Below are positions 1 to 47,300 of a DNA stretch of 47,300 nucleotides, in pieces. The position numbers and the translations under genes were made by a program. The stretch lies in IMG/VR virus record IMGVR_UViG_3300033991_000022, positions 1 to 47,300 of that record; one strand, given 5' to 3'. Each line of letters opens with the position of its first letter. The stretch's first letter is position 1. The DNA comes from a virus. The notes under the pieces are model-generated. The model was not told the DNA's origin, did not search any database, and saw nothing but the letters and a program-made list of their open reading frames with translations.

Positions 1-165
1 GATATTAGGAACACCTTTCAGTCTATTATATACATCATCCTCTATCAATTCAGTAACATAGTCCTTACGAGACTTGCCACTAAGTTGAGTTACGAAGTCC
101 ATAAGAGACTTCAACCCTACATCTATCTCCATCCAGACTCCGGTTGTCTCCTTGTCTTTACTCAT
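1..165 (-). CDS. 5' part of a 100-aa hypothetical protein (duplicate of the 47280 gene)
   Basis: This is the first 55 codons of the protein whose full copy lies at 46978-47280, cut by the window edge. ATG at 165 is preceded by the ribosome site GGAGGTGAAACAG. The copy differs at residue 13, which is Glu here and Gly in the full copy. The methyltransferase stop lies 7 bases upstream, so on the circle this gene directly follows the methyltransferase in the leftward operon. Confidence 0.8.
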   Translation of the reverse strand, partial: MSKDKETTGVWMEIDVGLKSLMDFVTQLSGKSRKDYVTELIEDDVYNRLKGVPNI

Positions 166-185
166 TCCTGTTTCACCTCCTGTAA
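1..185. repeat. Direct terminal repeat, left copy
   Basis: These 185 bases recur at 47116-47300 with a single difference (T128 here, C at 47243). The repeat cuts through a gene rather than lying between genes, which fits an arbitrarily opened circular or permuted genome better than a physical terminus. The mismatch changes a Glu codon (here) to Gly (right copy) in the 100-aa protein that starts at 165 or 47280. Confidence 0.95.
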
Positions 186-1228
186 AAAGTAATCTCCTCC
201 CAATCTATGAGAGGAAGCCCATACTTCGCTAGGGTCTTATGGTTAATCTGCCTGAAGAATGATACTTCAGGATTGTTAGCCCGCTTGGTCTCCAGATACG
301 TGAAGCCCACTTGCTTCATAAGGCTAATTGTTAAACGGTCAAGCCTCACCACCTTTTTTTTCTGTATAAAGTTTCTAGTCACAAGAGCAACAACAGCACC
401 TGGCTCTAGGAATTGGTAAAGGCTCTTATAGACTTTAAGCATCTCGTAGTTATACTTGCCGCTCTTGTCTATACTTGCAATGTTATTCTCCTCCAAATAC
501 TCATGGACATACATACCAGTTACATCATCAGGTATAGAGTCAATCTTTGACTGGCTATGCTCGCCATGTTTATAAGGAGGAGAACACAATACCTTTATCT
601 TAGCATTGCCGATATTCGCTTTGTCCATGCTATACTGCATATCATACGAACCTTTCAACTCGTCCTCTATCTCGCCCCATGTCCGCTCATCTTTAGAGCC
701 AAACTGCTGCCCTACATCTCGAAGTCGGTTGCCATAAGGCGGAGAGCAAAGAACAGCATTTGCAGGTATATCAAGCCACTGCAACTGTCTTGCATCTCCT
801 TGTATAACATGGATAGTTCCAACTTGAAGCATATCAACAGTTACTCTCCTGAAATGCTCCAGGTTTCCAAGCACATGCTCTTTGCTTCCTGTAAACATAT
901 CATCTGGGTCATCTACAATAGTATCATATCCCTCCATGTCTTTAATGAATCTCTCTTCCAACTCAACTCCGATAGCATTATAACCTAGCCATGCTGCAAC
1001 TATAAGGAAGCTACCTATCCCACACATCGGGTCGAGTATTACATCTCCTTTCTGCAGCCATCCTTTTTCTAGCATATAGTCAAGCGTTAGAGCAGCACTA
1101 TCGCAGTTACCTTTAGCCTGGTGGTCTCTCAAGGCTTTAGGCGCAAAAAATCTGTCATGCCACTCGCTATTTCTCTGACAATCCGGCCAGTCTATCGCCG
1201 GTCTGCTTGTCTCTGTAGTTACTGACAT
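173..1228 (-). CDS. DNA methyltransferase, SPPY type (N4-cytosine/N6-adenine class)
   Basis: The 351-aa protein shows an AdoMet-binding motif I (DPMCGIGSFL near residue 66), an acidic motif II (GVELEERF near 87), and two catalytic-type SPPY motifs, CSPPYGNRLRD near 161 and CSPPYKHGEH near 215. SPPY is the motif IV of amino-methyltransferases. The start is placed at 1228, preceded by GGAGGGCGTCA; a longer frame to 1282 lacks a good ribosome site. No restriction endonuclease is adjacent, so it is probably an orphan enzyme protecting phage DNA or marking it. The second SPPY is unusual and could be structural or reflect an internal duplication. Confidence 0.85.
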   Translation of the reverse strand: MSVTTETSRPAIDWPDCQRNSEWHDRFFAPKALRDHQAKGNCDSAALTLDYMLEKGWLQKGDVILDPMCGIGSFLIVAAWLGYNAIGVELEERFIKDMEGYDTIVDDPDDMFTGSKEHVLGNLEHFRRVTVDMLQVGTIHVIQGDARQLQWLDIPANAVLCSPPYGNRLRDVGQQFGSKDERTWGEIEDELKGSYDMQYSMDKANIGNAKIKVLCSPPYKHGEHSQSKIDSIPDDVTGMYVHEYLEENNIASIDKSGKYNYEMLKVYKSLYQFLEPGAVVALVTRNFIQKKKVVRLDRLTISLMKQVGFTYLETKRANNPEVSFFRQINHKTLAKYGLPLIDWEEITFYRR

Positions 1229-1436
1229 TGACGCCCTCCAATGTGTACGAAATACGAAGCGAGCAGATGTTGTCAAGCTCATCTAGTTCTCGCTTCATGT
1301 GACGAATCTTCTTGCGGATACTGATTAACCGCTTCCGGTCTGCCTTGCCCAAGACGGGCTTGTTTGTATCGGCTATAGCACCTTTAATATGTGCCATACA
1401 ATCACTAATTACTCTATCAAGAAATCTAAGCTTCAT
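1167..1436 (-). CDS. Small basic helical protein, unknown function
   Basis: An 89-aa protein rich in Lys and Arg in its middle (RKRLISIRKKIRHMKREL near residues 39-56), predicted mostly helical. It has a good ribosome site (GGAGGCTGAAAA before ATG). Its 3' end overlaps the methyltransferase start by 62 bases, so the two are probably co-translated. No family recognised. Confidence 0.6.
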   Translation of the reverse strand: MKLRFLDRVISDCMAHIKGAIADTNKPVLGKADRKRLISIRKKIRHMKRELDELDNICSLRISYTLEGVNVSNYRDKQTGDRLAGLSEK

Positions 1437-1490
1437 TTTTCAGCCTCCATATATAAAGCGGGAGGAGGCGGCCGAAGCCGCCTCGCCGGC

Positions 1491-2309
1491 TTAAAGCTCA
1501 TCTCCCCCACTGCCATTAATAGGGTACTCGTCAGCGGCAATCTCCCTACCAGCAAAGAGGTCAACGAGAGACTTTATAAGGGTCTGTTTTGTACCTCTGA
1601 AGACTACCTCAGAGACAAGCTCCTCTGCCATCTCTTCGGTCACGTCTCCAGCCTTCGCAAACTTGAGAACAGACCACTTCATGCCAGTGGCACTTTTCAC
1701 CTCTGCGGTAATCTCGGTGATTACCCGATTATGTCTCTGCCCGACCGTTCCCAGAGCAGAGCAGTATCCATCCCATGCCTTGATACTCGATGTCGGAACC
1801 GGGAAAATAGCCGGTACCTGCATGCCCGGCCTCCAAAAAAGCAACCGACGAAGTTCAGCACACGCCTTTCCACGCCCAGACCTGCCAAGTATCTCTGTAC
1901 TTCCCCATTTATTAAGCGGGCAGCCATTGACACAATTTCCTGCTCCCTCGGAAATCTTGTCTTTGATAATGTTAAAAAGCTCGTCGCTGCTTTCAGCATC
2001 AGTCAAAGTACCGTGAATGTAATCCTGACTGGAACAGAAAGGCCGCCCGCCTGTAATCTCGGTCAGCTTCTCCGAGTCCTCTTCGTGAGCCATACGAGGA
2101 AAAAACACTCTCACCATTCTTGATGCCAGAATAACACCAGTCAATCTTGACTCTGGCGGTAATGCAGGAAAAGCGAACATCCCTTGCGTATGCACTATTT
2201 GTATAACAACCGGCGTCGGATTAAAGCCCGATGCTTCTTCATCCAGTTGCGACGCTATCATAGCCAGCGCAGAATCTGCACGCGTGGCTATCTCTTTTCC
2301 TTTAGCCAT
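1491..2309 (-). CDS. Conserved phage Cys-cluster protein, possibly DNA-binding
   Basis: The 272-aa protein has a cluster reading CVNGCPLNKWGS followed by GRGKACAELRRLLFW, near residues 127-160. That arrangement (C..CP..WGS, then GKAC..RR) is seen in a recurring family of phage replication-region proteins of poorly defined role; a single-stranded-DNA-binding role has been my working guess, not an identification. Start at ATG 2309 with AAGGAG seven bases upstream; an upstream ATG at 2342 lacks this. The C-terminus is acidic (ending GGDEL). It sits just downstream of a coiled-coil protein with an SSB-like tail and the SNF2 helicase, which supports a recombination or replication role. Confidence 0.6.
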   Translation of the reverse strand: MAKGKEIATRADSALAMIASQLDEEASGFNPTPVVIQIVHTQGMFAFPALPPESRLTGVILASRMVRVFFPRMAHEEDSEKLTEITGGRPFCSSQDYIHGTLTDAESSDELFNIIKDKISEGAGNCVNGCPLNKWGSTEILGRSGRGKACAELRRLLFWRPGMQVPAIFPVPTSSIKAWDGYCSALGTVGQRHNRVITEITAEVKSATGMKWSVLKFAKAGDVTEEMAEELVSEVVFRGTKQTLIKSLVDLFAGREIAADEYPINGSGGDEL

Positions 2310-2322
2310 TTGGTTTCTCCTT

Positions 2323-2802
2323 TTAGAACGGCATATCATCAAGCTTATCTAAAGCTGACTTAGGCCGCTCCTTTGAACTTCCATTATAAGTCCTAACCGT
2401 CACCACCGGAACTGTTGAAATTTCTAATCCCGGCGGCAGACACTCCTGCACAGTACTTCCAGTCTTCAAAGCCTCAATCTGTGCGTCGTGAACCATTCCA
2501 AAGATTCCCTTCGGGTTTTTGGGACTCCCCTTTATGAACACCTCCTCTAAGTACTCACTCCTTGGTTCGCCTTGATTATCCACCCAGCCCAGCAGCATTT
2601 GATAATCAGTGACCTTACCAAAGCTGCGCCAACTTACATTGATACTTGAATCACCTCGCTTTATAGTATCAAAATTGTTGACAGTAAAGTGAGCAACTAT
2701 CTGCTCTTTAAGAGCATTTGTTTCCTGCTTGACTGCTGCCAACTCAGCCTCTATACTCTTCTGCTTTCGATAAGCCTCCAGATACTCATCAAGAATGTCC
2801 AT
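2323..2802 (-). CDS. Coiled-coil protein with SSB-like acidic C-terminal tip
   Basis: A 159-aa protein with an N-terminal coiled coil (about residues 4-42, rich in Glu, Ala and Lys) and a C-terminus ending KLDDMPF. This resembles the acidic-Pro-Phe tip (DDDIPF in E. coli SSB) that bacterial SSBs use to recruit repair and replication proteins. No OB-fold was recognised, so it may mimic the tail without being an SSB. Start chosen at 2802 (GGAG, six-base spacing); 2814 is an alternative. It lies in the replication operon between the SNF2 helicase and the Cys-cluster protein. Confidence 0.55.
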   Translation of the reverse strand: MDILDEYLEAYRKQKSIEAELAAVKQETNALKEQIVAHFTVNNFDTIKRGDSSINVSWRSFGKVTDYQMLLGWVDNQGEPRSEYLEEVFIKGSPKNPKGIFGMVHDAQIEALKTGSTVQECLPPGLEISTVPVVTVRTYNGSSKERPKSALDKLDDMPF

Positions 2803-2977
2803 TGGATTCTCCATCCTTTATCACTTCCTCTCCGTATATTTCGAAGGCTACTAGCGTATCCTTATACTTCTCCAGCCACTCTATTAGCTCATCAATAGAG
2901 CTAAACCTTGCAGGTGTGTACTCCTCCTCTTTATCTACTAGCCTTATATTCATTGTGACTACTACTTCGTTAATCAA
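2789..2977 (-). CDS. Small acidic protein, TTG start
   Basis: A 62-aa protein of unknown function. It starts at TTG with a strong ribosome site (GGAGGTGAG, seven-base spacing), and its TTGA overlaps the TGA stop of the SNF2 helicase by four bases, a typical coupled-translation junction. The middle is a short amphipathic helix with acidic residues. Its end overlaps the next gene by 14 bases. Confidence 0.6.
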   Translation of the reverse strand: MINEVVVTMNIRLVDKEEEYTPARFSSIDELIEWLEKYKDTLVAFEIYGEEVIKDGESNGHS

Positions 2978-4941
2978 AACAACTCACCTCCTAACCTCTT
3001 CGCCTCCTCCGGCTTCGCCAAAAGGTAAAGCAGCACAGCCTTGTCGAATTTAGGCAGCTTTATATCCGCTGGCTGGTCTCCGGTAATACCGTTTGCCCAA
3101 CCAGTTTTCTTCGATAAAATCACCTCAAGCCTGTCGTCTATAGAATCCTCAGTAACCAATGAAATTACAGTCACAGGCACGGGGTTCTTAATACCAACTA
3201 TTCTATCCTCTGCCTGTTTGTTCAAATGAGGACTCCACCACTTATCCCAGAAGATACATAAAGTGGCAGGCTGGAATCCTTTGCCCTCACTCGTCTGTAT
3301 CTGAGCTATCATAATGCGGCAGCTTGGGTCTTGCTGAAATCTGTACATATTGTCAACCGCTTTCTCACCCATCTGCCCTCTAATATGTACAGCACCATAC
3401 TTCCCATACCTCTTAACCAACTTGAGAATCGGAGGCACAAAGCGAGACCATATAACAATCTTGCCAAAGTCATCAAGGTACTCGTCTATAAACTCGTCCA
3501 GTTCTGCCAACTTCCAGTTGTTATCAAACCAGACAACATCCTCGTCAGTCTGTGCTAATTTAGAAGATGTTGAAGCAAACTGTTCAAGGAAAAACATACC
3601 GTCAGAATCAGGAACTTTAGGCAAATAACCTGAAGTTATCTGCTGCAATCTGAGTATCTTGACCATGTGATTCTGCGCCCTTATCTCCGTCCATTCCGTC
3701 TCTTTGGAAATCTCCGCCCAAAGAAAGTCACGCATATCATCGTAAGCCTTCTTCTGGTCACCAGATAAAGTGCCATACCTATCAGCACGAACAGCTTGGT
3801 CAAAGATTATATCTTTGCGTAGCCTCCGCATTGACAAGCGCGCTAATCTATACTTTACCTCGTCTAAATCCCGGTATCCAGTTATCTGCCTTCCCTGATA
3901 ACCGCCTCTTATACCAAACCTTTCCTGGAAGTACTCTATATTCTGACCTAACACACCCGGACATATAAAGTCAGCCATAGAGAAAGCATCTTCAGGTCGG
4001 TTAGCAACCGGTGTTCCAGTCATAAAGATGCTATAGGTAGGATTAAGTGAAAGAATAGCCTTTGACTGCTTGCTCTGAGGATTCTTCAACTTGTGTGCCT
4101 CGTCACAGATTAAAAGATAACCTGTGTGCCTACAATCCTCCTCCCATACTTTCATCTCTTCCTCGTCTGCCCTGGCACACTCATAATTGACAATGTAAAA
4201 GAACATCTTTTGTGCCCAGAGAGCAGCCTTCTGGTCTTTTGTTCCCTGTATAATACAGGATAACAGCCCGTACATTGGCGAGTCAAGCATTATCTCATTC
4301 ATCCATACTCGCTTAATAGTATTAGGAACTATTACCAGTACACGCTGTACCATCTTGTTCTTCAGCAGCCAGGTCGCTATGTCAACTGCTTGCTTCGTCT
4401 TGCCTGTTCTCATCTCGTCAAAGAGACAAATGTGCCCGCTGCCCAATTCTAAAGAGCGCAGGAAGAAAGCCATACCTGCTTTCTGGTGAGGTTTCGGCTG
4501 GCGAGTAAAGAAAGAGTCGTCAATACTATACCTGGCGAGAATCGAATCTGTCAACTCCGCTCCGTTCCTCTTAATTAGATTCAGGTCATGCTCGAACTCA
4601 ATCCACTTGTCATACAGTTCCTTTACCTCCGGCTCGACCTGTAATCTGTGCCATTGAGCAGGTATTCCCTTCGCGTCGTCATCCAGAGGATAAGTAACAT
4701 GCTCTCTCCAATTGTTCATAAACGCAGGCGGCGTCTCCTCAAAGAACCTGCGCGCCAAAGGTAAAGGCACATGGTAATGAGACTTCACAGTCCAGGGAGA
4801 ACCAAGCTCCTCCTGAACTATGCGCTTGTTGCAGTATACAGCGTTGAGCAGCCTCATATCCCTCTCCGCGTATACATCTAAAGTGCCTAAGACCCCTATG
4901 CTAGGCGTTCTGGTCGGCTTCTGCTTTATTACTATCGGCAA
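2974..4941 (-). CDS. SNF2/DEAD-like superfamily 2 helicase
   Basis: A 655-aa ATPase with the SF2 motifs in order: Q-like motif (QPKPHQKAGMAFFL near 148), Walker A (FDEMRTGKT near 174-182), Walker B DEAH (ICDEAHKLKN near 278), motif III (MTGTPVANRPED near 308), and near the C-terminus motif VI (QAEDRIVGI), followed by the SNF2-typical C-lobe. Such phage enzymes remodel DNA or branch-migrate recombination intermediates. The initiation codon is TTG with AAGGAGGTG seven bases upstream. It overlaps the preceding small gene by 41 bases. It could serve as the recombination helicase together with the predicted nuclease at 42876. Confidence 0.88.
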   Translation of the reverse strand: MPIVIKQKPTRTPSIGVLGTLDVYAERDMRLLNAVYCNKRIVQEELGSPWTVKSHYHVPLPLARRFFEETPPAFMNNWREHVTYPLDDDAKGIPAQWHRLQVEPEVKELYDKWIEFEHDLNLIKRNGAELTDSILARYSIDDSFFTRQPKPHQKAGMAFFLRSLELGSGHICLFDEMRTGKTKQAVDIATWLLKNKMVQRVLVIVPNTIKRVWMNEIMLDSPMYGLLSCIIQGTKDQKAALWAQKMFFYIVNYECARADEEEMKVWEEDCRHTGYLLICDEAHKLKNPQSKQSKAILSLNPTYSIFMTGTPVANRPEDAFSMADFICPGVLGQNIEYFQERFGIRGGYQGRQITGYRDLDEVKYRLARLSMRRLRKDIIFDQAVRADRYGTLSGDQKKAYDDMRDFLWAEISKETEWTEIRAQNHMVKILRLQQITSGYLPKVPDSDGMFFLEQFASTSSKLAQTDEDVVWFDNNWKLAELDEFIDEYLDDFGKIVIWSRFVPPILKLVKRYGKYGAVHIRGQMGEKAVDNMYRFQQDPSCRIMIAQIQTSEGKGFQPATLCIFWDKWWSPHLNKQAEDRIVGIKNPVPVTVISLVTEDSIDDRLEVILSKKTGWANGITGDQPADIKLPKFDKAVLLYLLAKPEEAKRLGGELF

Positions 4942-5116
4942 TCTGCTTCACCTCCTTAATTCTGATACTAAAGTCGATATTAAGCACAGCGCCCGCACCA
5001 AGCTTAATATCAGTGTTCCACGTATGTGCTTCAAGAGCAAATGCGGAATCAGCATTGAAATGCTCGGCCACAAGCCGGTTAAGCAGGTTTATATTTACAG
5101 TAATTCTTTGTTCCAT
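4901..5116 (-). CDS. Hypothetical protein, 71 aa
   Basis: Small protein of unknown function with a beta-rich middle. Good ribosome site (GGGAGGCACTG). The start codon overlaps the upstream gene's stop (TGATG), and its 3' end overlaps the SNF2 helicase by 41 bases, so it is probably translationally coupled to both. Confidence 0.6.
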   Translation of the reverse strand: MEQRITVNINLLNRLVAEHFNADSAFALEAHTWNTDIKLGAGAVLNIDFSIRIKEVKQIADSNKAEADQNA

Positions 5117-5412
5117 CAGTGCCTCCCGCTTAAAACTATCGGCTTCTTTCCTAAAGCCTTCATTCCCTCAAGTATATTTTGCTTACCTTCGCTGCATCTG
5201 TTTATATAAGGACAAGACATACACTCTTCCACTGCCGCTCTGAGCTTGTTAGCAGAGTATGTCAGAACCAGGTCGGCTATTACTGCGCTAACATCCATGT
5301 CAGCCACAGCCTCAACAATTTCGAGGATGTCCTCTTCTTCTAAAGGACAATCATCTGGCTCTAACATGCGGCGTATGTCTTCCTCAGTTATCTGGAATAA
5401 AATTCTAGACAT
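5116..5412 (-). CDS. Acidic Cys-containing protein, 98 aa
   Basis: The N-terminal half is strongly acidic and helical. The C-terminal half has three Cys in a CMSCPYINRCSEGKQN segment that might bind metal. Ribosome site GGAGGAGTTAA. Not recognised. It overlaps the upstream gene by eight bases. Confidence 0.6.
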   Translation of the reverse strand: MSRILFQITEEDIRRMLEPDDCPLEEEDILEIVEAVADMDVSAVIADLVLTYSANKLRAAVEECMSCPYINRCSEGKQNILEGMKALGKKPIVLSGRH

Positions 5413-5929
5413 TTAACTCCTCCATCAGAGAATCCAGATACCTGAACCCTCTAAAATGCTTCACGTCTCCTAACTCTATCCAATTATCAAAGACGTGAAT
5501 CCTCTCCGCCGGCGGAATATGTAAAGTGGGAGTGCGTAAACCTAGCTCCGCTGTTACATCACCCGGCCCTACCAGGTAATAACTCGGCGGGTCTATACCT
5601 CCACAGCCCCGCTGTGGAATAAGTCGCCGATGCTCAGCCCGTAAGGCGGGTATAGTTACGGGCTGTGCAGAGATTTCCCTGATTTCATCAGTAAGCTGCT
5701 GCTGCAAACTGCATTTGATTATACCGTCTACAGTGTAATAACCAAACATTAAAGCAGGAGCGTCCTGCTCCTGCCTGTGCAGCAATACGACCTTTGATTC
5801 TCCGATTACTATATCCTGCGGTATCGCAGGAACTTTGCGACAACAGCCCAACCGCTCTGACTCCTCTATGTATTCATCTGGAGTTGAGTAGAACTGCCGA
5901 CCTATAAAGATGGCTATGTCACGAGACAT
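5405..5929 (-). CDS. Hypothetical protein whose gene is studded with hairpins
   Basis: A 174-aa protein of unknown function with a plausible ribosome site (AGGTGAGGTGAACTTAGA). Its coding sequence contains at least four perfect inverted repeats with stems of 7-9 bp (5601-5617, 5636-5664, 5754-5774, 5814-5831). They encode Pro/Arg/Gln/Gly-rich stretches such as RLIPQRGCGG. This suggests small palindromes have been inserted in frame, or that the mRNA is highly structured. Confidence 0.55.
   Translation of the reverse strand: MSRDIAIFIGRQFYSTPDEYIEESERLGCCRKVPAIPQDIVIGESKVVLLHRQEQDAPALMFGYYTVDGIIKCSLQQQLTDEIREISAQPVTIPALRAEHRRLIPQRGCGGIDPPSYYLVGPGDVTAELGLRTPTLHIPPAERIHVFDNWIELGDVKHFRGFRYLDSLMEELNV
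5601..5831. repeat. Cluster of four perfect hairpins inside a gene
   Basis: CCACAGC/GCTGTGG (5601-5617, loop 3), AGCCCGTAA/TTACGGGCT (5636-5664, loop 11), GCAGGAGC/GCTCCTGC (5754-5774, loop 5) and TCCTGCG/CGCAGGA (5814-5831, loop 4). All are perfect, lie within 231 bases and are inside the 174-aa gene. Terminators would not normally sit inside a gene, and none is followed by a T tract. Confidence 0.7.
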
Positions 5930-5941
5930 TCTAAGTTCACC

Positions 5942-6157
5942 TCACCTTTCTGCAAAAGGGGAACTTTTGCTGGACAGCAAATTGTCCACAATTTGCAGAT
6001 CTGCAAATTTAGCAAACAGCTCAGCAAACGTTTCCTCTAATTTCTGCTTGTTTTTGTCATCAGCGACATACCAGGCCTTCGCTAAGTAATGCTCAAAGCG
6101 ACCACCATATTGACACATTTTACTAACAGCCTTGTGAGTAAGCCTAATTTTTAGCAT
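5942..6157 (-). CDS. Small protein with a palindrome-derived C-terminus
   Basis: A 71-aa protein of unknown function. Start at 6157 with a strong ribosome site (AAGAGGAGGAGCAAG); a longer frame to 6226 would begin inside a hairpin and is unlikely. Roughly the last twenty codons are encoded by a stack of nested palindromes (5951-6010), so the present C-terminus was probably added or replaced by palindrome insertion. Confidence 0.55.
   Translation of the reverse strand: MLKIRLTHKAVSKMCQYGGRFEHYLAKAWYVADDKNKQKLEETFAELFAKFADLQIVDNLLSSKSSPFAER
5951..6010. repeat. Nested palindrome stack
   Basis: Four overlapping perfect inverted repeats: GCAAAAG/CTTTTGC (5952-5970), TGGACA/TGTCCA (5971-5988), CAAATTGT/ACAATTTG (5978-5995), and a gap-free 20-bp palindrome AATTTGCAGATCTGCAAATT (5990-6009). 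The overlapping stems are mutually exclusive in RNA. They lie inside the 3' end of the 71-aa gene. The TGGACAG start resembles the double-hairpin family at 6806, but the match is only partial. Confidence 0.75.
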
Positions 6158-6175
6158 CTTGCTCCTCCTCTTCCC

Positions 6176-6221
6176 AAAATCCGGAGTGAGCGAATTGGAG
6201 CAATTCGCTACTTCGGATTTT
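6176..6221. repeat. 46-bp two-tier hairpin across a stop codon
   Basis: Outer stem AAAATCCG (6176-6183) / CGGATTTT (6214-6221) and inner stem AGCGAATTG (6189-6197) / CAATTCGCT (6201-6209) with a three-base loop. It spans the 3' end and stop codon of the 217-aa gene and runs to within 20 bases of the next gene's ribosome site. A terminator role is possible, but neither side has a clear T tract beyond the stem. Confidence 0.7.
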
Positions 6222-6861
6222 TCCAAAATCCAAAATCAGAACCGTCTCCCGGATGCGCGCCAAAGTAATAACCATCGGGAGCTAAATCGTTGAGTATATC
6301 CTCAATATCCTCAAGGATATAATCCCATTCTTCGTCCGGCGCGTCATCAGATAAAGCGCAATACTCCGCCAGCAAACGCTGAATTACCGGCAACTGGTCT
6401 AAGTTTAACCTCGTCGCCATCGCTTCTGCAAGTTCGATAAAGCAGGGTACTAAATCATCGGCGCGTAAAGTGCCAGAGGATATAGGGCCGATATACTCCA
6501 GCTTTATTGCCTGCTCTCTGCGTATTTCCCACTCCTTATACCAGCTTCCCCAACTCGTCAATTCAAACTTCGCCTCCTTTATATTATAAAGAAGTGTTGG
6601 GGAATAGACATCACCAAAGTTGATGTACTCAGCTATTGGAGTACAGCCGTCCTTATCGTAAAGAGCTTCGACTCCGTAGCCGCAAAGAATAGCATCGGCT
6701 CGTAACAGTCTTTCATACGGAGTCAAGTGGGTATATTGCAATAACTCGGAAAGGAAAACTAAGTCATCTGACTCCGCTAGATTAAAGTGGTTTGCTATTT
6801 CCTTCGTGGACAGCGGGAGCTGTCTGCCCGAACAGCTACGCTGTTCAGCTGTCAAATTCAT
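6208..6861 (-). CDS. Hypothetical protein carrying an inserted palindromic peptide at its N-terminus
   Basis: A 217-aa acidic protein of unknown function. Excellent ribosome site (AAGGAGGTGAGTTAGA). Codons 5-19 are encoded by a 44-bp double-hairpin element giving AEQRSCSGRQLPLST, a peptide identical to one inside the heptose kinase at 10343. The rest (EIANHFNLAESDD onward) reads as an ordinary globular protein, so the element appears to have inserted just after the start. The C-terminus ends in the 6176-6221 hairpin. Confidence 0.6.
   Translation of the reverse strand: MNLTAEQRSCSGRQLPLSTKEIANHFNLAESDDLVFLSELLQYTHLTPYERLLRADAILCGYGVEALYDKDGCTPIAEYINFGDVYSPTLLYNIKEAKFELTSWGSWYKEWEIRREQAIKLEYIGPISSGTLRADDLVPCFIELAEAMATRLNLDQLPVIQRLLAEYCALSDDAPDEEWDYILEDIEDILNDLAPDGYYFGAHPGDGSDFGFWKNPK
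6806..6849 (-). repeat. Double-hairpin palindromic element, copy A (in-frame)
   Basis: The element comprises hairpin 1 (GACAGC/GCTGTC), a TGCCC linker and hairpin 2 (GAACAGC/GCTGTTC). Its reverse complement is identical over all 44 bases to 10916-10959, and identity stops sharply at both ends. Relative to the coding strands both copies have the same orientation and reading frame. Confidence 0.9.
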
Positions 6862-6951
6862 TCTAACTCACCTCCTTTGCTAAGTTAAGCTAAACTCTTC
6901 AGGGCTTATAAAGCGGACACGGTAAAGTGTGTTTCGTTTAGCAGAAGTGTA

Positions 6952-6974
6952 AGCCGGGCTGGTCAGGCCCGGCT
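6952..6974. other. GC-rich hairpin in a 243-bp gap
   Basis: AGCCGGGC (6952-6959) pairs with GCCCGGCT (6967-6974) around a seven-base loop. It lies between the 74-aa and 217-aa genes, so it could be a transcription attenuator, but the leftward strand has no T tract after it. Apart from this and the element at 7048, the gap 6862-7104 shows nothing recognisable. Confidence 0.4.
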
Positions 6975-7047
6975 CTATTCAGTTTTCCAAACGGCTCTAT
7001 TCTTTACATCTCCGCCTCCTCTCGAATGGTAACAAAGTATAGCTGAA

Positions 7048-7097
7048 GTGGACAGTTTGGAACAAACTGTCTGCCCAACCGAGCAAGCTCGGTCAGA
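7048..7097 (-). repeat. Double-hairpin palindromic element, divergent copy with covarying stems
   Basis: It has the same plan as the 6806 element (GTGGACAG, hairpin, CTGTCTGCCC, second hairpin, CAG), but the stems differ: GACAGTTTG/CAAACTGTC (7051-7071) and ACCGAGC/GCTCGGT (7078-7093). Both stems changed on both sides while the linker stayed constant, which argues that the folded structure is maintained. It lies just downstream of the 74-aa gene's stop, outside any gene. Confidence 0.75.
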
Positions 7098-7104
7098 CAC
7101 ACAT

Positions 7105-7329
7105 TCACCAGTTTGCCTCGACTCTTTCTACCCAGAGACGCGCTTCTTCATTGCACACGTCACAGTATATCAACTCTGGGTCTAGGTCTGGAGTTGCGCG
7201 GAAGTCTTCTGGGTCAACGGTAAAGAGGGAAGCGCAGCCGCAACACGTTAACTCGGTCGGCACAGCATACTCAGTCCATGATGAATACTGCGGTAAACCA
7301 ATATCTCTGGGTGACTTCGGTTTTTTCAT
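7105..7329 (-). CDS. Small zinc-ribbon-like protein
   Basis: A 74-aa protein with two Cys pairs, TCCGC near residue 29 and YCDVC near 56, spaced as in a zinc ribbon. Probably a small nucleic-acid- or protein-binding factor. Start chosen at 7329 (AAGGAGTCGGAGCA upstream). The longer frame to 7389 would translate a half palindromic element and lacks a ribosome site. Confidence 0.6.
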   Translation of the reverse strand: MKKPKSPRDIGLPQYSSWTEYAVPTELTCCGCASLFTVDPEDFRATPDLDPELIYCDVCNEEARLWVERVEANW

Positions 7330-7343
7330 TGCTCCGACTCCTT

Positions 7344-7365
7344 GCAGACAGCTCCCGCTGTCCAC
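7344..7365 (+). repeat. Half copy of the double-hairpin element
   Basis: A 22-base stretch, GCAGACAGCTCCCGCTGTCC followed by AC, matches hairpin 1 plus the start of the linker of the 6806/10916 element. It lies just upstream of the ribosome site of the zinc-ribbon gene; hairpin 2 is missing. Confidence 0.8.
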
Positions 7366-7462
7366 TTTATAAATACTGTGCATATCCATAGAATATACAC
7401 CACAGGTCTATCGCCCAGTCTAATCGCCGCAAGTCAAAAAGATAAAGCCCGAGGCAGCAATA

Positions 7463-7490
7463 AAAGGGCATGATTTTCACCATGCCCTTT
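7463..7490 (-). terminator. Probable leftward intrinsic terminator
   Basis: A perfect 10-bp stem, AAAGGGCATG (7463-7472) / CATGCCCTTT (7481-7490), with an eight-base loop. Read leftward, the stem runs straight into TTTTATT. It lies 43 bases past the stop of the 231-aa gene, in a 204-bp gap (7330-7533) with no other gene, so it probably ends or attenuates the first leftward transcript. Confidence 0.65.
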
Positions 7491-7533
7491 CATTGCCCAA
7501 ATATCCTGACATATCCTCTATTTGATTAGTAAC

Positions 7534-8229
7534 CTACTTCTTTGTTGACTTTTTGCCTTTCGACTCTTCCGTTTCCGCCGGTGCCTTTGCGCCGGGTATC
7601 AAATTCCCCTGCCCTGAATTATCCCACTCCGCCTTCGCCGCCAGGTAATCAGGATCTTTCAATGATTCCAATTCACGAGGCGCACTATACGCGGAACCTT
7701 TTGCGGTCAGCACGTCATACCGCTCCTTGTGATTCCGCTCTAAAACCTGCGTCCATTTGGTTATTCCCTCATTGACAAGGGATTGGGGAATTGGAACAGA
7801 CTTCCCGCTTCCGCCGCCGCCGCCGGTTGACTTTGCTATCCTTGACAGGTTTTCCATTTTAGTCATCTTATCCGTCCTGGCGTCAAACCTTGTGACGTGC
7901 CAACCAGGCTGCAAAACCTGCGTCCCGAGTTTGGTTTCTACAGAGGTATAATAACACTTGACCTCTACTTCTACCATGTTTCCGGGAATTGTAAAATCAG
8001 CCGCCGCGTCTATAAAGAGTTTAGTCGTTTCATTCTTAAACGACTGCAGCGCAGCCTTCTCGGCGTTGACCGCTATCGCCTGCTCTGTATCCGTTATCAC
8101 TTTGTCAACGTCTTTCCTGCCCGCCTGTTCCATTAAAGCCTTTAGTTGTTCAGGGTTAGACTTTAACAGTTCTAAAAAAATGTCCTTCGCAGCGTCGGTA
8201 ACATTTATTGGAACGCTTACATTATTCAT
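7534..8229 (-). CDS. Hypothetical protein with Gly-rich linker, first gene of the leftward operon
   Basis: A 231-aa protein. The N-terminal half is helical (residues 8-75) followed by a beta-rich part. A flexible STGGGGGSGKS linker near 134-144 joins a C-terminal segment that ends in a Lys-rich tail (KGKKSTKK). It is the first leftward gene after the control region and has its own downstream terminator, so it may be an abundant early product. Weak ribosome site (AAGGATAGACTACG). A sigma-54-like element at 8351-8366 points at it. No family recognised. Confidence 0.6.
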   Translation of the reverse strand: MNNVSVPINVTDAAKDIFLELLKSNPEQLKALMEQAGRKDVDKVITDTEQAIAVNAEKAALQSFKNETTKLFIDAAADFTIPGNMVEVEVKCYYTSVETKLGTQVLQPGWHVTRFDARTDKMTKMENLSRIAKSTGGGGGSGKSVPIPQSLVNEGITKWTQVLERNHKERYDVLTAKGSAYSAPRELESLKDPDYLAAKAEWDNSGQGNLIPGAKAPAETEESKGKKSTKK

Positions 8230-8350
8230 CGTAGTCTATCCTTTCCGTATAGAGTAAAGAAACCCTATCCTTCAGGATATGCCAGGAATATTCAGTTGTC
8301 AAAGAACACATGTCAATGAACCCATTTCCCCTAGCCGCACCCCTTACTAT

Positions 8351-8366
8351 TGCAAAAATCATGCCA
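8351..8366 (-). promoter_or_regulatory. Sigma-54-like -24/-12 element facing the leftward operon
   Basis: Read leftward the sequence is TGGCATGATTTTTGCA, which fits the sigma-54 consensus TGGCACR-N4-TTGCW with one mismatch. Predicted transcription would start near 8340, about 110 bases before the first leftward gene. Confidence 0.5.
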
Positions 8367-8422
8367 ATAAACCAATAAAACCACGGTCTGTAGATACCTA
8401 TGTTTATTAGTTCTATAGCCAT

Positions 8423-8440
8423 ACTATACATATGTTTAGT
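8423..8440. promoter_or_regulatory. CATATG-centred operator palindrome, single site
   Basis: ACTATACATATGTTTAGT, two asymmetric positions away from the perfect palindrome ACTAAACATATGTTTAGT. One of seven sites in the control region. Confidence 0.65.
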
Positions 8441-8450
8441 ATCTAAGGTG

Positions 8451-8462
8451 TCAGATTTCTGA
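8451..8462. promoter_or_regulatory. TCAGATTTCTGA palindrome, copy 1
   Basis: TCAGA-TT-TCTGA is a perfect inverted repeat; the extended form recurs at 8526-8539. Probably a binding site for a second small dimeric regulator. Confidence 0.45.
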
Positions 8463-8525
8463 GGCGGTGTGTCAAAAAATCCTATAAAATCCCATACAAC
8501 CAATAAAAACGCCATTCTATACACT

Positions 8526-8539
8526 ATCAGATTTCTGAT
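8526..8539. promoter_or_regulatory. TCAGATTTCTGA palindrome, copy 2
   Basis: ATCAGATTTCTGAT, a perfect 14-bp inverted repeat around TT, sharing its 12-base core with 8451-8462. The copies are 75 bases apart. Confidence 0.45.
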
Positions 8540-8562
8540 GCTAACGTCAACTATTTGTCACT

Positions 8563-8595
8563 ACTAAACATATGTGTAGTTGACATATGTTTAGG
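8563..8595. promoter_or_regulatory. Tandem pair of CATATG operator palindromes
   Basis: ACTAAACATATGTGTAGT (8563-8580) and AGTTGACATATGTTTAGG (8578-8595). The CATATG cores at 8569 and 8584 are exactly 15 bp apart, so the 18-bp sites overlap by three bases. Confidence 0.7.
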
Positions 8596-8625
8596 CAGTT
8601 GTCAAAACGAAACCACTTTTCCTAT

Positions 8626-8641
8626 TGGCATAATTTTTGCT
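8626..8641 (+). promoter_or_regulatory. Sigma-54-like element, rightward, left half of a dyad
   Basis: TGGCATAATTTTTGCT fits the sigma-54 -24/-12 pattern (GG and GC ten bases apart). It forms a 36-bp inverted repeat (8625-8660) with the leftward element at 8644-8659; the two face each other with -12 elements nearly touching. Confidence 0.5.
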
Positions 8642-8643
8642 AT

Positions 8644-8659
8644 AGCAAGAATCGTGCCA
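8644..8659 (-). promoter_or_regulatory. Sigma-54-like element, leftward, right half of a dyad
   Basis: Read leftward it is TGGCACGATTCTTGCT, matching every defined position of the consensus TGGCACR-N4-TTGCW. It is the partner of 8626-8641 in a face-to-face dyad and directly abuts the triple operator array at 8660-8707. It could fire the leftward operon. Confidence 0.55.
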
Positions 8660-8707
8660 ACTATACATATGTTACCTAAACACATGTTTACTAAACATAT
8701 GTTAAGT
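8660..8707. promoter_or_regulatory. Triple tandem CATATG operator array
   Basis: Three 18-bp sites start at 8660 (ACTATACATATGTTACCT), 8675 (CCTAAACACATGTTTACT) and 8690 (ACTAAACATATGTTAAGT). Each is offset by exactly 15 bp and overlaps the next by three bases. Regular phasing suggests cooperative binding of a dimeric regulator, or an upstream activator array for the adjacent sigma-54-like element. Confidence 0.7.
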
Positions 8708-8739
8708 AGTCCCTGGTATCAATACCCTTTAAAAACCAG

Positions 8740-8812
8740 ACCATTGTGTAAATTCTATCTATATATATTCATATATTCATATTCTTATATTCTTATATCT
8801 TAAAAAAAAAAA
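8740..8812. other. AT-rich tract, candidate DNA-unwinding element
   Basis: Almost pure A/T with repeated ATATTC / CTTATA steps ending in a run of eleven A (8802-8812). Such tracts are typical of replication origins and of bent or easily melted promoter DNA. Its place between the operator arrays and the rightward promoters fits an origin, but no iteron with a known initiator was identified. Confidence 0.4.
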
Positions 8813-8855
8813 CACGGATCCCTTTATAAATAGGATACCCAAAGCCATTGAAAAA

Positions 8856-8873
8856 ACAATACAAATGTATTGT
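8856..8873. promoter_or_regulatory. ACAATACA/TGTATTGT palindrome, copy 1
   Basis: Perfect 8+8 inverted repeat around AA. An imperfect second copy lies at 9054-9071, and a compact CAATA/TATTG version at 9246-9256. Confidence 0.5.
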
Positions 8874-8958
8874 CTTTAGAAAATGCTATAGATGTAATGG
8901 TAGTGTGCCTTTACACCTACTAAGGAATTAGTTAGTTGACACAATCCAGAAAAAATTG

Positions 8959-8990
8959 TTGACATAAAATACTACACATATGTTTATAAT
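8959..8990 (+). promoter_or_regulatory. Sigma-70-like promoter with an operator in its spacer
   Basis: TTGACA (8959-8964) and TATAAT (8985-8990) are both perfect, but the spacer is 20 bases, longer than the usual 17. The spacer carries a CATATG operator copy (8971-8988), so a bound regulator would occlude polymerase, or an activator would need to compensate for the long spacer. Confidence 0.5.
8971..8988. promoter_or_regulatory. CATATG operator overlapping a promoter
   Basis: ACTACACATATGTTTATA, a seventh site of the family, placed between the -35 and -10 boxes of the 8959-8990 promoter. Confidence 0.6.
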
Positions 8991-9053
8991 GTAGCAATGC
9001 GTTTCGTATCAATATTCTATAGCATCGATGTTACACTCTCTTTTTTGCTAAAA

Positions 9054-9071
9054 ACGATACGTTTGTATTGT
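9054..9071. promoter_or_regulatory. ACGATACG/TGTATTGT palindrome, copy 2
   Basis: Same length and layout as 8856-8873 with two mismatched positions in the left arm. Probably a second site for the same regulator. Confidence 0.45.
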
Positions 9072-9132
9072 ATATGCACGGCACTGTAAGTCAAATAGTT
9101 TTTTTGTTGTCAATTTGACTAATCACGTTATT

Positions 9133-9148
9133 TGGCACGATTTTTGCT
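9133..9148 (+). promoter_or_regulatory. Sigma-54-like element, rightward, perfect consensus
   Basis: TGGCACGATTTTTGCT matches every defined position of TGGCACR-N4-TTGCW. It forms a 35-bp dyad with the leftward element 9150-9165. Transcription would begin near 9160, about 300 bases before the first rightward gene. Confidence 0.6.
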
Positions 9149-9149
9149 A

Positions 9150-9165
9150 GGCAAAAACCATGCCA
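9150..9165 (-). promoter_or_regulatory. Sigma-54-like element, leftward, weaker half of a dyad
   Basis: Read leftward it is TGGCATGGTTTTTGCC, with two deviations from the consensus. It faces the 9133 element across a TAG centre, repeating the geometry seen at 8625-8660. Confidence 0.4.
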
Positions 9166-9403
9166 GCGGCGCGGCGTTGTTCTGGTGGTTGTACCTTTAC
9201 CGCTCAAACTGCCGTGATGTGCTAAGTTGTTGACTGTGTGAAGTACAATAGTATTGAGTATGCGACCGGGGTATGCCGCCAGACGCCCTTCGCCGCGCTG
9301 CGGCTAGGCGCAAATAGTTTGTTTCGCTTCAGATGTCTCAAACGTTGAACCAACAATAATATGCTCGTAGAATTTACACCGGCCTAATTTACGACGATTT
9401 TTC

Positions 9404-9433
9404 TTGACATACAATATAGATATGTGGTATAAT
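9404..9433 (+). promoter_or_regulatory. Strong sigma-70 promoter for the rightward operon
   Basis: Perfect TTGACA (9404-9409) and TATAAT (9428-9433) with an 18-base spacer, 24 bases before the first rightward ATG at 9458 and its AGGGGGT ribosome site. The best conventional promoter in the window. Confidence 0.8.
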
Positions 9434-9457
9434 ATATAGGGATAGGGGGTACGGGTT

Positions 9458-9988
9458 ATGTTAGAGAAGGTAATAGAGCCGATAAGTATAGAGCGCAAAG
9501 TTCCTTTTGCGGACGAGTTCCGCCGGCTTGCAGACGACATAGCGACTTCTTTACGCATATCATTAGATGCAGACGACATCACTGACATAGAGGCTGCTGG
9601 GCGGCAGGCATTAGCGGCGATGCTGGCTTTATACGCTGATGGAGACTTGCCGCCGAAGCAGGCATTTACTTTTTTGAAGTCACTCGCAGAGCGTAAAACT
9701 CCTGACCCGGTGCAAAAGGTAGAGCAGACCACACAGGTAGACATGCGTGTGCTGGTACAGGGTTTAATTACCGACAATCCTGCTGCTTTACAATCTGCGT
9801 TGGACAGGGCTTCGGAGGCTCGCAGGGAGATAGCGGCTCGGTTACAAAACGACGCTCCTTTACAACTTTCATCCCCGACTGTAGATGGTGGTGTTTCTTT
9901 AACTCTCAAAGAGCCTGATGAGGTGCAGAACATAAGGACTGGGCATGATACCACAGATGACTGGCAAAGATTTCGTAACATTCCTTGA
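9458..9988 (+). CDS. Possible small terminase subunit
   Basis: A 176-aa acidic, mostly helical protein, the first gene of the rightward operon directly after a strong promoter. Its position near the large terminase, its size and its helical content fit a small terminase subunit (DNA recognition for packaging), but no diagnostic motif is visible and the assignment rests on context. The heptose genes lie between it and the large terminase. Its 3' end overlaps the cupin gene by 44 bases. Confidence 0.55.
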   Translation: MLEKVIEPISIERKVPFADEFRRLADDIATSLRISLDADDITDIEAAGRQALAAMLALYADGDLPPKQAFTFLKSLAERKTPDPVQKVEQTTQVDMRVLVQGLITDNPAALQSALDRASEARREIAARLQNDAPLQLSSPTVDGGVSLTLKEPDEVQNIRTGHDTTDDWQRFRNIP

Positions 9989-10322
9989 CTCTTTAAGATT
10001 CCCGCGTGATGATGCTCATAAATGGGGTTATCAGCTTCGCTTTCTCAATACTTCTCTTTATGCGGCTAAATTTCTCATCTTTACCAATTCCCTCCCAGGC
10101 TCTTTACATCATCACGCGGACAAGAAGGACGAAACGTTTATTTGTTTAGCTGGTAAGGTGTGGGTAGAGTGTCCAGACTCGGCTGGCTGCATAATGACGC
10201 CGGGCGATGTTTTTCACATCCCCTACTTTACAAAGCATCGCAGCAGGGCTTTAGAGTATCCTGCTGTTATTTTAGAGGTATCTACTGAGGATTCTGATGA
10301 GTACACGTTTAGGGTTACTTAG
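9945..10322 (+). CDS. Cupin-domain protein, probable sugar-modifying enzyme
   Basis: A 125-aa single cupin. Motif 1 is GSLHHHADKKDETFICLAGK (near residue 49) with metal-ligand His and Glu; motif 2 is PGDVFHIPYFTKH (near 84) with the fourth ligand His. Small cupins of this type include sugar isomerases and epimerases. Since it precedes a heptose kinase and phosphatase, a role in nucleotide-sugar or heptose metabolism is likely but the reaction cannot be read from sequence. The start is uncertain between 9945 and 9957. Confidence 0.7.
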   Translation: MIPQMTGKDFVTFLDSLRFPRDDAHKWGYQLRFLNTSLYAAKFLIFTNSLPGSLHHHADKKDETFICLAGKVWVECPDSAGCIMTPGDVFHIPYFTKHRSRALEYPAVILEVSTEDSDEYTFRVT

Positions 10323-10342
10323 TAAACTGGAGGCCGATAAAG

Positions 10343-11287
10343 ATGTATAAGAACTTTAGAATAGCTGTTATGGGTGACTTTATGGTAGACGAGTGGTGGA
10401 GAGCTGAGTCATTAAAGATTAGTCCCGAGGCACCGGTGCTGGATATTATCAATCCTGTGCTTATACAGAGAAGTGCAGGTGGGGCTGGTAACGTGGCGCG
10501 GAACTTGCTTGCGCTTGGTGCGCATGTAGACCTTTACGGTATTATAGGTGACGATGAGGTTGGTAATGCACTTTCTAATGAATTATCGGCTGCTGGAGCT
10601 GTATGGAAGGTAGATTGTGTCAGAGGCTTTGAGACACACCGTAAAATCAGGTACTGTGCTGATGGGAATGTACTTTTTAGAGTTAGCAAGGACAGGTGTA
10701 GGGCAGTACCGGAAAAGTGCGGAACTGTTCCAGTTCTAAATTACCATGCCTTTATAATCTCTGATTACAATAAAGGAGCTATGACTGAGACTACTATTAT
10801 GCGAGTTATGAGAGGTGCTCAGGAGAAGCCAGTCTTCGTAGACCCTAAGTTTGATAATATCTCTCTTTACAAGGGCGCAGAAATTATAAAGTTTAACAAG
10901 GCTGAGGCGCTGGCGGCTGAACAGCGTAGCTGTTCGGGCAGACAGCTCCCGCTGTCCACTCTGCAGAATCACGAATATTCGATATCGGTTTTGCAGGACA
11001 GACTTCTTGCTAATAACGTAGTAGTCACTTTAGGACATGCTGGGATGGAGGTAATAGACGAGGAGGGAAACATTACTGACATACCAGGCAGGGAGGTAGC
11101 TGTATCTGACGTTACCGGGGCTGGCGATACGGCGATAGCTGTATTGACTTTAGAATACTTGAGGAGCGGTGGAGATATAGTAAAGGCAGCATATTTAGCC
11201 AATTATGCTTGTTCTTTAGTGGTACAGAAGCGGATGACGGCTGTGGTGACGGTGGAAGAGTTACTGGAGGAACTCAATAATGAATAA
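10343..11287 (+). CDS. hldE: D-glycero-D-manno-heptose-7-phosphate kinase (HldE N-terminal domain type)
   Basis: A 314-aa PfkB/ribokinase-family sugar kinase: start VMGDFMVDEWW, substrate-loop AGGAGNVARN (near 45), catalytic DVTGAGDTAIA (near 256). The start and glycine loop match the RfaE/HldE kinase domain, which phosphorylates heptose-7-phosphate at C1. Bacterial HldE is about 475 aa with a C-terminal adenylyltransferase; that half is absent here, as in stand-alone HldA. Residues 192-206 (AEQRSCSGRQLPLST) come from an inserted 44-bp palindromic element placed after the KFNKAEA segment, where homologues have a variable loop. Ribosome site GGAGG; eight-base overlap with the phosphatase gene. 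Confidence 0.82.
   Translation: MYKNFRIAVMGDFMVDEWWRAESLKISPEAPVLDIINPVLIQRSAGGAGNVARNLLALGAHVDLYGIIGDDEVGNALSNELSAAGAVWKVDCVRGFETHRKIRYCADGNVLFRVSKDRCRAVPEKCGTVPVLNYHAFIISDYNKGAMTETTIMRVMRGAQEKPVFVDPKFDNISLYKGAEIIKFNKAEALAAEQRSCSGRQLPLSTLQNHEYSISVLQDRLLANNVVVTLGHAGMEVIDEEGNITDIPGREVAVSDVTGAGDTAIAVLTLEYLRSGGDIVKAAYLANYACSLVVQKRMTAVVTVEELLEELNNE
10916..10959 (+). repeat. Double-hairpin palindromic element, copy B (in-frame, in the heptose kinase)
   Basis: Identical over 44 bases to the reverse complement of 6806-6849, and read in the same frame, giving the same 15-residue peptide. The sharp loss of identity at both ends marks it as a discrete inserted unit rather than shared gene ancestry. 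Confidence 0.9.
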
Positions 11288-11954
11288 AGCAATTTTTATG
11301 GATAGGGATGGTGTAATAAACAAGTGGGAGCATGGTGATAAAGATGTTCCCGAAAGCTGGTATGTACTCAAGTGGGAGGATTTCGAGTTCTTGCCGGGAG
11401 TTATGGATGCTTTCAAATTGATAGCTGCGTCTGATTACTTAGCTATTATAGTTAGTAATCAGTCAGGAATAGAGCGTGGGTTTGCGACTTATGATGAAAT
11501 TGACGGGATATTTGATTTTATGTCTTCTGAGATTTACGATGGGGCTGGAATAATGCCGGAGTATTACTTTTGTCCTCACTCTCCGGATGCTGGTTGTGCT
11601 TGTCGTAAGCCTTCGCCTGGGATGCTTTACAAGGCTGCGATAGAGCATGATATAGACTTATCAAAGAGTTGGATGGTGGGGGATAGTGATACGGATATTT
11701 GGGCTGCAAAGGCTGCTGGTATTACTAAGCTAATTAAGGTTATTGATTGTGGAAGGTACAAAGAACTTAAAGAGATGTCCGAAATAGAGCGTGGGTTTGC
11801 GACTTATGATGAAATTGACGGGATATTTGATTTTATGTCTTCCGGCGCAACGGTTGCTTTAGGTGCGCCTGAGATGTATTGTTATTTTGTACCTCGTTTG
11901 TTTCGAGCTGTAGAGTTTATACTAGAGTTAGACGGTGGGTGCTGCTCCATATGA
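11280..11954 (+). CDS. gmhB: D-glycero-D-manno-heptose-1,7-bisphosphate phosphatase (GmhB) with internal duplication
   Basis: A HAD-family phosphatase with all GmhB signatures: nucleophile motif FMDRDGVIN (D8, D10), SNQSG (59-63), zinc-loop CPH...CAC (C98, H100, C106, C108), RKPSPG (109-114), and GDSDTD (134-139). It would remove the C7 phosphate from heptose-1,7-bisphosphate, the step after the kinase. Family length is about 180-190 aa; here it is 224 aa because residues 64-83 are duplicated exactly at 169-188, followed by an unrelated tail. The catalytic core is intact. It overlaps the terminase start (ATGA). Confidence 0.85.
   Translation: MNKAIFMDRDGVINKWEHGDKDVPESWYVLKWEDFEFLPGVMDAFKLIAASDYLAIIVSNQSGIERGFATYDEIDGIFDFMSSEIYDGAGIMPEYYFCPHSPDAGCACRKPSPGMLYKAAIEHDIDLSKSWMVGDSDTDIWAAKAAGITKLIKVIDCGRYKELKEMSEIERGFATYDEIDGIFDFMSSGATVALGAPEMYCYFVPRLFRAVEFILELDGGCCSI
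11468..11527 (+). repeat. 60-bp exact direct repeat, copy 1
   Basis: Identical to 11783-11842 (offset 315 bases, 105 codons, so in frame). It lies in the GmhB core just after the SNQSG motif. Confidence 0.95.
11783..11842 (+). repeat. 60-bp exact direct repeat, copy 2
   Basis: Second copy near the GmhB C-terminus. Identity without a single silent change implies a recent duplication or ongoing homogenisation. Confidence 0.95.
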
Positions 11955-13462
11955 GACTTCCTAGCCGCACATCTTTTCCTGCTCCGACTCCTGAGGAGCG
12001 CAGGAGAAACATAGCTGCTTTAAAATGGGGTTTGTTTGACCGCTTTGGATATACTCCTCATTCAGCACAGATAGACTTTCATCTTTCTCCTGCGCGCTTC
12101 AGGATGATAATAGCTGGTACTAGAGGCGGTAAGAGCCGTGCCGCTGGCGAAGAGGCTGTTCCTTACTTATTTGCAGGTGCTACCAGGATATGGATAGTAG
12201 GTCAGAATTACTCTTTAACCGAGAAAGAGTTTAGATATGTTTATGATAGGATGACCTCGCAGGAAGTCCTGGGTATGTTCAGTGGTGTATCGCCTTTAGA
12301 GAATGCTGTTTACAATGAATCACAGGGTAATATGTTTATCAGGACTAAGTGGGGCAGCACAGTGAAGTGCATCTCGCTAGAGAAACCAGGAGGTGCTTTT
12401 GGTGAAGAAGTAGACCTGATAATAATGTCTGAGGCTGCCCAGATTAAGAATCCAAAGCGTATATTTCAGCAAGTATTGAGAGGGCGTCTAGCTTCGAGAC
12501 TTGGTGATGTAATCATTCCGACTACTCCTGCAGGTAGGAAACCGAAGCATGACGACGAAGAATGGCTTTTTGAGATGTACAATAAGGGCTTAGACCCTGA
12601 CGAGGAGGGTTACTTTACCAGGGAGTGGCCGAGTTGGGAGAATCCAGCGTTCATGGAGAATCCTTACGAGCTGCGAGCGGAGTTAGACCCTCTCATATTT
12701 GCTGAGCAATATGAAGGTCGGTTTGTTGTTTTCACTGGTGCGTTATACTCAAAATTCTCTCCTGAAATTCACGTTATAGCCCCCTTTAAGATTCCGACGC
12801 ACTGGTATAGATATGAGGCGATAGACCCTGGTTTTAGTGGTGAGTTTGCCTGGATAGCAGCTGTAGTGTCCGAAGCTGGCAATGTTTTCATAATAGATGA
12901 GTATTCTGACTCAGAATGTTTATATAAAGATAGAGTAGAGGCGATAAAGAATAGGCGATGTGAAGAGTATGGGATACCTCATGGTATGTGGGACGTATTT
13001 GCGAGAAAGAATAATATTAGGACTACTTTATACATAGACCCTGAAGACCCGCAGTGTCTTGCTGAATTGATGACTTTAGGTTTACCTGGCTTAAAAGCTA
13101 ACAACAACGTAATGGTGGGAATAGATAGAGTATCGCGCAGGCTGAACTGGAGTAGCATACACACCCCTTCCTTGTATGTAACTGCTGATTGTCTGAGTAC
13201 TGTCGAGTGTTTCGAGAAGCACAGTTGGGGCGAGAAGAATACTGTTGGTATTAGAAAGCCTGCTAATGATAAGTATAAGCACAAGATGGACTGTGTTCGA
13301 TATATCTGTGCTGGCAGTATTGTTCCGTCTCCTCCTCCAGTTCAGCCTATGCCTCAAGAAGAGACATTATGGGAAATGATGATGCAGTTGTCGAATAGGT
13401 TTCAGAGAGACCCGTATGCTTTATCTGCCTATGAGCGGAGAATGGGAGGAGTATATAGATGA
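11951..13462 (+). CDS. terL: Terminase large subunit (packaging ATPase-nuclease)
   Basis: A 503-aa protein that powers DNA packaging into the prohead. ATPase domain: Walker A IIAGTRGGKSRAAG (56-62 core), Walker B with catalytic acid DLIIMSEAAQ (155-162). Nuclease domain: EAIDPGFSGEFA (first acid D292), DEYSDSE, and a C-terminal KHKMDCVRYICAG supplying the last acid. The start is taken at ATG 11951, overlapping the GmhB stop as ATGA; the frame is open further upstream, but that stretch is the GmhB gene in another frame. Confidence 0.93.
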   Translation: MRLPSRTSFPAPTPEERRRNIAALKWGLFDRFGYTPHSAQIDFHLSPARFRMIIAGTRGGKSRAAGEEAVPYLFAGATRIWIVGQNYSLTEKEFRYVYDRMTSQEVLGMFSGVSPLENAVYNESQGNMFIRTKWGSTVKCISLEKPGGAFGEEVDLIIMSEAAQIKNPKRIFQQVLRGRLASRLGDVIIPTTPAGRKPKHDDEEWLFEMYNKGLDPDEEGYFTREWPSWENPAFMENPYELRAELDPLIFAEQYEGRFVVFTGALYSKFSPEIHVIAPFKIPTHWYRYEAIDPGFSGEFAWIAAVVSEAGNVFIIDEYSDSECLYKDRVEAIKNRRCEEYGIPHGMWDVFARKNNIRTTLYIDPEDPQCLAELMTLGLPGLKANNNVMVGIDRVSRRLNWSSIHTPSLYVTADCLSTVECFEKHSWGEKNTVGIRKPANDKYKHKMDCVRYICAGSIVPSPPPVQPMPQEETLWEMMMQLSNRFQRDPYALSAYERRMGGVYR

Positions 13463-13668
13463 ATGATATGATGAGATATGCTATGGAAAAAGCAGCAAAG
13501 ACTTTTGGTGGTTCAGATGGTATGTTTAATCTTGCTTGCTTGTCCAATTCTATAACTCGGATTTGTGGGATTAAGGGTGTTATTGATGGAGAGATTCTTC
13601 GCTGTTTGCTTGTCGGAAGGAACGATGTGCTGCCCTTGTCAGGCGGGGCGCACTTTAGACTAATATGA
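13459..13668 (+). CDS. Hypothetical protein, 69 aa
   Basis: Small protein of unknown function between the terminase and structural genes. Strong ribosome site (GGGAGGAGTATATAG). It overlaps both neighbours by four bases (ATGA junctions), so it belongs to the same translational chain. Confidence 0.6.
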   Translation: MNDMMRYAMEKAAKTFGGSDGMFNLACLSNSITRICGIKGVIDGEILRCLLVGRNDVLPLSGGAHFRLI

Positions 13669-14018
13669 CTATTGAGCAAGCGTTTATAACAACTGATATT
13701 ATAGCAATAGAGAATATAGTTATGTCGATGCCGAGATTGATTGCTGGTGCGTGGGGTAGAGTTAGTTATCATACTAAGAGTGCTGCAGGGATACTATCTG
13801 ACGTGACTTCTACATCGATAGTTGTAAAAGATATTACTGGTACTATCAGGGTTACATATACGGCTGGTAATTTAGTAAAGGTTGCGACAGGCAAATATAG
13901 GTATGATTTTCAGATTCCAGTTGTAGCCTTGTATGGAGATTGGCATGTGGTTATAACCTGCTCGCTTGGAGATAGAGAAGCGGTAAGAACTGTGCATTTT
14001 CAGGTAACGGAAAAATGA
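13665..14018 (+). CDS. Ig-like beta-sandwich structural protein
   Basis: A 117-aa protein, beta-rich after residue 45, with an alternation such as GTIRVTYTAGNLVKV and a final VRTVHFQVTEK strand that resembles small Ig-like virion domains. The exact place in the particle is unknown. ATGA overlaps at both ends. Confidence 0.5.
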   Translation: MTIEQAFITTDIIAIENIVMSMPRLIAGAWGRVSYHTKSAAGILSDVTSTSIVVKDITGTIRVTYTAGNLVKVATGKYRYDFQIPVVALYGDWHVVITCSLGDREAVRTVHFQVTEK

Positions 14019-14371
14019 TAAGAGTTGTTGAGACGCTGGTAGACCCGGCGTCATTAATAGAGCCCTGGATGGGGTATATAGCGATAGGGACAAGCAATAC
14101 TGCTGTAGATGGTGCTCTGGCATTAGTTGCCGAAGTATGCAGGAAGGCAGCTAGTGTTAGGGTGGTTTCTAATACTTATTTTGCTTCTGCTAGTTTTGGC
14201 CAGGATGAACCTACTGACGATGGATTGTTAATATACGAGGTTGGGTTGTTTGATTCGCTATCTGGTGGCAATATGGCACACCGATGGGTACTTGATACTG
14301 GTATTGCCAAAGACAATATAGATGAGTTTGTTACAGAATGTGCTATTACAGTATTGCATGGGAGTGCATAA
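14015..14371 (+). CDS. Virion-associated protein, paralogue of the 20668 gene
   Basis: A 118-aa protein with the pattern YIAIGTSNTAVDGALALVAE near residue 20 and YEVGLFDSLSGGNMAHRW near 74, which aligns with REVGIFDELAGGKMAVRW in the 156-aa protein at 20668. The IGTG...E-x-R and E(V/I)G(I/L)F pattern is common in phage fibre or tail-associated proteins. A phage with two copies probably uses them at two positions of the particle. Confidence 0.55.
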   Translation: MIRVVETLVDPASLIEPWMGYIAIGTSNTAVDGALALVAEVCRKAASVRVVSNTYFASASFGQDEPTDDGLLIYEVGLFDSLSGGNMAHRWVLDTGIAKDNIDEFVTECAITVLHGSA

Positions 14372-14376
14372 ACTAA

Positions 14377-16056
14377 GTGCCAAAGTCTAACGAAGAGCTA
14401 AATGACTGGAAGGAAGAGATACAGAAGGCCAGGAAGCAGCGTGGTGTTTTCATGATTCACTGGAATTACTGGGAGCAGGTTTATGATGATAACCTGTGGG
14501 GTAATTCCAGATTTGAGCAGTCTGGCATAAAGAGCAGTCAGAACAAGGACAACTTCCGACCTCAGATAAACGAACTTGAAAGCATAGTTATGAATATCTT
14601 GCCAAGAATTCACTTCTATGCTCCAGTGTTTGAGATTACATCAGACTACAACGAGCCGATGTATCGCTTCAGCGCATATATATATGAGTTGCTTGCTGGT
14701 ATTTTATATGAGAAGCTTGGAATGTACGAGAATATGGAGGAGGCGATAGTTGACTGTTTAATACTTGGAGGCGGGCTGCACAAGGTTGGGTATTCTTACG
14801 AGGTTGAGTCAAGCAATTATCAGTTGGGCGATGCTACCGCTGGAGATCCAGAGATAGCTAGCGACATGGTGTTTTCGGGTTATGTATCTCCGAAGGATGT
14901 ACTGTGGGATCATAGAGTAACAAGTTGGAAAGATAAGCGGTGGTTTGCAGAGGAGATAATAAAGCCTGTAGAAGAGGTAAAGAAGAGTAATCTGTATAGT
15001 GCAAGAGACTTGAAGGGCAATCTTACATTATCCGGTGAGGTTGAGGGGATAGAGAGGCAGATACAGGAGAACAGAAAAGGTGATTTAGTCAGGCTGGTAG
15101 AGATTCATGATTTGGCTTCTTCTAAGATAATTACTATAGCTGATGGGCATAATAAGATACTCAGGAAAGACGACGATTACGGCATAGAACTCTACGACCC
15201 ACTGACCTTTATCCCTTCGCGACCGCGAAGGTTCTGGGGTAAGAGTATAGCTCAGAGCATTGAAGAACACATGATAAACCTGTCGAAGATTTATCACTAT
15301 ATGCTTTCTCACAGCAAGGGTGCGGGACTAACTAAGGTTCTTGCAGAGTCATCTTTGATAACCCCTGAAGCTATCAGGAAGCTTGAGTCGTCAAACGATT
15401 TTGAGGTAATACCTATTGATGGTATATCTCAGGGAACTCCAATACAGGAACTTAAGTTATCTGGTACTGGCGCGGATTGGTACAATAATTATACAGTTGT
15501 TGACTCTGCAATTAGATATTTGTCAGGTGTTACACAGCAGGAGCGTGGGAGGCATGAGACTGGTGTGGCTACTGCTTTTGAAGTCGCGAGGTTAGCTGAA
15601 GCATCCGATGTAAGGAACAGGGCGCGTATTCTTAAGGTCAATAAGTTTACTGCAAATGTTATGACTAAGCTGTTGACAATAGCGAGTAATAATTTTTCGA
15701 CTGAGCGTATAGCAGATATGGTTGGGCTTCCAACTGAGAATTCTGTAATGATTGTACCTTTTGATAGGATGAAGTTGAAGGTACAGTTTGGCTCTACTGC
15801 TATTGAGGCAAGACGAGAGCAGCTTAATAAGGTAGTAGCGTTTTCACAGTTAGCCGCTCAGTTTGGTATACAGATAAACCCGCAGGGTGCTTTGGAGTTA
15901 ATCAGCGGAGCGTTGGGTTTAGAGCTTAAAGAAAGTATGCTATTACTTGGGGGCGGAGGTGGACAACCGAGTCCCGATGCACAGGGCAGGCCTCCAGCCG
16001 CCTCTGCTCCCAGGTCTAATCTTGGTAACATGGGGGCGGAGTTGCCACGGTTTTGA
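14377..16056 (+). CDS. Portal protein
   Basis: A 559-aa protein of the size, position (after terL, before scaffold and capsid) and composition of a dodecameric portal, the channel for DNA entry. Supporting features are an N-terminal helical stretch ending in a conserved-looking NFRPQINELESIVMNIL, the SPKDVLWDH segment near 170, a long helical stem-like middle (EEHMINLSKIYHYML) and a C-terminal Pro/Ala/Gly-rich tail. The start codon is GTG with a distant GGGAG. No peptidase or DUF motif was seen that would argue for another role. Confidence 0.78.
   Translation: MPKSNEELNDWKEEIQKARKQRGVFMIHWNYWEQVYDDNLWGNSRFEQSGIKSSQNKDNFRPQINELESIVMNILPRIHFYAPVFEITSDYNEPMYRFSAYIYELLAGILYEKLGMYENMEEAIVDCLILGGGLHKVGYSYEVESSNYQLGDATAGDPEIASDMVFSGYVSPKDVLWDHRVTSWKDKRWFAEEIIKPVEEVKKSNLYSARDLKGNLTLSGEVEGIERQIQENRKGDLVRLVEIHDLASSKIITIADGHNKILRKDDDYGIELYDPLTFIPSRPRRFWGKSIAQSIEEHMINLSKIYHYMLSHSKGAGLTKVLAESSLITPEAIRKLESSNDFEVIPIDGISQGTPIQELKLSGTGADWYNNYTVVDSAIRYLSGVTQQERGRHETGVATAFEVARLAEASDVRNRARILKVNKFTANVMTKLLTIASNNFSTERIADMVGLPTENSVMIVPFDRMKLKVQFGSTAIEARREQLNKVVAFSQLAAQFGIQINPQGALELISGALGLELKESMLLLGGGGGQPSPDAQGRPPAASAPRSNLGNMGAELPRF
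15214..15231. repeat. Perfect 8-bp-stem palindrome inside the portal gene
   Basis: CCTTCGCG-AC-CGCGAAGG, encoding part of the SRPRRF segment. Its GC content stands out from the AT-rich surroundings; it may be a small inserted palindrome or chance. Confidence 0.5.
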
Positions 16057-16091
16057 CGTATGCTGCTATGGATGGTGTAAAGGAGTAGGTT

Positions 16092-16568
16092 ATGCCTCTT
16101 TATATTTTTCGATGTAAGATATGCGCTCTTGAAATAGAAGATATACAGCCGACTGGCTGTGGTGAGATTAAGTGTACTTTCTGTGGGGGCAGGGCTGTCA
16201 GGGCTTATGATAAGCAGACTGTAAGAATGATTGGCGATATAGAGCCTCGCTTTGATGAATCTCTTGGAGTGAATGTTGGTTCTCGGAGAGAATATAGAGA
16301 GCAACTGGCTTATCAAAATGCGTATTCTCCAGATTTATTTATGGGCAGTAATCCTTCTGATGGTAGGCTGACCAGAGAAGAGAGAGATGAGGTTGAAGGC
16401 AGGCAAGTAGCTGAGCGAGGAACAATATTTGAGAAGCGTAAGAGATATGGATGGGCGAGTAATCCTTCGGGTGAAGATAGTATAGTTGTTGAAGGCGAAG
16501 CGGATTACGAGCCTATCAAGCAGCATATAAAGTCACAGCATGAAAGGAGGCGACAAAATGGCAAATGA
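16092..16568 (+). CDS. FmdB-like zinc-ribbon protein
   Basis: A 158-aa protein with an N-terminal zinc ribbon, MPLYIFRCKICALEIE then IKCTFCGG (C8, C11, C28, C31), as in the FmdB family, followed by a charged helical region. FmdB-type ribbons often occur beside phage portal genes; the role is not established. Ribosome site AAAGGAGTAGGTT. Confidence 0.7.
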   Translation: MPLYIFRCKICALEIEDIQPTGCGEIKCTFCGGRAVRAYDKQTVRMIGDIEPRFDESLGVNVGSRREYREQLAYQNAYSPDLFMGSNPSDGRLTREERDEVEGRQVAERGTIFEKRKRYGWASNPSGEDSIVVEGEADYEPIKQHIKSQHERRRQNGK

Positions 16569-16899
16569 GATTCACGGTACTAAAAGTTTTGATGCCGTTA
16601 CTGCTGTGGAGATAGATTTTGGCGTTGAGGAAGGTGTTGGTCATGATATTGTAGTAAGTTGCTATGAGATTTGGGGGCGAAATGATTTTCATATAGCTCA
16701 TGATGAAGTGGCTACTGCCCAGAGTCATTTGCAACCTGCTAATCTGGTTGTGTCTCGCGCGATCCCATGCCGAAGACTGAGTATTCTAGGCGGTGGTGGT
16801 GCATCTGGCGTTGTGTATTGGTTAGCTGTACCTCTTATGGGTATTGAAGCGATGTCTGACCTTGAGGCTCAGACGCACAGAGGGGGCATAGACTGCTGA
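16558..16899 (+). CDS. Hypothetical structural-region protein, 113 aa
   Basis: Beta-rich protein of unknown function. Start at 16558 (MANEIHG) with GGAGG seven bases upstream, overlapping the zinc-ribbon gene by 11 bases. It could be a small head-completion or decoration protein, judging only from position. Confidence 0.55.
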   Translation: MANEIHGTKSFDAVTAVEIDFGVEEGVGHDIVVSCYEIWGRNDFHIAHDEVATAQSHLQPANLVVSRAIPCRRLSILGGGGASGVVYWLAVPLMGIEAMSDLEAQTHRGGIDC

Positions 16900-17153
16900 T
16901 GAGTGGTGATATTGTTCAGATTGCGCTGCCTGCCGCTGCGCTTGTGGTCATCTTTAATTTTGTGATTGCTCTTGTAAATAACAAGAGGAACTCGTCGAGC
17001 AATGGCGAGTCATTGACTCTTTTGAAGAACGTGCTGGAGGAGCAGAAGGTGTGTAGGGAGTGTTTGGTAGAACTGAAGTTGAGTAGTATTAGGCAGACTG
17101 ATATTTTATCTGATATGAAGGATGTACTAATTAGATTAGCGAACAACCGATAA
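16899..17153 (+). CDS. Small membrane protein with coiled coil
   Basis: An 84-aa protein with one N-terminal transmembrane segment (about residues 6-25) followed by a basic stretch and a helical region with a CRECL pair. This topology fits a holin- or spanin-accessory-like protein, but the location among head genes does not single out a lysis role. Start overlaps the upstream stop (TGATG). Confidence 0.55.
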   Translation: MSGDIVQIALPAAALVVIFNFVIALVNNKRNSSSNGESLTLLKNVLEEQKVCRECLVELKLSSIRQTDILSDMKDVLIRLANNR

Positions 17154-17173
17154 GGATTCGCAAGGAGATTACA

Positions 17174-18070
17174 ATGGGTGCAGAATTGGAGAACTTGGAC
17201 GGATTCGGTAACGAGCAACCCGTTTCCGAGCCTCAGATTCAACAGCCACCAGAGCCACCTGGCGAGGAGTCTGGTGATGAAGGATTTGATTTCACGCAAG
17301 TCAGATTAGAGGATATAAACAGAGATGACCTGTCGCCAGAGATGCAGGTTGTATATGATGATGTTCTTGAGCGAGCGTCTAATATGCAAGCTGATTATAC
17401 CAGAAAGACGCAAGAGCTGGCGGCAATAAGACGAGATGCCGAAACTTGGCGCATGGTGGCGCAGCATCCAGAATTGAGCAGAGTTATGAACGAGGCTTTA
17501 TATCGAATTGACCAGGGATTACCTGTTAGAGGCGAACAGCAGCAGTCTCAGCAACCAGTGGAAACTCCAGACCCTAATACAGACCCGATGGGATTTCTGG
17601 ACAACAGGATTGAGACCAAGATGCGTTCACTCCTTCAGGAGTTCTTACCTCCTCTTCAGCAGGGGATTCAGCAGGTTACAGGTGATATGCAGCAGAGGCA
17701 AGCTGCGTTGGAATATAATAATCTTTCTGCTGTATATCCTGGAGCAAAGGCTGTTGGATTTGATGAGCTTAACCGGACAAGGTCGCAGTATCGAGATAGT
17801 ACTGGTAGACCTGTATCTATGGAAACGGCTTTGCATATTCTTTCGCAGGGTAATCCCGCGCTAGTGCAAAAAACTCAGATGCAGCCGAAGCCGAAGCCGA
17901 AGAATCCTCCTGTTGAGCAGCCAAAGCAACAAAGAGGTAGCACTGTTCAAACGCCACTTCCAGAAGGTATACGAAAACTTCAGGCAGATGTAGAGGCTCG
18001 TAGGAAAGATGGCTCGCTCAATGATTTGGGTGCTGCCGTCCGCCGTGTTTTTGACAAGTTTCGGCAGTAG
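17174..18070 (+). CDS. Capsid scaffold protein
   Basis: A 298-aa protein directly before the major capsid gene. Its composition is typical of scaffolds: acidic, Pro/Gln-rich N-terminus (PVSEPQIQQPPEPPGEE), long coiled-coil middle (DDVLERASNMQADYTRKTQ), Gln-rich linkers, and a basic C-terminal helix (VRRVFDKFRQ) like the capsid-binding end of other scaffolds. It would guide prohead assembly and leave the mature particle. Ribosome site AAGGAGATTACA. Confidence 0.75.
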   Translation: MGAELENLDGFGNEQPVSEPQIQQPPEPPGEESGDEGFDFTQVRLEDINRDDLSPEMQVVYDDVLERASNMQADYTRKTQELAAIRRDAETWRMVAQHPELSRVMNEALYRIDQGLPVRGEQQQSQQPVETPDPNTDPMGFLDNRIETKMRSLLQEFLPPLQQGIQQVTGDMQQRQAALEYNNLSAVYPGAKAVGFDELNRTRSQYRDSTGRPVSMETALHILSQGNPALVQKTQMQPKPKPKNPPVEQPKQQRGSTVQTPLPEGIRKLQADVEARRKDGSLNDLGAAVRRVFDKFRQ

Positions 18071-18087
18071 ATAAGGAGTGAGTTACA

Positions 18088-19182
18088 TTGGCTGATACGC
18101 CGATTACTGATGCGGTAACTGATGAGCGTGTTTCACTGATGTTGGACGAGATGCTGCCAACGATTTATAGTCAGACAGCATTATCAACTCCTCTGACGAA
18201 CCAGCTTGAGACATCCGAGTACAAGGAGGAGAGACCAGGCGGAGCAAGGATTCGTGTTCCGCTGAGAACAGGTAAGAACACTAGCTTTAAGACGTTCTAT
18301 AAGGGAGCTACGATGACTCCCCAGTCCTACCCAAGTGCTATGTACTGTTATTGGAACTATAAGCAAGGAGCTGGAGATGTGCTTATAGATTGGGTAGAGG
18401 AAAGGGAACATGCTGGTGGAGGAGCGGTGATTGAACTTCTCCAGCTAAGAGTGCAAGACCTTATGGATTCTGTCCGTGAGGAAATGAATAAGATGCTTTG
18501 GGCTTCAGCTGTGGGGAACGTAGGCATGGATTTGAACGGAGTCCAGCTTTTGATTCCTACAGACCCGCGCACTGGTATTCTTGCGGGTCTTGACCGTGCC
18601 AGTCATATCTGGTGGAGAAACTGTTATTGGGATAATAACAGTTCTGGGTATGCCTATGGGCAGCCGCCTATAGATATTACGCTTGGTGCGCCAGTAGCTA
18701 TTGGTGCTTTTGGTGCAATAGCTGGAGGTGCTGGTGGAAGAGGATATTCGACCTGCCTGAAGCGGATGGGTACAATCCTTGACAACTGTTCAGAGGGTGA
18801 GAATCTACGTGATTATTTCATCATTACTGATAGGTTGACTTATGAGCAGTACACTGACATGCCGCAGCACATGGGCGCTGTCCAGATTGCCTTCTCTCAG
18901 GACGAGAATATTGTGCGCTGGAACTTTGGAGGTGCATTGTTTAGAGGAGTACCAATACTGAGAGACAGTATCAACATGGGTGCGCCAAGTGGAGAAATGA
19001 GGTTTATCAACAAGAAGTATATGAAGTTGATAACCGACTCAGGCGCGTGGTTCACATGGACTGCTGAAAGGAGTCCGTATAACCAGTTTGCTAAAGCGAG
19101 ATACCTTATGCTTCGTGGGCAGTTGGTGCTGCTTACTCCGAGGAAGCATGGTGTTCTGCAGGGAATAACTGCATGGGCTTAA
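18088..19182 (+). CDS. Major capsid protein, TTG start
   Basis: A 364-aa protein after the scaffold, of the size and composition of an HK97-fold major capsid protein of the N4/P22-like kind: an N-terminal helix, an E-loop-like basic strand (GGARIRVPLRTGKNTSF near 51), a long spine helix (LLQLRVQDLMDSVREEMNK near 118), and a C-terminal P-domain ending in QLVLLTPRKHGVLQG. The initiation codon is TTG with a strong AAGGAGTG seven bases upstream, unexpected for the most abundant virion protein. Confidence 0.8.
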   Translation: MADTPITDAVTDERVSLMLDEMLPTIYSQTALSTPLTNQLETSEYKEERPGGARIRVPLRTGKNTSFKTFYKGATMTPQSYPSAMYCYWNYKQGAGDVLIDWVEEREHAGGGAVIELLQLRVQDLMDSVREEMNKMLWASAVGNVGMDLNGVQLLIPTDPRTGILAGLDRASHIWWRNCYWDNNSSGYAYGQPPIDITLGAPVAIGAFGAIAGGAGGRGYSTCLKRMGTILDNCSEGENLRDYFIITDRLTYEQYTDMPQHMGAVQIAFSQDENIVRWNFGGALFRGVPILRDSINMGAPSGEMRFINKKYMKLITDSGAWFTWTAERSPYNQFAKARYLMLRGQLVLLTPRKHGVLQGITAWA

Positions 19183-19266
19183 TAACTATTTGAGGCGGAC
19201 GGAAGTAGTTAAGTAGAGCCTTACTTGCTGCGAATTGTGCCTCAATAATTAAAAGGAGAATGAAAA

Positions 19267-20097
19267 ATGTCTGAGAGCTTAGAATGGACAGATGAGCCTT
19301 TTCAGAAGAGGCCCTGGCATATTAGACTTGAAGATACTCAACCTGATTCACTGTATAGAAGACTCGGTGATACGGGAACTAACTTTGAGCTTCCAATGCC
19401 AGGTGCTTTGCGTTTTGAGAACGCGCAGATGGGTACGGGGCCGTATAAGAACGTACCCTGTCATGGTGTGTGCTGGTTCAGATGGGGATGTAATCGTTCT
19501 GGAGCTGAGATTGGTAAGAGTAAACTTGCCAGGTTCGCCGCTAACCAGGCTGTAACGGCTGATGCAGCCGGTACGGTAAGTACATTTACTGATACCGGGC
19601 AGTTTACTGAACATGAAGAAATTGGCAATGTGTTCTATTGCCTTGATGACGCTGGTGCGGTGGGTGCTGCTCCAGAGGGTGAAAGTGGTGTCATTGTAAA
19701 GAACACCGCAAATACTCTTTATGTTCAGCCTAATCTCACTGCAGCAACTGCGATTGGTGATACTGGTGTTATAGTATCTGTTGGCAAGTTGGATATTCTT
19801 GGTGCTGCAGTTGAGCGCCGAGAGACATTCGGTGTTGCTGTAACTGCCGTTCCAGACGATTACTGGGGATGGTTCTTGTGTTACGGTTTGGTTCGTGCTT
19901 ATATCAAGGCAGCCACGGCTGTAACGCAAGGAATAGGTCTAATTGGTGATACTGCTGGTAGACTTACTGTTTCCAGTACTTCTGGTCAGGATGTAATGTT
20001 GGCAAGAGCAGAAGTTCCTTGCTCTAATGACATTGTGTCAGATATTATTCCAGTGTTTTTTGACGTGTTGTGGGGAACTCCATTCACCACGGCGTAA
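19267..20097 (+). CDS. Probable capsid decoration or minor head protein
   Basis: A 276-aa protein following the capsid gene, with a beta-rich, Ala/Thr/Gly-rich middle (AGTVSTFTDTGQF, TANTLYVQPNLTAATAIGD), as in head-fibre or decoration proteins. Identity is inferred from position and composition. Strong ribosome site (AAAGGAGAATGAAAA) after an 84-bp gap, so it is likely well expressed. Confidence 0.6.
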   Translation: MSESLEWTDEPFQKRPWHIRLEDTQPDSLYRRLGDTGTNFELPMPGALRFENAQMGTGPYKNVPCHGVCWFRWGCNRSGAEIGKSKLARFAANQAVTADAAGTVSTFTDTGQFTEHEEIGNVFYCLDDAGAVGAAPEGESGVIVKNTANTLYVQPNLTAATAIGDTGVIVSVGKLDILGAAVERRETFGVAVTAVPDDYWGWFLCYGLVRAYIKAATAVTQGIGLIGDTAGRLTVSSTSGQDVMLARAEVPCSNDIVSDIIPVFFDVLWGTPFTTA

Positions 20098-20125
20098 ACA
20101 GTGCCGCGCCCAGCCCGGCCGCAAG

Positions 20126-20155
20126 GTGGCAGCGGGTGTAACAGCCTGCTGCCAC
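20126..20155. other. Intergenic hairpin between head genes
   Basis: GTGGCAGC (20126-20133) pairs with GCTGCCAC (20148-20155) around 14 bases in a GC-rich patch. No T tract follows, so it is more likely an mRNA-stability or processing structure than a terminator. Confidence 0.4.
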
Positions 20156-20179
20156 TCCATTGCTGAGGAGATGATTTAA

Positions 20180-20668
20180 TTGGCTGAATCTAAAGTTAAA
20201 GAAACTGCTGTTGAACCGAAAGTTGAAAAAACTGCTGTTGACCCGATGGTAGAGATACTTCAGAGGGCTATCCCTCCACAGTTGAGGGATAAACTTGAAC
20301 AGTTGGAAGCAGAGCATGAGAGTAACTACAGGCTTCATCCTGATATGGTTGCCGTTTTTGATATAAGTACGAATGCTTCGTCTTTGATAGATGGTGTTCC
20401 GCCTTATTATGATGTTGTTACGGGTTCTAAGTTAGACCATGATATTCGAGGAGACGGAGCTAAAGCAGAGCATACTAAACAGGGTTTGAGAATAACTGAT
20501 AGATATGATATAGTCTATAACTTTGTTCCAAAGACGGAATTTATTTACAGGTATACAGTTATACCTCGTAAAGAGTGGGATGAGTATATAAAGAACAGAA
20601 AGCCCGGTATGGTAACTCCTGCACAGGAGTTGGCTGGTCAGATGTTGAGAGCAGGCGGGGCGACTTAA
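20180..20668 (+). CDS. Hypothetical virion-region protein, 162 aa, TTG start
   Basis: The N-terminus has a short repeated motif (KETAVEP / EKTAVDP), a helical middle, then a mixed region. TTG start with GAGGAGATG seven bases upstream. It lies between head genes and the glycosylation island. Function unknown. Confidence 0.6.
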   Translation: MAESKVKETAVEPKVEKTAVDPMVEILQRAIPPQLRDKLEQLEAEHESNYRLHPDMVAVFDISTNASSLIDGVPPYYDVVTGSKLDHDIRGDGAKAEHTKQGLRITDRYDIVYNFVPKTEFIYRYTVIPRKEWDEYIKNRKPGMVTPAQELAGQMLRAGGAT

Positions 20669-21138
20669 TGAAATTCAAGCTTGACCTGAAGATACAGACA
20701 GCAGTGGAGATAAACGGCAAGAGAGTTAATGCTATTGACCAGGTGACAATGGTTGGCTTAGAGTCTGTAGCTTCATGTCTTGGCTCGCCTCATACTTTTC
20801 CCTGGCCCTGGATGCCTTTTATTGGATTAGGTCAGGGGAAAACTCCAGTATCTTCTGAAGATACTCATTTAGACAGGGAGATATTCAGAAAGTACGGAGA
20901 TGTTTTTGCGTCCGGGCTTTCGTACCGAGTGCGGGCGGTCTTTACAAATACACCGGAGGTTTTAGAGCCTGGTGAAGATTATATTTTAAGGGAGGTGGGC
21001 ATATTTGATGAGTTGGCTGGAGGTAAGATGGCGGTCAGGTGGTTGCTTGAAGATGATATTTATGTATGGACGGCTGAAACAGAGCCGACCGATATTACAG
21101 GGATTGATTGCACTTGCATAGTCTGGGTAACAAGTTAA
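20668..21138 (+). CDS. Virion-associated protein, paralogue of the 14015 gene
   Basis: A 156-aa protein sharing the FIGLGQGKTPV ... LDREIFRKY ... REVGIFDELAGGKMAVRW pattern with the 14015 protein. The longer N-terminus (KLDLKIQTAVEINGKRV) is specific to this copy. Probably a tail- or fibre-associated protein. Start ATG overlaps the previous stop. Confidence 0.55.
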   Translation: MKFKLDLKIQTAVEINGKRVNAIDQVTMVGLESVASCLGSPHTFPWPWMPFIGLGQGKTPVSSEDTHLDREIFRKYGDVFASGLSYRVRAVFTNTPEVLEPGEDYILREVGIFDELAGGKMAVRWLLEDDIYVWTAETEPTDITGIDCTCIVWVTS

Positions 21139-22064
21139 GCGATAATGAGATACTGGAGATAGTAAAGCAACGGAGCGGTGCCTGGGTATTCCACAGACCT
21201 GTTGGTGGAATAGGAGATGCCGTTATGCTGCTTCCTGCTATTACTGCTCTAAAGAAGCAGGTAGGTAATGATTTGCTGGTGGTATCTTGTGTTGATTATA
21301 TAGCTCCAGTATTTGAGCATCATCCTTATGTAGATTACGTTATGAGTTACACAGGTGCTGAAATAAGCGAAGGCAAAGATGAAGTGGTACTTGGCGAGTT
21401 GGAGAATGCTGGTTCAGTGATTCACAGATACTACCACCCATGTCCTGCTTCTGTATACGAAGCAGAGCATAATCCAGATATTACAAAGCCGAGACAGGAT
21501 ATATTTTGTGAGCATGCCGGTGTCGAGTTTGATATTAACAACTATTGTCTTACTCTTACACGAGAGGAAAAGGAGCTTCCGTTTAGCGAGCTAAAGGGTA
21601 TGAGGTATATCGTGGTTCAGGTTCGCAGTCATGATTTATGGAGAAATTACTTGCATATGAAATGGCTGCTTGATGAACTTGCTTGGGTTGGTAAGAAAAA
21701 GGATTTTTTGGTTGTTACTGTTGACTCGGCTATTGACCCTGGTATGAAGGGTGTTGTATCTTATACTCACAAAAGCCTTCGCTGGATATTTGGTATGATA
21801 AGCGGTGCAATGTTACTTATAGGCCCGGATTCTGCCTTTGTTCATGTCGCTGGTGCACTTAACGTACCGATATTGGGATTGTTTGGGCCGACAAATCCAG
21901 CAGTTAGATTGCGGTATCATAATGCTCATTGGATGCCGCGCTTCAAGAGATGCCCGAGGCAGTATTGCTGGTACAAGGCGTGTGCTTGGCGTTTTTGTTT
22001 AGCGACTCTTAGACCGCGTAAAATAATACGCAGAGTGAAAGATTTAATTATGGAGGCTGTATGA
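21108..22064 (+). CDS. Family 9 glycosyltransferase, ADP-heptose:LPS heptosyltransferase-like
   Basis: A 318-aa GT9 protein with the N-terminal GGIGDAVMLLPAI glycine turn (near 33) and the C-terminal nucleotide-sugar site (LLIGPDSAFVHVAGALNVPI, then LGLFGPTNP) that defines heptosyltransferases. Such enzymes add heptose from ADP-heptose to the inner core of LPS. The C-terminal Cys cluster (CPRQYCWYKACAWRFC) is also found in GT9 relatives. The start is uncertain: a TTG at 21108 overlapping the previous gene by 31 bases, or a TTG six bases on. It heads the sugar island between capsid and adaptor genes. Confidence 0.8.
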   Translation: MHLHSLGNKLSDNEILEIVKQRSGAWVFHRPVGGIGDAVMLLPAITALKKQVGNDLLVVSCVDYIAPVFEHHPYVDYVMSYTGAEISEGKDEVVLGELENAGSVIHRYYHPCPASVYEAEHNPDITKPRQDIFCEHAGVEFDINNYCLTLTREEKELPFSELKGMRYIVVQVRSHDLWRNYLHMKWLLDELAWVGKKKDFLVVTVDSAIDPGMKGVVSYTHKSLRWIFGMISGAMLLIGPDSAFVHVAGALNVPILGLFGPTNPAVRLRYHNAHWMPRFKRCPRQYCWYKACAWRFCLATLRPRKIIRRVKDLIMEAV

Positions 22065-22834
22065 TGTTCAGGAGAAAATTGGAAGCTATTGTTGAAGGTT
22101 CTAATATTAGGAGTAGCAATATTGATAAGTTACTGAATGATGCTCTTGAGTCATACGACAAAGAGTATTGTCTGGATGTTGGGGTTGGGCATGATGATGG
22201 CGGTAAATATACTACTGTAGATATTGAGAAAGATGTAGGTGCAGACATTGTTGGCGATATAAGATGTTGCTTTGCTGCATCGGATTATTACCGGGACATG
22301 AAGGTAGAGTACTCTGACCTGAATAAAATAAAACCTGGACACTTCATGGTTGTTAGACTGAAGCATATGATAGAGCATGTAGAGTGGATATATCTGCCAG
22401 GGCTGTTTGAGTGGGTGCACAGTATTCTTAGAGGTGGTGGACTGGTAGTAATAGATACTCCGAACCTTGATTATATTACTAGGGTTTACGTAGACCAGCG
22501 GAATAGGCAGCAAGAGAAAAAGGTTCTCAGGTATCCGGCCAAAGAATATCCGGGGCTTGATACGGGCAAACCCGGAGATTTGCAAAAGTGGGTAAACTTC
22601 AAGTTGTACTCAGGATGTTCTCCTGGCGACTTTCACCATGCTTGTCTAAATAGGACTTTATTATATGGGTTACTTGAGCGGGTTGGGTTTGCAGATATTG
22701 GAATATGTGATGGCGAGACTCTTAGAGCAGTAGCTTATAAAGTTAGCGAAGATTCGGAGAGTCTTCAAGCAATAATAAGCCGGCAGCTTGGAGGTGATGA
22801 GCGAAATGAATCTCAATTTAGGCTGTGGCGGTGA
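22061..22834 (+). CDS. SAM-dependent methyltransferase (class I-like)
   Basis: A 257-aa protein with an AdoMet-fold outline: CLDVGVGHDDGG (motif I, near 37), YTTVDIEKDVGADIVGDI (motif II), and RGGGLVVIDTPNLDYI (near 128), as in type-11/12 methyltransferases that modify sugars. The target is probably a glycan, given the flanking GT9 genes. The second ATG (22064) is better spaced from GGAGG than the first. Confidence 0.65.
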   Translation: MMFRRKLEAIVEGSNIRSSNIDKLLNDALESYDKEYCLDVGVGHDDGGKYTTVDIEKDVGADIVGDIRCCFAASDYYRDMKVEYSDLNKIKPGHFMVVRLKHMIEHVEWIYLPGLFEWVHSILRGGGLVVIDTPNLDYITRVYVDQRNRQQEKKVLRYPAKEYPGLDTGKPGDLQKWVNFKLYSGCSPGDFHHACLNRTLLYGLLERVGFADIGICDGETLRAVAYKVSEDSESLQAIISRQLGGDERNESQFRLWR

Positions 22835-24194
22835 TATTCGTAGCGAAGAAGGCTGGATAAATATAGATTGCAGAAAGTTGGATGGAGTTGACATGGTATA
22901 TGATTTAGAGACTGACAATTTGCCCTATGCTCCTGAATCTGTATCTCATGTTGAGATGAAGGATTTTTTGGAACATATTAGCAGATTTAGAAGAGTAAGT
23001 TTGCTTCAGAATGTCTATGATTTATTAAAGCCCTGGGGTACAATATTTGTTCAAGTTCCGCACATGAAGGTCTTGGCCGAGAGGTATCTGAATGTAATGA
23101 AAAATCCATCTCCTCTTCAACATCCTCTCGATGCGGAGACTTTCGCTGCTTGTCTTTATGGCGGTCAGGATTATCCAGGTAATTTTCACAAGTGGGGTTA
23201 TGATGAAGATTCGCTGTGTGTGCTTTTGAATAAAGTCGGCTTCCAGGTTACAGATATAGGCGACGATGGTGGGTCTAACATGCTTTGTAGAGCATTAAAG
23301 ACTCCTGAAGATGCTCATGTTTATTTGGCTGTTGGCGGAGGTCTTGGTGATGCGATTCAGGTTTACTTATCTAGTCCGGTTACATATCACCACTTGCCTG
23401 AAGTTCTCTGGCCGAATGATGAATATCCGTGTACTGATTCTGTATCTGCGTTATGGTTCAGGCGTCTCAAGGACTTCAAGGAGAAGCATCCAAAGACAAC
23501 GCTGACGCTATTTGTTCAGAGTCACAATAAAGCAACAGCAGACTTGTTTGAATATAATCCTTATATTGACGAGATAGAGGTAGTAAAGTTGGAAGAACAG
23601 AGAAATTGGGGTGCTGACCAGGGAGAGATAAAACCTCTCAAATCTGTCTTTGGGTATATGCACTTTAAGCCTTCGGAGCCGGACATTTATCTTAACAGTG
23701 AAGAAAGCGAACTTGTTGGGAATATTCTAAAGAGAGGTAAGTATATAGTTATGCATCCGTTTGCCGGGCCAGTTGAGCGAGAACCCGTGTCAATAAGTGT
23801 ATATGAGAGAATAGCAGAAGAGATTGTGGAGCGAGGGTTCAACGTTGTTGTAGTTGGAGCAGATTCCGGTAAGCGCAGAGCCTTCTTTCCTAATTCGCGC
23901 AAAGGTATTGTAAGCCTTGTAAACCGGGTAAGTGTTAGAGTGTCTGTAGAATTGTTGCTGTATTGCAGTGGGTTTGTTGGTACAAGTAGTTCTATGATAC
24001 TTGTGGCATGGTACAAGCAAGTTCATACGGTTTGTATTGTGCCCCCTTTACATGATGCAGGACAGCTCTGGGAGGAGTTTTGGTCAAGTAATAATCCAAC
24101 AGCATGGGGAGCAGATAAGCCATTTAATAAAACCTTTATTGTTTCTGATGATGGTGAACTGGATATACAGGAGGTTGTTAAATGGGTAACATAA
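22806..24194 (+). CDS. Two-domain methyltransferase-GT9 fusion
   Basis: About 462 aa. The N-terminal half begins MNLNLGCGGDIR, a textbook AdoMet motif I, followed by VEMKDFLEHISRF and LLKPWGTIFVQVPH as in methyltransferase family 11. The C-terminal half restarts with VYLAVGGGLGDAIQV (a GT9 N-terminal glycine turn) and ends with the GT9 donor-site outline (IVMHPFAGP, then CSGFVGTSSSMILVAWY). One protein may thus both methylate and transfer a sugar. The start is placed at 22806, where GGAGGTG lies upstream, overlapping the previous gene by 29 bases. Confidence 0.65.
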   Translation: MNLNLGCGGDIRSEEGWINIDCRKLDGVDMVYDLETDNLPYAPESVSHVEMKDFLEHISRFRRVSLLQNVYDLLKPWGTIFVQVPHMKVLAERYLNVMKNPSPLQHPLDAETFAACLYGGQDYPGNFHKWGYDEDSLCVLLNKVGFQVTDIGDDGGSNMLCRALKTPEDAHVYLAVGGGLGDAIQVYLSSPVTYHHLPEVLWPNDEYPCTDSVSALWFRRLKDFKEKHPKTTLTLFVQSHNKATADLFEYNPYIDEIEVVKLEEQRNWGADQGEIKPLKSVFGYMHFKPSEPDIYLNSEESELVGNILKRGKYIVMHPFAGPVEREPVSISVYERIAEEIVERGFNVVVVGADSGKRRAFFPNSRKGIVSLVNRVSVRVSVELLLYCSGFVGTSSSMILVAWYKQVHTVCIVPPLHDAGQLWEEFWSSNNPTAWGADKPFNKTFIVSDDGELDIQEVVKWVT

Positions 24195-24775
24195 ATGTGT
24201 TCCTTTATAATTGCAGGAGATATTTGTTAGCTTCTGATCCCGGAGAACGTGCAGTTGAAGTTCCTATTGTGCTTGATTTGATTAAGGACTGTCAGTTTTC
24301 AGATATGCTTGAGGTTGGCAACGTACTGAGTAACTGGATAGGTTTCCAAGATTCTGAGCATAAGATTGTTGATAAGTACGAGAAGTCACCTATAGTAGAG
24401 AACGTTGACATAGTTGATTATATATCTGATTGTAAGTACTCATGGATTATTTGTATTTCGACTATTGAGCATATTGGCAGAGATGAACCTGGAGAGCAAA
24501 ATCCAGATAAGCCTCTTGCTGCGTATAATAATATGAAGTCTTTGCTTGCGCCTGGCGGAATAATGGTTGTTACCTGGCCAGTTGGGTATAATCTGGATTT
24601 AGACAAGCAGTTTGCTGATGGTTTGTTTGACTTTACCTATATTGACTATATGATTCGAGTTTCGCATGAGCGAGAGTGGAGACAGTGCGAGTGGGAAGAT
24701 GTTAAGGACTGCCAATACGGAACTCCATATTATGCTGGACATGGTCTGGTAATAGCTTATTATATAAAGGTATAA
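24182..24775 (+). CDS. Probable methyltransferase, degenerate motif I
   Basis: A 197-aa protein: DMLEVGNVLSNWIGF stands where motif I would be, but the usual G-x-G is missing; later ICISTIEHIGRDE and LLAPGGIMVVTWPVGYN match motifs IV-V of sugar methyltransferases. It could be active with an atypical cofactor loop or be a diverged partner of the fusion protein. Good ribosome site (GGAGG) and 13-base overlap with the upstream gene. Confidence 0.55.
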   Translation: MGNINVFLYNCRRYLLASDPGERAVEVPIVLDLIKDCQFSDMLEVGNVLSNWIGFQDSEHKIVDKYEKSPIVENVDIVDYISDCKYSWIICISTIEHIGRDEPGEQNPDKPLAAYNNMKSLLAPGGIMVVTWPVGYNLDLDKQFADGLFDFTYIDYMIRVSHEREWRQCEWEDVKDCQYGTPYYAGHGLVIAYYIKV

Positions 24776-24789
24776 AGCGCAATTTCCAA

Positions 24790-24981
24790 ATGAGACATTT
24801 ATTCAGCAATATAACCGGCAATCTTAGCATGTTGGCTATCTGGTTTGCATCGCTGATAATTGGCAATTACGCGGCGTCTGTGGTTCATGTTCTCTCTTTG
24901 GAGGATACAATTTATTTTGAGAAGCACGTCGGGGTATTCAAGGAGTTTCAAAAGAGGCGTACTGTCTTTAGGAGAAGGTAA
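24790..24981 (+). CDS. Small membrane protein, 63 aa
   Basis: One clear transmembrane segment (about residues 12-34) and a basic tail (FQKRRTVFRRR). Positive-inside topology suggests the tail is cytoplasmic. It follows the sugar island, so it could anchor glycan enzymes or be a lysis candidate; nothing decides. It ends one base before the next ATG. Confidence 0.5.
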   Translation: MRHLFSNITGNLSMLAIWFASLIIGNYAASVVHVLSLEDTIYFEKHVGVFKEFQKRRTVFRRR

Positions 24982-25224
24982 ATGAATAATCCGTTCAATT
25001 TGTGGATGGGCCGTGTTACTGGTACTTTATGGTGTCTCCTTTTTGACGCGCTCTCTTTTGCGAAGCCTATGTCGTTTTGGTTGACTAGACGGGGTGCTGG
25101 GCCCGGTATTCCATATTACGGTTTTCCTTACGGTTTTCCCGATTTGTCAGAACTGCCTCCTGCGGGCACGATGTTCAGTTTGGGTGTGCTTGCGCGGAAG
25201 TTGGCAAGGAGGAGCTTCGTATGA
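24982..25224 (+). CDS. Hypothetical protein with aromatic Gly-Pro motif, 80 aa
   Basis: Unusual composition: a hydrophobic segment (VTGTLWCLLFDALSFAK) followed by a repeated Tyr-Gly-Phe-Pro run (IPYYGFPYGFPDL). Ribosome site TTAGGAGAAGGTAA. No family recognised. Confidence 0.5.
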   Translation: MNNPFNLWMGRVTGTLWCLLFDALSFAKPMSFWLTRRGAGPGIPYYGFPYGFPDLSELPPAGTMFSLGVLARKLARRSFV

Positions 25225-25937
25225 TACTTAGAGCTATGATTACTCGATTTCATGATTCTATGGATGATGCAAATGCTGTTTACTGGAATGACAGGCGTGC
25301 TATCTCCCTTGCTAATCGTATAAAGGACAAGGTCGTAACGGAGTTAAAGGTAGTTACTAAGCAGTCATACCAGTTCGATTCGGTACAGGGACAGCAGACC
25401 TATCAAGTTCCAGAGAGGTATGTAGCAAGTGAGTTGCTTTATTATAACTCGTCTTACAATCGGGAGATAGTATTAAAGGATAGCCCCAGAGATATATACT
25501 TGCCATATCCTAATGTTACAACTCAGGGCTGGCCGAGTATAGGATTTATCTGGGGAGTTAGTGGAAGAAGAGAACTTACTATCTATCCTACTTTTAACGC
25601 TGACGGAATAGAGATTACCTGGTGGTTCTGGGGTTATGCTCCAGATATAGACGAGGACAATGACGAGTTCGCACTTCCAACTGACTGGCATCCTGCAATA
25701 GTTGAAGGTATGATAAACGAGAGAGCAGCTAGAGACGGCGAGATAAACATGGCTGACAATTTACTGCTGTGGAAGGATGAGATTAGAAAGATAAAGGCTA
25801 TGCAAACCTACCAGCATTTGCTTGGTAGGACAAAGCAGTATGGCAGCTTTGATGGGCAGTTCAGTAGAATTAGTGCAAGTGCTGATAAAGAGGAATTGCC
25901 GTTCAGAATTGTTGGAACTGACGGAGGTATATGGTAA
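25221..25937 (+). CDS. Head-tail adaptor (connector) protein
   Basis: A 238-aa protein with the layout of phage adaptor proteins that attach below the portal: N-terminal helix (NRIKDKVVTELKVVTKQ), a beta strip (SYQFDSVQGQQTYQVPERY), and a helical C-terminal section (LPTDWHPAIVEGMINERAA). The TDWHPAIVEG pattern is familiar from these proteins. ATGA overlap with the previous gene; strong ribosome site (AAGGAGGAGCTTCGT). Confidence 0.65.
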   Translation: MILRAMITRFHDSMDDANAVYWNDRRAISLANRIKDKVVTELKVVTKQSYQFDSVQGQQTYQVPERYVASELLYYNSSYNREIVLKDSPRDIYLPYPNVTTQGWPSIGFIWGVSGRRELTIYPTFNADGIEITWWFWGYAPDIDEDNDEFALPTDWHPAIVEGMINERAARDGEINMADNLLLWKDEIRKIKAMQTYQHLLGRTKQYGSFDGQFSRISASADKEELPFRIVGTDGGIW

Positions 25938-26266
25938 TGCCAGTAACAACGACAAAATTTGGAGTGTTAGATGGAAGATATAGACATAGGGCTACACCGA
26001 CAATAGATGTTGCTGACGGTACTACTTCGGTAGATGTGTCTGGCGGTATGGAGTTCAAGATTAACAATACAGCGGATACAACTATTACTGCATTTACAGG
26101 TATGGTAAATGGGCAGTGTGTGAATCTTAACTTCGACGATGATGGTTATACTACGTTGCAGCATAACAGCTTGATAAGGCTGAAGGACAAAGAGGACTTT
26201 CGGTCTTATGCTGGTGCGAGAGTATGCTTGTATTATGATGGTACTTACTTCAGGGAGGCAAATTGA
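25937..26266 (+). CDS. Small beta-rich tail or fibre protein
   Basis: A 109-aa protein with beta-prone Thr/Asp/Gly strands (IDVADGTTSVDVSGGMEFK, LNFDDDGYTTLQH), the kind of module also used as a repeat or head-binding domain in tailspikes. It lies directly before the large tailspike and may be its anchor or adaptor. ATG at 25937 overlaps the previous stop (TAATG) and sits nine bases after GGAGG. Confidence 0.5.
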   Translation: MPVTTTKFGVLDGRYRHRATPTIDVADGTTSVDVSGGMEFKINNTADTTITAFTGMVNGQCVNLNFDDDGYTTLQHNSLIRLKDKEDFRSYAGARVCLYYDGTYFREAN

Positions 26267-26267
26267 T

Positions 26268-29200
26268 ATGCGTAAGCTAATTTCAATATTTCTGATTCTA
26301 TTGGTTTTTACGGGTTTTGCAGTTGCTCAGCGTAAGCAAGAGCGGGGCTATAATGTAGTCCTCTGGGGAGCGACTGGGAATGGGACTACTGATGATAAAG
26401 TCGCGATTTCAAGAGTTGACACATGGGCAGCTTTTGAATCTCTGCCACTATATTTTCCGCCTGGCACATATCTAATATCGGATGATCTGACTATCTCGGC
26501 AGCTATCGAGATGGAGCCAGGTGCGAAGTTTAGCATAGCAAGCGGCAAAACTCTTACTATCAGTGGTTCAATTGACGCAGGCCTTGACCAGATATTCAGT
26601 GGCAGCGGTACAGTTTCCCTCGGCAAAATTAAAGAAGTCTATCCTCAATGGTGGGGTGCTAAGGGAGATGGTTCGACTGACGATACTACAGAGATACAGG
26701 CAGCTATTGATTCTTTGCCTACCGATGGCGGCAAGCTATTTTTTCCGAACGGCACATATGTAATAAGCTCATCATTGGTTATTTCAAGGGCAGGTGTCTC
26801 GAATCTGATGGTAACCATTGTTGGTGCGTCTCGTGCTGTGACCATAGATAATCAGGGTTTGGGAGTCGCAATAACTATATCAACAAGTGGCGCTATCTCT
26901 AGTAGGGCAAGCAATCTCGAAAGCCTTAGTATTACCTCTTCGACCTCGACTGGCACTATTGGTCTGCTTTTTATAGGCGGCTCGCACAGATGGACAGTGA
27001 GCAATGTCAAAATTGACGGACATACCACAGCGTTATCATTAGACGGTGCGTGCTATTATAATTACTTCTTCTCTTGCTCGTTTTATGGAACGACTAATGG
27101 TTTACTAACGTCAAAAACTGGTGTAGAAGGCCCAAACTCAAACGAGTTTTCCAATTGTGAGTTTTGGGGTGCGCAGTATGGGGCAGATTTGCAAGCTGGC
27201 GTAGGTCTGCGTTTTTTCAGTTGTGGTTTTGAAGTCAACAGCATAACCGGTATGCGTTCAAATACCCAAAACGTTGGAGTATATAGCTGCTGGTTTGATA
27301 GTAACGGGCCAGGAAATAAAGGGCCGCATATTATCTGGCAAAGTAATGCTATGACCAATATCATAGACGCAGCAACTTATTTTGTAACCCCTAGCCCAGC
27401 GAGCCTCGCGCAAGGAGAGAATGCTGACGGGTTCATTATACAAGACGGCGGCTATTATGATAAGGGTAATTTCTGGGAAGGATCTAGTGATTGGGGTGTA
27501 GCCGCTCATAGATGGCAATATTTCCGGGATCCCCGGAGAACTATGGATTATTTTGGTCGCGGCGACCTGGCTTCTACAAACGTGCTAACCTATAGCGAAC
27601 AGTTTCCAAATGCTGCTTGGACAAAATCGAATGTAACTGTGAGTTCAAATGTTGTGGCTGACCCTACAGAAGATATACACGCAGACCTCCTCACTATGAC
27701 CGCAGATGGTGGCTACGTCGAGCAATCTTATGTAGTAAATCCCAAAAATATTCGTTTTGTTGCTTCGGTTTGGCTTCGTGCTTCTACAGCAGTCAATTCA
27801 GAACACAAGATGAAACTTGTTCTTATCAGCGACTGCGGAGATGCAGACACAGAAGTCGAGTTTTATGTATCACGATGGTGGAAGCGGTATTATGTGACTG
27901 CACTCCACACTGTTGGGGCTGGAACATATATCAAGTTTCGCATCGTTCCATCAACCGAATATTCAACGCATCAAACCGTATATGCCTGGGGCGCACAGTT
28001 AGAGGCTAACTCATATCCCACAAGCTATATAGAAACTGGTGCATCTACCGTCTCGCGGAAATGGGGATTAAGGACATCAGGGGAGCTTACTGGCAATAGC
28101 CTGGCATTGGCTTCGGGAGCGATTGTTACGGATCATGACTTGACAATCAAACCGTCAGGCACAGGACGAATTAAACTGCAACCTACGACTGATACTACTG
28201 ACTTTTTCCAGGTTCTAGATGCCGATGGTGGTGCTCCTATTCTAAATATTGATGCGGTAAATGAATTAATTGGCGTTGGAATAACAAGTCCAGTGGCGCG
28301 ATTGGACGTTAGGGATGCTACCGCAGTCCCTTCTAATGGTTATGTATTGGGAGTTCATGCCGATGATGCGAGTCCTTATCTGGCCGGTTTCTTTAACGAC
28401 TCAATTTCATCTACCGTACCCCAATTCTGCTATTATATTGGAAGTGATGGAATATTTAAGCAAGGCACTATCGGCAATCGAGCCATGTATTTTTATACGG
28501 ATGGCCTTTCAAATACCAGAATGGCAGTGACCGGAACAGGCAACATTGGTATCGGAACAACAGGCCCGGACAGGAAGCTGGATGTTCTGGATGACTCTAA
28601 CCCACAGCTCAGGCTGACGCATACGGACGGGAGTGTTTATACGGATTTCCAGGCAGAGTCGGGGGGACATTTGACTATCACTCCTTCTGGCAGTGTTGTT
28701 CGACTGCCAGCAAGCAACTACATGAATTTTGGCGCAACTGGCGGGACAGATGGATATGGTATCCGCGATAATTCAGGCACGATGCAATTCAAGGACTCGA
28801 CAGGCGGATGGACAAACTTCTCCGTAGCTGCTGGTAACGATATTAGCCTCACAAAATCTGATGCTTCCGCTGGGGCGCAGACCGTGAACCTTCCTACGGC
28901 TGTGGGAAGGTCCGAAGATCTGTATATCGTGGTGAAGACTGATAGCAGTACCAACGCTGTGACAATCAATCCCAACGGCGCGGAAACTATAGACGGGGCA
29001 AGTGAAGTCATATTACGGCACCAATATGAGCAATGGTCAGGTGTCAGCGATGACGCAAATTGGTACACAATAAGCTATACCGGTAACGTTATCAACGTCA
29101 AATATTTCGGCGCGAAGGGAGATGGCACAACAGATGACACTGCTGCGATACAGGCGGCAATTGCAGCGGCTCCGACTCGAACCGTTGTATATTTCCCCAA

Positions 29201-31253
29201 GGGGAATTACTATGTCTCTGGGGAATTGGATGTAACAAAGAATCTCTTTTTCAAGGGCGACGGCGTCGGGACGATGATATACCAATCAGCCACTACATTA
29301 AATCTGTTCCATTGCACCAGCACCGGCCAGGTAACGTTTGAAGATATGAAGCTGGGAAGTGAAGCCACTACCGAAGGCAAATGCCTGATCAGGCTGGAAT
29401 ATCCATGCTCACATGCAATCATCCGAAACGTTTTTCTGATTGGCGGCTATTACGGCATAGGTCTGTATGGCTGCCTTAATGCATTGCTAGAACATATTAA
29501 CAATACGACATCATTCTACAGAGCAGTTGCAGCGACGAATGTGTGCTGGATTCGCGGTGAGCGTTCTACGGTTTCATCCAATGCTTTACAGCTATCACAT
29601 CTGACCCTCCAGGGCGGCACTGCGGGAATCTATTTATCTGATACCAACAGTGAAGGCAGTTTGTCAATAATAGGTGGGTGCATAGAGAGCTTTACCGTTG
29701 GCCCTGGCATTTATGTGTCAGGCTATAAGCTTAGCACAAGCATAACGGGTATGCATAACGAAGGCGGGGCAGATAGCAAAATTTCTTTGCATAATTGTAC
29801 AAATGTCAATATTACAGGCTGTTTCCTTCAGACGCCGACTTTGACGAGTTGCAGAAATGTGACAATTCAAAATAGCTATACATACGGAGTCATTGATATT
29901 GATGATACAAATAGCAACATAAAGCTGCTGGATTCCTGGTATACGTCAACAATTATATTTGAGGCGAAAAGCTCAATAAGGTCTGGAATGTCAAAGCCAG
30001 CACCCGACGCATCACATAGAGGTTATAGTACTGCTATCGTTCCGCGCGGCTTCCATAATTTGGTAGATGGCGACCTGGAAGTCTGGGACGACGCAGGGCA
30101 TCCATTAGACTTCTACGACGCTCCCGCCGGCTCCCTGGTCAAAGAGACTACCACCGTTAGATTCGGCTCTGCGGCAGCGAAAATTATCGTTCCCGCCGGC
30201 CAGACGAAAGCATATATGATGTACGATCTGGATAGCTCTATATATGATAGAGCCGAGACGAATTTCCCCAATATTCTGACGATATCATTCTGGGCATGGA
30301 AGCCAACGGCGGGCGGATTTAACCCGTTTGTGAAGATAAGCTACGCGGCAGGAGCGCAAAGCACAAGCTATCCTTCTTTTTCCCTGACAGCCGAAACATG
30401 GACACCATGCCAACAAAGTGTGGAGCTTTCGGGAGCCGCAGGCTGGACAAGTCCAATCATCCAGATCGGCGTGGCCAGCGCATCTCCCGGCGACTATTGC
30501 ATTGTCGATGGCATCACGATCATCGAAGGCGACATATCGCCTATGACTTTCGATGATAGCAGGGGAATTAATGGCGACTTCCGGGTCTCCGGGAACTTGC
30601 TGCGCGGCGGCGAAGTCGGGGCTATGACGGGCAATGAGACGTTCACGTATTCAGATGGTAATCGGTTCGTCAAAGACCCGGGGGGCGCAAGCAGGAATCT
30701 CAATCCGACGGGTGCTTTCCCGGAAGGGACTGAAATCACCGTTATCAATACTGCTGATGCTGCTGAAAATATTGTATTCGATTCGGGAACGCTTGCCTGT
30801 CCCCTCAGGCAAAATCAGCGTGGTGTTTTTGTATATGATGGAGCGGCCTGGCAGATACAGAATGTTACGAATACGCAGGGGGATAAGCAGTCATTTAGCT
30901 TCATGCAGAGCGACGTTGCAGCGAGCCAGGCGGCTGTTGTGCTAAATGTATTGGGACTGGCTGGCAATACTGAATATACCATGCCGTATCCGGGTTCTAT
31001 CGTTGGCATATCGGTTGCCAGCAACGCCGCGAGGACGGCAGGTACTCTCACGGTAGATGCGACGATTAACGGTACGGTCACGGGCTTGCAGGCTGTCCTG
31101 AATGCCAGTAACACGCAGTATCATTCAGCGACGCAAGCCCGGAATGCCGATGCTTTCACAGTCAACCAGCGAGTCGGTGTGAAGATAACGACTGATGGAG
31201 ACTGGCTGCCGGTGACGGCGGATATTGTTGTGATAGTTGTTGTGGAGATGTAG
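26268..31253 (+). CDS. Large beta-helix tailspike with a signal peptide
   Basis: A 1661-aa protein that probably recognises or digests surface polysaccharide. Order: a Sec-type signal peptide (residues 1-20, MRKLISIFLILLVFTGFAVA), two pectate-lyase-like beta-helix entry motifs (GATGNGTTDD near 34; WGAKGDGSTDDTTEIQAAID near 132), a long beta-helix, a carbohydrate-binding-like module starting NVLTYSEQFPNAAWTKS (about 440-600), fibre-like segments (IGIGTTGPDRKLDV near 760), a second helix (NVKYFGAKGDGTTDD near 942), another sandwich (about 1265-1420) and a C-terminal domain. A signal peptide is unexpected in a virion protein. Start at 26268 with GGGAGGCAAATTGAT; the frame is open to 26208 without a ribosome site. 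Confidence 0.85.
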   Translation: MRKLISIFLILLVFTGFAVAQRKQERGYNVVLWGATGNGTTDDKVAISRVDTWAAFESLPLYFPPGTYLISDDLTISAAIEMEPGAKFSIASGKTLTISGSIDAGLDQIFSGSGTVSLGKIKEVYPQWWGAKGDGSTDDTTEIQAAIDSLPTDGGKLFFPNGTYVISSSLVISRAGVSNLMVTIVGASRAVTIDNQGLGVAITISTSGAISSRASNLESLSITSSTSTGTIGLLFIGGSHRWTVSNVKIDGHTTALSLDGACYYNYFFSCSFYGTTNGLLTSKTGVEGPNSNEFSNCEFWGAQYGADLQAGVGLRFFSCGFEVNSITGMRSNTQNVGVYSCWFDSNGPGNKGPHIIWQSNAMTNIIDAATYFVTPSPASLAQGENADGFIIQDGGYYDKGNFWEGSSDWGVAAHRWQYFRDPRRTMDYFGRGDLASTNVLTYSEQFPNAAWTKSNVTVSSNVVADPTEDIHADLLTMTADGGYVEQSYVVNPKNIRFVASVWLRASTAVNSEHKMKLVLISDCGDADTEVEFYVSRWWKRYYVTALHTVGAGTYIKFRIVPSTEYSTHQTVYAWGAQLEANSYPTSYIETGASTVSRKWGLRTSGELTGNSLALASGAIVTDHDLTIKPSGTGRIKLQPTTDTTDFFQVLDADGGAPILNIDAVNELIGVGITSPVARLDVRDATAVPSNGYVLGVHADDASPYLAGFFNDSISSTVPQFCYYIGSDGIFKQGTIGNRAMYFYTDGLSNTRMAVTGTGNIGIGTTGPDRKLDVLDDSNPQLRLTHTDGSVYTDFQAESGGHLTITPSGSVVRLPASNYMNFGATGGTDGYGIRDNSGTMQFKDSTGGWTNFSVAAGNDISLTKSDASAGAQTVNLPTAVGRSEDLYIVVKTDSSTNAVTINPNGAETIDGASEVILRHQYEQWSGVSDDANWYTISYTGNVINVKYFGAKGDGTTDDTAAIQAAIAAAPTRTVVYFPKGNYYVSGELDVTKNLFFKGDGVGTMIYQSATTLNLFHCTSTGQVTFEDMKLGSEATTEGKCLIRLEYPCSHAIIRNVFLIGGYYGIGLYGCLNALLEHINNTTSFYRAVAATNVCWIRGERSTVSSNALQLSHLTLQGGTAGIYLSDTNSEGSLSIIGGCIESFTVGPGIYVSGYKLSTSITGMHNEGGADSKISLHNCTNVNITGCFLQTPTLTSCRNVTIQNSYTYGVIDIDDTNSNIKLLDSWYTSTIIFEAKSSIRSGMSKPAPDASHRGYSTAIVPRGFHNLVDGDLEVWDDAGHPLDFYDAPAGSLVKETTTVRFGSAAAKIIVPAGQTKAYMMYDLDSSIYDRAETNFPNILTISFWAWKPTAGGFNPFVKISYAAGAQSTSYPSFSLTAETWTPCQQSVELSGAAGWTSPIIQIGVASASPGDYCIVDGITIIEGDISPMTFDDSRGINGDFRVSGNLLRGGEVGAMTGNETFTYSDGNRFVKDPGGASRNLNPTGAFPEGTEITVINTADAAENIVFDSGTLACPLRQNQRGVFVYDGAAWQIQNVTNTQGDKQSFSFMQSDVAASQAAVVLNVLGLAGNTEYTMPYPGSIVGISVASNAARTAGTLTVDATINGTVTGLQAVLNASNTQYHSATQARNADAFTVNQRVGVKITTDGDWLPVTADIVVIVVVEM

Positions 31254-31294
31254 CGGCAGGAGTTTATAGTGAGCGCAAGCTCAGGAGGTTTGAA

Positions 31295-31696
31295 ATGTCT
31301 AAGTGGGTAAATGAAGGGGAGACAGCGGTAGGTAATGTGTTTCTTAAGAACGCAGCTCAGATAGACAAGTATCTTGGTCTTTATACTAATGCAGTAGAGC
31401 CTGCGGAAACTATAACTCTGGCGACTATAACTGAATTAGCGGTTGCTAATGGCTATGCCAGGATTCAGTTAGGCAATGCAGACTGGACAGAATCTCCGCA
31501 AGGTGTATTTACTAATCTCCAAAAGACATTCACTGCTGCTGGTGGGGATTGGGGAGATGTCTATGGGTACTTTATATGCGACTGTGCCTCTGGCGTGGCT
31601 GGTGATATTCTAGCCGTCGAGACGTTCAGCGATGGGCCGTATCCTATCAGTGATGGTTCAAGTATTAAAGTGACTCCTGTGATAACAATAGCGTAG
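31295..31696 (+). CDS. Probable tail or fibre accessory protein, 133 aa
   Basis: Starts MSKWVNEGETAVGN and has the YLGLYTNAVEP, then LATITELAVANGYARIQL, pattern often seen in phage tail-fibre-associated proteins, ending in beta strands. It follows the tailspike in the tail cluster. Ribosome site AGGAGGTTTGAA. Confidence 0.6.
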   Translation: MSKWVNEGETAVGNVFLKNAAQIDKYLGLYTNAVEPAETITLATITELAVANGYARIQLGNADWTESPQGVFTNLQKTFTAAGGDWGDVYGYFICDCASGVAGDILAVETFSDGPYPISDGSSIKVTPVITIA

Positions 31697-31714
31697 AAGA
31701 AGGATATGATACTA

Positions 31715-32146
31715 ATGAATGCGAAAGAAGCGGTTAGAAGAAGCATCGAGGCATGGCTAGAGAAGATACCCGCGTCAGAGCGTGACGTGCCTTACTTTAT
31801 TGTTGATACTCCAGATGGAACAAAAGCTATTAGTCCGCAGGAAGCTATAGATGAGCTTAGCTCGGACGAAGTGACTTTCATAGCAGCTCAGTTAATAACA
31901 CCGATGCGGTTAGAGACAAAGGCAGCAACGCTGTCTGGAGAGGACAAAGAGTACGACCTTATTCTTGAGCAGGTAAAGAAGCGTTATGAGATGTTTGGAA
32001 ACAAAGGAAAGTTTGGAACTGTTAACGGTTTTAGCTTTACCATGAGCGACGTTATTAAAGAGATGGAGCAGAATACCGAACGCGGTATGCAGTTCCGTTG
32101 GATGTTCACTAAACTCCATAGCAATTTGATAGGGAGGTTGGGATAA
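31715..32146 (+). CDS. Hypothetical tail-region protein, about 143 aa
   Basis: Helical, charged protein (VRRSIEAWLEKIPASER start, KEMEQNTERGMQFRW near the end), no family recognised. Start at 31715 with AAGGA ten bases upstream; 31706 is an alternative. It could be a small chaperone or assembly factor for the neighbouring tail proteins. Confidence 0.55.
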   Translation: MNAKEAVRRSIEAWLEKIPASERDVPYFIVDTPDGTKAISPQEAIDELSSDEVTFIAAQLITPMRLETKAATLSGEDKEYDLILEQVKKRYEMFGNKGKFGTVNGFSFTMSDVIKEMEQNTERGMQFRWMFTKLHSNLIGRLG

Positions 32147-33544
32147 ATGTCCAGAGGAATTGTCTTTGCGCGGGCCTACCTTTGTCCCGACTGCCCTGAG
32201 TTTTACGCTATGGGTAGTGCAGAAGTAATTAACTATGCTATTGATGCTGGTATTACTTACTGGGAGCCGCCGGTAACAAGAGCGGTATGGCCGAATGCAC
32301 GGGTTCTCATTGAAAGCAACGGGAACTGCTTTCTGCACATGGGTCACAGCAACGCAAGCGAGCTTGGAGGAGACTATACTGGTTTAGGTGTAATAACAGC
32401 AATATCAATTCCAGAGAGTATTGCTGCGCTGGCTGCCAAAGCTGTGTATTCGTTCTCCTGCAAAGCGGGGCAGGTTATATTACCAGCTATCCTTGCCGAT
32501 ACTACCGCTCCTGCTGTTGGTGGATATATTGATGACTACTGGTACTATATTGATACATCATATCAGGATATATATTTCCAGAGTACAATGAAGCCGGGCT
32601 TTGAGTTTATGCGAAGTGTCATAGACGACCGGACATGGCAGCAGTGCTTCGATGATACCATTGCCAAGTTTAACACAGAATACGAGAAGTGGGTAAGTGG
32701 AATATACAAGGATGAGCCCTATGCTGCTAACATAGCTGCTGTTTTGCTAATGGATCGCGACGCACTCTGGGTTGATGGAGATATGACCTGGAATTTATCG
32801 GGAGGTACTCCTACCAATCAATTATACACCGGGTCGCTTACAATACAGCTAACTCCTTCAAGCCCTCATGCCGCTGGTGCTGTATACGTTGGCAATCTCG
32901 CTTTTGCATTAACCCTGGCAGGAAGCTATACTACTGATGCACCTTTAACTTATAGTTATATATGTGACATTCTATTCTCAGTTATCCCAGCAGCATTTTC
33001 AATAGGAGGTATAACACAAATGGACTTCAAGGCAGGCTTATATGATGCAAGTGGGTCAGGCATCACCGGGTCAACAAACCTGGTAATAAAGGTAAAGCGT
33101 GACGCTGACGACTTGTTTTATGATTTTATTGATGGCACTTTTAAGGCTGCGGGGCATCTTGCTATAAGCAGACTGTTATCTGAACCAGATTCTGTCAATA
33201 TGCCTGGCGAATACGAAGTTAATATTGATGTGTCGGGTTGGGATAATGGAGTATACACCGCATACATACAATACTTAGGAACTCCTGAATGGACGGATTC
33301 AATAGAATTCAGGGTATATTATGGAGATGAGGCAAACCTGGATAGAGTTCTAGGCTTAACACACGAACATCGTTATCTTGATAATGCTATATATGATGCT
33401 AACCAGGACTTAGTATCATGCCGTATTAGAGTGTACAGTGATGCGGCAAGTGTTGGTACAGACAACAATGTAGTAGATACATATACTGTTGCTTGTACTT
33501 ATGCGTCGGGATTGCTAACATCATTTGCGGTGACGAGGACATAG
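32147..33544 (+). CDS. Tail fibre / virion structural protein
   Basis: A 465-aa protein. A long beta-rich body is followed by a C-terminal module beginning NLDRVLGLTHEHRYLDNAIY and ending SGLLTSFAVTRT, a module that recurs at the ends of phage tail fibres and baseplate proteins. The N-terminal part has a CPDCPEFYAMG Cys pair. It starts one base after the previous stop. Confidence 0.65.
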   Translation: MSRGIVFARAYLCPDCPEFYAMGSAEVINYAIDAGITYWEPPVTRAVWPNARVLIESNGNCFLHMGHSNASELGGDYTGLGVITAISIPESIAALAAKAVYSFSCKAGQVILPAILADTTAPAVGGYIDDYWYYIDTSYQDIYFQSTMKPGFEFMRSVIDDRTWQQCFDDTIAKFNTEYEKWVSGIYKDEPYAANIAAVLLMDRDALWVDGDMTWNLSGGTPTNQLYTGSLTIQLTPSSPHAAGAVYVGNLAFALTLAGSYTTDAPLTYSYICDILFSVIPAAFSIGGITQMDFKAGLYDASGSGITGSTNLVIKVKRDADDLFYDFIDGTFKAAGHLAISRLLSEPDSVNMPGEYEVNIDVSGWDNGVYTAYIQYLGTPEWTDSIEFRVYYGDEANLDRVLGLTHEHRYLDNAIYDANQDLVSCRIRVYSDAASVGTDNNVVDTYTVACTYASGLLTSFAVTRT

Positions 33545-33546
33545 AT

Positions 33547-33726
33547 ATGGGTATGGCAAACATGCCCTACAATGCCCCTAAAATCGTTCCTGGTGCGTTT
33601 GATATGGGGATAGGGTACATAGTACTAGGGATTTGGGATTTCAATGGGAATGTGGTCAAATTGACGCACATCCAATTTGGGCATTTACACAAATGCACAT
33701 GGTTAATTACTGATGAACTACCGTAA
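33547..33726 (+). CDS. Small protein, 59 aa
   Basis: Gly/Met/Pro-rich start (MGMANMPYNAPKIVPGAFDMG) then beta strands. Ribosome site GAGGACATAG. It overlaps the next gene by 14 bases. Unknown function; it may be a tail-tip or baseplate-associated peptide. Confidence 0.5.
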   Translation: MGMANMPYNAPKIVPGAFDMGIGYIVLGIWDFNGNVVKLTHIQFGHLHKCTWLITDELP

Positions 33727-35554
33727 TATCTCACATTCTTCAGAAGGATTAAACACAGTATTGTCGAGAGGCAAAGCCTCATTGAACTCTTTACTCATTG
33801 CTGAAAATATACGAGTTCATAAAGGTGACATGCGTATAAGAGAAGGTCAGGAGTATCTTGCTACTTCAGACTTTGATATTGCTGCTGATATAGATATAGT
33901 ATATGACCTGTCAAGAGTTTACTACGATATAGATGGTACACAGCAGACATATAGGGAGTTTGTGTTCTCTGCGGGTGTCAACCTTTACGGATGGCCGGAG
34001 GGAGCAGCGATTGCTGATAATCTTAATGCTGCATATCCTTTAGATAATCCGGGCATCTGGGCTTGTGAGTATATGGACTGGATGTATATAGTCAACGGTG
34101 TTGGAGGTACAGTATCACAGCATTATTCAATGTTCAAGTATGACGCCATTGACTTTTTCCCTGCTTATATCGAAGCTCCTGATGCTCCCTTGATTTCTAC
34201 TACCGGCCCTGCTGCTGATATAACAGGCTATAGGGCATACAAGTACAGATATGTAAGGCACGTTGTAAGTGGTGCTGGAGATATAATTGATTATGTAGCT
34301 TCTCCTATGTCAGCAATAGCATATACTCCTAATCTTAATGGAGTTAATTCTCCAGTCCTAACACTAGCAGCAAGTACAAATCCGCAGGTGACTCATATAG
34401 AAGTATATTGTACTCTTGCATATCCTACTTTAGCGGAGGCACAGGCAGCAGAATTTGTCAGGCAGGATTATGCAGCCGCACCTTACTACGGACTGGCTAA
34501 TGCTGACCAGAATCACAATGATACTGTTCTTAACGCTACGATTACAGGAACTCCAACATGGCATCCAGCAGAAGATACAACAATCGCCTGGACTAATCCG
34601 CCTTCCAATGGCTTACTTTATCTTACATTCCATAAAGACCGCCTGTATGCTGTTTCTCAGGATGACCCATCTTGCCCTATCTATTCGGAGCTTGGTGTTC
34701 CTGAGTCATGGCCGATAGATAACTGGCTTGATTGCCGCCGGGATGATGGAGACCGGGTTACTGGTTTTTGTTCTTCTGGCAATGACCTTTACATCTTTAA
34801 GCAGCGTAGTATCTGGATATTGACCGGCGACCCAGATGCGGCTGCTGTATTACAGGTAAAGACCGGAGGCGAGAGGACTGCCGCGCAAACCGAGTTTGGA
34901 TTAGGATGCACCGCTCCCAGAAGCCTTGCGACTTACGGTGATGATGTGGTTATATTCTATTCCAGTACTCTTGGCGTCTACATGATAAGCGAAGGCCGCC
35001 TCTTTAATCTCACCAAGAATGCTAACGGTGTGGTGAATCAATCCAACCTAACGGCCGGAGCAGTTTATACAGACGCTGACGGCGATGCGTTTTATGTTCT
35101 TTCGCCTCCTTCTGATAAAGCATGGGTATTTCATTTAGCGAGTAAAGCAGTAGTAAATGATACTAACGTGAACGTGGATGGCTTTTGTGTTGACCACGAA
35201 GGAAGATTGATAGCAGGCACAGGGAAGCGACTCAACCATTTTTATAATCCAGATGCTACTGATGATAACAACGCAGATATACAAGCTCAAGCACAAACAG
35301 CTTACGTTAATCTTAGAGACGGCGAATATGAAGCTTTATTAAGAGGTGTTCAGGTTCAGTCAGATAGCCTAGACGCAGTTACTATAACAGTATATACCGA
35401 GGAGGGTGAGAGATACAACACAAGTTTTGGGCCGCTGGACAGACGAGTTGGTTTGCCAGGTATTCGAGGTCGCTTGTTTTCTCTCCTATTTAAGTGGTCA
35501 GTAGGCTTCATCGAATCTCTCACCCTCCTCTATTTGAGGAGGCGAAGCCATTGA
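33713..35554 (+). CDS. Tail protein, probable beta-propeller (tail-tubular or stabilisation type)
   Basis: A 613-aa protein with blade-like repeats (LYLTFHKDRLYAVSQ, GFCSSGNDLYIFKQRSIWIL, ATYGDDVVIFYSSTLGVYMI, CVDHEGRLIAGTG), as in the propeller tail proteins of podoviruses (P22 gp10-like, T7 gp12-like). The YSELGVPESWP segment and DPDAAAVLQ match that group's style. It would form or stabilise the short tail tube. The ribosome site at 33713 is weak, so translation may be coupled to the upstream gene. Confidence 0.65.
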   Translation: MNYRNISHSSEGLNTVLSRGKASLNSLLIAENIRVHKGDMRIREGQEYLATSDFDIAADIDIVYDLSRVYYDIDGTQQTYREFVFSAGVNLYGWPEGAAIADNLNAAYPLDNPGIWACEYMDWMYIVNGVGGTVSQHYSMFKYDAIDFFPAYIEAPDAPLISTTGPAADITGYRAYKYRYVRHVVSGAGDIIDYVASPMSAIAYTPNLNGVNSPVLTLAASTNPQVTHIEVYCTLAYPTLAEAQAAEFVRQDYAAAPYYGLANADQNHNDTVLNATITGTPTWHPAEDTTIAWTNPPSNGLLYLTFHKDRLYAVSQDDPSCPIYSELGVPESWPIDNWLDCRRDDGDRVTGFCSSGNDLYIFKQRSIWILTGDPDAAAVLQVKTGGERTAAQTEFGLGCTAPRSLATYGDDVVIFYSSTLGVYMISEGRLFNLTKNANGVVNQSNLTAGAVYTDADGDAFYVLSPPSDKAWVFHLASKAVVNDTNVNVDGFCVDHEGRLIAGTGKRLNHFYNPDATDDNNADIQAQAQTAYVNLRDGEYEALLRGVQVQSDSLDAVTITVYTEEGERYNTSFGPLDRRVGLPGIRGRLFSLLFKWSVGFIESLTLLYLRRRSH

Positions 35555-35679
35555 TAAAGATAAGATTATTGAAGGACAGACACAGCCCTCCAGCCAGAGT
35601 TGCAAGAGTTAGAAAGACATATTCTGCCGGTGAAAATATACAGAAAACTGTTATACTAAGACAGGAAAGAGCAAGGTGA
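35551..35679 (+). CDS. Small basic protein, 42 aa, TTG start
   Basis: Starts at TTG within the TTGA overlap with the propeller gene stop, with GGAGG nine bases upstream. Strongly basic (KIRLLKDRHSPPARVARVRK). Probably a nucleic-acid-binding or structural peptide; no family recognised. Confidence 0.55.
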   Translation: MIKIRLLKDRHSPPARVARVRKTYSAGENIQKTVILRQERAR

Positions 35680-35684
35680 TATAA

Positions 35685-35822
35685 ATGCCTTACGCTGTAA
35701 AGAGACGTGGTAAGAAATGGATTACTTATAATAAGGAAACCGGTAAGGTTAAAGGCACACACAGCAGCCGTGCTAAAGCGGTAGCGCAGATGCGCTTGCT
35801 TTATGGCATCGAGCATGGATGA
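35685..35822 (+). CDS. Small basic virion-region protein, 45 aa
   Basis: Begins MPYAVKRRGKKWITYNKETG and continues with a helix containing THSSRAKAVAQMRLLYGIE. Small lysine-rich proteins of this style (beta-hairpin then helix) recur near capsid or ejection genes in phages and may bind DNA or protein. Ribosome site AAGGTGATATAA; previous stop six bases upstream. Confidence 0.6.
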   Translation: MPYAVKRRGKKWITYNKETGKVKGTHSSRAKAVAQMRLLYGIEHG

Positions 35823-35845
35823 AGCCGAGAGGGAGGTGATAAAAG

Positions 35846-36445
35846 ATGGCAGATGCGGAAAAGTGGAAATGGTATGAGTACACGCCTCTTTGGTTTGGAG
35901 GGCGACAGCTGCGGAGCATGTGGCACAATATTACTGGAGATGAGCCGTTACCTCCTCTGCCTGGTCAGGTATCACAAGTTCAGCCTCAAGTTGGCCGCCA
36001 GCCTATAGGTGCATTAGCTCAGCAAGCACAAGAACAAACAATGAGTGCTGTTCGTGCTGATGTGAACAGGCAGCTAGTTGAAGCATTGGGAAGAAGTGAC
36101 ATAGCCTACGCACAGCGTGGTATGTTCAGGTCGGGAAGTGCGTTAGGGGCAAGAGGTGAATTAGAGCAGGCTGCCGCCAGGGATATAGCTGCAGAATCCG
36201 CCAGAGCATCTTTACAAAGGTTGGGCTTGGTTACACAGTATGACTTAGCACAACAACAGATGCAGATGCAGAAGGAAGCTGGTGAAGCGGCAATGTGGGG
36301 TTCTATTATGGAGGGCATCGCGCCTTTACTGCTAATGCAATTATTCCCACCGGCAGCGGCCGCAGGTGGTGGCAGCAATCTAATGGAAATGCAGATACTA
36401 CAGTATTTGCTTGGGCAGCAAACAGGCGGAGGTATGTCTCCTTAA
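35846..36445 (+). CDS. Internal virion (ejection) protein 1, about 199 aa
   Basis: Pro-rich N-terminus (DEPLPPLPGQVSQVQP), a long helical middle with conserved-looking YAQRGMFRSGSALGARGEL, Met/Gln-rich helix, a hydrophobic C-terminal stretch (MEGIAPLLLMQLFPPAAAAGG) and Gly-rich end. This layout matches the small ejection proteins of podoviruses. Ribosome site GGGAGGTGATAAAAG. Confidence 0.6.
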   Translation: MADAEKWKWYEYTPLWFGGRQLRSMWHNITGDEPLPPLPGQVSQVQPQVGRQPIGALAQQAQEQTMSAVRADVNRQLVEALGRSDIAYAQRGMFRSGSALGARGELEQAAARDIAAESARASLQRLGLVTQYDLAQQQMQMQKEAGEAAMWGSIMEGIAPLLLMQLFPPAAAAGGGSNLMEMQILQYLLGQQTGGGMSP

Positions 36446-36500
36446 TTCCAGGCGGAGCAGGTAGAGGTATGTTACAGCCTTATTAAGGTGGTGATTTTAA

Positions 36501-37640
36501 TTGCCAGAGGAATACGTTGATAAAAGATTAGCTATGGCTGCTGGTTTTGGTAAAGGCATTGCCGCCTGGGTAAAAGAGGAGCAGCGGAAGAAGATACAGC
36601 AGCAAGGCACAGAGAGTCAAATGCTAAGAATATTGCTTCCTCAATTATTCATGCAGAAGAGGTTTGAGCAGGAGCAAAAGCAAGAATGGACAATAGCACA
36701 GCAAAGGCAGGAGCTTGAGTTAGAGAAGCTGCGTATCCAGCAAGGTGAGTCTGCTGTTGATGTCTCTCTGAAATTAAGCGAAATGGACTTGGCTATTGAG
36801 GACTTCAAACTCAAGAGAGAAAACTACGAGAGAACATGGGAGCTTGACAGAGAGAAGTTTGATTATACCAAGCAGCAAGACTATATGCAGAACGCTATCG
36901 CTTTGCTTGGTCAGAATACACAAATGCTTATTGCTCATGCGGGCAATATGACAACTCTGGCAACACAGGGTACTGCAGAACAGAAACAGCAATGGGCTAA
37001 AGAATTAGATAATTTGCAGTTTGAACATAACAAGATGCTTGAAGCTCTGAGACAGACATTTCAGGCAGGTGAAGCTGGGCTCAGGAGAACATTTGAGGAA
37101 ACACAGGCAGAACTTGGAAGAACATTCCAGCGAGGCATGGCAGGAGAAAGAACTGTTCAAGATAAAATAGAGCAATGGCGAAGTGATGTTATTGACCTTC
37201 AAACCAAGTCTCCTGCTTGGGCGGAGTACCAAAAGAATCCAAAGAATCTTCAAGCTGCGAATGAAGTTAAAATTGCTATAGATGCTCTTGAAGCTAGGCG
37301 GCTTGAAATACCCGCAGATGTTAGACCATCGGTTGAGGAATTACCACTAATGCAGCTTGGAGAGCAGCGAAGACTTAGAAGGGATATTCCGTCAGAACTT
37401 GTACCTAGACTTCGATCAGCAATCGGTGTTGGTAAGCCAACTGTTCCTACCACTGCCGCTGAGGTACTTGAGCAATATAAGAGTACTATTAGGTGGACTC
37501 AGGGAGACCTGGATACTATAAAGAAAATGACAGAGGTGGAGAAAGCGGAGTTCTGGTCAAAGGCATATCGCAAGTTGAAGGACAGCGGTGTTCCAGAGGA
37601 TGTAATAGCAATACTTGAGAAAGAGCTTGGGATACGATGA
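36501..37640 (+). CDS. Coiled-coil internal virion (ejection) protein 2, TTG start
   Basis: A 379-aa protein that is almost entirely coiled coil (for example ELEKLRIQQGESAVDVSLKL), Gln- and Glu-rich, with short conserved-looking TWELDREKFDYTKQQDY and PAWAEYQKNPKNLQAANE stretches. Such proteins are ejected to form the trans-envelope conduit. TTG start with AAGGTGGTG upstream. It overlaps the next gene by four bases (ATGA). Confidence 0.6.
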   Translation: MPEEYVDKRLAMAAGFGKGIAAWVKEEQRKKIQQQGTESQMLRILLPQLFMQKRFEQEQKQEWTIAQQRQELELEKLRIQQGESAVDVSLKLSEMDLAIEDFKLKRENYERTWELDREKFDYTKQQDYMQNAIALLGQNTQMLIAHAGNMTTLATQGTAEQKQQWAKELDNLQFEHNKMLEALRQTFQAGEAGLRRTFEETQAELGRTFQRGMAGERTVQDKIEQWRSDVIDLQTKSPAWAEYQKNPKNLQAANEVKIAIDALEARRLEIPADVRPSVEELPLMQLGEQRRLRRDIPSELVPRLRSAIGVGKPTVPTTAAEVLEQYKSTIRWTQGDLDTIKKMTEVEKAEFWSKAYRKLKDSGVPEDVIAILEKELGIR

Positions 37641-39382
37641 ACGAAGAGTTACTCAATAAAATAGGCGAAGGCGGCTTCTGGACTAAGCTGCGTAAGTTTG
37701 CAGGTCAGCAACCTGGAGTGCAGGCCGGAGTTCCGCCAGGACTTCAGGCATATTACTGGCATGTTGGTGAAGGAGGCGTATGGAATCCTTTTGTGCCACA
37801 TACTCCAGAAGAGGTTGTAGGAACACTTGAAGAAAGAGCAAAAGCCGCTGCTGCATTTGACATTCCAGAGGCGGTAGTATCTAATATTGCTTATAAGACT
37901 GTTCAGCCGATGCACGCTTATGGTCGTCCTGAATTGCAGGGCTGGAAAGGTATTAAAGAAGCAGTCACTGATGCTGTTCAGGGTAAGAGGTATGGTTCTT
38001 TTCTTGATGTCTTTAAGATGTCTATGTTGTCTCCAGGGGAAGCACAAGCATGGGGAGAGTTTGTTGATAAATACCGTATAGGTAAAGTGGCAGATACGGC
38101 AGCCGAGATTGGAATGGAAATGGCCGCTGGTGCTATTATCGAGGCTGGTATTGCGTATGGAGTTAGAGGTGCAGTTAAGGGTGTTGCTAAAGGCGTTAAG
38201 GGTGTTGCTGGTATTCGCGGACTTATCAAAGGCATGTTTGATGATGTCTCGCCGGCTACTTTCATGCTTAGTTTTGATGATGTTCTTGACGAGGCTATGG
38301 AGAAGAAGCAAATATACACTGAAATGCTGGAGCAGCTCAGGTCAAAGAAGTTTGCTGGCGTCAAGGGTGTTGCTACATGGGCGGACATTGCTAATGACAT
38401 AATGGAATATGCTGCCGAAGAAGGAATGGTACTCAGAGGAATATGGCCAGCGCATCCAACTGAGAAGCAGATTGAAGATATAGCAAAGCATTTTGGAGTT
38501 AAGATTAAAAGAATACCCGCCGGTGCTCATTTGGGCGGACAGTACACACCCAGCAAACGCCTGATTGAGCTTGGAGAAGAGGCTGTCTATAAAGGTAAAG
38601 GATTACAGCACCCTGATATATATAAATATCCAGGAGATATTGTTCTGCATGAACTTGGGCATGATATATTCGACCAACTTCCTGGCAAGCTGAGAAAGCG
38701 ATGGGAAGACTTATATTATGATACTATGATAGCTCTGGGGAAATCATACGAAGTGTTTATGCCTGGGGATGTACGTACCAGACGGTACTTTGGTACACAA
38801 TATGCCAAAACGAATGAGTTAGAGATGTTTGCTGAAACGTTTTTCCTTATTAATTCGTGGCAGGCACAAAGAGTTCCTGAGAAAATTGCATATGAGTATA
38901 TAGACATAATGCGCGAAGCTGGTGTGCCTTATATAGACTTAAAGGACGTAGTTAAGAGAAGTATAAGGAACGAATTTGTAGCAAAGCTTACAAAAGAAAG
39001 ATATGTGAGTCCTAAAGAAGTAGAGTTGATAGCAAAGCATTATGTAGGCGCAAAAAATGTGCAGTCTTTAGATGATTTAACAGATGAGCAGTTTGATACC
39101 TTAGTAGAAAGACTCAGGGCAACAGCAGCACGAAGATATATGGAATCAACCCCTGCAGTTCGAGACAAAATGGACTATGTATCTTCTATAAGGATGTATA
39201 TATCAAATTTTGGTGAATTCATAGCGCCAGAGGAAGTAGACAAGATATTTAACAGCGTTACCGGCGGTCGACTATCCTACACCGACTTTACTACTGTACC
39301 GGGTACTTTTACGCTTGATGAGCTTACAAAAGCATGTGAAAAGATAGCGAGTATTGTATCACGTCGGCTAAGTGTAAAATGA
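37637..39382 (+). CDS. Internal virion protein with zinc metallopeptidase motif
   Basis: A 581-aa protein. A glycine-rich amphipathic stretch (about residues 156-198, GVRGAVKGVAKGVKGVAGI) could insert in membrane. Then HELGH (338-342), the HExxH zinc site, followed about 55 residues later by LEMFAETFF with a candidate third ligand (E396 or E400). This resembles zincins that cleave cell-envelope or virion proteins during entry. The N-terminal MNEELLNKIGEGGFW echoes the LLDKIGREE start of the next protein, suggesting a shared docking peptide. Confidence 0.7.
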   Translation: MNEELLNKIGEGGFWTKLRKFAGQQPGVQAGVPPGLQAYYWHVGEGGVWNPFVPHTPEEVVGTLEERAKAAAAFDIPEAVVSNIAYKTVQPMHAYGRPELQGWKGIKEAVTDAVQGKRYGSFLDVFKMSMLSPGEAQAWGEFVDKYRIGKVADTAAEIGMEMAAGAIIEAGIAYGVRGAVKGVAKGVKGVAGIRGLIKGMFDDVSPATFMLSFDDVLDEAMEKKQIYTEMLEQLRSKKFAGVKGVATWADIANDIMEYAAEEGMVLRGIWPAHPTEKQIEDIAKHFGVKIKRIPAGAHLGGQYTPSKRLIELGEEAVYKGKGLQHPDIYKYPGDIVLHELGHDIFDQLPGKLRKRWEDLYYDTMIALGKSYEVFMPGDVRTRRYFGTQYAKTNELEMFAETFFLINSWQAQRVPEKIAYEYIDIMREAGVPYIDLKDVVKRSIRNEFVAKLTKERYVSPKEVELIAKHYVGAKNVQSLDDLTDEQFDTLVERLRATAARRYMESTPAVRDKMDYVSSIRMYISNFGEFIAPEEVDKIFNSVTGGRLSYTDFTTVPGTFTLDELTKACEKIASIVSRRLSVK

Positions 39383-42300
39383 AACATGAAGGTTTACTCG
39401 ATAAAATAGGTAGAGAAGAAACACCGGACGATTTGCTCGACAAGATAAGTGCTCCCTCTTTACAGCCTTTGATAGACGCAGCCGATGTGATACCAGAGGA
39501 AGAGAGGATACAGCCGTATATATCAAAGACTGCTATAGAAAGGCTCTTTGGTACTTTTATTTCACCAGATGTCCCTATACCAGGCTTGCAGGCAGGGCAG
39601 CCTGCTCCTGTATATAGACTTGCTGAAATAACAGGTCGCCCTGTATCAGAGATAACTGAAGAAATAAGTGCAAGTACAATACCAGGAATCTTTATGGGAC
39701 TGAGAGTTGCTGGTGCTGCTGAATTGTTTTTTCAAGGAGCATTGTCTTACTACCTTGAAACAGAGCCTGCTCGTCTTGGACGTAAGGCATTTAGAGCTAT
39801 TCCGCCATATATAAAATACGGGCCAATAAAAGGCAAAGAGCCTACTAAACCGTTCAGTTTTCGCAACATGATAGATTGGGGAGTTAAAGCAGTTACAGGC
39901 ACATCTCCTGAAGTAGAGCAACATGCTCAATGGTCAAAGGTATTCGAGAGGCTTGGCAAGACGCAAGAAGAAATAGAGTTAACTAACCAGTGGTTCGAGC
40001 GTCACAAGGGTATGAAGAGAGCAAGGCAAGTCTCTGATATAGCTACAGAGCTTGCTGTAGGTGTTGCATTTGAAGTTGCTCTTGGATATGGTGTTGCTAA
40101 AGCAGGTGGTGTGTTAAAGAATTTCTTTAGCACAGCTAAACCTGGGATATTGAGGAGAGGCTTTAGAGACGCTGTAATTGCCCAGATGGACGAGTTTGAC
40201 GTGGCGCGTAAAGGTATACCGTTTGTCGGCGGAGTGAGTATGGAGGATATAAGAAAAGGGCTGAATATTACCGACATTGACGAGTTCTCCGCTAACACTC
40301 TTTACCGTTCCTATATTGACCAGGTACAGAAAAGCAAGCTTGTTCCTAAAGAATACGTGGACAATGTAATAAGTGCTGCTTCTTACGGGAAAGCAAAAGA
40401 CACTTCTATGCTAAATAGACTCCAGTTAGAGCAAGTAGTAAACGATATTGGAGTATACATGGATGCGCCTGCGAGTGCTAAACCAGTTATAAACCTGGTT
40501 GACCAAACATTCAGACCAAAGTGGGATGTATTTCATAAGCTGGACTTATTTGACTATTATACAAATGTAGAAGATGGAAGATTCATGGTCAGTAAAATAG
40601 TTGACGACTCGCAAGCATTTTATAGTTCTATGCGAAAGAGTTACTACGACGATTTCGGTATTAAGTGGGACGTTCCAGAGCGTATGACAGCATGGTATCT
40701 TGCACAAAAGAAAAGCCTTCCTAAAGAGTTCAGAGACCAACTCATGATGAAGTCAGGTCAAGACCTGGATAAATACTCTGATATGATAACCTTTATAGAG
40801 GACTTTGTAGCAGAAGATAAGCTGCGATACTTTGATGTTCTAAGAGACGAAGCTGTAAGGCAAGGAAGAATTGGGCCTGGCACTGATATTCCTATTGTCA
40901 ATTACTATGTCTATAATATATCAGAGGATGCGGCCAAGAAGAGGCTTAAAGGCACAAGGACAAAGTATTCCCCAGGTACTCCAAAAGATATGTGGGCTCC
41001 GGAGTTTCTAAAGAGGCAGCGCAAAGTACCCGATGAAATTTTAATGCGTGATTACGAGGTTACGCGATGGCTGGCTTTACGCGATGAATCGCGGAAGCTA
41101 TACATTCAGCCAGAACTTGATAGGTTTGATGCAATAATAGCGGGCAGAGTAGCAGACTTACCAGAAGCGGATGGGAAATTACTACAGGACTTCTATGATA
41201 ACTGGAAGAAGTTTAATGTCTTTAGTCATCCTACTCGCTCTGATACAATTCTAAATGCTCAACTTAACAGATTGTCCAATGCTATCGAGAAATCAACTGG
41301 TGGCAGGTGGCAAGCTACTGGAAGGTCATGGGAAAATTTCACTGGTCACTGGAGACAGAGTATTGCTAGAGGAACACTTCTTGGAAACGCCAGGCCTGTT
41401 GTCAGGAATACATTTCAGGGATTACTTAGTATTCCGCTTATAGGTTCTAAAGCTACAGTGGCGGGTTATTCATCCATGTTTACCAGAGGCGGCAGAGGTA
41501 TATTAAACGACCTGGATTTCACCGTCGGAAGAGGGCCGCGAGGCAGAAAGATACTATTTTCCGCTGTTGATATTACCAATACAAAATCATGGGATTCTAT
41601 GTTGACTTACGGTGGTATAGCGGCTGTTGACAAGTATATGAATACAGCAGCGGCAGTCAACGGATACCTCTGGAAAGAGATAACGGGTTCTCGACGCAAA
41701 ATGCAAGAGCTTATAGAGTTTGGAGCAATGATTGGCGCTAGAGAGCAAATGGTAAAGGGGGCAGGGTTCTGGGATACGCTACAGCAAGCAATCCGCATGG
41801 GTAAATTCAAGAATGAAGTAGACGGTGCTAGAAAGCTGCTGTATCATACTCAATGGAATTATAATCGCATGGGCGCGCCAGCATATATGACTTCGGCACT
41901 TGGTAGGATGCTTGGTCAGTATACTACCTGGCCTGCCCACTTTACAACTACTTATATCAGACAACTGTTTGCCCAGGGATTGGGCAAGGAAACCATATTT
42001 GGACTGAAGCCTTCAGTAAACGAGCGACTTGCTTTATTTAAGTATGTTGCTATGGTTGCGTGTGTTGCTGAAGTTGGTAGACGTATGGGAGTAAATACAG
42101 ACTTTATGTGGAAAGGATTATTCCCTGCAGGAAGAATATATGGTCAAGAAGTTCCATTCCCTGTATCGCCTTCGCTTGAGACTGTTATTGGTGTTGGTGC
42201 TGTTGTTGGAGGAACGTTCAAAGGTCTTGCTAATGTAGCTCTTGGCTCTATGGAAAATAACAACAAGATGCTTGACCAGGGAATATCAATGCTGAGTAAA

Positions 42301-42465
42301 AGTGGTCTGGCTAATGTTATTCCCGGTTACACCGGAGGTAAACGCCTGTACGAAGTAATGGAAGGCGAGCGAGAACCTTACGAATTACTCTGGACTCCAA
42401 CAGCAGAAGAAAAAAGGGCGAGAAGTCCTTTAGAGCCATCTCGCCCAACTCGACCTAAGTATTAA
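39379..42465 (+). CDS. Largest internal virion (ejection) protein
   Basis: A 1028-aa protein, last gene of the rightward operon. Starts with repeated LLDKI motifs (LLDKIGREETPDDLLDKIS). Contains several hydrophobic helices (about residues 98-126, 215-245 and 933-960) that could cross the envelope, and extensive helical regions. Size, position and hydrophobic segments match the large ejected proteins (T7 gp16-like in role) of podoviruses. No transglycosylase motif was recognised. Its stop overlaps, on the other strand, the stop of a 23-aa leftward gene. Confidence 0.65.
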   Translation: MKHEGLLDKIGREETPDDLLDKISAPSLQPLIDAADVIPEEERIQPYISKTAIERLFGTFISPDVPIPGLQAGQPAPVYRLAEITGRPVSEITEEISASTIPGIFMGLRVAGAAELFFQGALSYYLETEPARLGRKAFRAIPPYIKYGPIKGKEPTKPFSFRNMIDWGVKAVTGTSPEVEQHAQWSKVFERLGKTQEEIELTNQWFERHKGMKRARQVSDIATELAVGVAFEVALGYGVAKAGGVLKNFFSTAKPGILRRGFRDAVIAQMDEFDVARKGIPFVGGVSMEDIRKGLNITDIDEFSANTLYRSYIDQVQKSKLVPKEYVDNVISAASYGKAKDTSMLNRLQLEQVVNDIGVYMDAPASAKPVINLVDQTFRPKWDVFHKLDLFDYYTNVEDGRFMVSKIVDDSQAFYSSMRKSYYDDFGIKWDVPERMTAWYLAQKKSLPKEFRDQLMMKSGQDLDKYSDMITFIEDFVAEDKLRYFDVLRDEAVRQGRIGPGTDIPIVNYYVYNISEDAAKKRLKGTRTKYSPGTPKDMWAPEFLKRQRKVPDEILMRDYEVTRWLALRDESRKLYIQPELDRFDAIIAGRVADLPEADGKLLQDFYDNWKKFNVFSHPTRSDTILNAQLNRLSNAIEKSTGGRWQATGRSWENFTGHWRQSIARGTLLGNARPVVRNTFQGLLSIPLIGSKATVAGYSSMFTRGGRGILNDLDFTVGRGPRGRKILFSAVDITNTKSWDSMLTYGGIAAVDKYMNTAAAVNGYLWKEITGSRRKMQELIEFGAMIGAREQMVKGAGFWDTLQQAIRMGKFKNEVDGARKLLYHTQWNYNRMGAPAYMTSALGRMLGQYTTWPAHFTTTYIRQLFAQGLGKETIFGLKPSVNERLALFKYVAMVACVAEVGRRMGVNTDFMWKGLFPAGRIYGQEVPFPVSPSLETVIGVGAVVGGTFKGLANVALGSMENNNKMLDQGISMLSKSGLANVIPGYTGGKRLYEVMEGEREPYELLWTPTAEEKRARSPLEPSRPTRPKY

Positions 42466-42533
42466 CGGTGGTCGAACAAAGCAACCAGAGCTAATACTGT
42501 GACATATAGTAACAGACCAAGAATGTCAACCAT
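42462..42533 (-). CDS. 23-aa single-span membrane microprotein
   Basis: ATG at 42533 with AAGGAGATGTAACAAA upstream, reading MVDILGLLLYVTVLALVALF and then three charged or polar residues before TAA. The peptide is essentially one transmembrane helix. It is the last leftward gene; its ribosome site overlaps the end of the 112-aa gene, and its stop overlaps the stop of the 1028-aa gene in a convergent arrangement. A holin-like or membrane-regulatory role is possible but unproven. Confidence 0.55.
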   Translation of the reverse strand: MVDILGLLLYVTVLALVALFDHR

Positions 42534-42537
42534 TTTG

Positions 42538-42876
42538 TTACATCTCCTTTAATTCATGCTTAACATTTAGCTCCGCTCTATGGAACTCGTCCATCCAGCC
42601 TTGTGCGATTGCCTCCTTTCGTAATTTGTCAATGACATTAACATTAGCAATAGATATTACAAGGACATCCTCGGGAGTTGCTTTTTTTCTTGTAATCTCT
42701 CTGCCCATCATGAATGACCAGCACCGGTAGTAAAACTCTCTCCTTTTTATCTCCTCCATTGCACCTGGGAAATGTGACTCAAGATAATCAGCAATGGCAA
42801 GTATTGACCACTGCTTCTCATTAAACCTGTTTTCAATATATTGCATCAGGTTAAATTGCTTTGGTTGAACCTGCAT
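42538..42876 (-). CDS. Hypothetical helical protein, 112 aa
   Basis: Charged, helical protein (EKQWSILAIADYLESHFPGAM, then EEIKRREFYYRCW). Ribosome site AAGGAGTGATGTACTG; its ATG overlaps the upstream stop by one base. Unknown function in the DNA-metabolism operon. Confidence 0.6.
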   Translation of the reverse strand: MQVQPKQFNLMQYIENRFNEKQWSILAIADYLESHFPGAMEEIKRREFYYRCWSFMMGREITRKKATPEDVLVISIANVNVIDKLRKEAIAQGWMDEFHRAELNVKHELKEM

Positions 42877-43199
42877 CAGTACATCACTCCTTCCAGGTCA
42901 TCTATGTCCATAATAATATAGACGTGTTGGCAGTTTAGAAAGCTAAAGGTAATAGCGGGCAGAGAGCCAGGTGCGGCTTCCTTTTTAATTTTATCCAGCC
43001 AAGCTCTTTCCACCCTTATCCCCTCTTTACCTCTGGTTGACTTGTGGTCAATAGTCAGCTTTATACCTGTATCTGGATGAATCATCACCCGGTCTGCAGC
43101 GCCAGTATGTCTCCTGCCTGTATCTTCTACAAGCACAAAGCCGATATTTCTTAGCTTTTGCTCAGCTCGGTCTTCCTGTCTACGACTGTATTGGCTCAT
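42876..43199 (-). CDS. PD-(D/E)XK nuclease, possible Holliday-junction resolvase
   Basis: A 107-aa protein: an N-terminal helix with AEQKLRNIGF (start-of-nuclease style), then AADRVMIHPDTGIKLTIDHKSTRG, where D (near 38) and DHK supply the catalytic D...(D/E)xK cluster, followed by a beta strand and ITFSFLNCQHVYIIMD. This fold and order fit small phage resolvases or VRR-like nucleases. Substrate is inferred only from its place near recombination and helicase genes. Start at 43199 with AGGAGGAGGTGAAGAA; the upstream frame to 43352 overlaps another gene. Confidence 0.6.
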   Translation of the reverse strand: MSQYSRRQEDRAEQKLRNIGFVLVEDTGRRHTGAADRVMIHPDTGIKLTIDHKSTRGKEGIRVERAWLDKIKKEAAPGSLPAITFSFLNCQHVYIIMDIDDLEGVMY

Positions 43200-43257
43200 T
43201 TCTTCACCTCCTCCTTCAAACCTGAAAATAAGTGTAGTCTTCCAAACAGTGATAGTT

Positions 43258-43503
43258 TCATCTCGCAAATCCCTCCCTTCGGTCTGCTTCCATACGCAGT
43301 TTATAATACTGTTTGAACGGTTCATCTTGCCGCGCAAACTTAACATGCTCATCCCATTTTTCTATCTCGTCCCAGGGTTCTCCTTCCATTAGCTGTTTTA
43401 TACCTCTGAGCTTCTTGTAATACCACTCGTATTTCTCAACTGGTATTTTATCCGGGATAACAGTTTTGAGATAGTCAGAAATAACGTTAATCTGTTCTGC
43501 CAT
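43258..43503 (-). CDS. Hypothetical protein, 81 aa
   Basis: Acidic helical protein with many aromatic and charged residues (YEWYYKKLRGIKQL, then PFKQYYKLRMEADRREG). Start at 43503 with GGAGGAGAAA upstream. Unknown function. Confidence 0.55.
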   Translation of the reverse strand: MAEQINVISDYLKTVIPDKIPVEKYEWYYKKLRGIKQLMEGEPWDEIEKWDEHVKFARQDEPFKQYYKLRMEADRREGFAR

Positions 43504-43723
43504 TTTCTCCTCCGCAAGGCTCAATTAGTAACCTCCTTCCGTCCTCTCTAATAACATCCGCAAGAGACAAAGCATCTTCGATATTCTCAAGTATTACCTT
43601 AAGTTTTTTGTCGTCCAGCGAACATTTATCAATGTCATTGGCTAACGTCTTTGCCTGTACAGCAAGACGACACAGACGCAAGTAAATATGGTCTTTGATA
43701 TTTGCACGTAATTCAACTCTCAT
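43487..43723 (-). CDS. Hypothetical protein, 78 aa
   Basis: A small protein with a helical core (KLKVILENIEDALSLADVI) and a short Cys/Gly tail. Ribosome site GGAGGAGGATGAGTT. ATGA-type overlap with the helicase gene upstream and 17-base overlap downstream. Confidence 0.55.
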   Translation of the reverse strand: MRVELRANIKDHIYLRLCRLAVQAKTLANDIDKCSLDDKKLKVILENIEDALSLADVIREDGRRLLIEPCGGENGRTD

Positions 43724-45960
43724 AACTCATCCTCCTCCTCTATTACAGATTTAGCTTTCTTCTTCTCTGGATGCAGCAATGTATGAAAGAAGTCTCTGCC
43801 AGTAGGAGTCTTTCTATTCTGTCCTCTGGAAGTAATCTCTAACATATTTGTATTGAGAAGATAAGAAAGCAATTCATTAACATCGTTATCACCAAGCTTC
43901 AAAGAAGTTTTTATGTGAGATTTGGTAAAGACGTTAGTTTGCAGCATCCAACGAGCCATATTCTCCCATAAACCCGGCCAGCTAGTCTTAAAATCTAGCA
44001 GCATACGGTCAAATACCTCGTCAGGGATAACTGCTTTTGCATAGTCAGCAGAATATCCCCAGTAATCCAAAGCGGGCGACTTGTAAAGACGCTCAAGGAA
44101 ATGCACAGCAGAAGCAACATGCTCTTTTGTGACAATCAAATGCTTGCCATCATCTGTACTATATGTCCTGCCAGCTAGTGCTGTTGCTATTCTAACTATC
44201 TTTAACCTGATGTCAGCACTTTCTACAAGTGGAATACCAGGCACGTACTCACTTGCTAATTCTCTAGCAACTTCAAGCACATATTTCTCTGTGTCATAGT
44301 CAATAACAATATCCTCTGGTCTGCGTGTCCATACCCAGAGAATAAGGTTGCGACATAACTCGGCATTATAAGGATTACCAATCTTTTCTAATGCTCTTAC
44401 ATCAGTGTTAATTGTCTTATCATCTACATCTCCAGCCATCAATCCTACTGCGTAGTCAAACCTCCTTATATCTTCCAGTCCATGAAATGCTGGAACGTCT
44501 GGTATAGACATTACGGGATAGCCGTAACTTCCCATTGGAATGCCTGTTCTAGGATTAGAGATACATATTAGTCTCGTCTCTGCCTTTGCAGTTCCAAAGG
44601 CATATCTTTTCACGTCCACTATTCCGCTGCTTCTTACCAATGTAAACTCTCTGAAGTCTGCCGGCATAATAGCATGTGCTTCATCTATAGCTACAAGTAA
44701 ACCATTAGCTCTGCATAGCAGACCAAAACTTACCCACGCGTCTTCCCCCTTTACCACCTGCACATTGTAAAGCAGACCGGTGCGAGAAGCCGTTTCCCCA
44801 GCGGCATAAGTACCGAGGTTATAATACCCCATTAGCTGCTTTACGGTTTCAGTCTTGCCCTGCCCGGTATCGCCTATAATGAGTATATCCATCCAGCCCT
44901 TGATGATTCTTTTCTGAAATGGAATCCATCGAGCAGAATGATATACAGCATCGACAGCTAATATCAAATCATCTCTACCAAAGATGAAGATGAAGTCGGA
45001 AATCATGCAGCGATGTATATCGTTGATTTTATCCATTACAGTCTGGTCGCTGTTGGGTTGGAAGATACTTAACTTGTCCAGTTCATCTCTGGGCAAATCA
45101 AATGTTTCCAGCGATGAAGCCAGTTGCTCAGCCTTATCAACTATAAAGGTGGCCACCAGAGACCGAGGATGAGAATACACTCTCCCATGAAAGTTATATC
45201 CTCTGTTAAGCTGAAGTCCATGCTGTAACAGGATAGCTCTAACCTTTGTCATGGATTCTTCAACCTTGAAATCAGCCTTGACTCTTGACGCAAGATATAT
45301 GATCTGAGCGTTTGACCATTCAACCTCATACCTAAAATCAGTGCATCTTGACTCTACACCAAAGATGCGCTTTACTCTGTGCATCAATCCCTCTGCGCTC
45401 ATATCTATAAGCTCAAGAGTCTTTATGTTCTTAGCATCAAATATCAATGTCCGCTCATTACGAGCATGTTCAACATTAAGGTATTGAAGCATACCACAGC
45501 GCGTACACGCTTTGGAATCCGGGTTTGGAATACAGTGACCAACAATTTTACTTGGAACTAGCAACTCTTTGTGGTCTTTACCTATTGCATCTGCCTCGAT
45601 TACAACAGGCATGTTCATATTCTCAGCAAGAGCAAAATCATGGAGGGAAACCTCCTTTGCTTTAACCTCCGCGACCTTGCATCCTTCACACAGTGCTTTA
45701 TCTAATCCGCATGACAGCATCGAGCCGCAGCTAAAACTATACTGCGGCGAGCTATATACTGCCCGGAGAACAGCTTGCGATTGAGTCTGGCGCTCCCGGC
45801 TATCTTCCACATGAGTCAAAGAATCGGGAATACTGGCAGCCCAACCAGTTATCCACTGATTAGCAGTTTCAATGGACACTCCACTATCCTTAAAATATCC
45901 AGCCAGAGCCATGTCAGCCCGGTTCTTTGTACCTAACTCAGCTAGGCCGTTCTCCAACAA
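43720..45960 (-). CDS. MCM-like AAA+ replicative helicase with primase C-terminal domain
   Basis: A frame of at least 746 aa. Residues 1-45 look like a primase C-terminal helical domain (GTKNRADMALAGYFKDSGVS), followed by a Cys cluster (C78, C84, C91, C94) and a zinc-ribbon-like pair (CTRCG, 152-155). The ATPase domain has Walker A GDTGQGKT (363-370), ASRTGLLYN, Walker B LVAIDEAH (422-429), and sensor 1 ISNPRTG (467-473), in the MCM order. The frame opens with TTG lacking any ribosome site. In frame further upstream (to 45990) it encodes SGGAPACVKFLL, a typical linker before this domain, so it is probably expressed by a -1 frameshift from the primase gene (see 45990-45996). The fusion would be about 988 aa. 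Confidence 0.8.
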   Translation of the reverse strand: MLENGLAELGTKNRADMALAGYFKDSGVSIETANQWITGWAASIPDSLTHVEDSRERQTQSQAVLRAVYSSPQYSFSCGSMLSCGLDKALCEGCKVAEVKAKEVSLHDFALAENMNMPVVIEADAIGKDHKELLVPSKIVGHCIPNPDSKACTRCGMLQYLNVEHARNERTLIFDAKNIKTLELIDMSAEGLMHRVKRIFGVESRCTDFRYEVEWSNAQIIYLASRVKADFKVEESMTKVRAILLQHGLQLNRGYNFHGRVYSHPRSLVATFIVDKAEQLASSLETFDLPRDELDKLSIFQPNSDQTVMDKINDIHRCMISDFIFIFGRDDLILAVDAVYHSARWIPFQKRIIKGWMDILIIGDTGQGKTETVKQLMGYYNLGTYAAGETASRTGLLYNVQVVKGEDAWVSFGLLCRANGLLVAIDEAHAIMPADFREFTLVRSSGIVDVKRYAFGTAKAETRLICISNPRTGIPMGSYGYPVMSIPDVPAFHGLEDIRRFDYAVGLMAGDVDDKTINTDVRALEKIGNPYNAELCRNLILWVWTRRPEDIVIDYDTEKYVLEVARELASEYVPGIPLVESADIRLKIVRIATALAGRTYSTDDGKHLIVTKEHVASAVHFLERLYKSPALDYWGYSADYAKAVIPDEVFDRMLLDFKTSWPGLWENMARWMLQTNVFTKSHIKTSLKLGDNDVNELLSYLLNTNMLEITSRGQNRKTPTGRDFFHTLLHPEKKKAKSVIEEEDEL

Positions 45961-46685
45961 GAACTTGACACAAGCCGGCGCGCCCCCGGAAAAAAATATG
46001 CTACTGGCTCTGATTCTAAGACTCGCTGTCGGTCTTGGTATTCTTGTCCAGAGGAACTATATAAAGTTTGGAGTCCGCTCGATAGCTCAACAGTTTCTCC
46101 GTGTACCAACCCTTCCACCACCAGTGGTTCTTTCGCTCTATCCCTAATATCCTCGGCTGTTGCAGTGCGAAAATCTCCGAGTTCAATTCTTCTCTTGTAC
46201 AAACCGCTTTTAGCATGACGTGTTCCGTCAATCCTCCACATCCTCCGGCGCGAATATACCCGCTTATCGAGAGTCGTGAGTCCAAGCTGCGCTGCAATCC
46301 TTTCAGCCAAGTGCCTCCAGATATATGTAAGCTCAGGACTCGGCTCAGCACCAAAAGCCACTGCGTCAACAGTAATATGAAATCCTCTGTTCCCTGAAAA
46401 CCATATAGCCGGCTCCACTTCAAATCCTGTAAGAAAATAATCAACAATGAACCTCGCCTCTTTAAGGCTAAGGTCAAATGTGTCAGAGTCCAGGTCGATA
46501 AAGAACGGACACCAGTGCGGCTCGTTGTCTCGCGCCGCAGGTGACGCAAAGGTCTGAATAGTAGAAAAGAGATTCTCTCTTCCTGCATTTGCTTCTACCC
46601 ATCCTTTCAGGTCTGCACGAAGAATCCTCTCCCAACGAGGAGAAGTCTCGTGCTTTACATCTACATATCGGTATTCTTCCCACAT
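45942..46685 (-). CDS. Archaeo-eukaryotic-type primase (AEP/PrimPol family)
   Basis: A 247-aa primase with the three AEP motifs: metal-binding FFIDLDSD (D64, D66), nucleotide-binding SGNRGFHI (97-104, catalytic H103), and MWRIDGTRH (acid D153). AEPs lay RNA or DNA primers, and some polymerise DNA, which may matter since no DNA polymerase is visible in the window. Strong ribosome site (GAAGGAGGAGGACGA) at 46685. After the T7 run at 45990-45996 the last 15 residues look non-homologous (RRLVSSSCWRTA), consistent with a frameshift release peptide. Confidence 0.82.
   Translation of the reverse strand: MWEEYRYVDVKHETSPRWERILRADLKGWVEANAGRENLFSTIQTFASPAARDNEPHWCPFFIDLDSDTFDLSLKEARFIVDYFLTGFEVEPAIWFSGNRGFHITVDAVAFGAEPSPELTYIWRHLAERIAAQLGLTTLDKRVYSRRRMWRIDGTRHAKSGLYKRRIELGDFRTATAEDIRDRAKEPLVVEGLVHGETVELSSGLQTLYSSSGQEYQDRQRVLESEPVAYFFPGARRLVSSSCWRTA
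45990..45996 (-). promoter_or_regulatory. Predicted -1 ribosomal frameshift site (T TTT TTT)
   Basis: On the coding strand the primase reads TAT-TTT-TTT-CCG. The heptamer T TTT TTT is in the canonical X XXY YYZ phase. Slippage by one base continues as TCC GGG GGC and joins the helicase frame exactly. GC-rich DNA (CCGGGGGCGCGCCGG) follows immediately and could form a short stem. Transcriptional slippage on the T run, or a homopolymer sequencing error (T8 read as T7), would give the same joined product. Confidence 0.6.
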
Positions 46686-46897
46686 TCGTCCTCCTCCTTC
46701 AGGCGAGAAAATAGTCCTCGCTCTATACATTCACGAAACATCTCATGACCATTAAGATGCTTCATAGTTTCTTTGGGATACTTCCCAACTAGGTAAGAGA
46801 GAGTATTCAACTCCTCATCAGTCAATCGGGTAGAAAACCCAGAAGTGCTCGGGTCTTGAACTCCTCCTGGGTATTGTAGAAATCTTTTCTTCTTCAA
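46661..46897 (-). CDS. Hypothetical protein, 78 aa, TTG start
   Basis: Basic start (MKKKRFLQYPGGVQDP), then an acidic helical part (LTDEELNTLSYLVGKYP). TTG at 46897 with AAGGAG eight bases upstream; an earlier TTG at 46924 lacks a good site. It overlaps the primase start by 25 bases. Function unknown. Confidence 0.45.
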   Translation of the reverse strand: MKKKRFLQYPGGVQDPSTSGFSTRLTDEELNTLSYLVGKYPKETMKHLNGHEMFRECIERGLFSRLKEEDECGKNTDM

Positions 46898-46997
46898 TGA
46901 GATTCTCCTTTCCACACTCTTCAATGCTAAGATGAGCGCGCCGCTCCTGCTCGTCCCAACAACGCTGACAATCCTCTTTAGTTACCGGCTGGTACAT
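46818..46997 (-). CDS. Small Cys-pair protein, 59 aa
   Basis: Begins MYQPVTKEDCQRCWDEQERR with a CxxC pair and a further Cys 14 residues later. It overlaps the 78-aa gene by 80 bases and the 100-aa gene by 20. No clear ribosome site, so translation may depend on coupling to the upstream gene; it may be spurious. Confidence 0.35.
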   Translation of the reverse strand: MYQPVTKEDCQRCWDEQERRAHLSIEECGKENLIEEEKISTIPRRSSRPEHFWVFYPID

Positions 46998-47280
46998 CCG
47001 CAGGCATAGCAACGACTTGCACCTCCCTTGCCATAACTCTCCCTTGAAGCCCATTGAAAGCCTCGACGTAATTACTGCCTGGGAATCGAGTTTCAAGAGT
47101 AGATAACAGACCTTCGATATTAGGAACACCTTTCAGTCTATTATATACATCATCCTCTATCAATTCAGTAACATAGTCCTTACGAGACTTGCCACTAAGT
47201 TGAGTTACGAAGTCCATAAGAGACTTCAACCCTACATCTATCCCCATCCAGACTCCGGTTGTCTCCTTGTCTTTACTCAT
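46978..47280 (-). CDS. Hypothetical protein, 100 aa (full copy)
   Basis: A small protein with a helical KDYVTELIEDDVYNRLKG segment and a hydrophobic C-terminal strand (VMAREVQVVAMP). Ribosome site GGAGGTGAAACAG. On the circle it follows the methyltransferase gene. Residue 13 is Gly here and Glu in the partial copy at 1-165. Function unknown; a ribbon-helix-helix-like regulator is one possibility. Confidence 0.65.
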   Translation of the reverse strand: MSKDKETTGVWMGIDVGLKSLMDFVTQLSGKSRKDYVTELIEDDVYNRLKGVPNIEGLLSTLETRFPGSNYVEAFNGLQGRVMAREVQVVAMPADVPAGN

Positions 47281-47300
47281 TCCTGTTTCACCTCCTGTAA
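47116..47300. repeat. Direct terminal repeat, right copy
   Basis: Matches 1-185 except C47243 versus T128. See the left copy. The gene order across the junction is continuous (same strand, normal spacing), which supports closing the genome into a circle here. Confidence 0.95.

Follow-up and report, generated by a model that had tools for sequence, protein, structure and literature searches.

A frame break at a T7 run in a phage primase-helicase gene related to PHROG 18685

Domain order and the closest described systems

In a known protein family, PHROG 18685, an AEP primase, a PriCT-like linker and an MCM-like ATPase are normally fused; an example is the 1,027-aa product BboS125_00046 of phage vB_BboS-125, annotated as 'DNA primase small subunit'. 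A related architecture is that of the PrimQH family in the PrimPol-PV1 supergroup, in which AEP is combined with a PriCT/Zn domain and a helicase, in some cases MCM (PMC5862659). In another group of systems, the -1 frameshifting of dnaX and the IS3 family, a heptamer in canonical phase lies ahead of an overlapping -1 frame. We compared with these systems a locus of the window, the 47,300-nt stretch of DNA analyzed here, which is an entire virus record of IMG/VR. Homology shows that minus-strand positions 46730-43720 of the window form a single gene encoding a phage replication protein, in which AEP primase, PriCT-like linker and MCM-like helicase make up one chain of ∼1,000 aa. The single profile phrog_18685 (1,028 positions) matched both pieces of this gene collinearly, the primase piece at profile positions 9-209 (E 1.5e-34) and the helicase piece at 258-1006 (E 1.2e-78). 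The sequence-only reading had derived one AEP/linker/MCM-like protein from two frames, and the collinear match bears this out, so the annotation is corrected to one primase-helicase gene instead of two. In domain order and length the locus is like PHROG 18685, but the relatives in that family have one uninterrupted ORF, whereas in the window the frame changes at a T7 run (A7 on the plus strand) at 45996-45990, minus strand. The window copy is a frame-broken homologue of PHROG 18685 and not an intact member.

The primase frame (45942..46730, minus) encodes 262 aa and carries the AEP (PriS-like) domain, with the motifs FIDLDSD and SGNRGFHI. The presence of this domain at the N-terminus, as in PHROG 18685, is given by the profile match and by a match to the PriS structure 1zt2 (E 1.6e-7); the score against the NCBIfam PriS profile was far under that profile's cut-off. 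After the T run the frame continues for its last 15 residues, PGARRLVSSSCWRTA, to the stop at 45942. The helicase frame (43720..45990, minus) is -1 relative to the primase frame, stays open over 46056-43720, and accounts for the C-terminal three quarters of the joint protein. Directly after the T run it reads SGGAPACVKFLLENG, and it contains the PriCT-like linker, a cysteine cluster and an MCM-like AAA+ ATPase with a Walker A (GDTGQGKTE) and a Walker B (LLVAIDEAH) motif. Matches to Pfam MCM (28.7 bits, cut-off 23.3) and to MCM structures (E to 1e-8) place this ATPase at the C-terminus, again as in PHROG 18685. A Pfam search for PriCT gave no match in the window or its near relatives, and in relative L002 PriCT_1 was seen at E 0.001, just below the cut-off; a PriCT-like linker between primase and helicase is likely in view of this relative. 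The order of AEP, PriCT-like/cysteine-rich region and MCM-like ATPase resembles that of PrimQH, but the window primase matches archaeal PriS weakly and PriCT_1 is found only in a relative, below cut-off.

The helicase ORF was listed as starting at a TTG at 45960. Two separate genes would then be present, a free primase and a helicase translated from this TTG, perhaps coupled translationally to the primase stop, which lies just downstream of it, and helicase-only forms do occur in two distant relatives (L110 and L111, ∼27% identity). However, direct reading showed no Shine-Dalgarno-like sequence at the TTG, which sits within conserved sequence; conserved linker residues upstream of it would be lost, and the near relatives are all fused. 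The TTG is thus not a real gene start and the helicase frame has no credible start of its own, in agreement with the suspicion raised earlier from the missing ribosome site. We regard a two-gene arrangement as highly improbable.

The T7 run and the frame change

We examined the point at which the two frames meet. The minus strand reads ...GTA GCA TAT TTT TTT CCG GGG GCG..., in which the first T of the T7 run is codon position 3. The run therefore forms T_TTT_TTT in canonical -1 phase, a slippery heptamer of the type X_XXY_YYZ in the phase of the zero frame. When aligned with the continuous 1,032-aa protein of relative G001, the window followed one frame (-1, BLAST numbering) down to 45999 and resumed in another (-3, BLAST numbering) from 45993, which locates the frame change at the T run, exactly where it had been placed before. 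Past the run the two frames overlap (45942..45989, minus), and in an alignment of this segment with 11 relatives the -1 frame was found to encode the conserved linker P-x-C-V-K-F-L-L-E, while the 0 frame encodes an unconserved tail followed by the stop. The earlier description of an unrelated-looking primase tail after a T7 in canonical phase, and of a linker beginning right at the slip, was confirmed, and coding sequence in the -1 frame begins with the first codons past the run. The continuous relatives contain only 3 T7 runs in 243,408 nt of sense-strand sequence, giving an expectation of ∼0.0014 for the 115-nt stretch in which the frame must change. Because T7 is so rare in these genes, its coincidence with the frame change is not due to chance and the two are linked. 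This shows slippage of some kind at the T run, by a ribosome, a polymerase or in sequencing/assembly; the link itself does not discriminate between ribosomal slippage, DNA-polymerase slippage and a sequencing/assembly slip.

With programmed -1 ribosomal frameshifting, most ribosomes would stop at 45942 and release free primase, and a fraction would slip and make the primase-helicase. The heptamer is in canonical phase and both codons re-pair perfectly in the -1 frame, which is coding immediately past the run and leads into a helicase without an independent start. Canonical phase by itself, however, has a 1 in 3 chance of arising after a one-base loss in any T run. We also searched for the signals that accompany such sites. 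By the rules for SD-like stimulators in PMC4066793 (GAGG, GGAG, AGGA, GGNGG or AGGKG, 6-17 nt before the motif), no such element was present in the 30 nt upstream of the heptamer. A branched hairpin of 65 nt (-20.4 kcal/mol, or -0.31 kcal/mol per nt) could form 4-10 nt past the motif, but among positions drawn at random from the gene 12% offered a hairpin as good or better, and the z-scores of the downstream fold were -0.69 and -0.99. Neither the heptamer nor the frame break is conserved in relatives: each of the 74 distinct full-length relatives has a continuous gene (see below) and the nearest lack the heptamer. The window thus has in common with dnaX and the IS3 family the heptamer in canonical phase ahead of an overlapping -1 frame, but not an SD-like stimulator or conservation of heptamer or break, nor, as far as hairpins go, an exceptional structure. 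Our literature search on frameshifting at U UUU UUU found no paper. We consider programmed frameshifting improbable, and saw no specific evidence in its favor. The idea that free primase and fusion together set a primase-to-helicase ratio is accordingly left unsupported, the break being private to this contig, the upstream SD-like stimulator absent and the downstream hairpin unremarkable.

Slippage of RNA polymerase at the run would instead yield a mixed mRNA population, part of which encodes the fusion. A homopolymeric T run lies exactly at the frame change, and in bacteria A/T runs are known sites of transcriptional slippage (PMC1088944). According to the same study, however, the evidence of selection and the functional cases center on runs of 9, with some of 8, and the run here is only 7 long and not conserved in relatives. 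Transcriptional slippage therefore appears very unlikely, more so than its ribosomal counterpart.

Relatives and the origin of the break

We surveyed the form of this gene in 80 loci from IMG/VR and in L101, in phage records and bacterial genomes, and on a plasmid; among bacterial genome contigs, query A1 gave 11 relatives and query A3 gave none. With the whole-protein profile, 74 distinct ORFs from all surveyed sets run unbroken from primase through helicase, and no surveyed relative is split at the site equivalent to the T7. One continuous gene is present in Bacillus phage vB_BboS-125, Weizmannia phage Youna2, Arthrobacter phage Wollypog, Microbacterium phage Hiddenleaf and isolate ctIqW946, and likewise on a Bacillus velezensis plasmid. 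The other 20 matches are contig-end cuts (L023, L059, L079 and L109), ORFs with unrecognized N-termini, and distant genes for helicase only (the two mentioned above) or primase only (P23-45, L008, from a phage that has a DnaB helicase). Those with unrecognized N-termini are single ORFs of ∼950-1,000 aa whose N-terminus was missed by the profile, and they probably carry other primase types within the same ORF. The nearest relatives, L007, L011, L101 and L012 (43-52% identity), are uninterrupted across the site, and no slippery heptamer was present at the aligned position in the 11 aligned relatives or in L101. A search of viral contigs with a DNA pattern of variable gap found no sibling contig spanning the site with any length of T run, in a set from which records very close to the window may have been left out; query P0001 found no viral relatives, and a nucleotide-level search of phages found no relative.

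Since 74 relatives are continuous and none is split at this site, the fused form is the norm of the family and frameshifting is not needed to obtain it. The check proposed earlier, to look for a fused form in related phages, thus found that form, whereas the -1 frameshift as the means of fusion was not supported, given the continuous relatives and the lack of a heptamer in the nearest ones. The frame break is private to the window contig, and lone frame breaks of this kind, confirmed by homology, are the signature that PMC3711429 assigns to sequencing errors or recent indels. In E. coli genes, U7 is rarer than expected in each of the three frames, and slippage in transcription or frequent indels have been named as possible reasons (PMC4066793).

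Taken together, these data strongly suggest an ordinary phage primase-helicase gene whose frame was broken by a one-base change in a T homopolymer, either as an assembly error or as a recent mutation. As all complete close relatives found are uninterrupted, such an origin is most likely, in preference to a programmed switch. The gene at 46730-43720, if intact, would encode the continuous protein seen in relatives, and in this contig its frame is probably broken by a change of one base in the length of the homopolymer at 45996-45990. The break would have arisen as a consensus/assembly error or, in the phage that was sampled, as a recent mutation by replication slippage, and of these we favor the error, which we take to be about twice as likely. 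The break would then be no regulatory device, the functional product being the continuous protein; if the T7 is truly present in the phage, a small fraction of ribosomes would be expected to restore the frame as an accidental rescue. Against an error or mutation we count that the rest of the contig has no other frame break, that the T7 shows the canonical -1 phase, and that a slip there yields exactly the expected protein. If the T7 is real, a new, lineage-specific -1 frameshift could have turned a single ancestral gene into one for free primase and fusion, which we consider improbable to a slightly greater degree than programmed frameshifting in general. Should frameshifting nonetheless be true, this would be a rare replicative phage primase-helicase that gains a second, primase-only product. 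The case advises caution where a homopolymer heptamer in a metagenomic contig is read as recoding before relatives have been compared.

We also assessed the quality of the contig. Its ends overlap directly by 185 nt (1-185 and 47116-47300), so that the genome, though classed linear, is probably complete and circularly mapping, with ∼47.1 kb. The overlap contains one mismatch at position 128 (T vs C), which indicates some error or strain mixture in the assembly. When the window genes were set against every ORF of four related records, the break at the T7 was the only frame break among comparable genes; homology shows the gene containing a T8 run at 354-361 to be intact. A generally error-prone contig was rejected as a possibility, as the other comparable genes are in frame. 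A single indel at a homopolymer is ordinary in 47 kb of metagenomic assembly.

In the same comparison, multi-frame matches resembling paralogues were seen for the gene pairs 14015/20668 and 22061/22788, and the neighboring genes 37637 and 39379 were both matched by one long relative protein. The small genes 14015-14371 and 20668-21138, in the structural region, are paralogous, and both copies are also present in G001 and G002. The window gene 22806-24194 matches two successive ORFs in G003, in which a frame break or gene split is possible.

Other features of the genome

Two repeats were observed elsewhere in the window. A 66-nt stretch occurs twice (97%), at 11462-11527 and 11777-11842, within ORF 11280-11954, a HAD-type, GmhB-like phosphatase, and encodes IERGFATYDEIDGIFDFMSS twice; it is either a real duplication or a misassembly. 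A 49-nt element of two adjacent palindromes is present at 6806-6854 and, in inverted orientation, at 10911-10959. It is in frame in two unrelated ORFs, both of which give EQRSCSGRQLPLST, and it is similar in form to mobile double-hairpin elements; a search of other viral contigs for its 28-nt core found no copy.

Genes named by reading their sequence include, at 9945-11954, a sugar kinase (HldE-like) and the GmhB-like phosphatase beside a cupin, and, at 21108-24775, several glycosyltransferase/methyltransferase-like genes. The content of these two regions suggests a role in surface-sugar metabolism.
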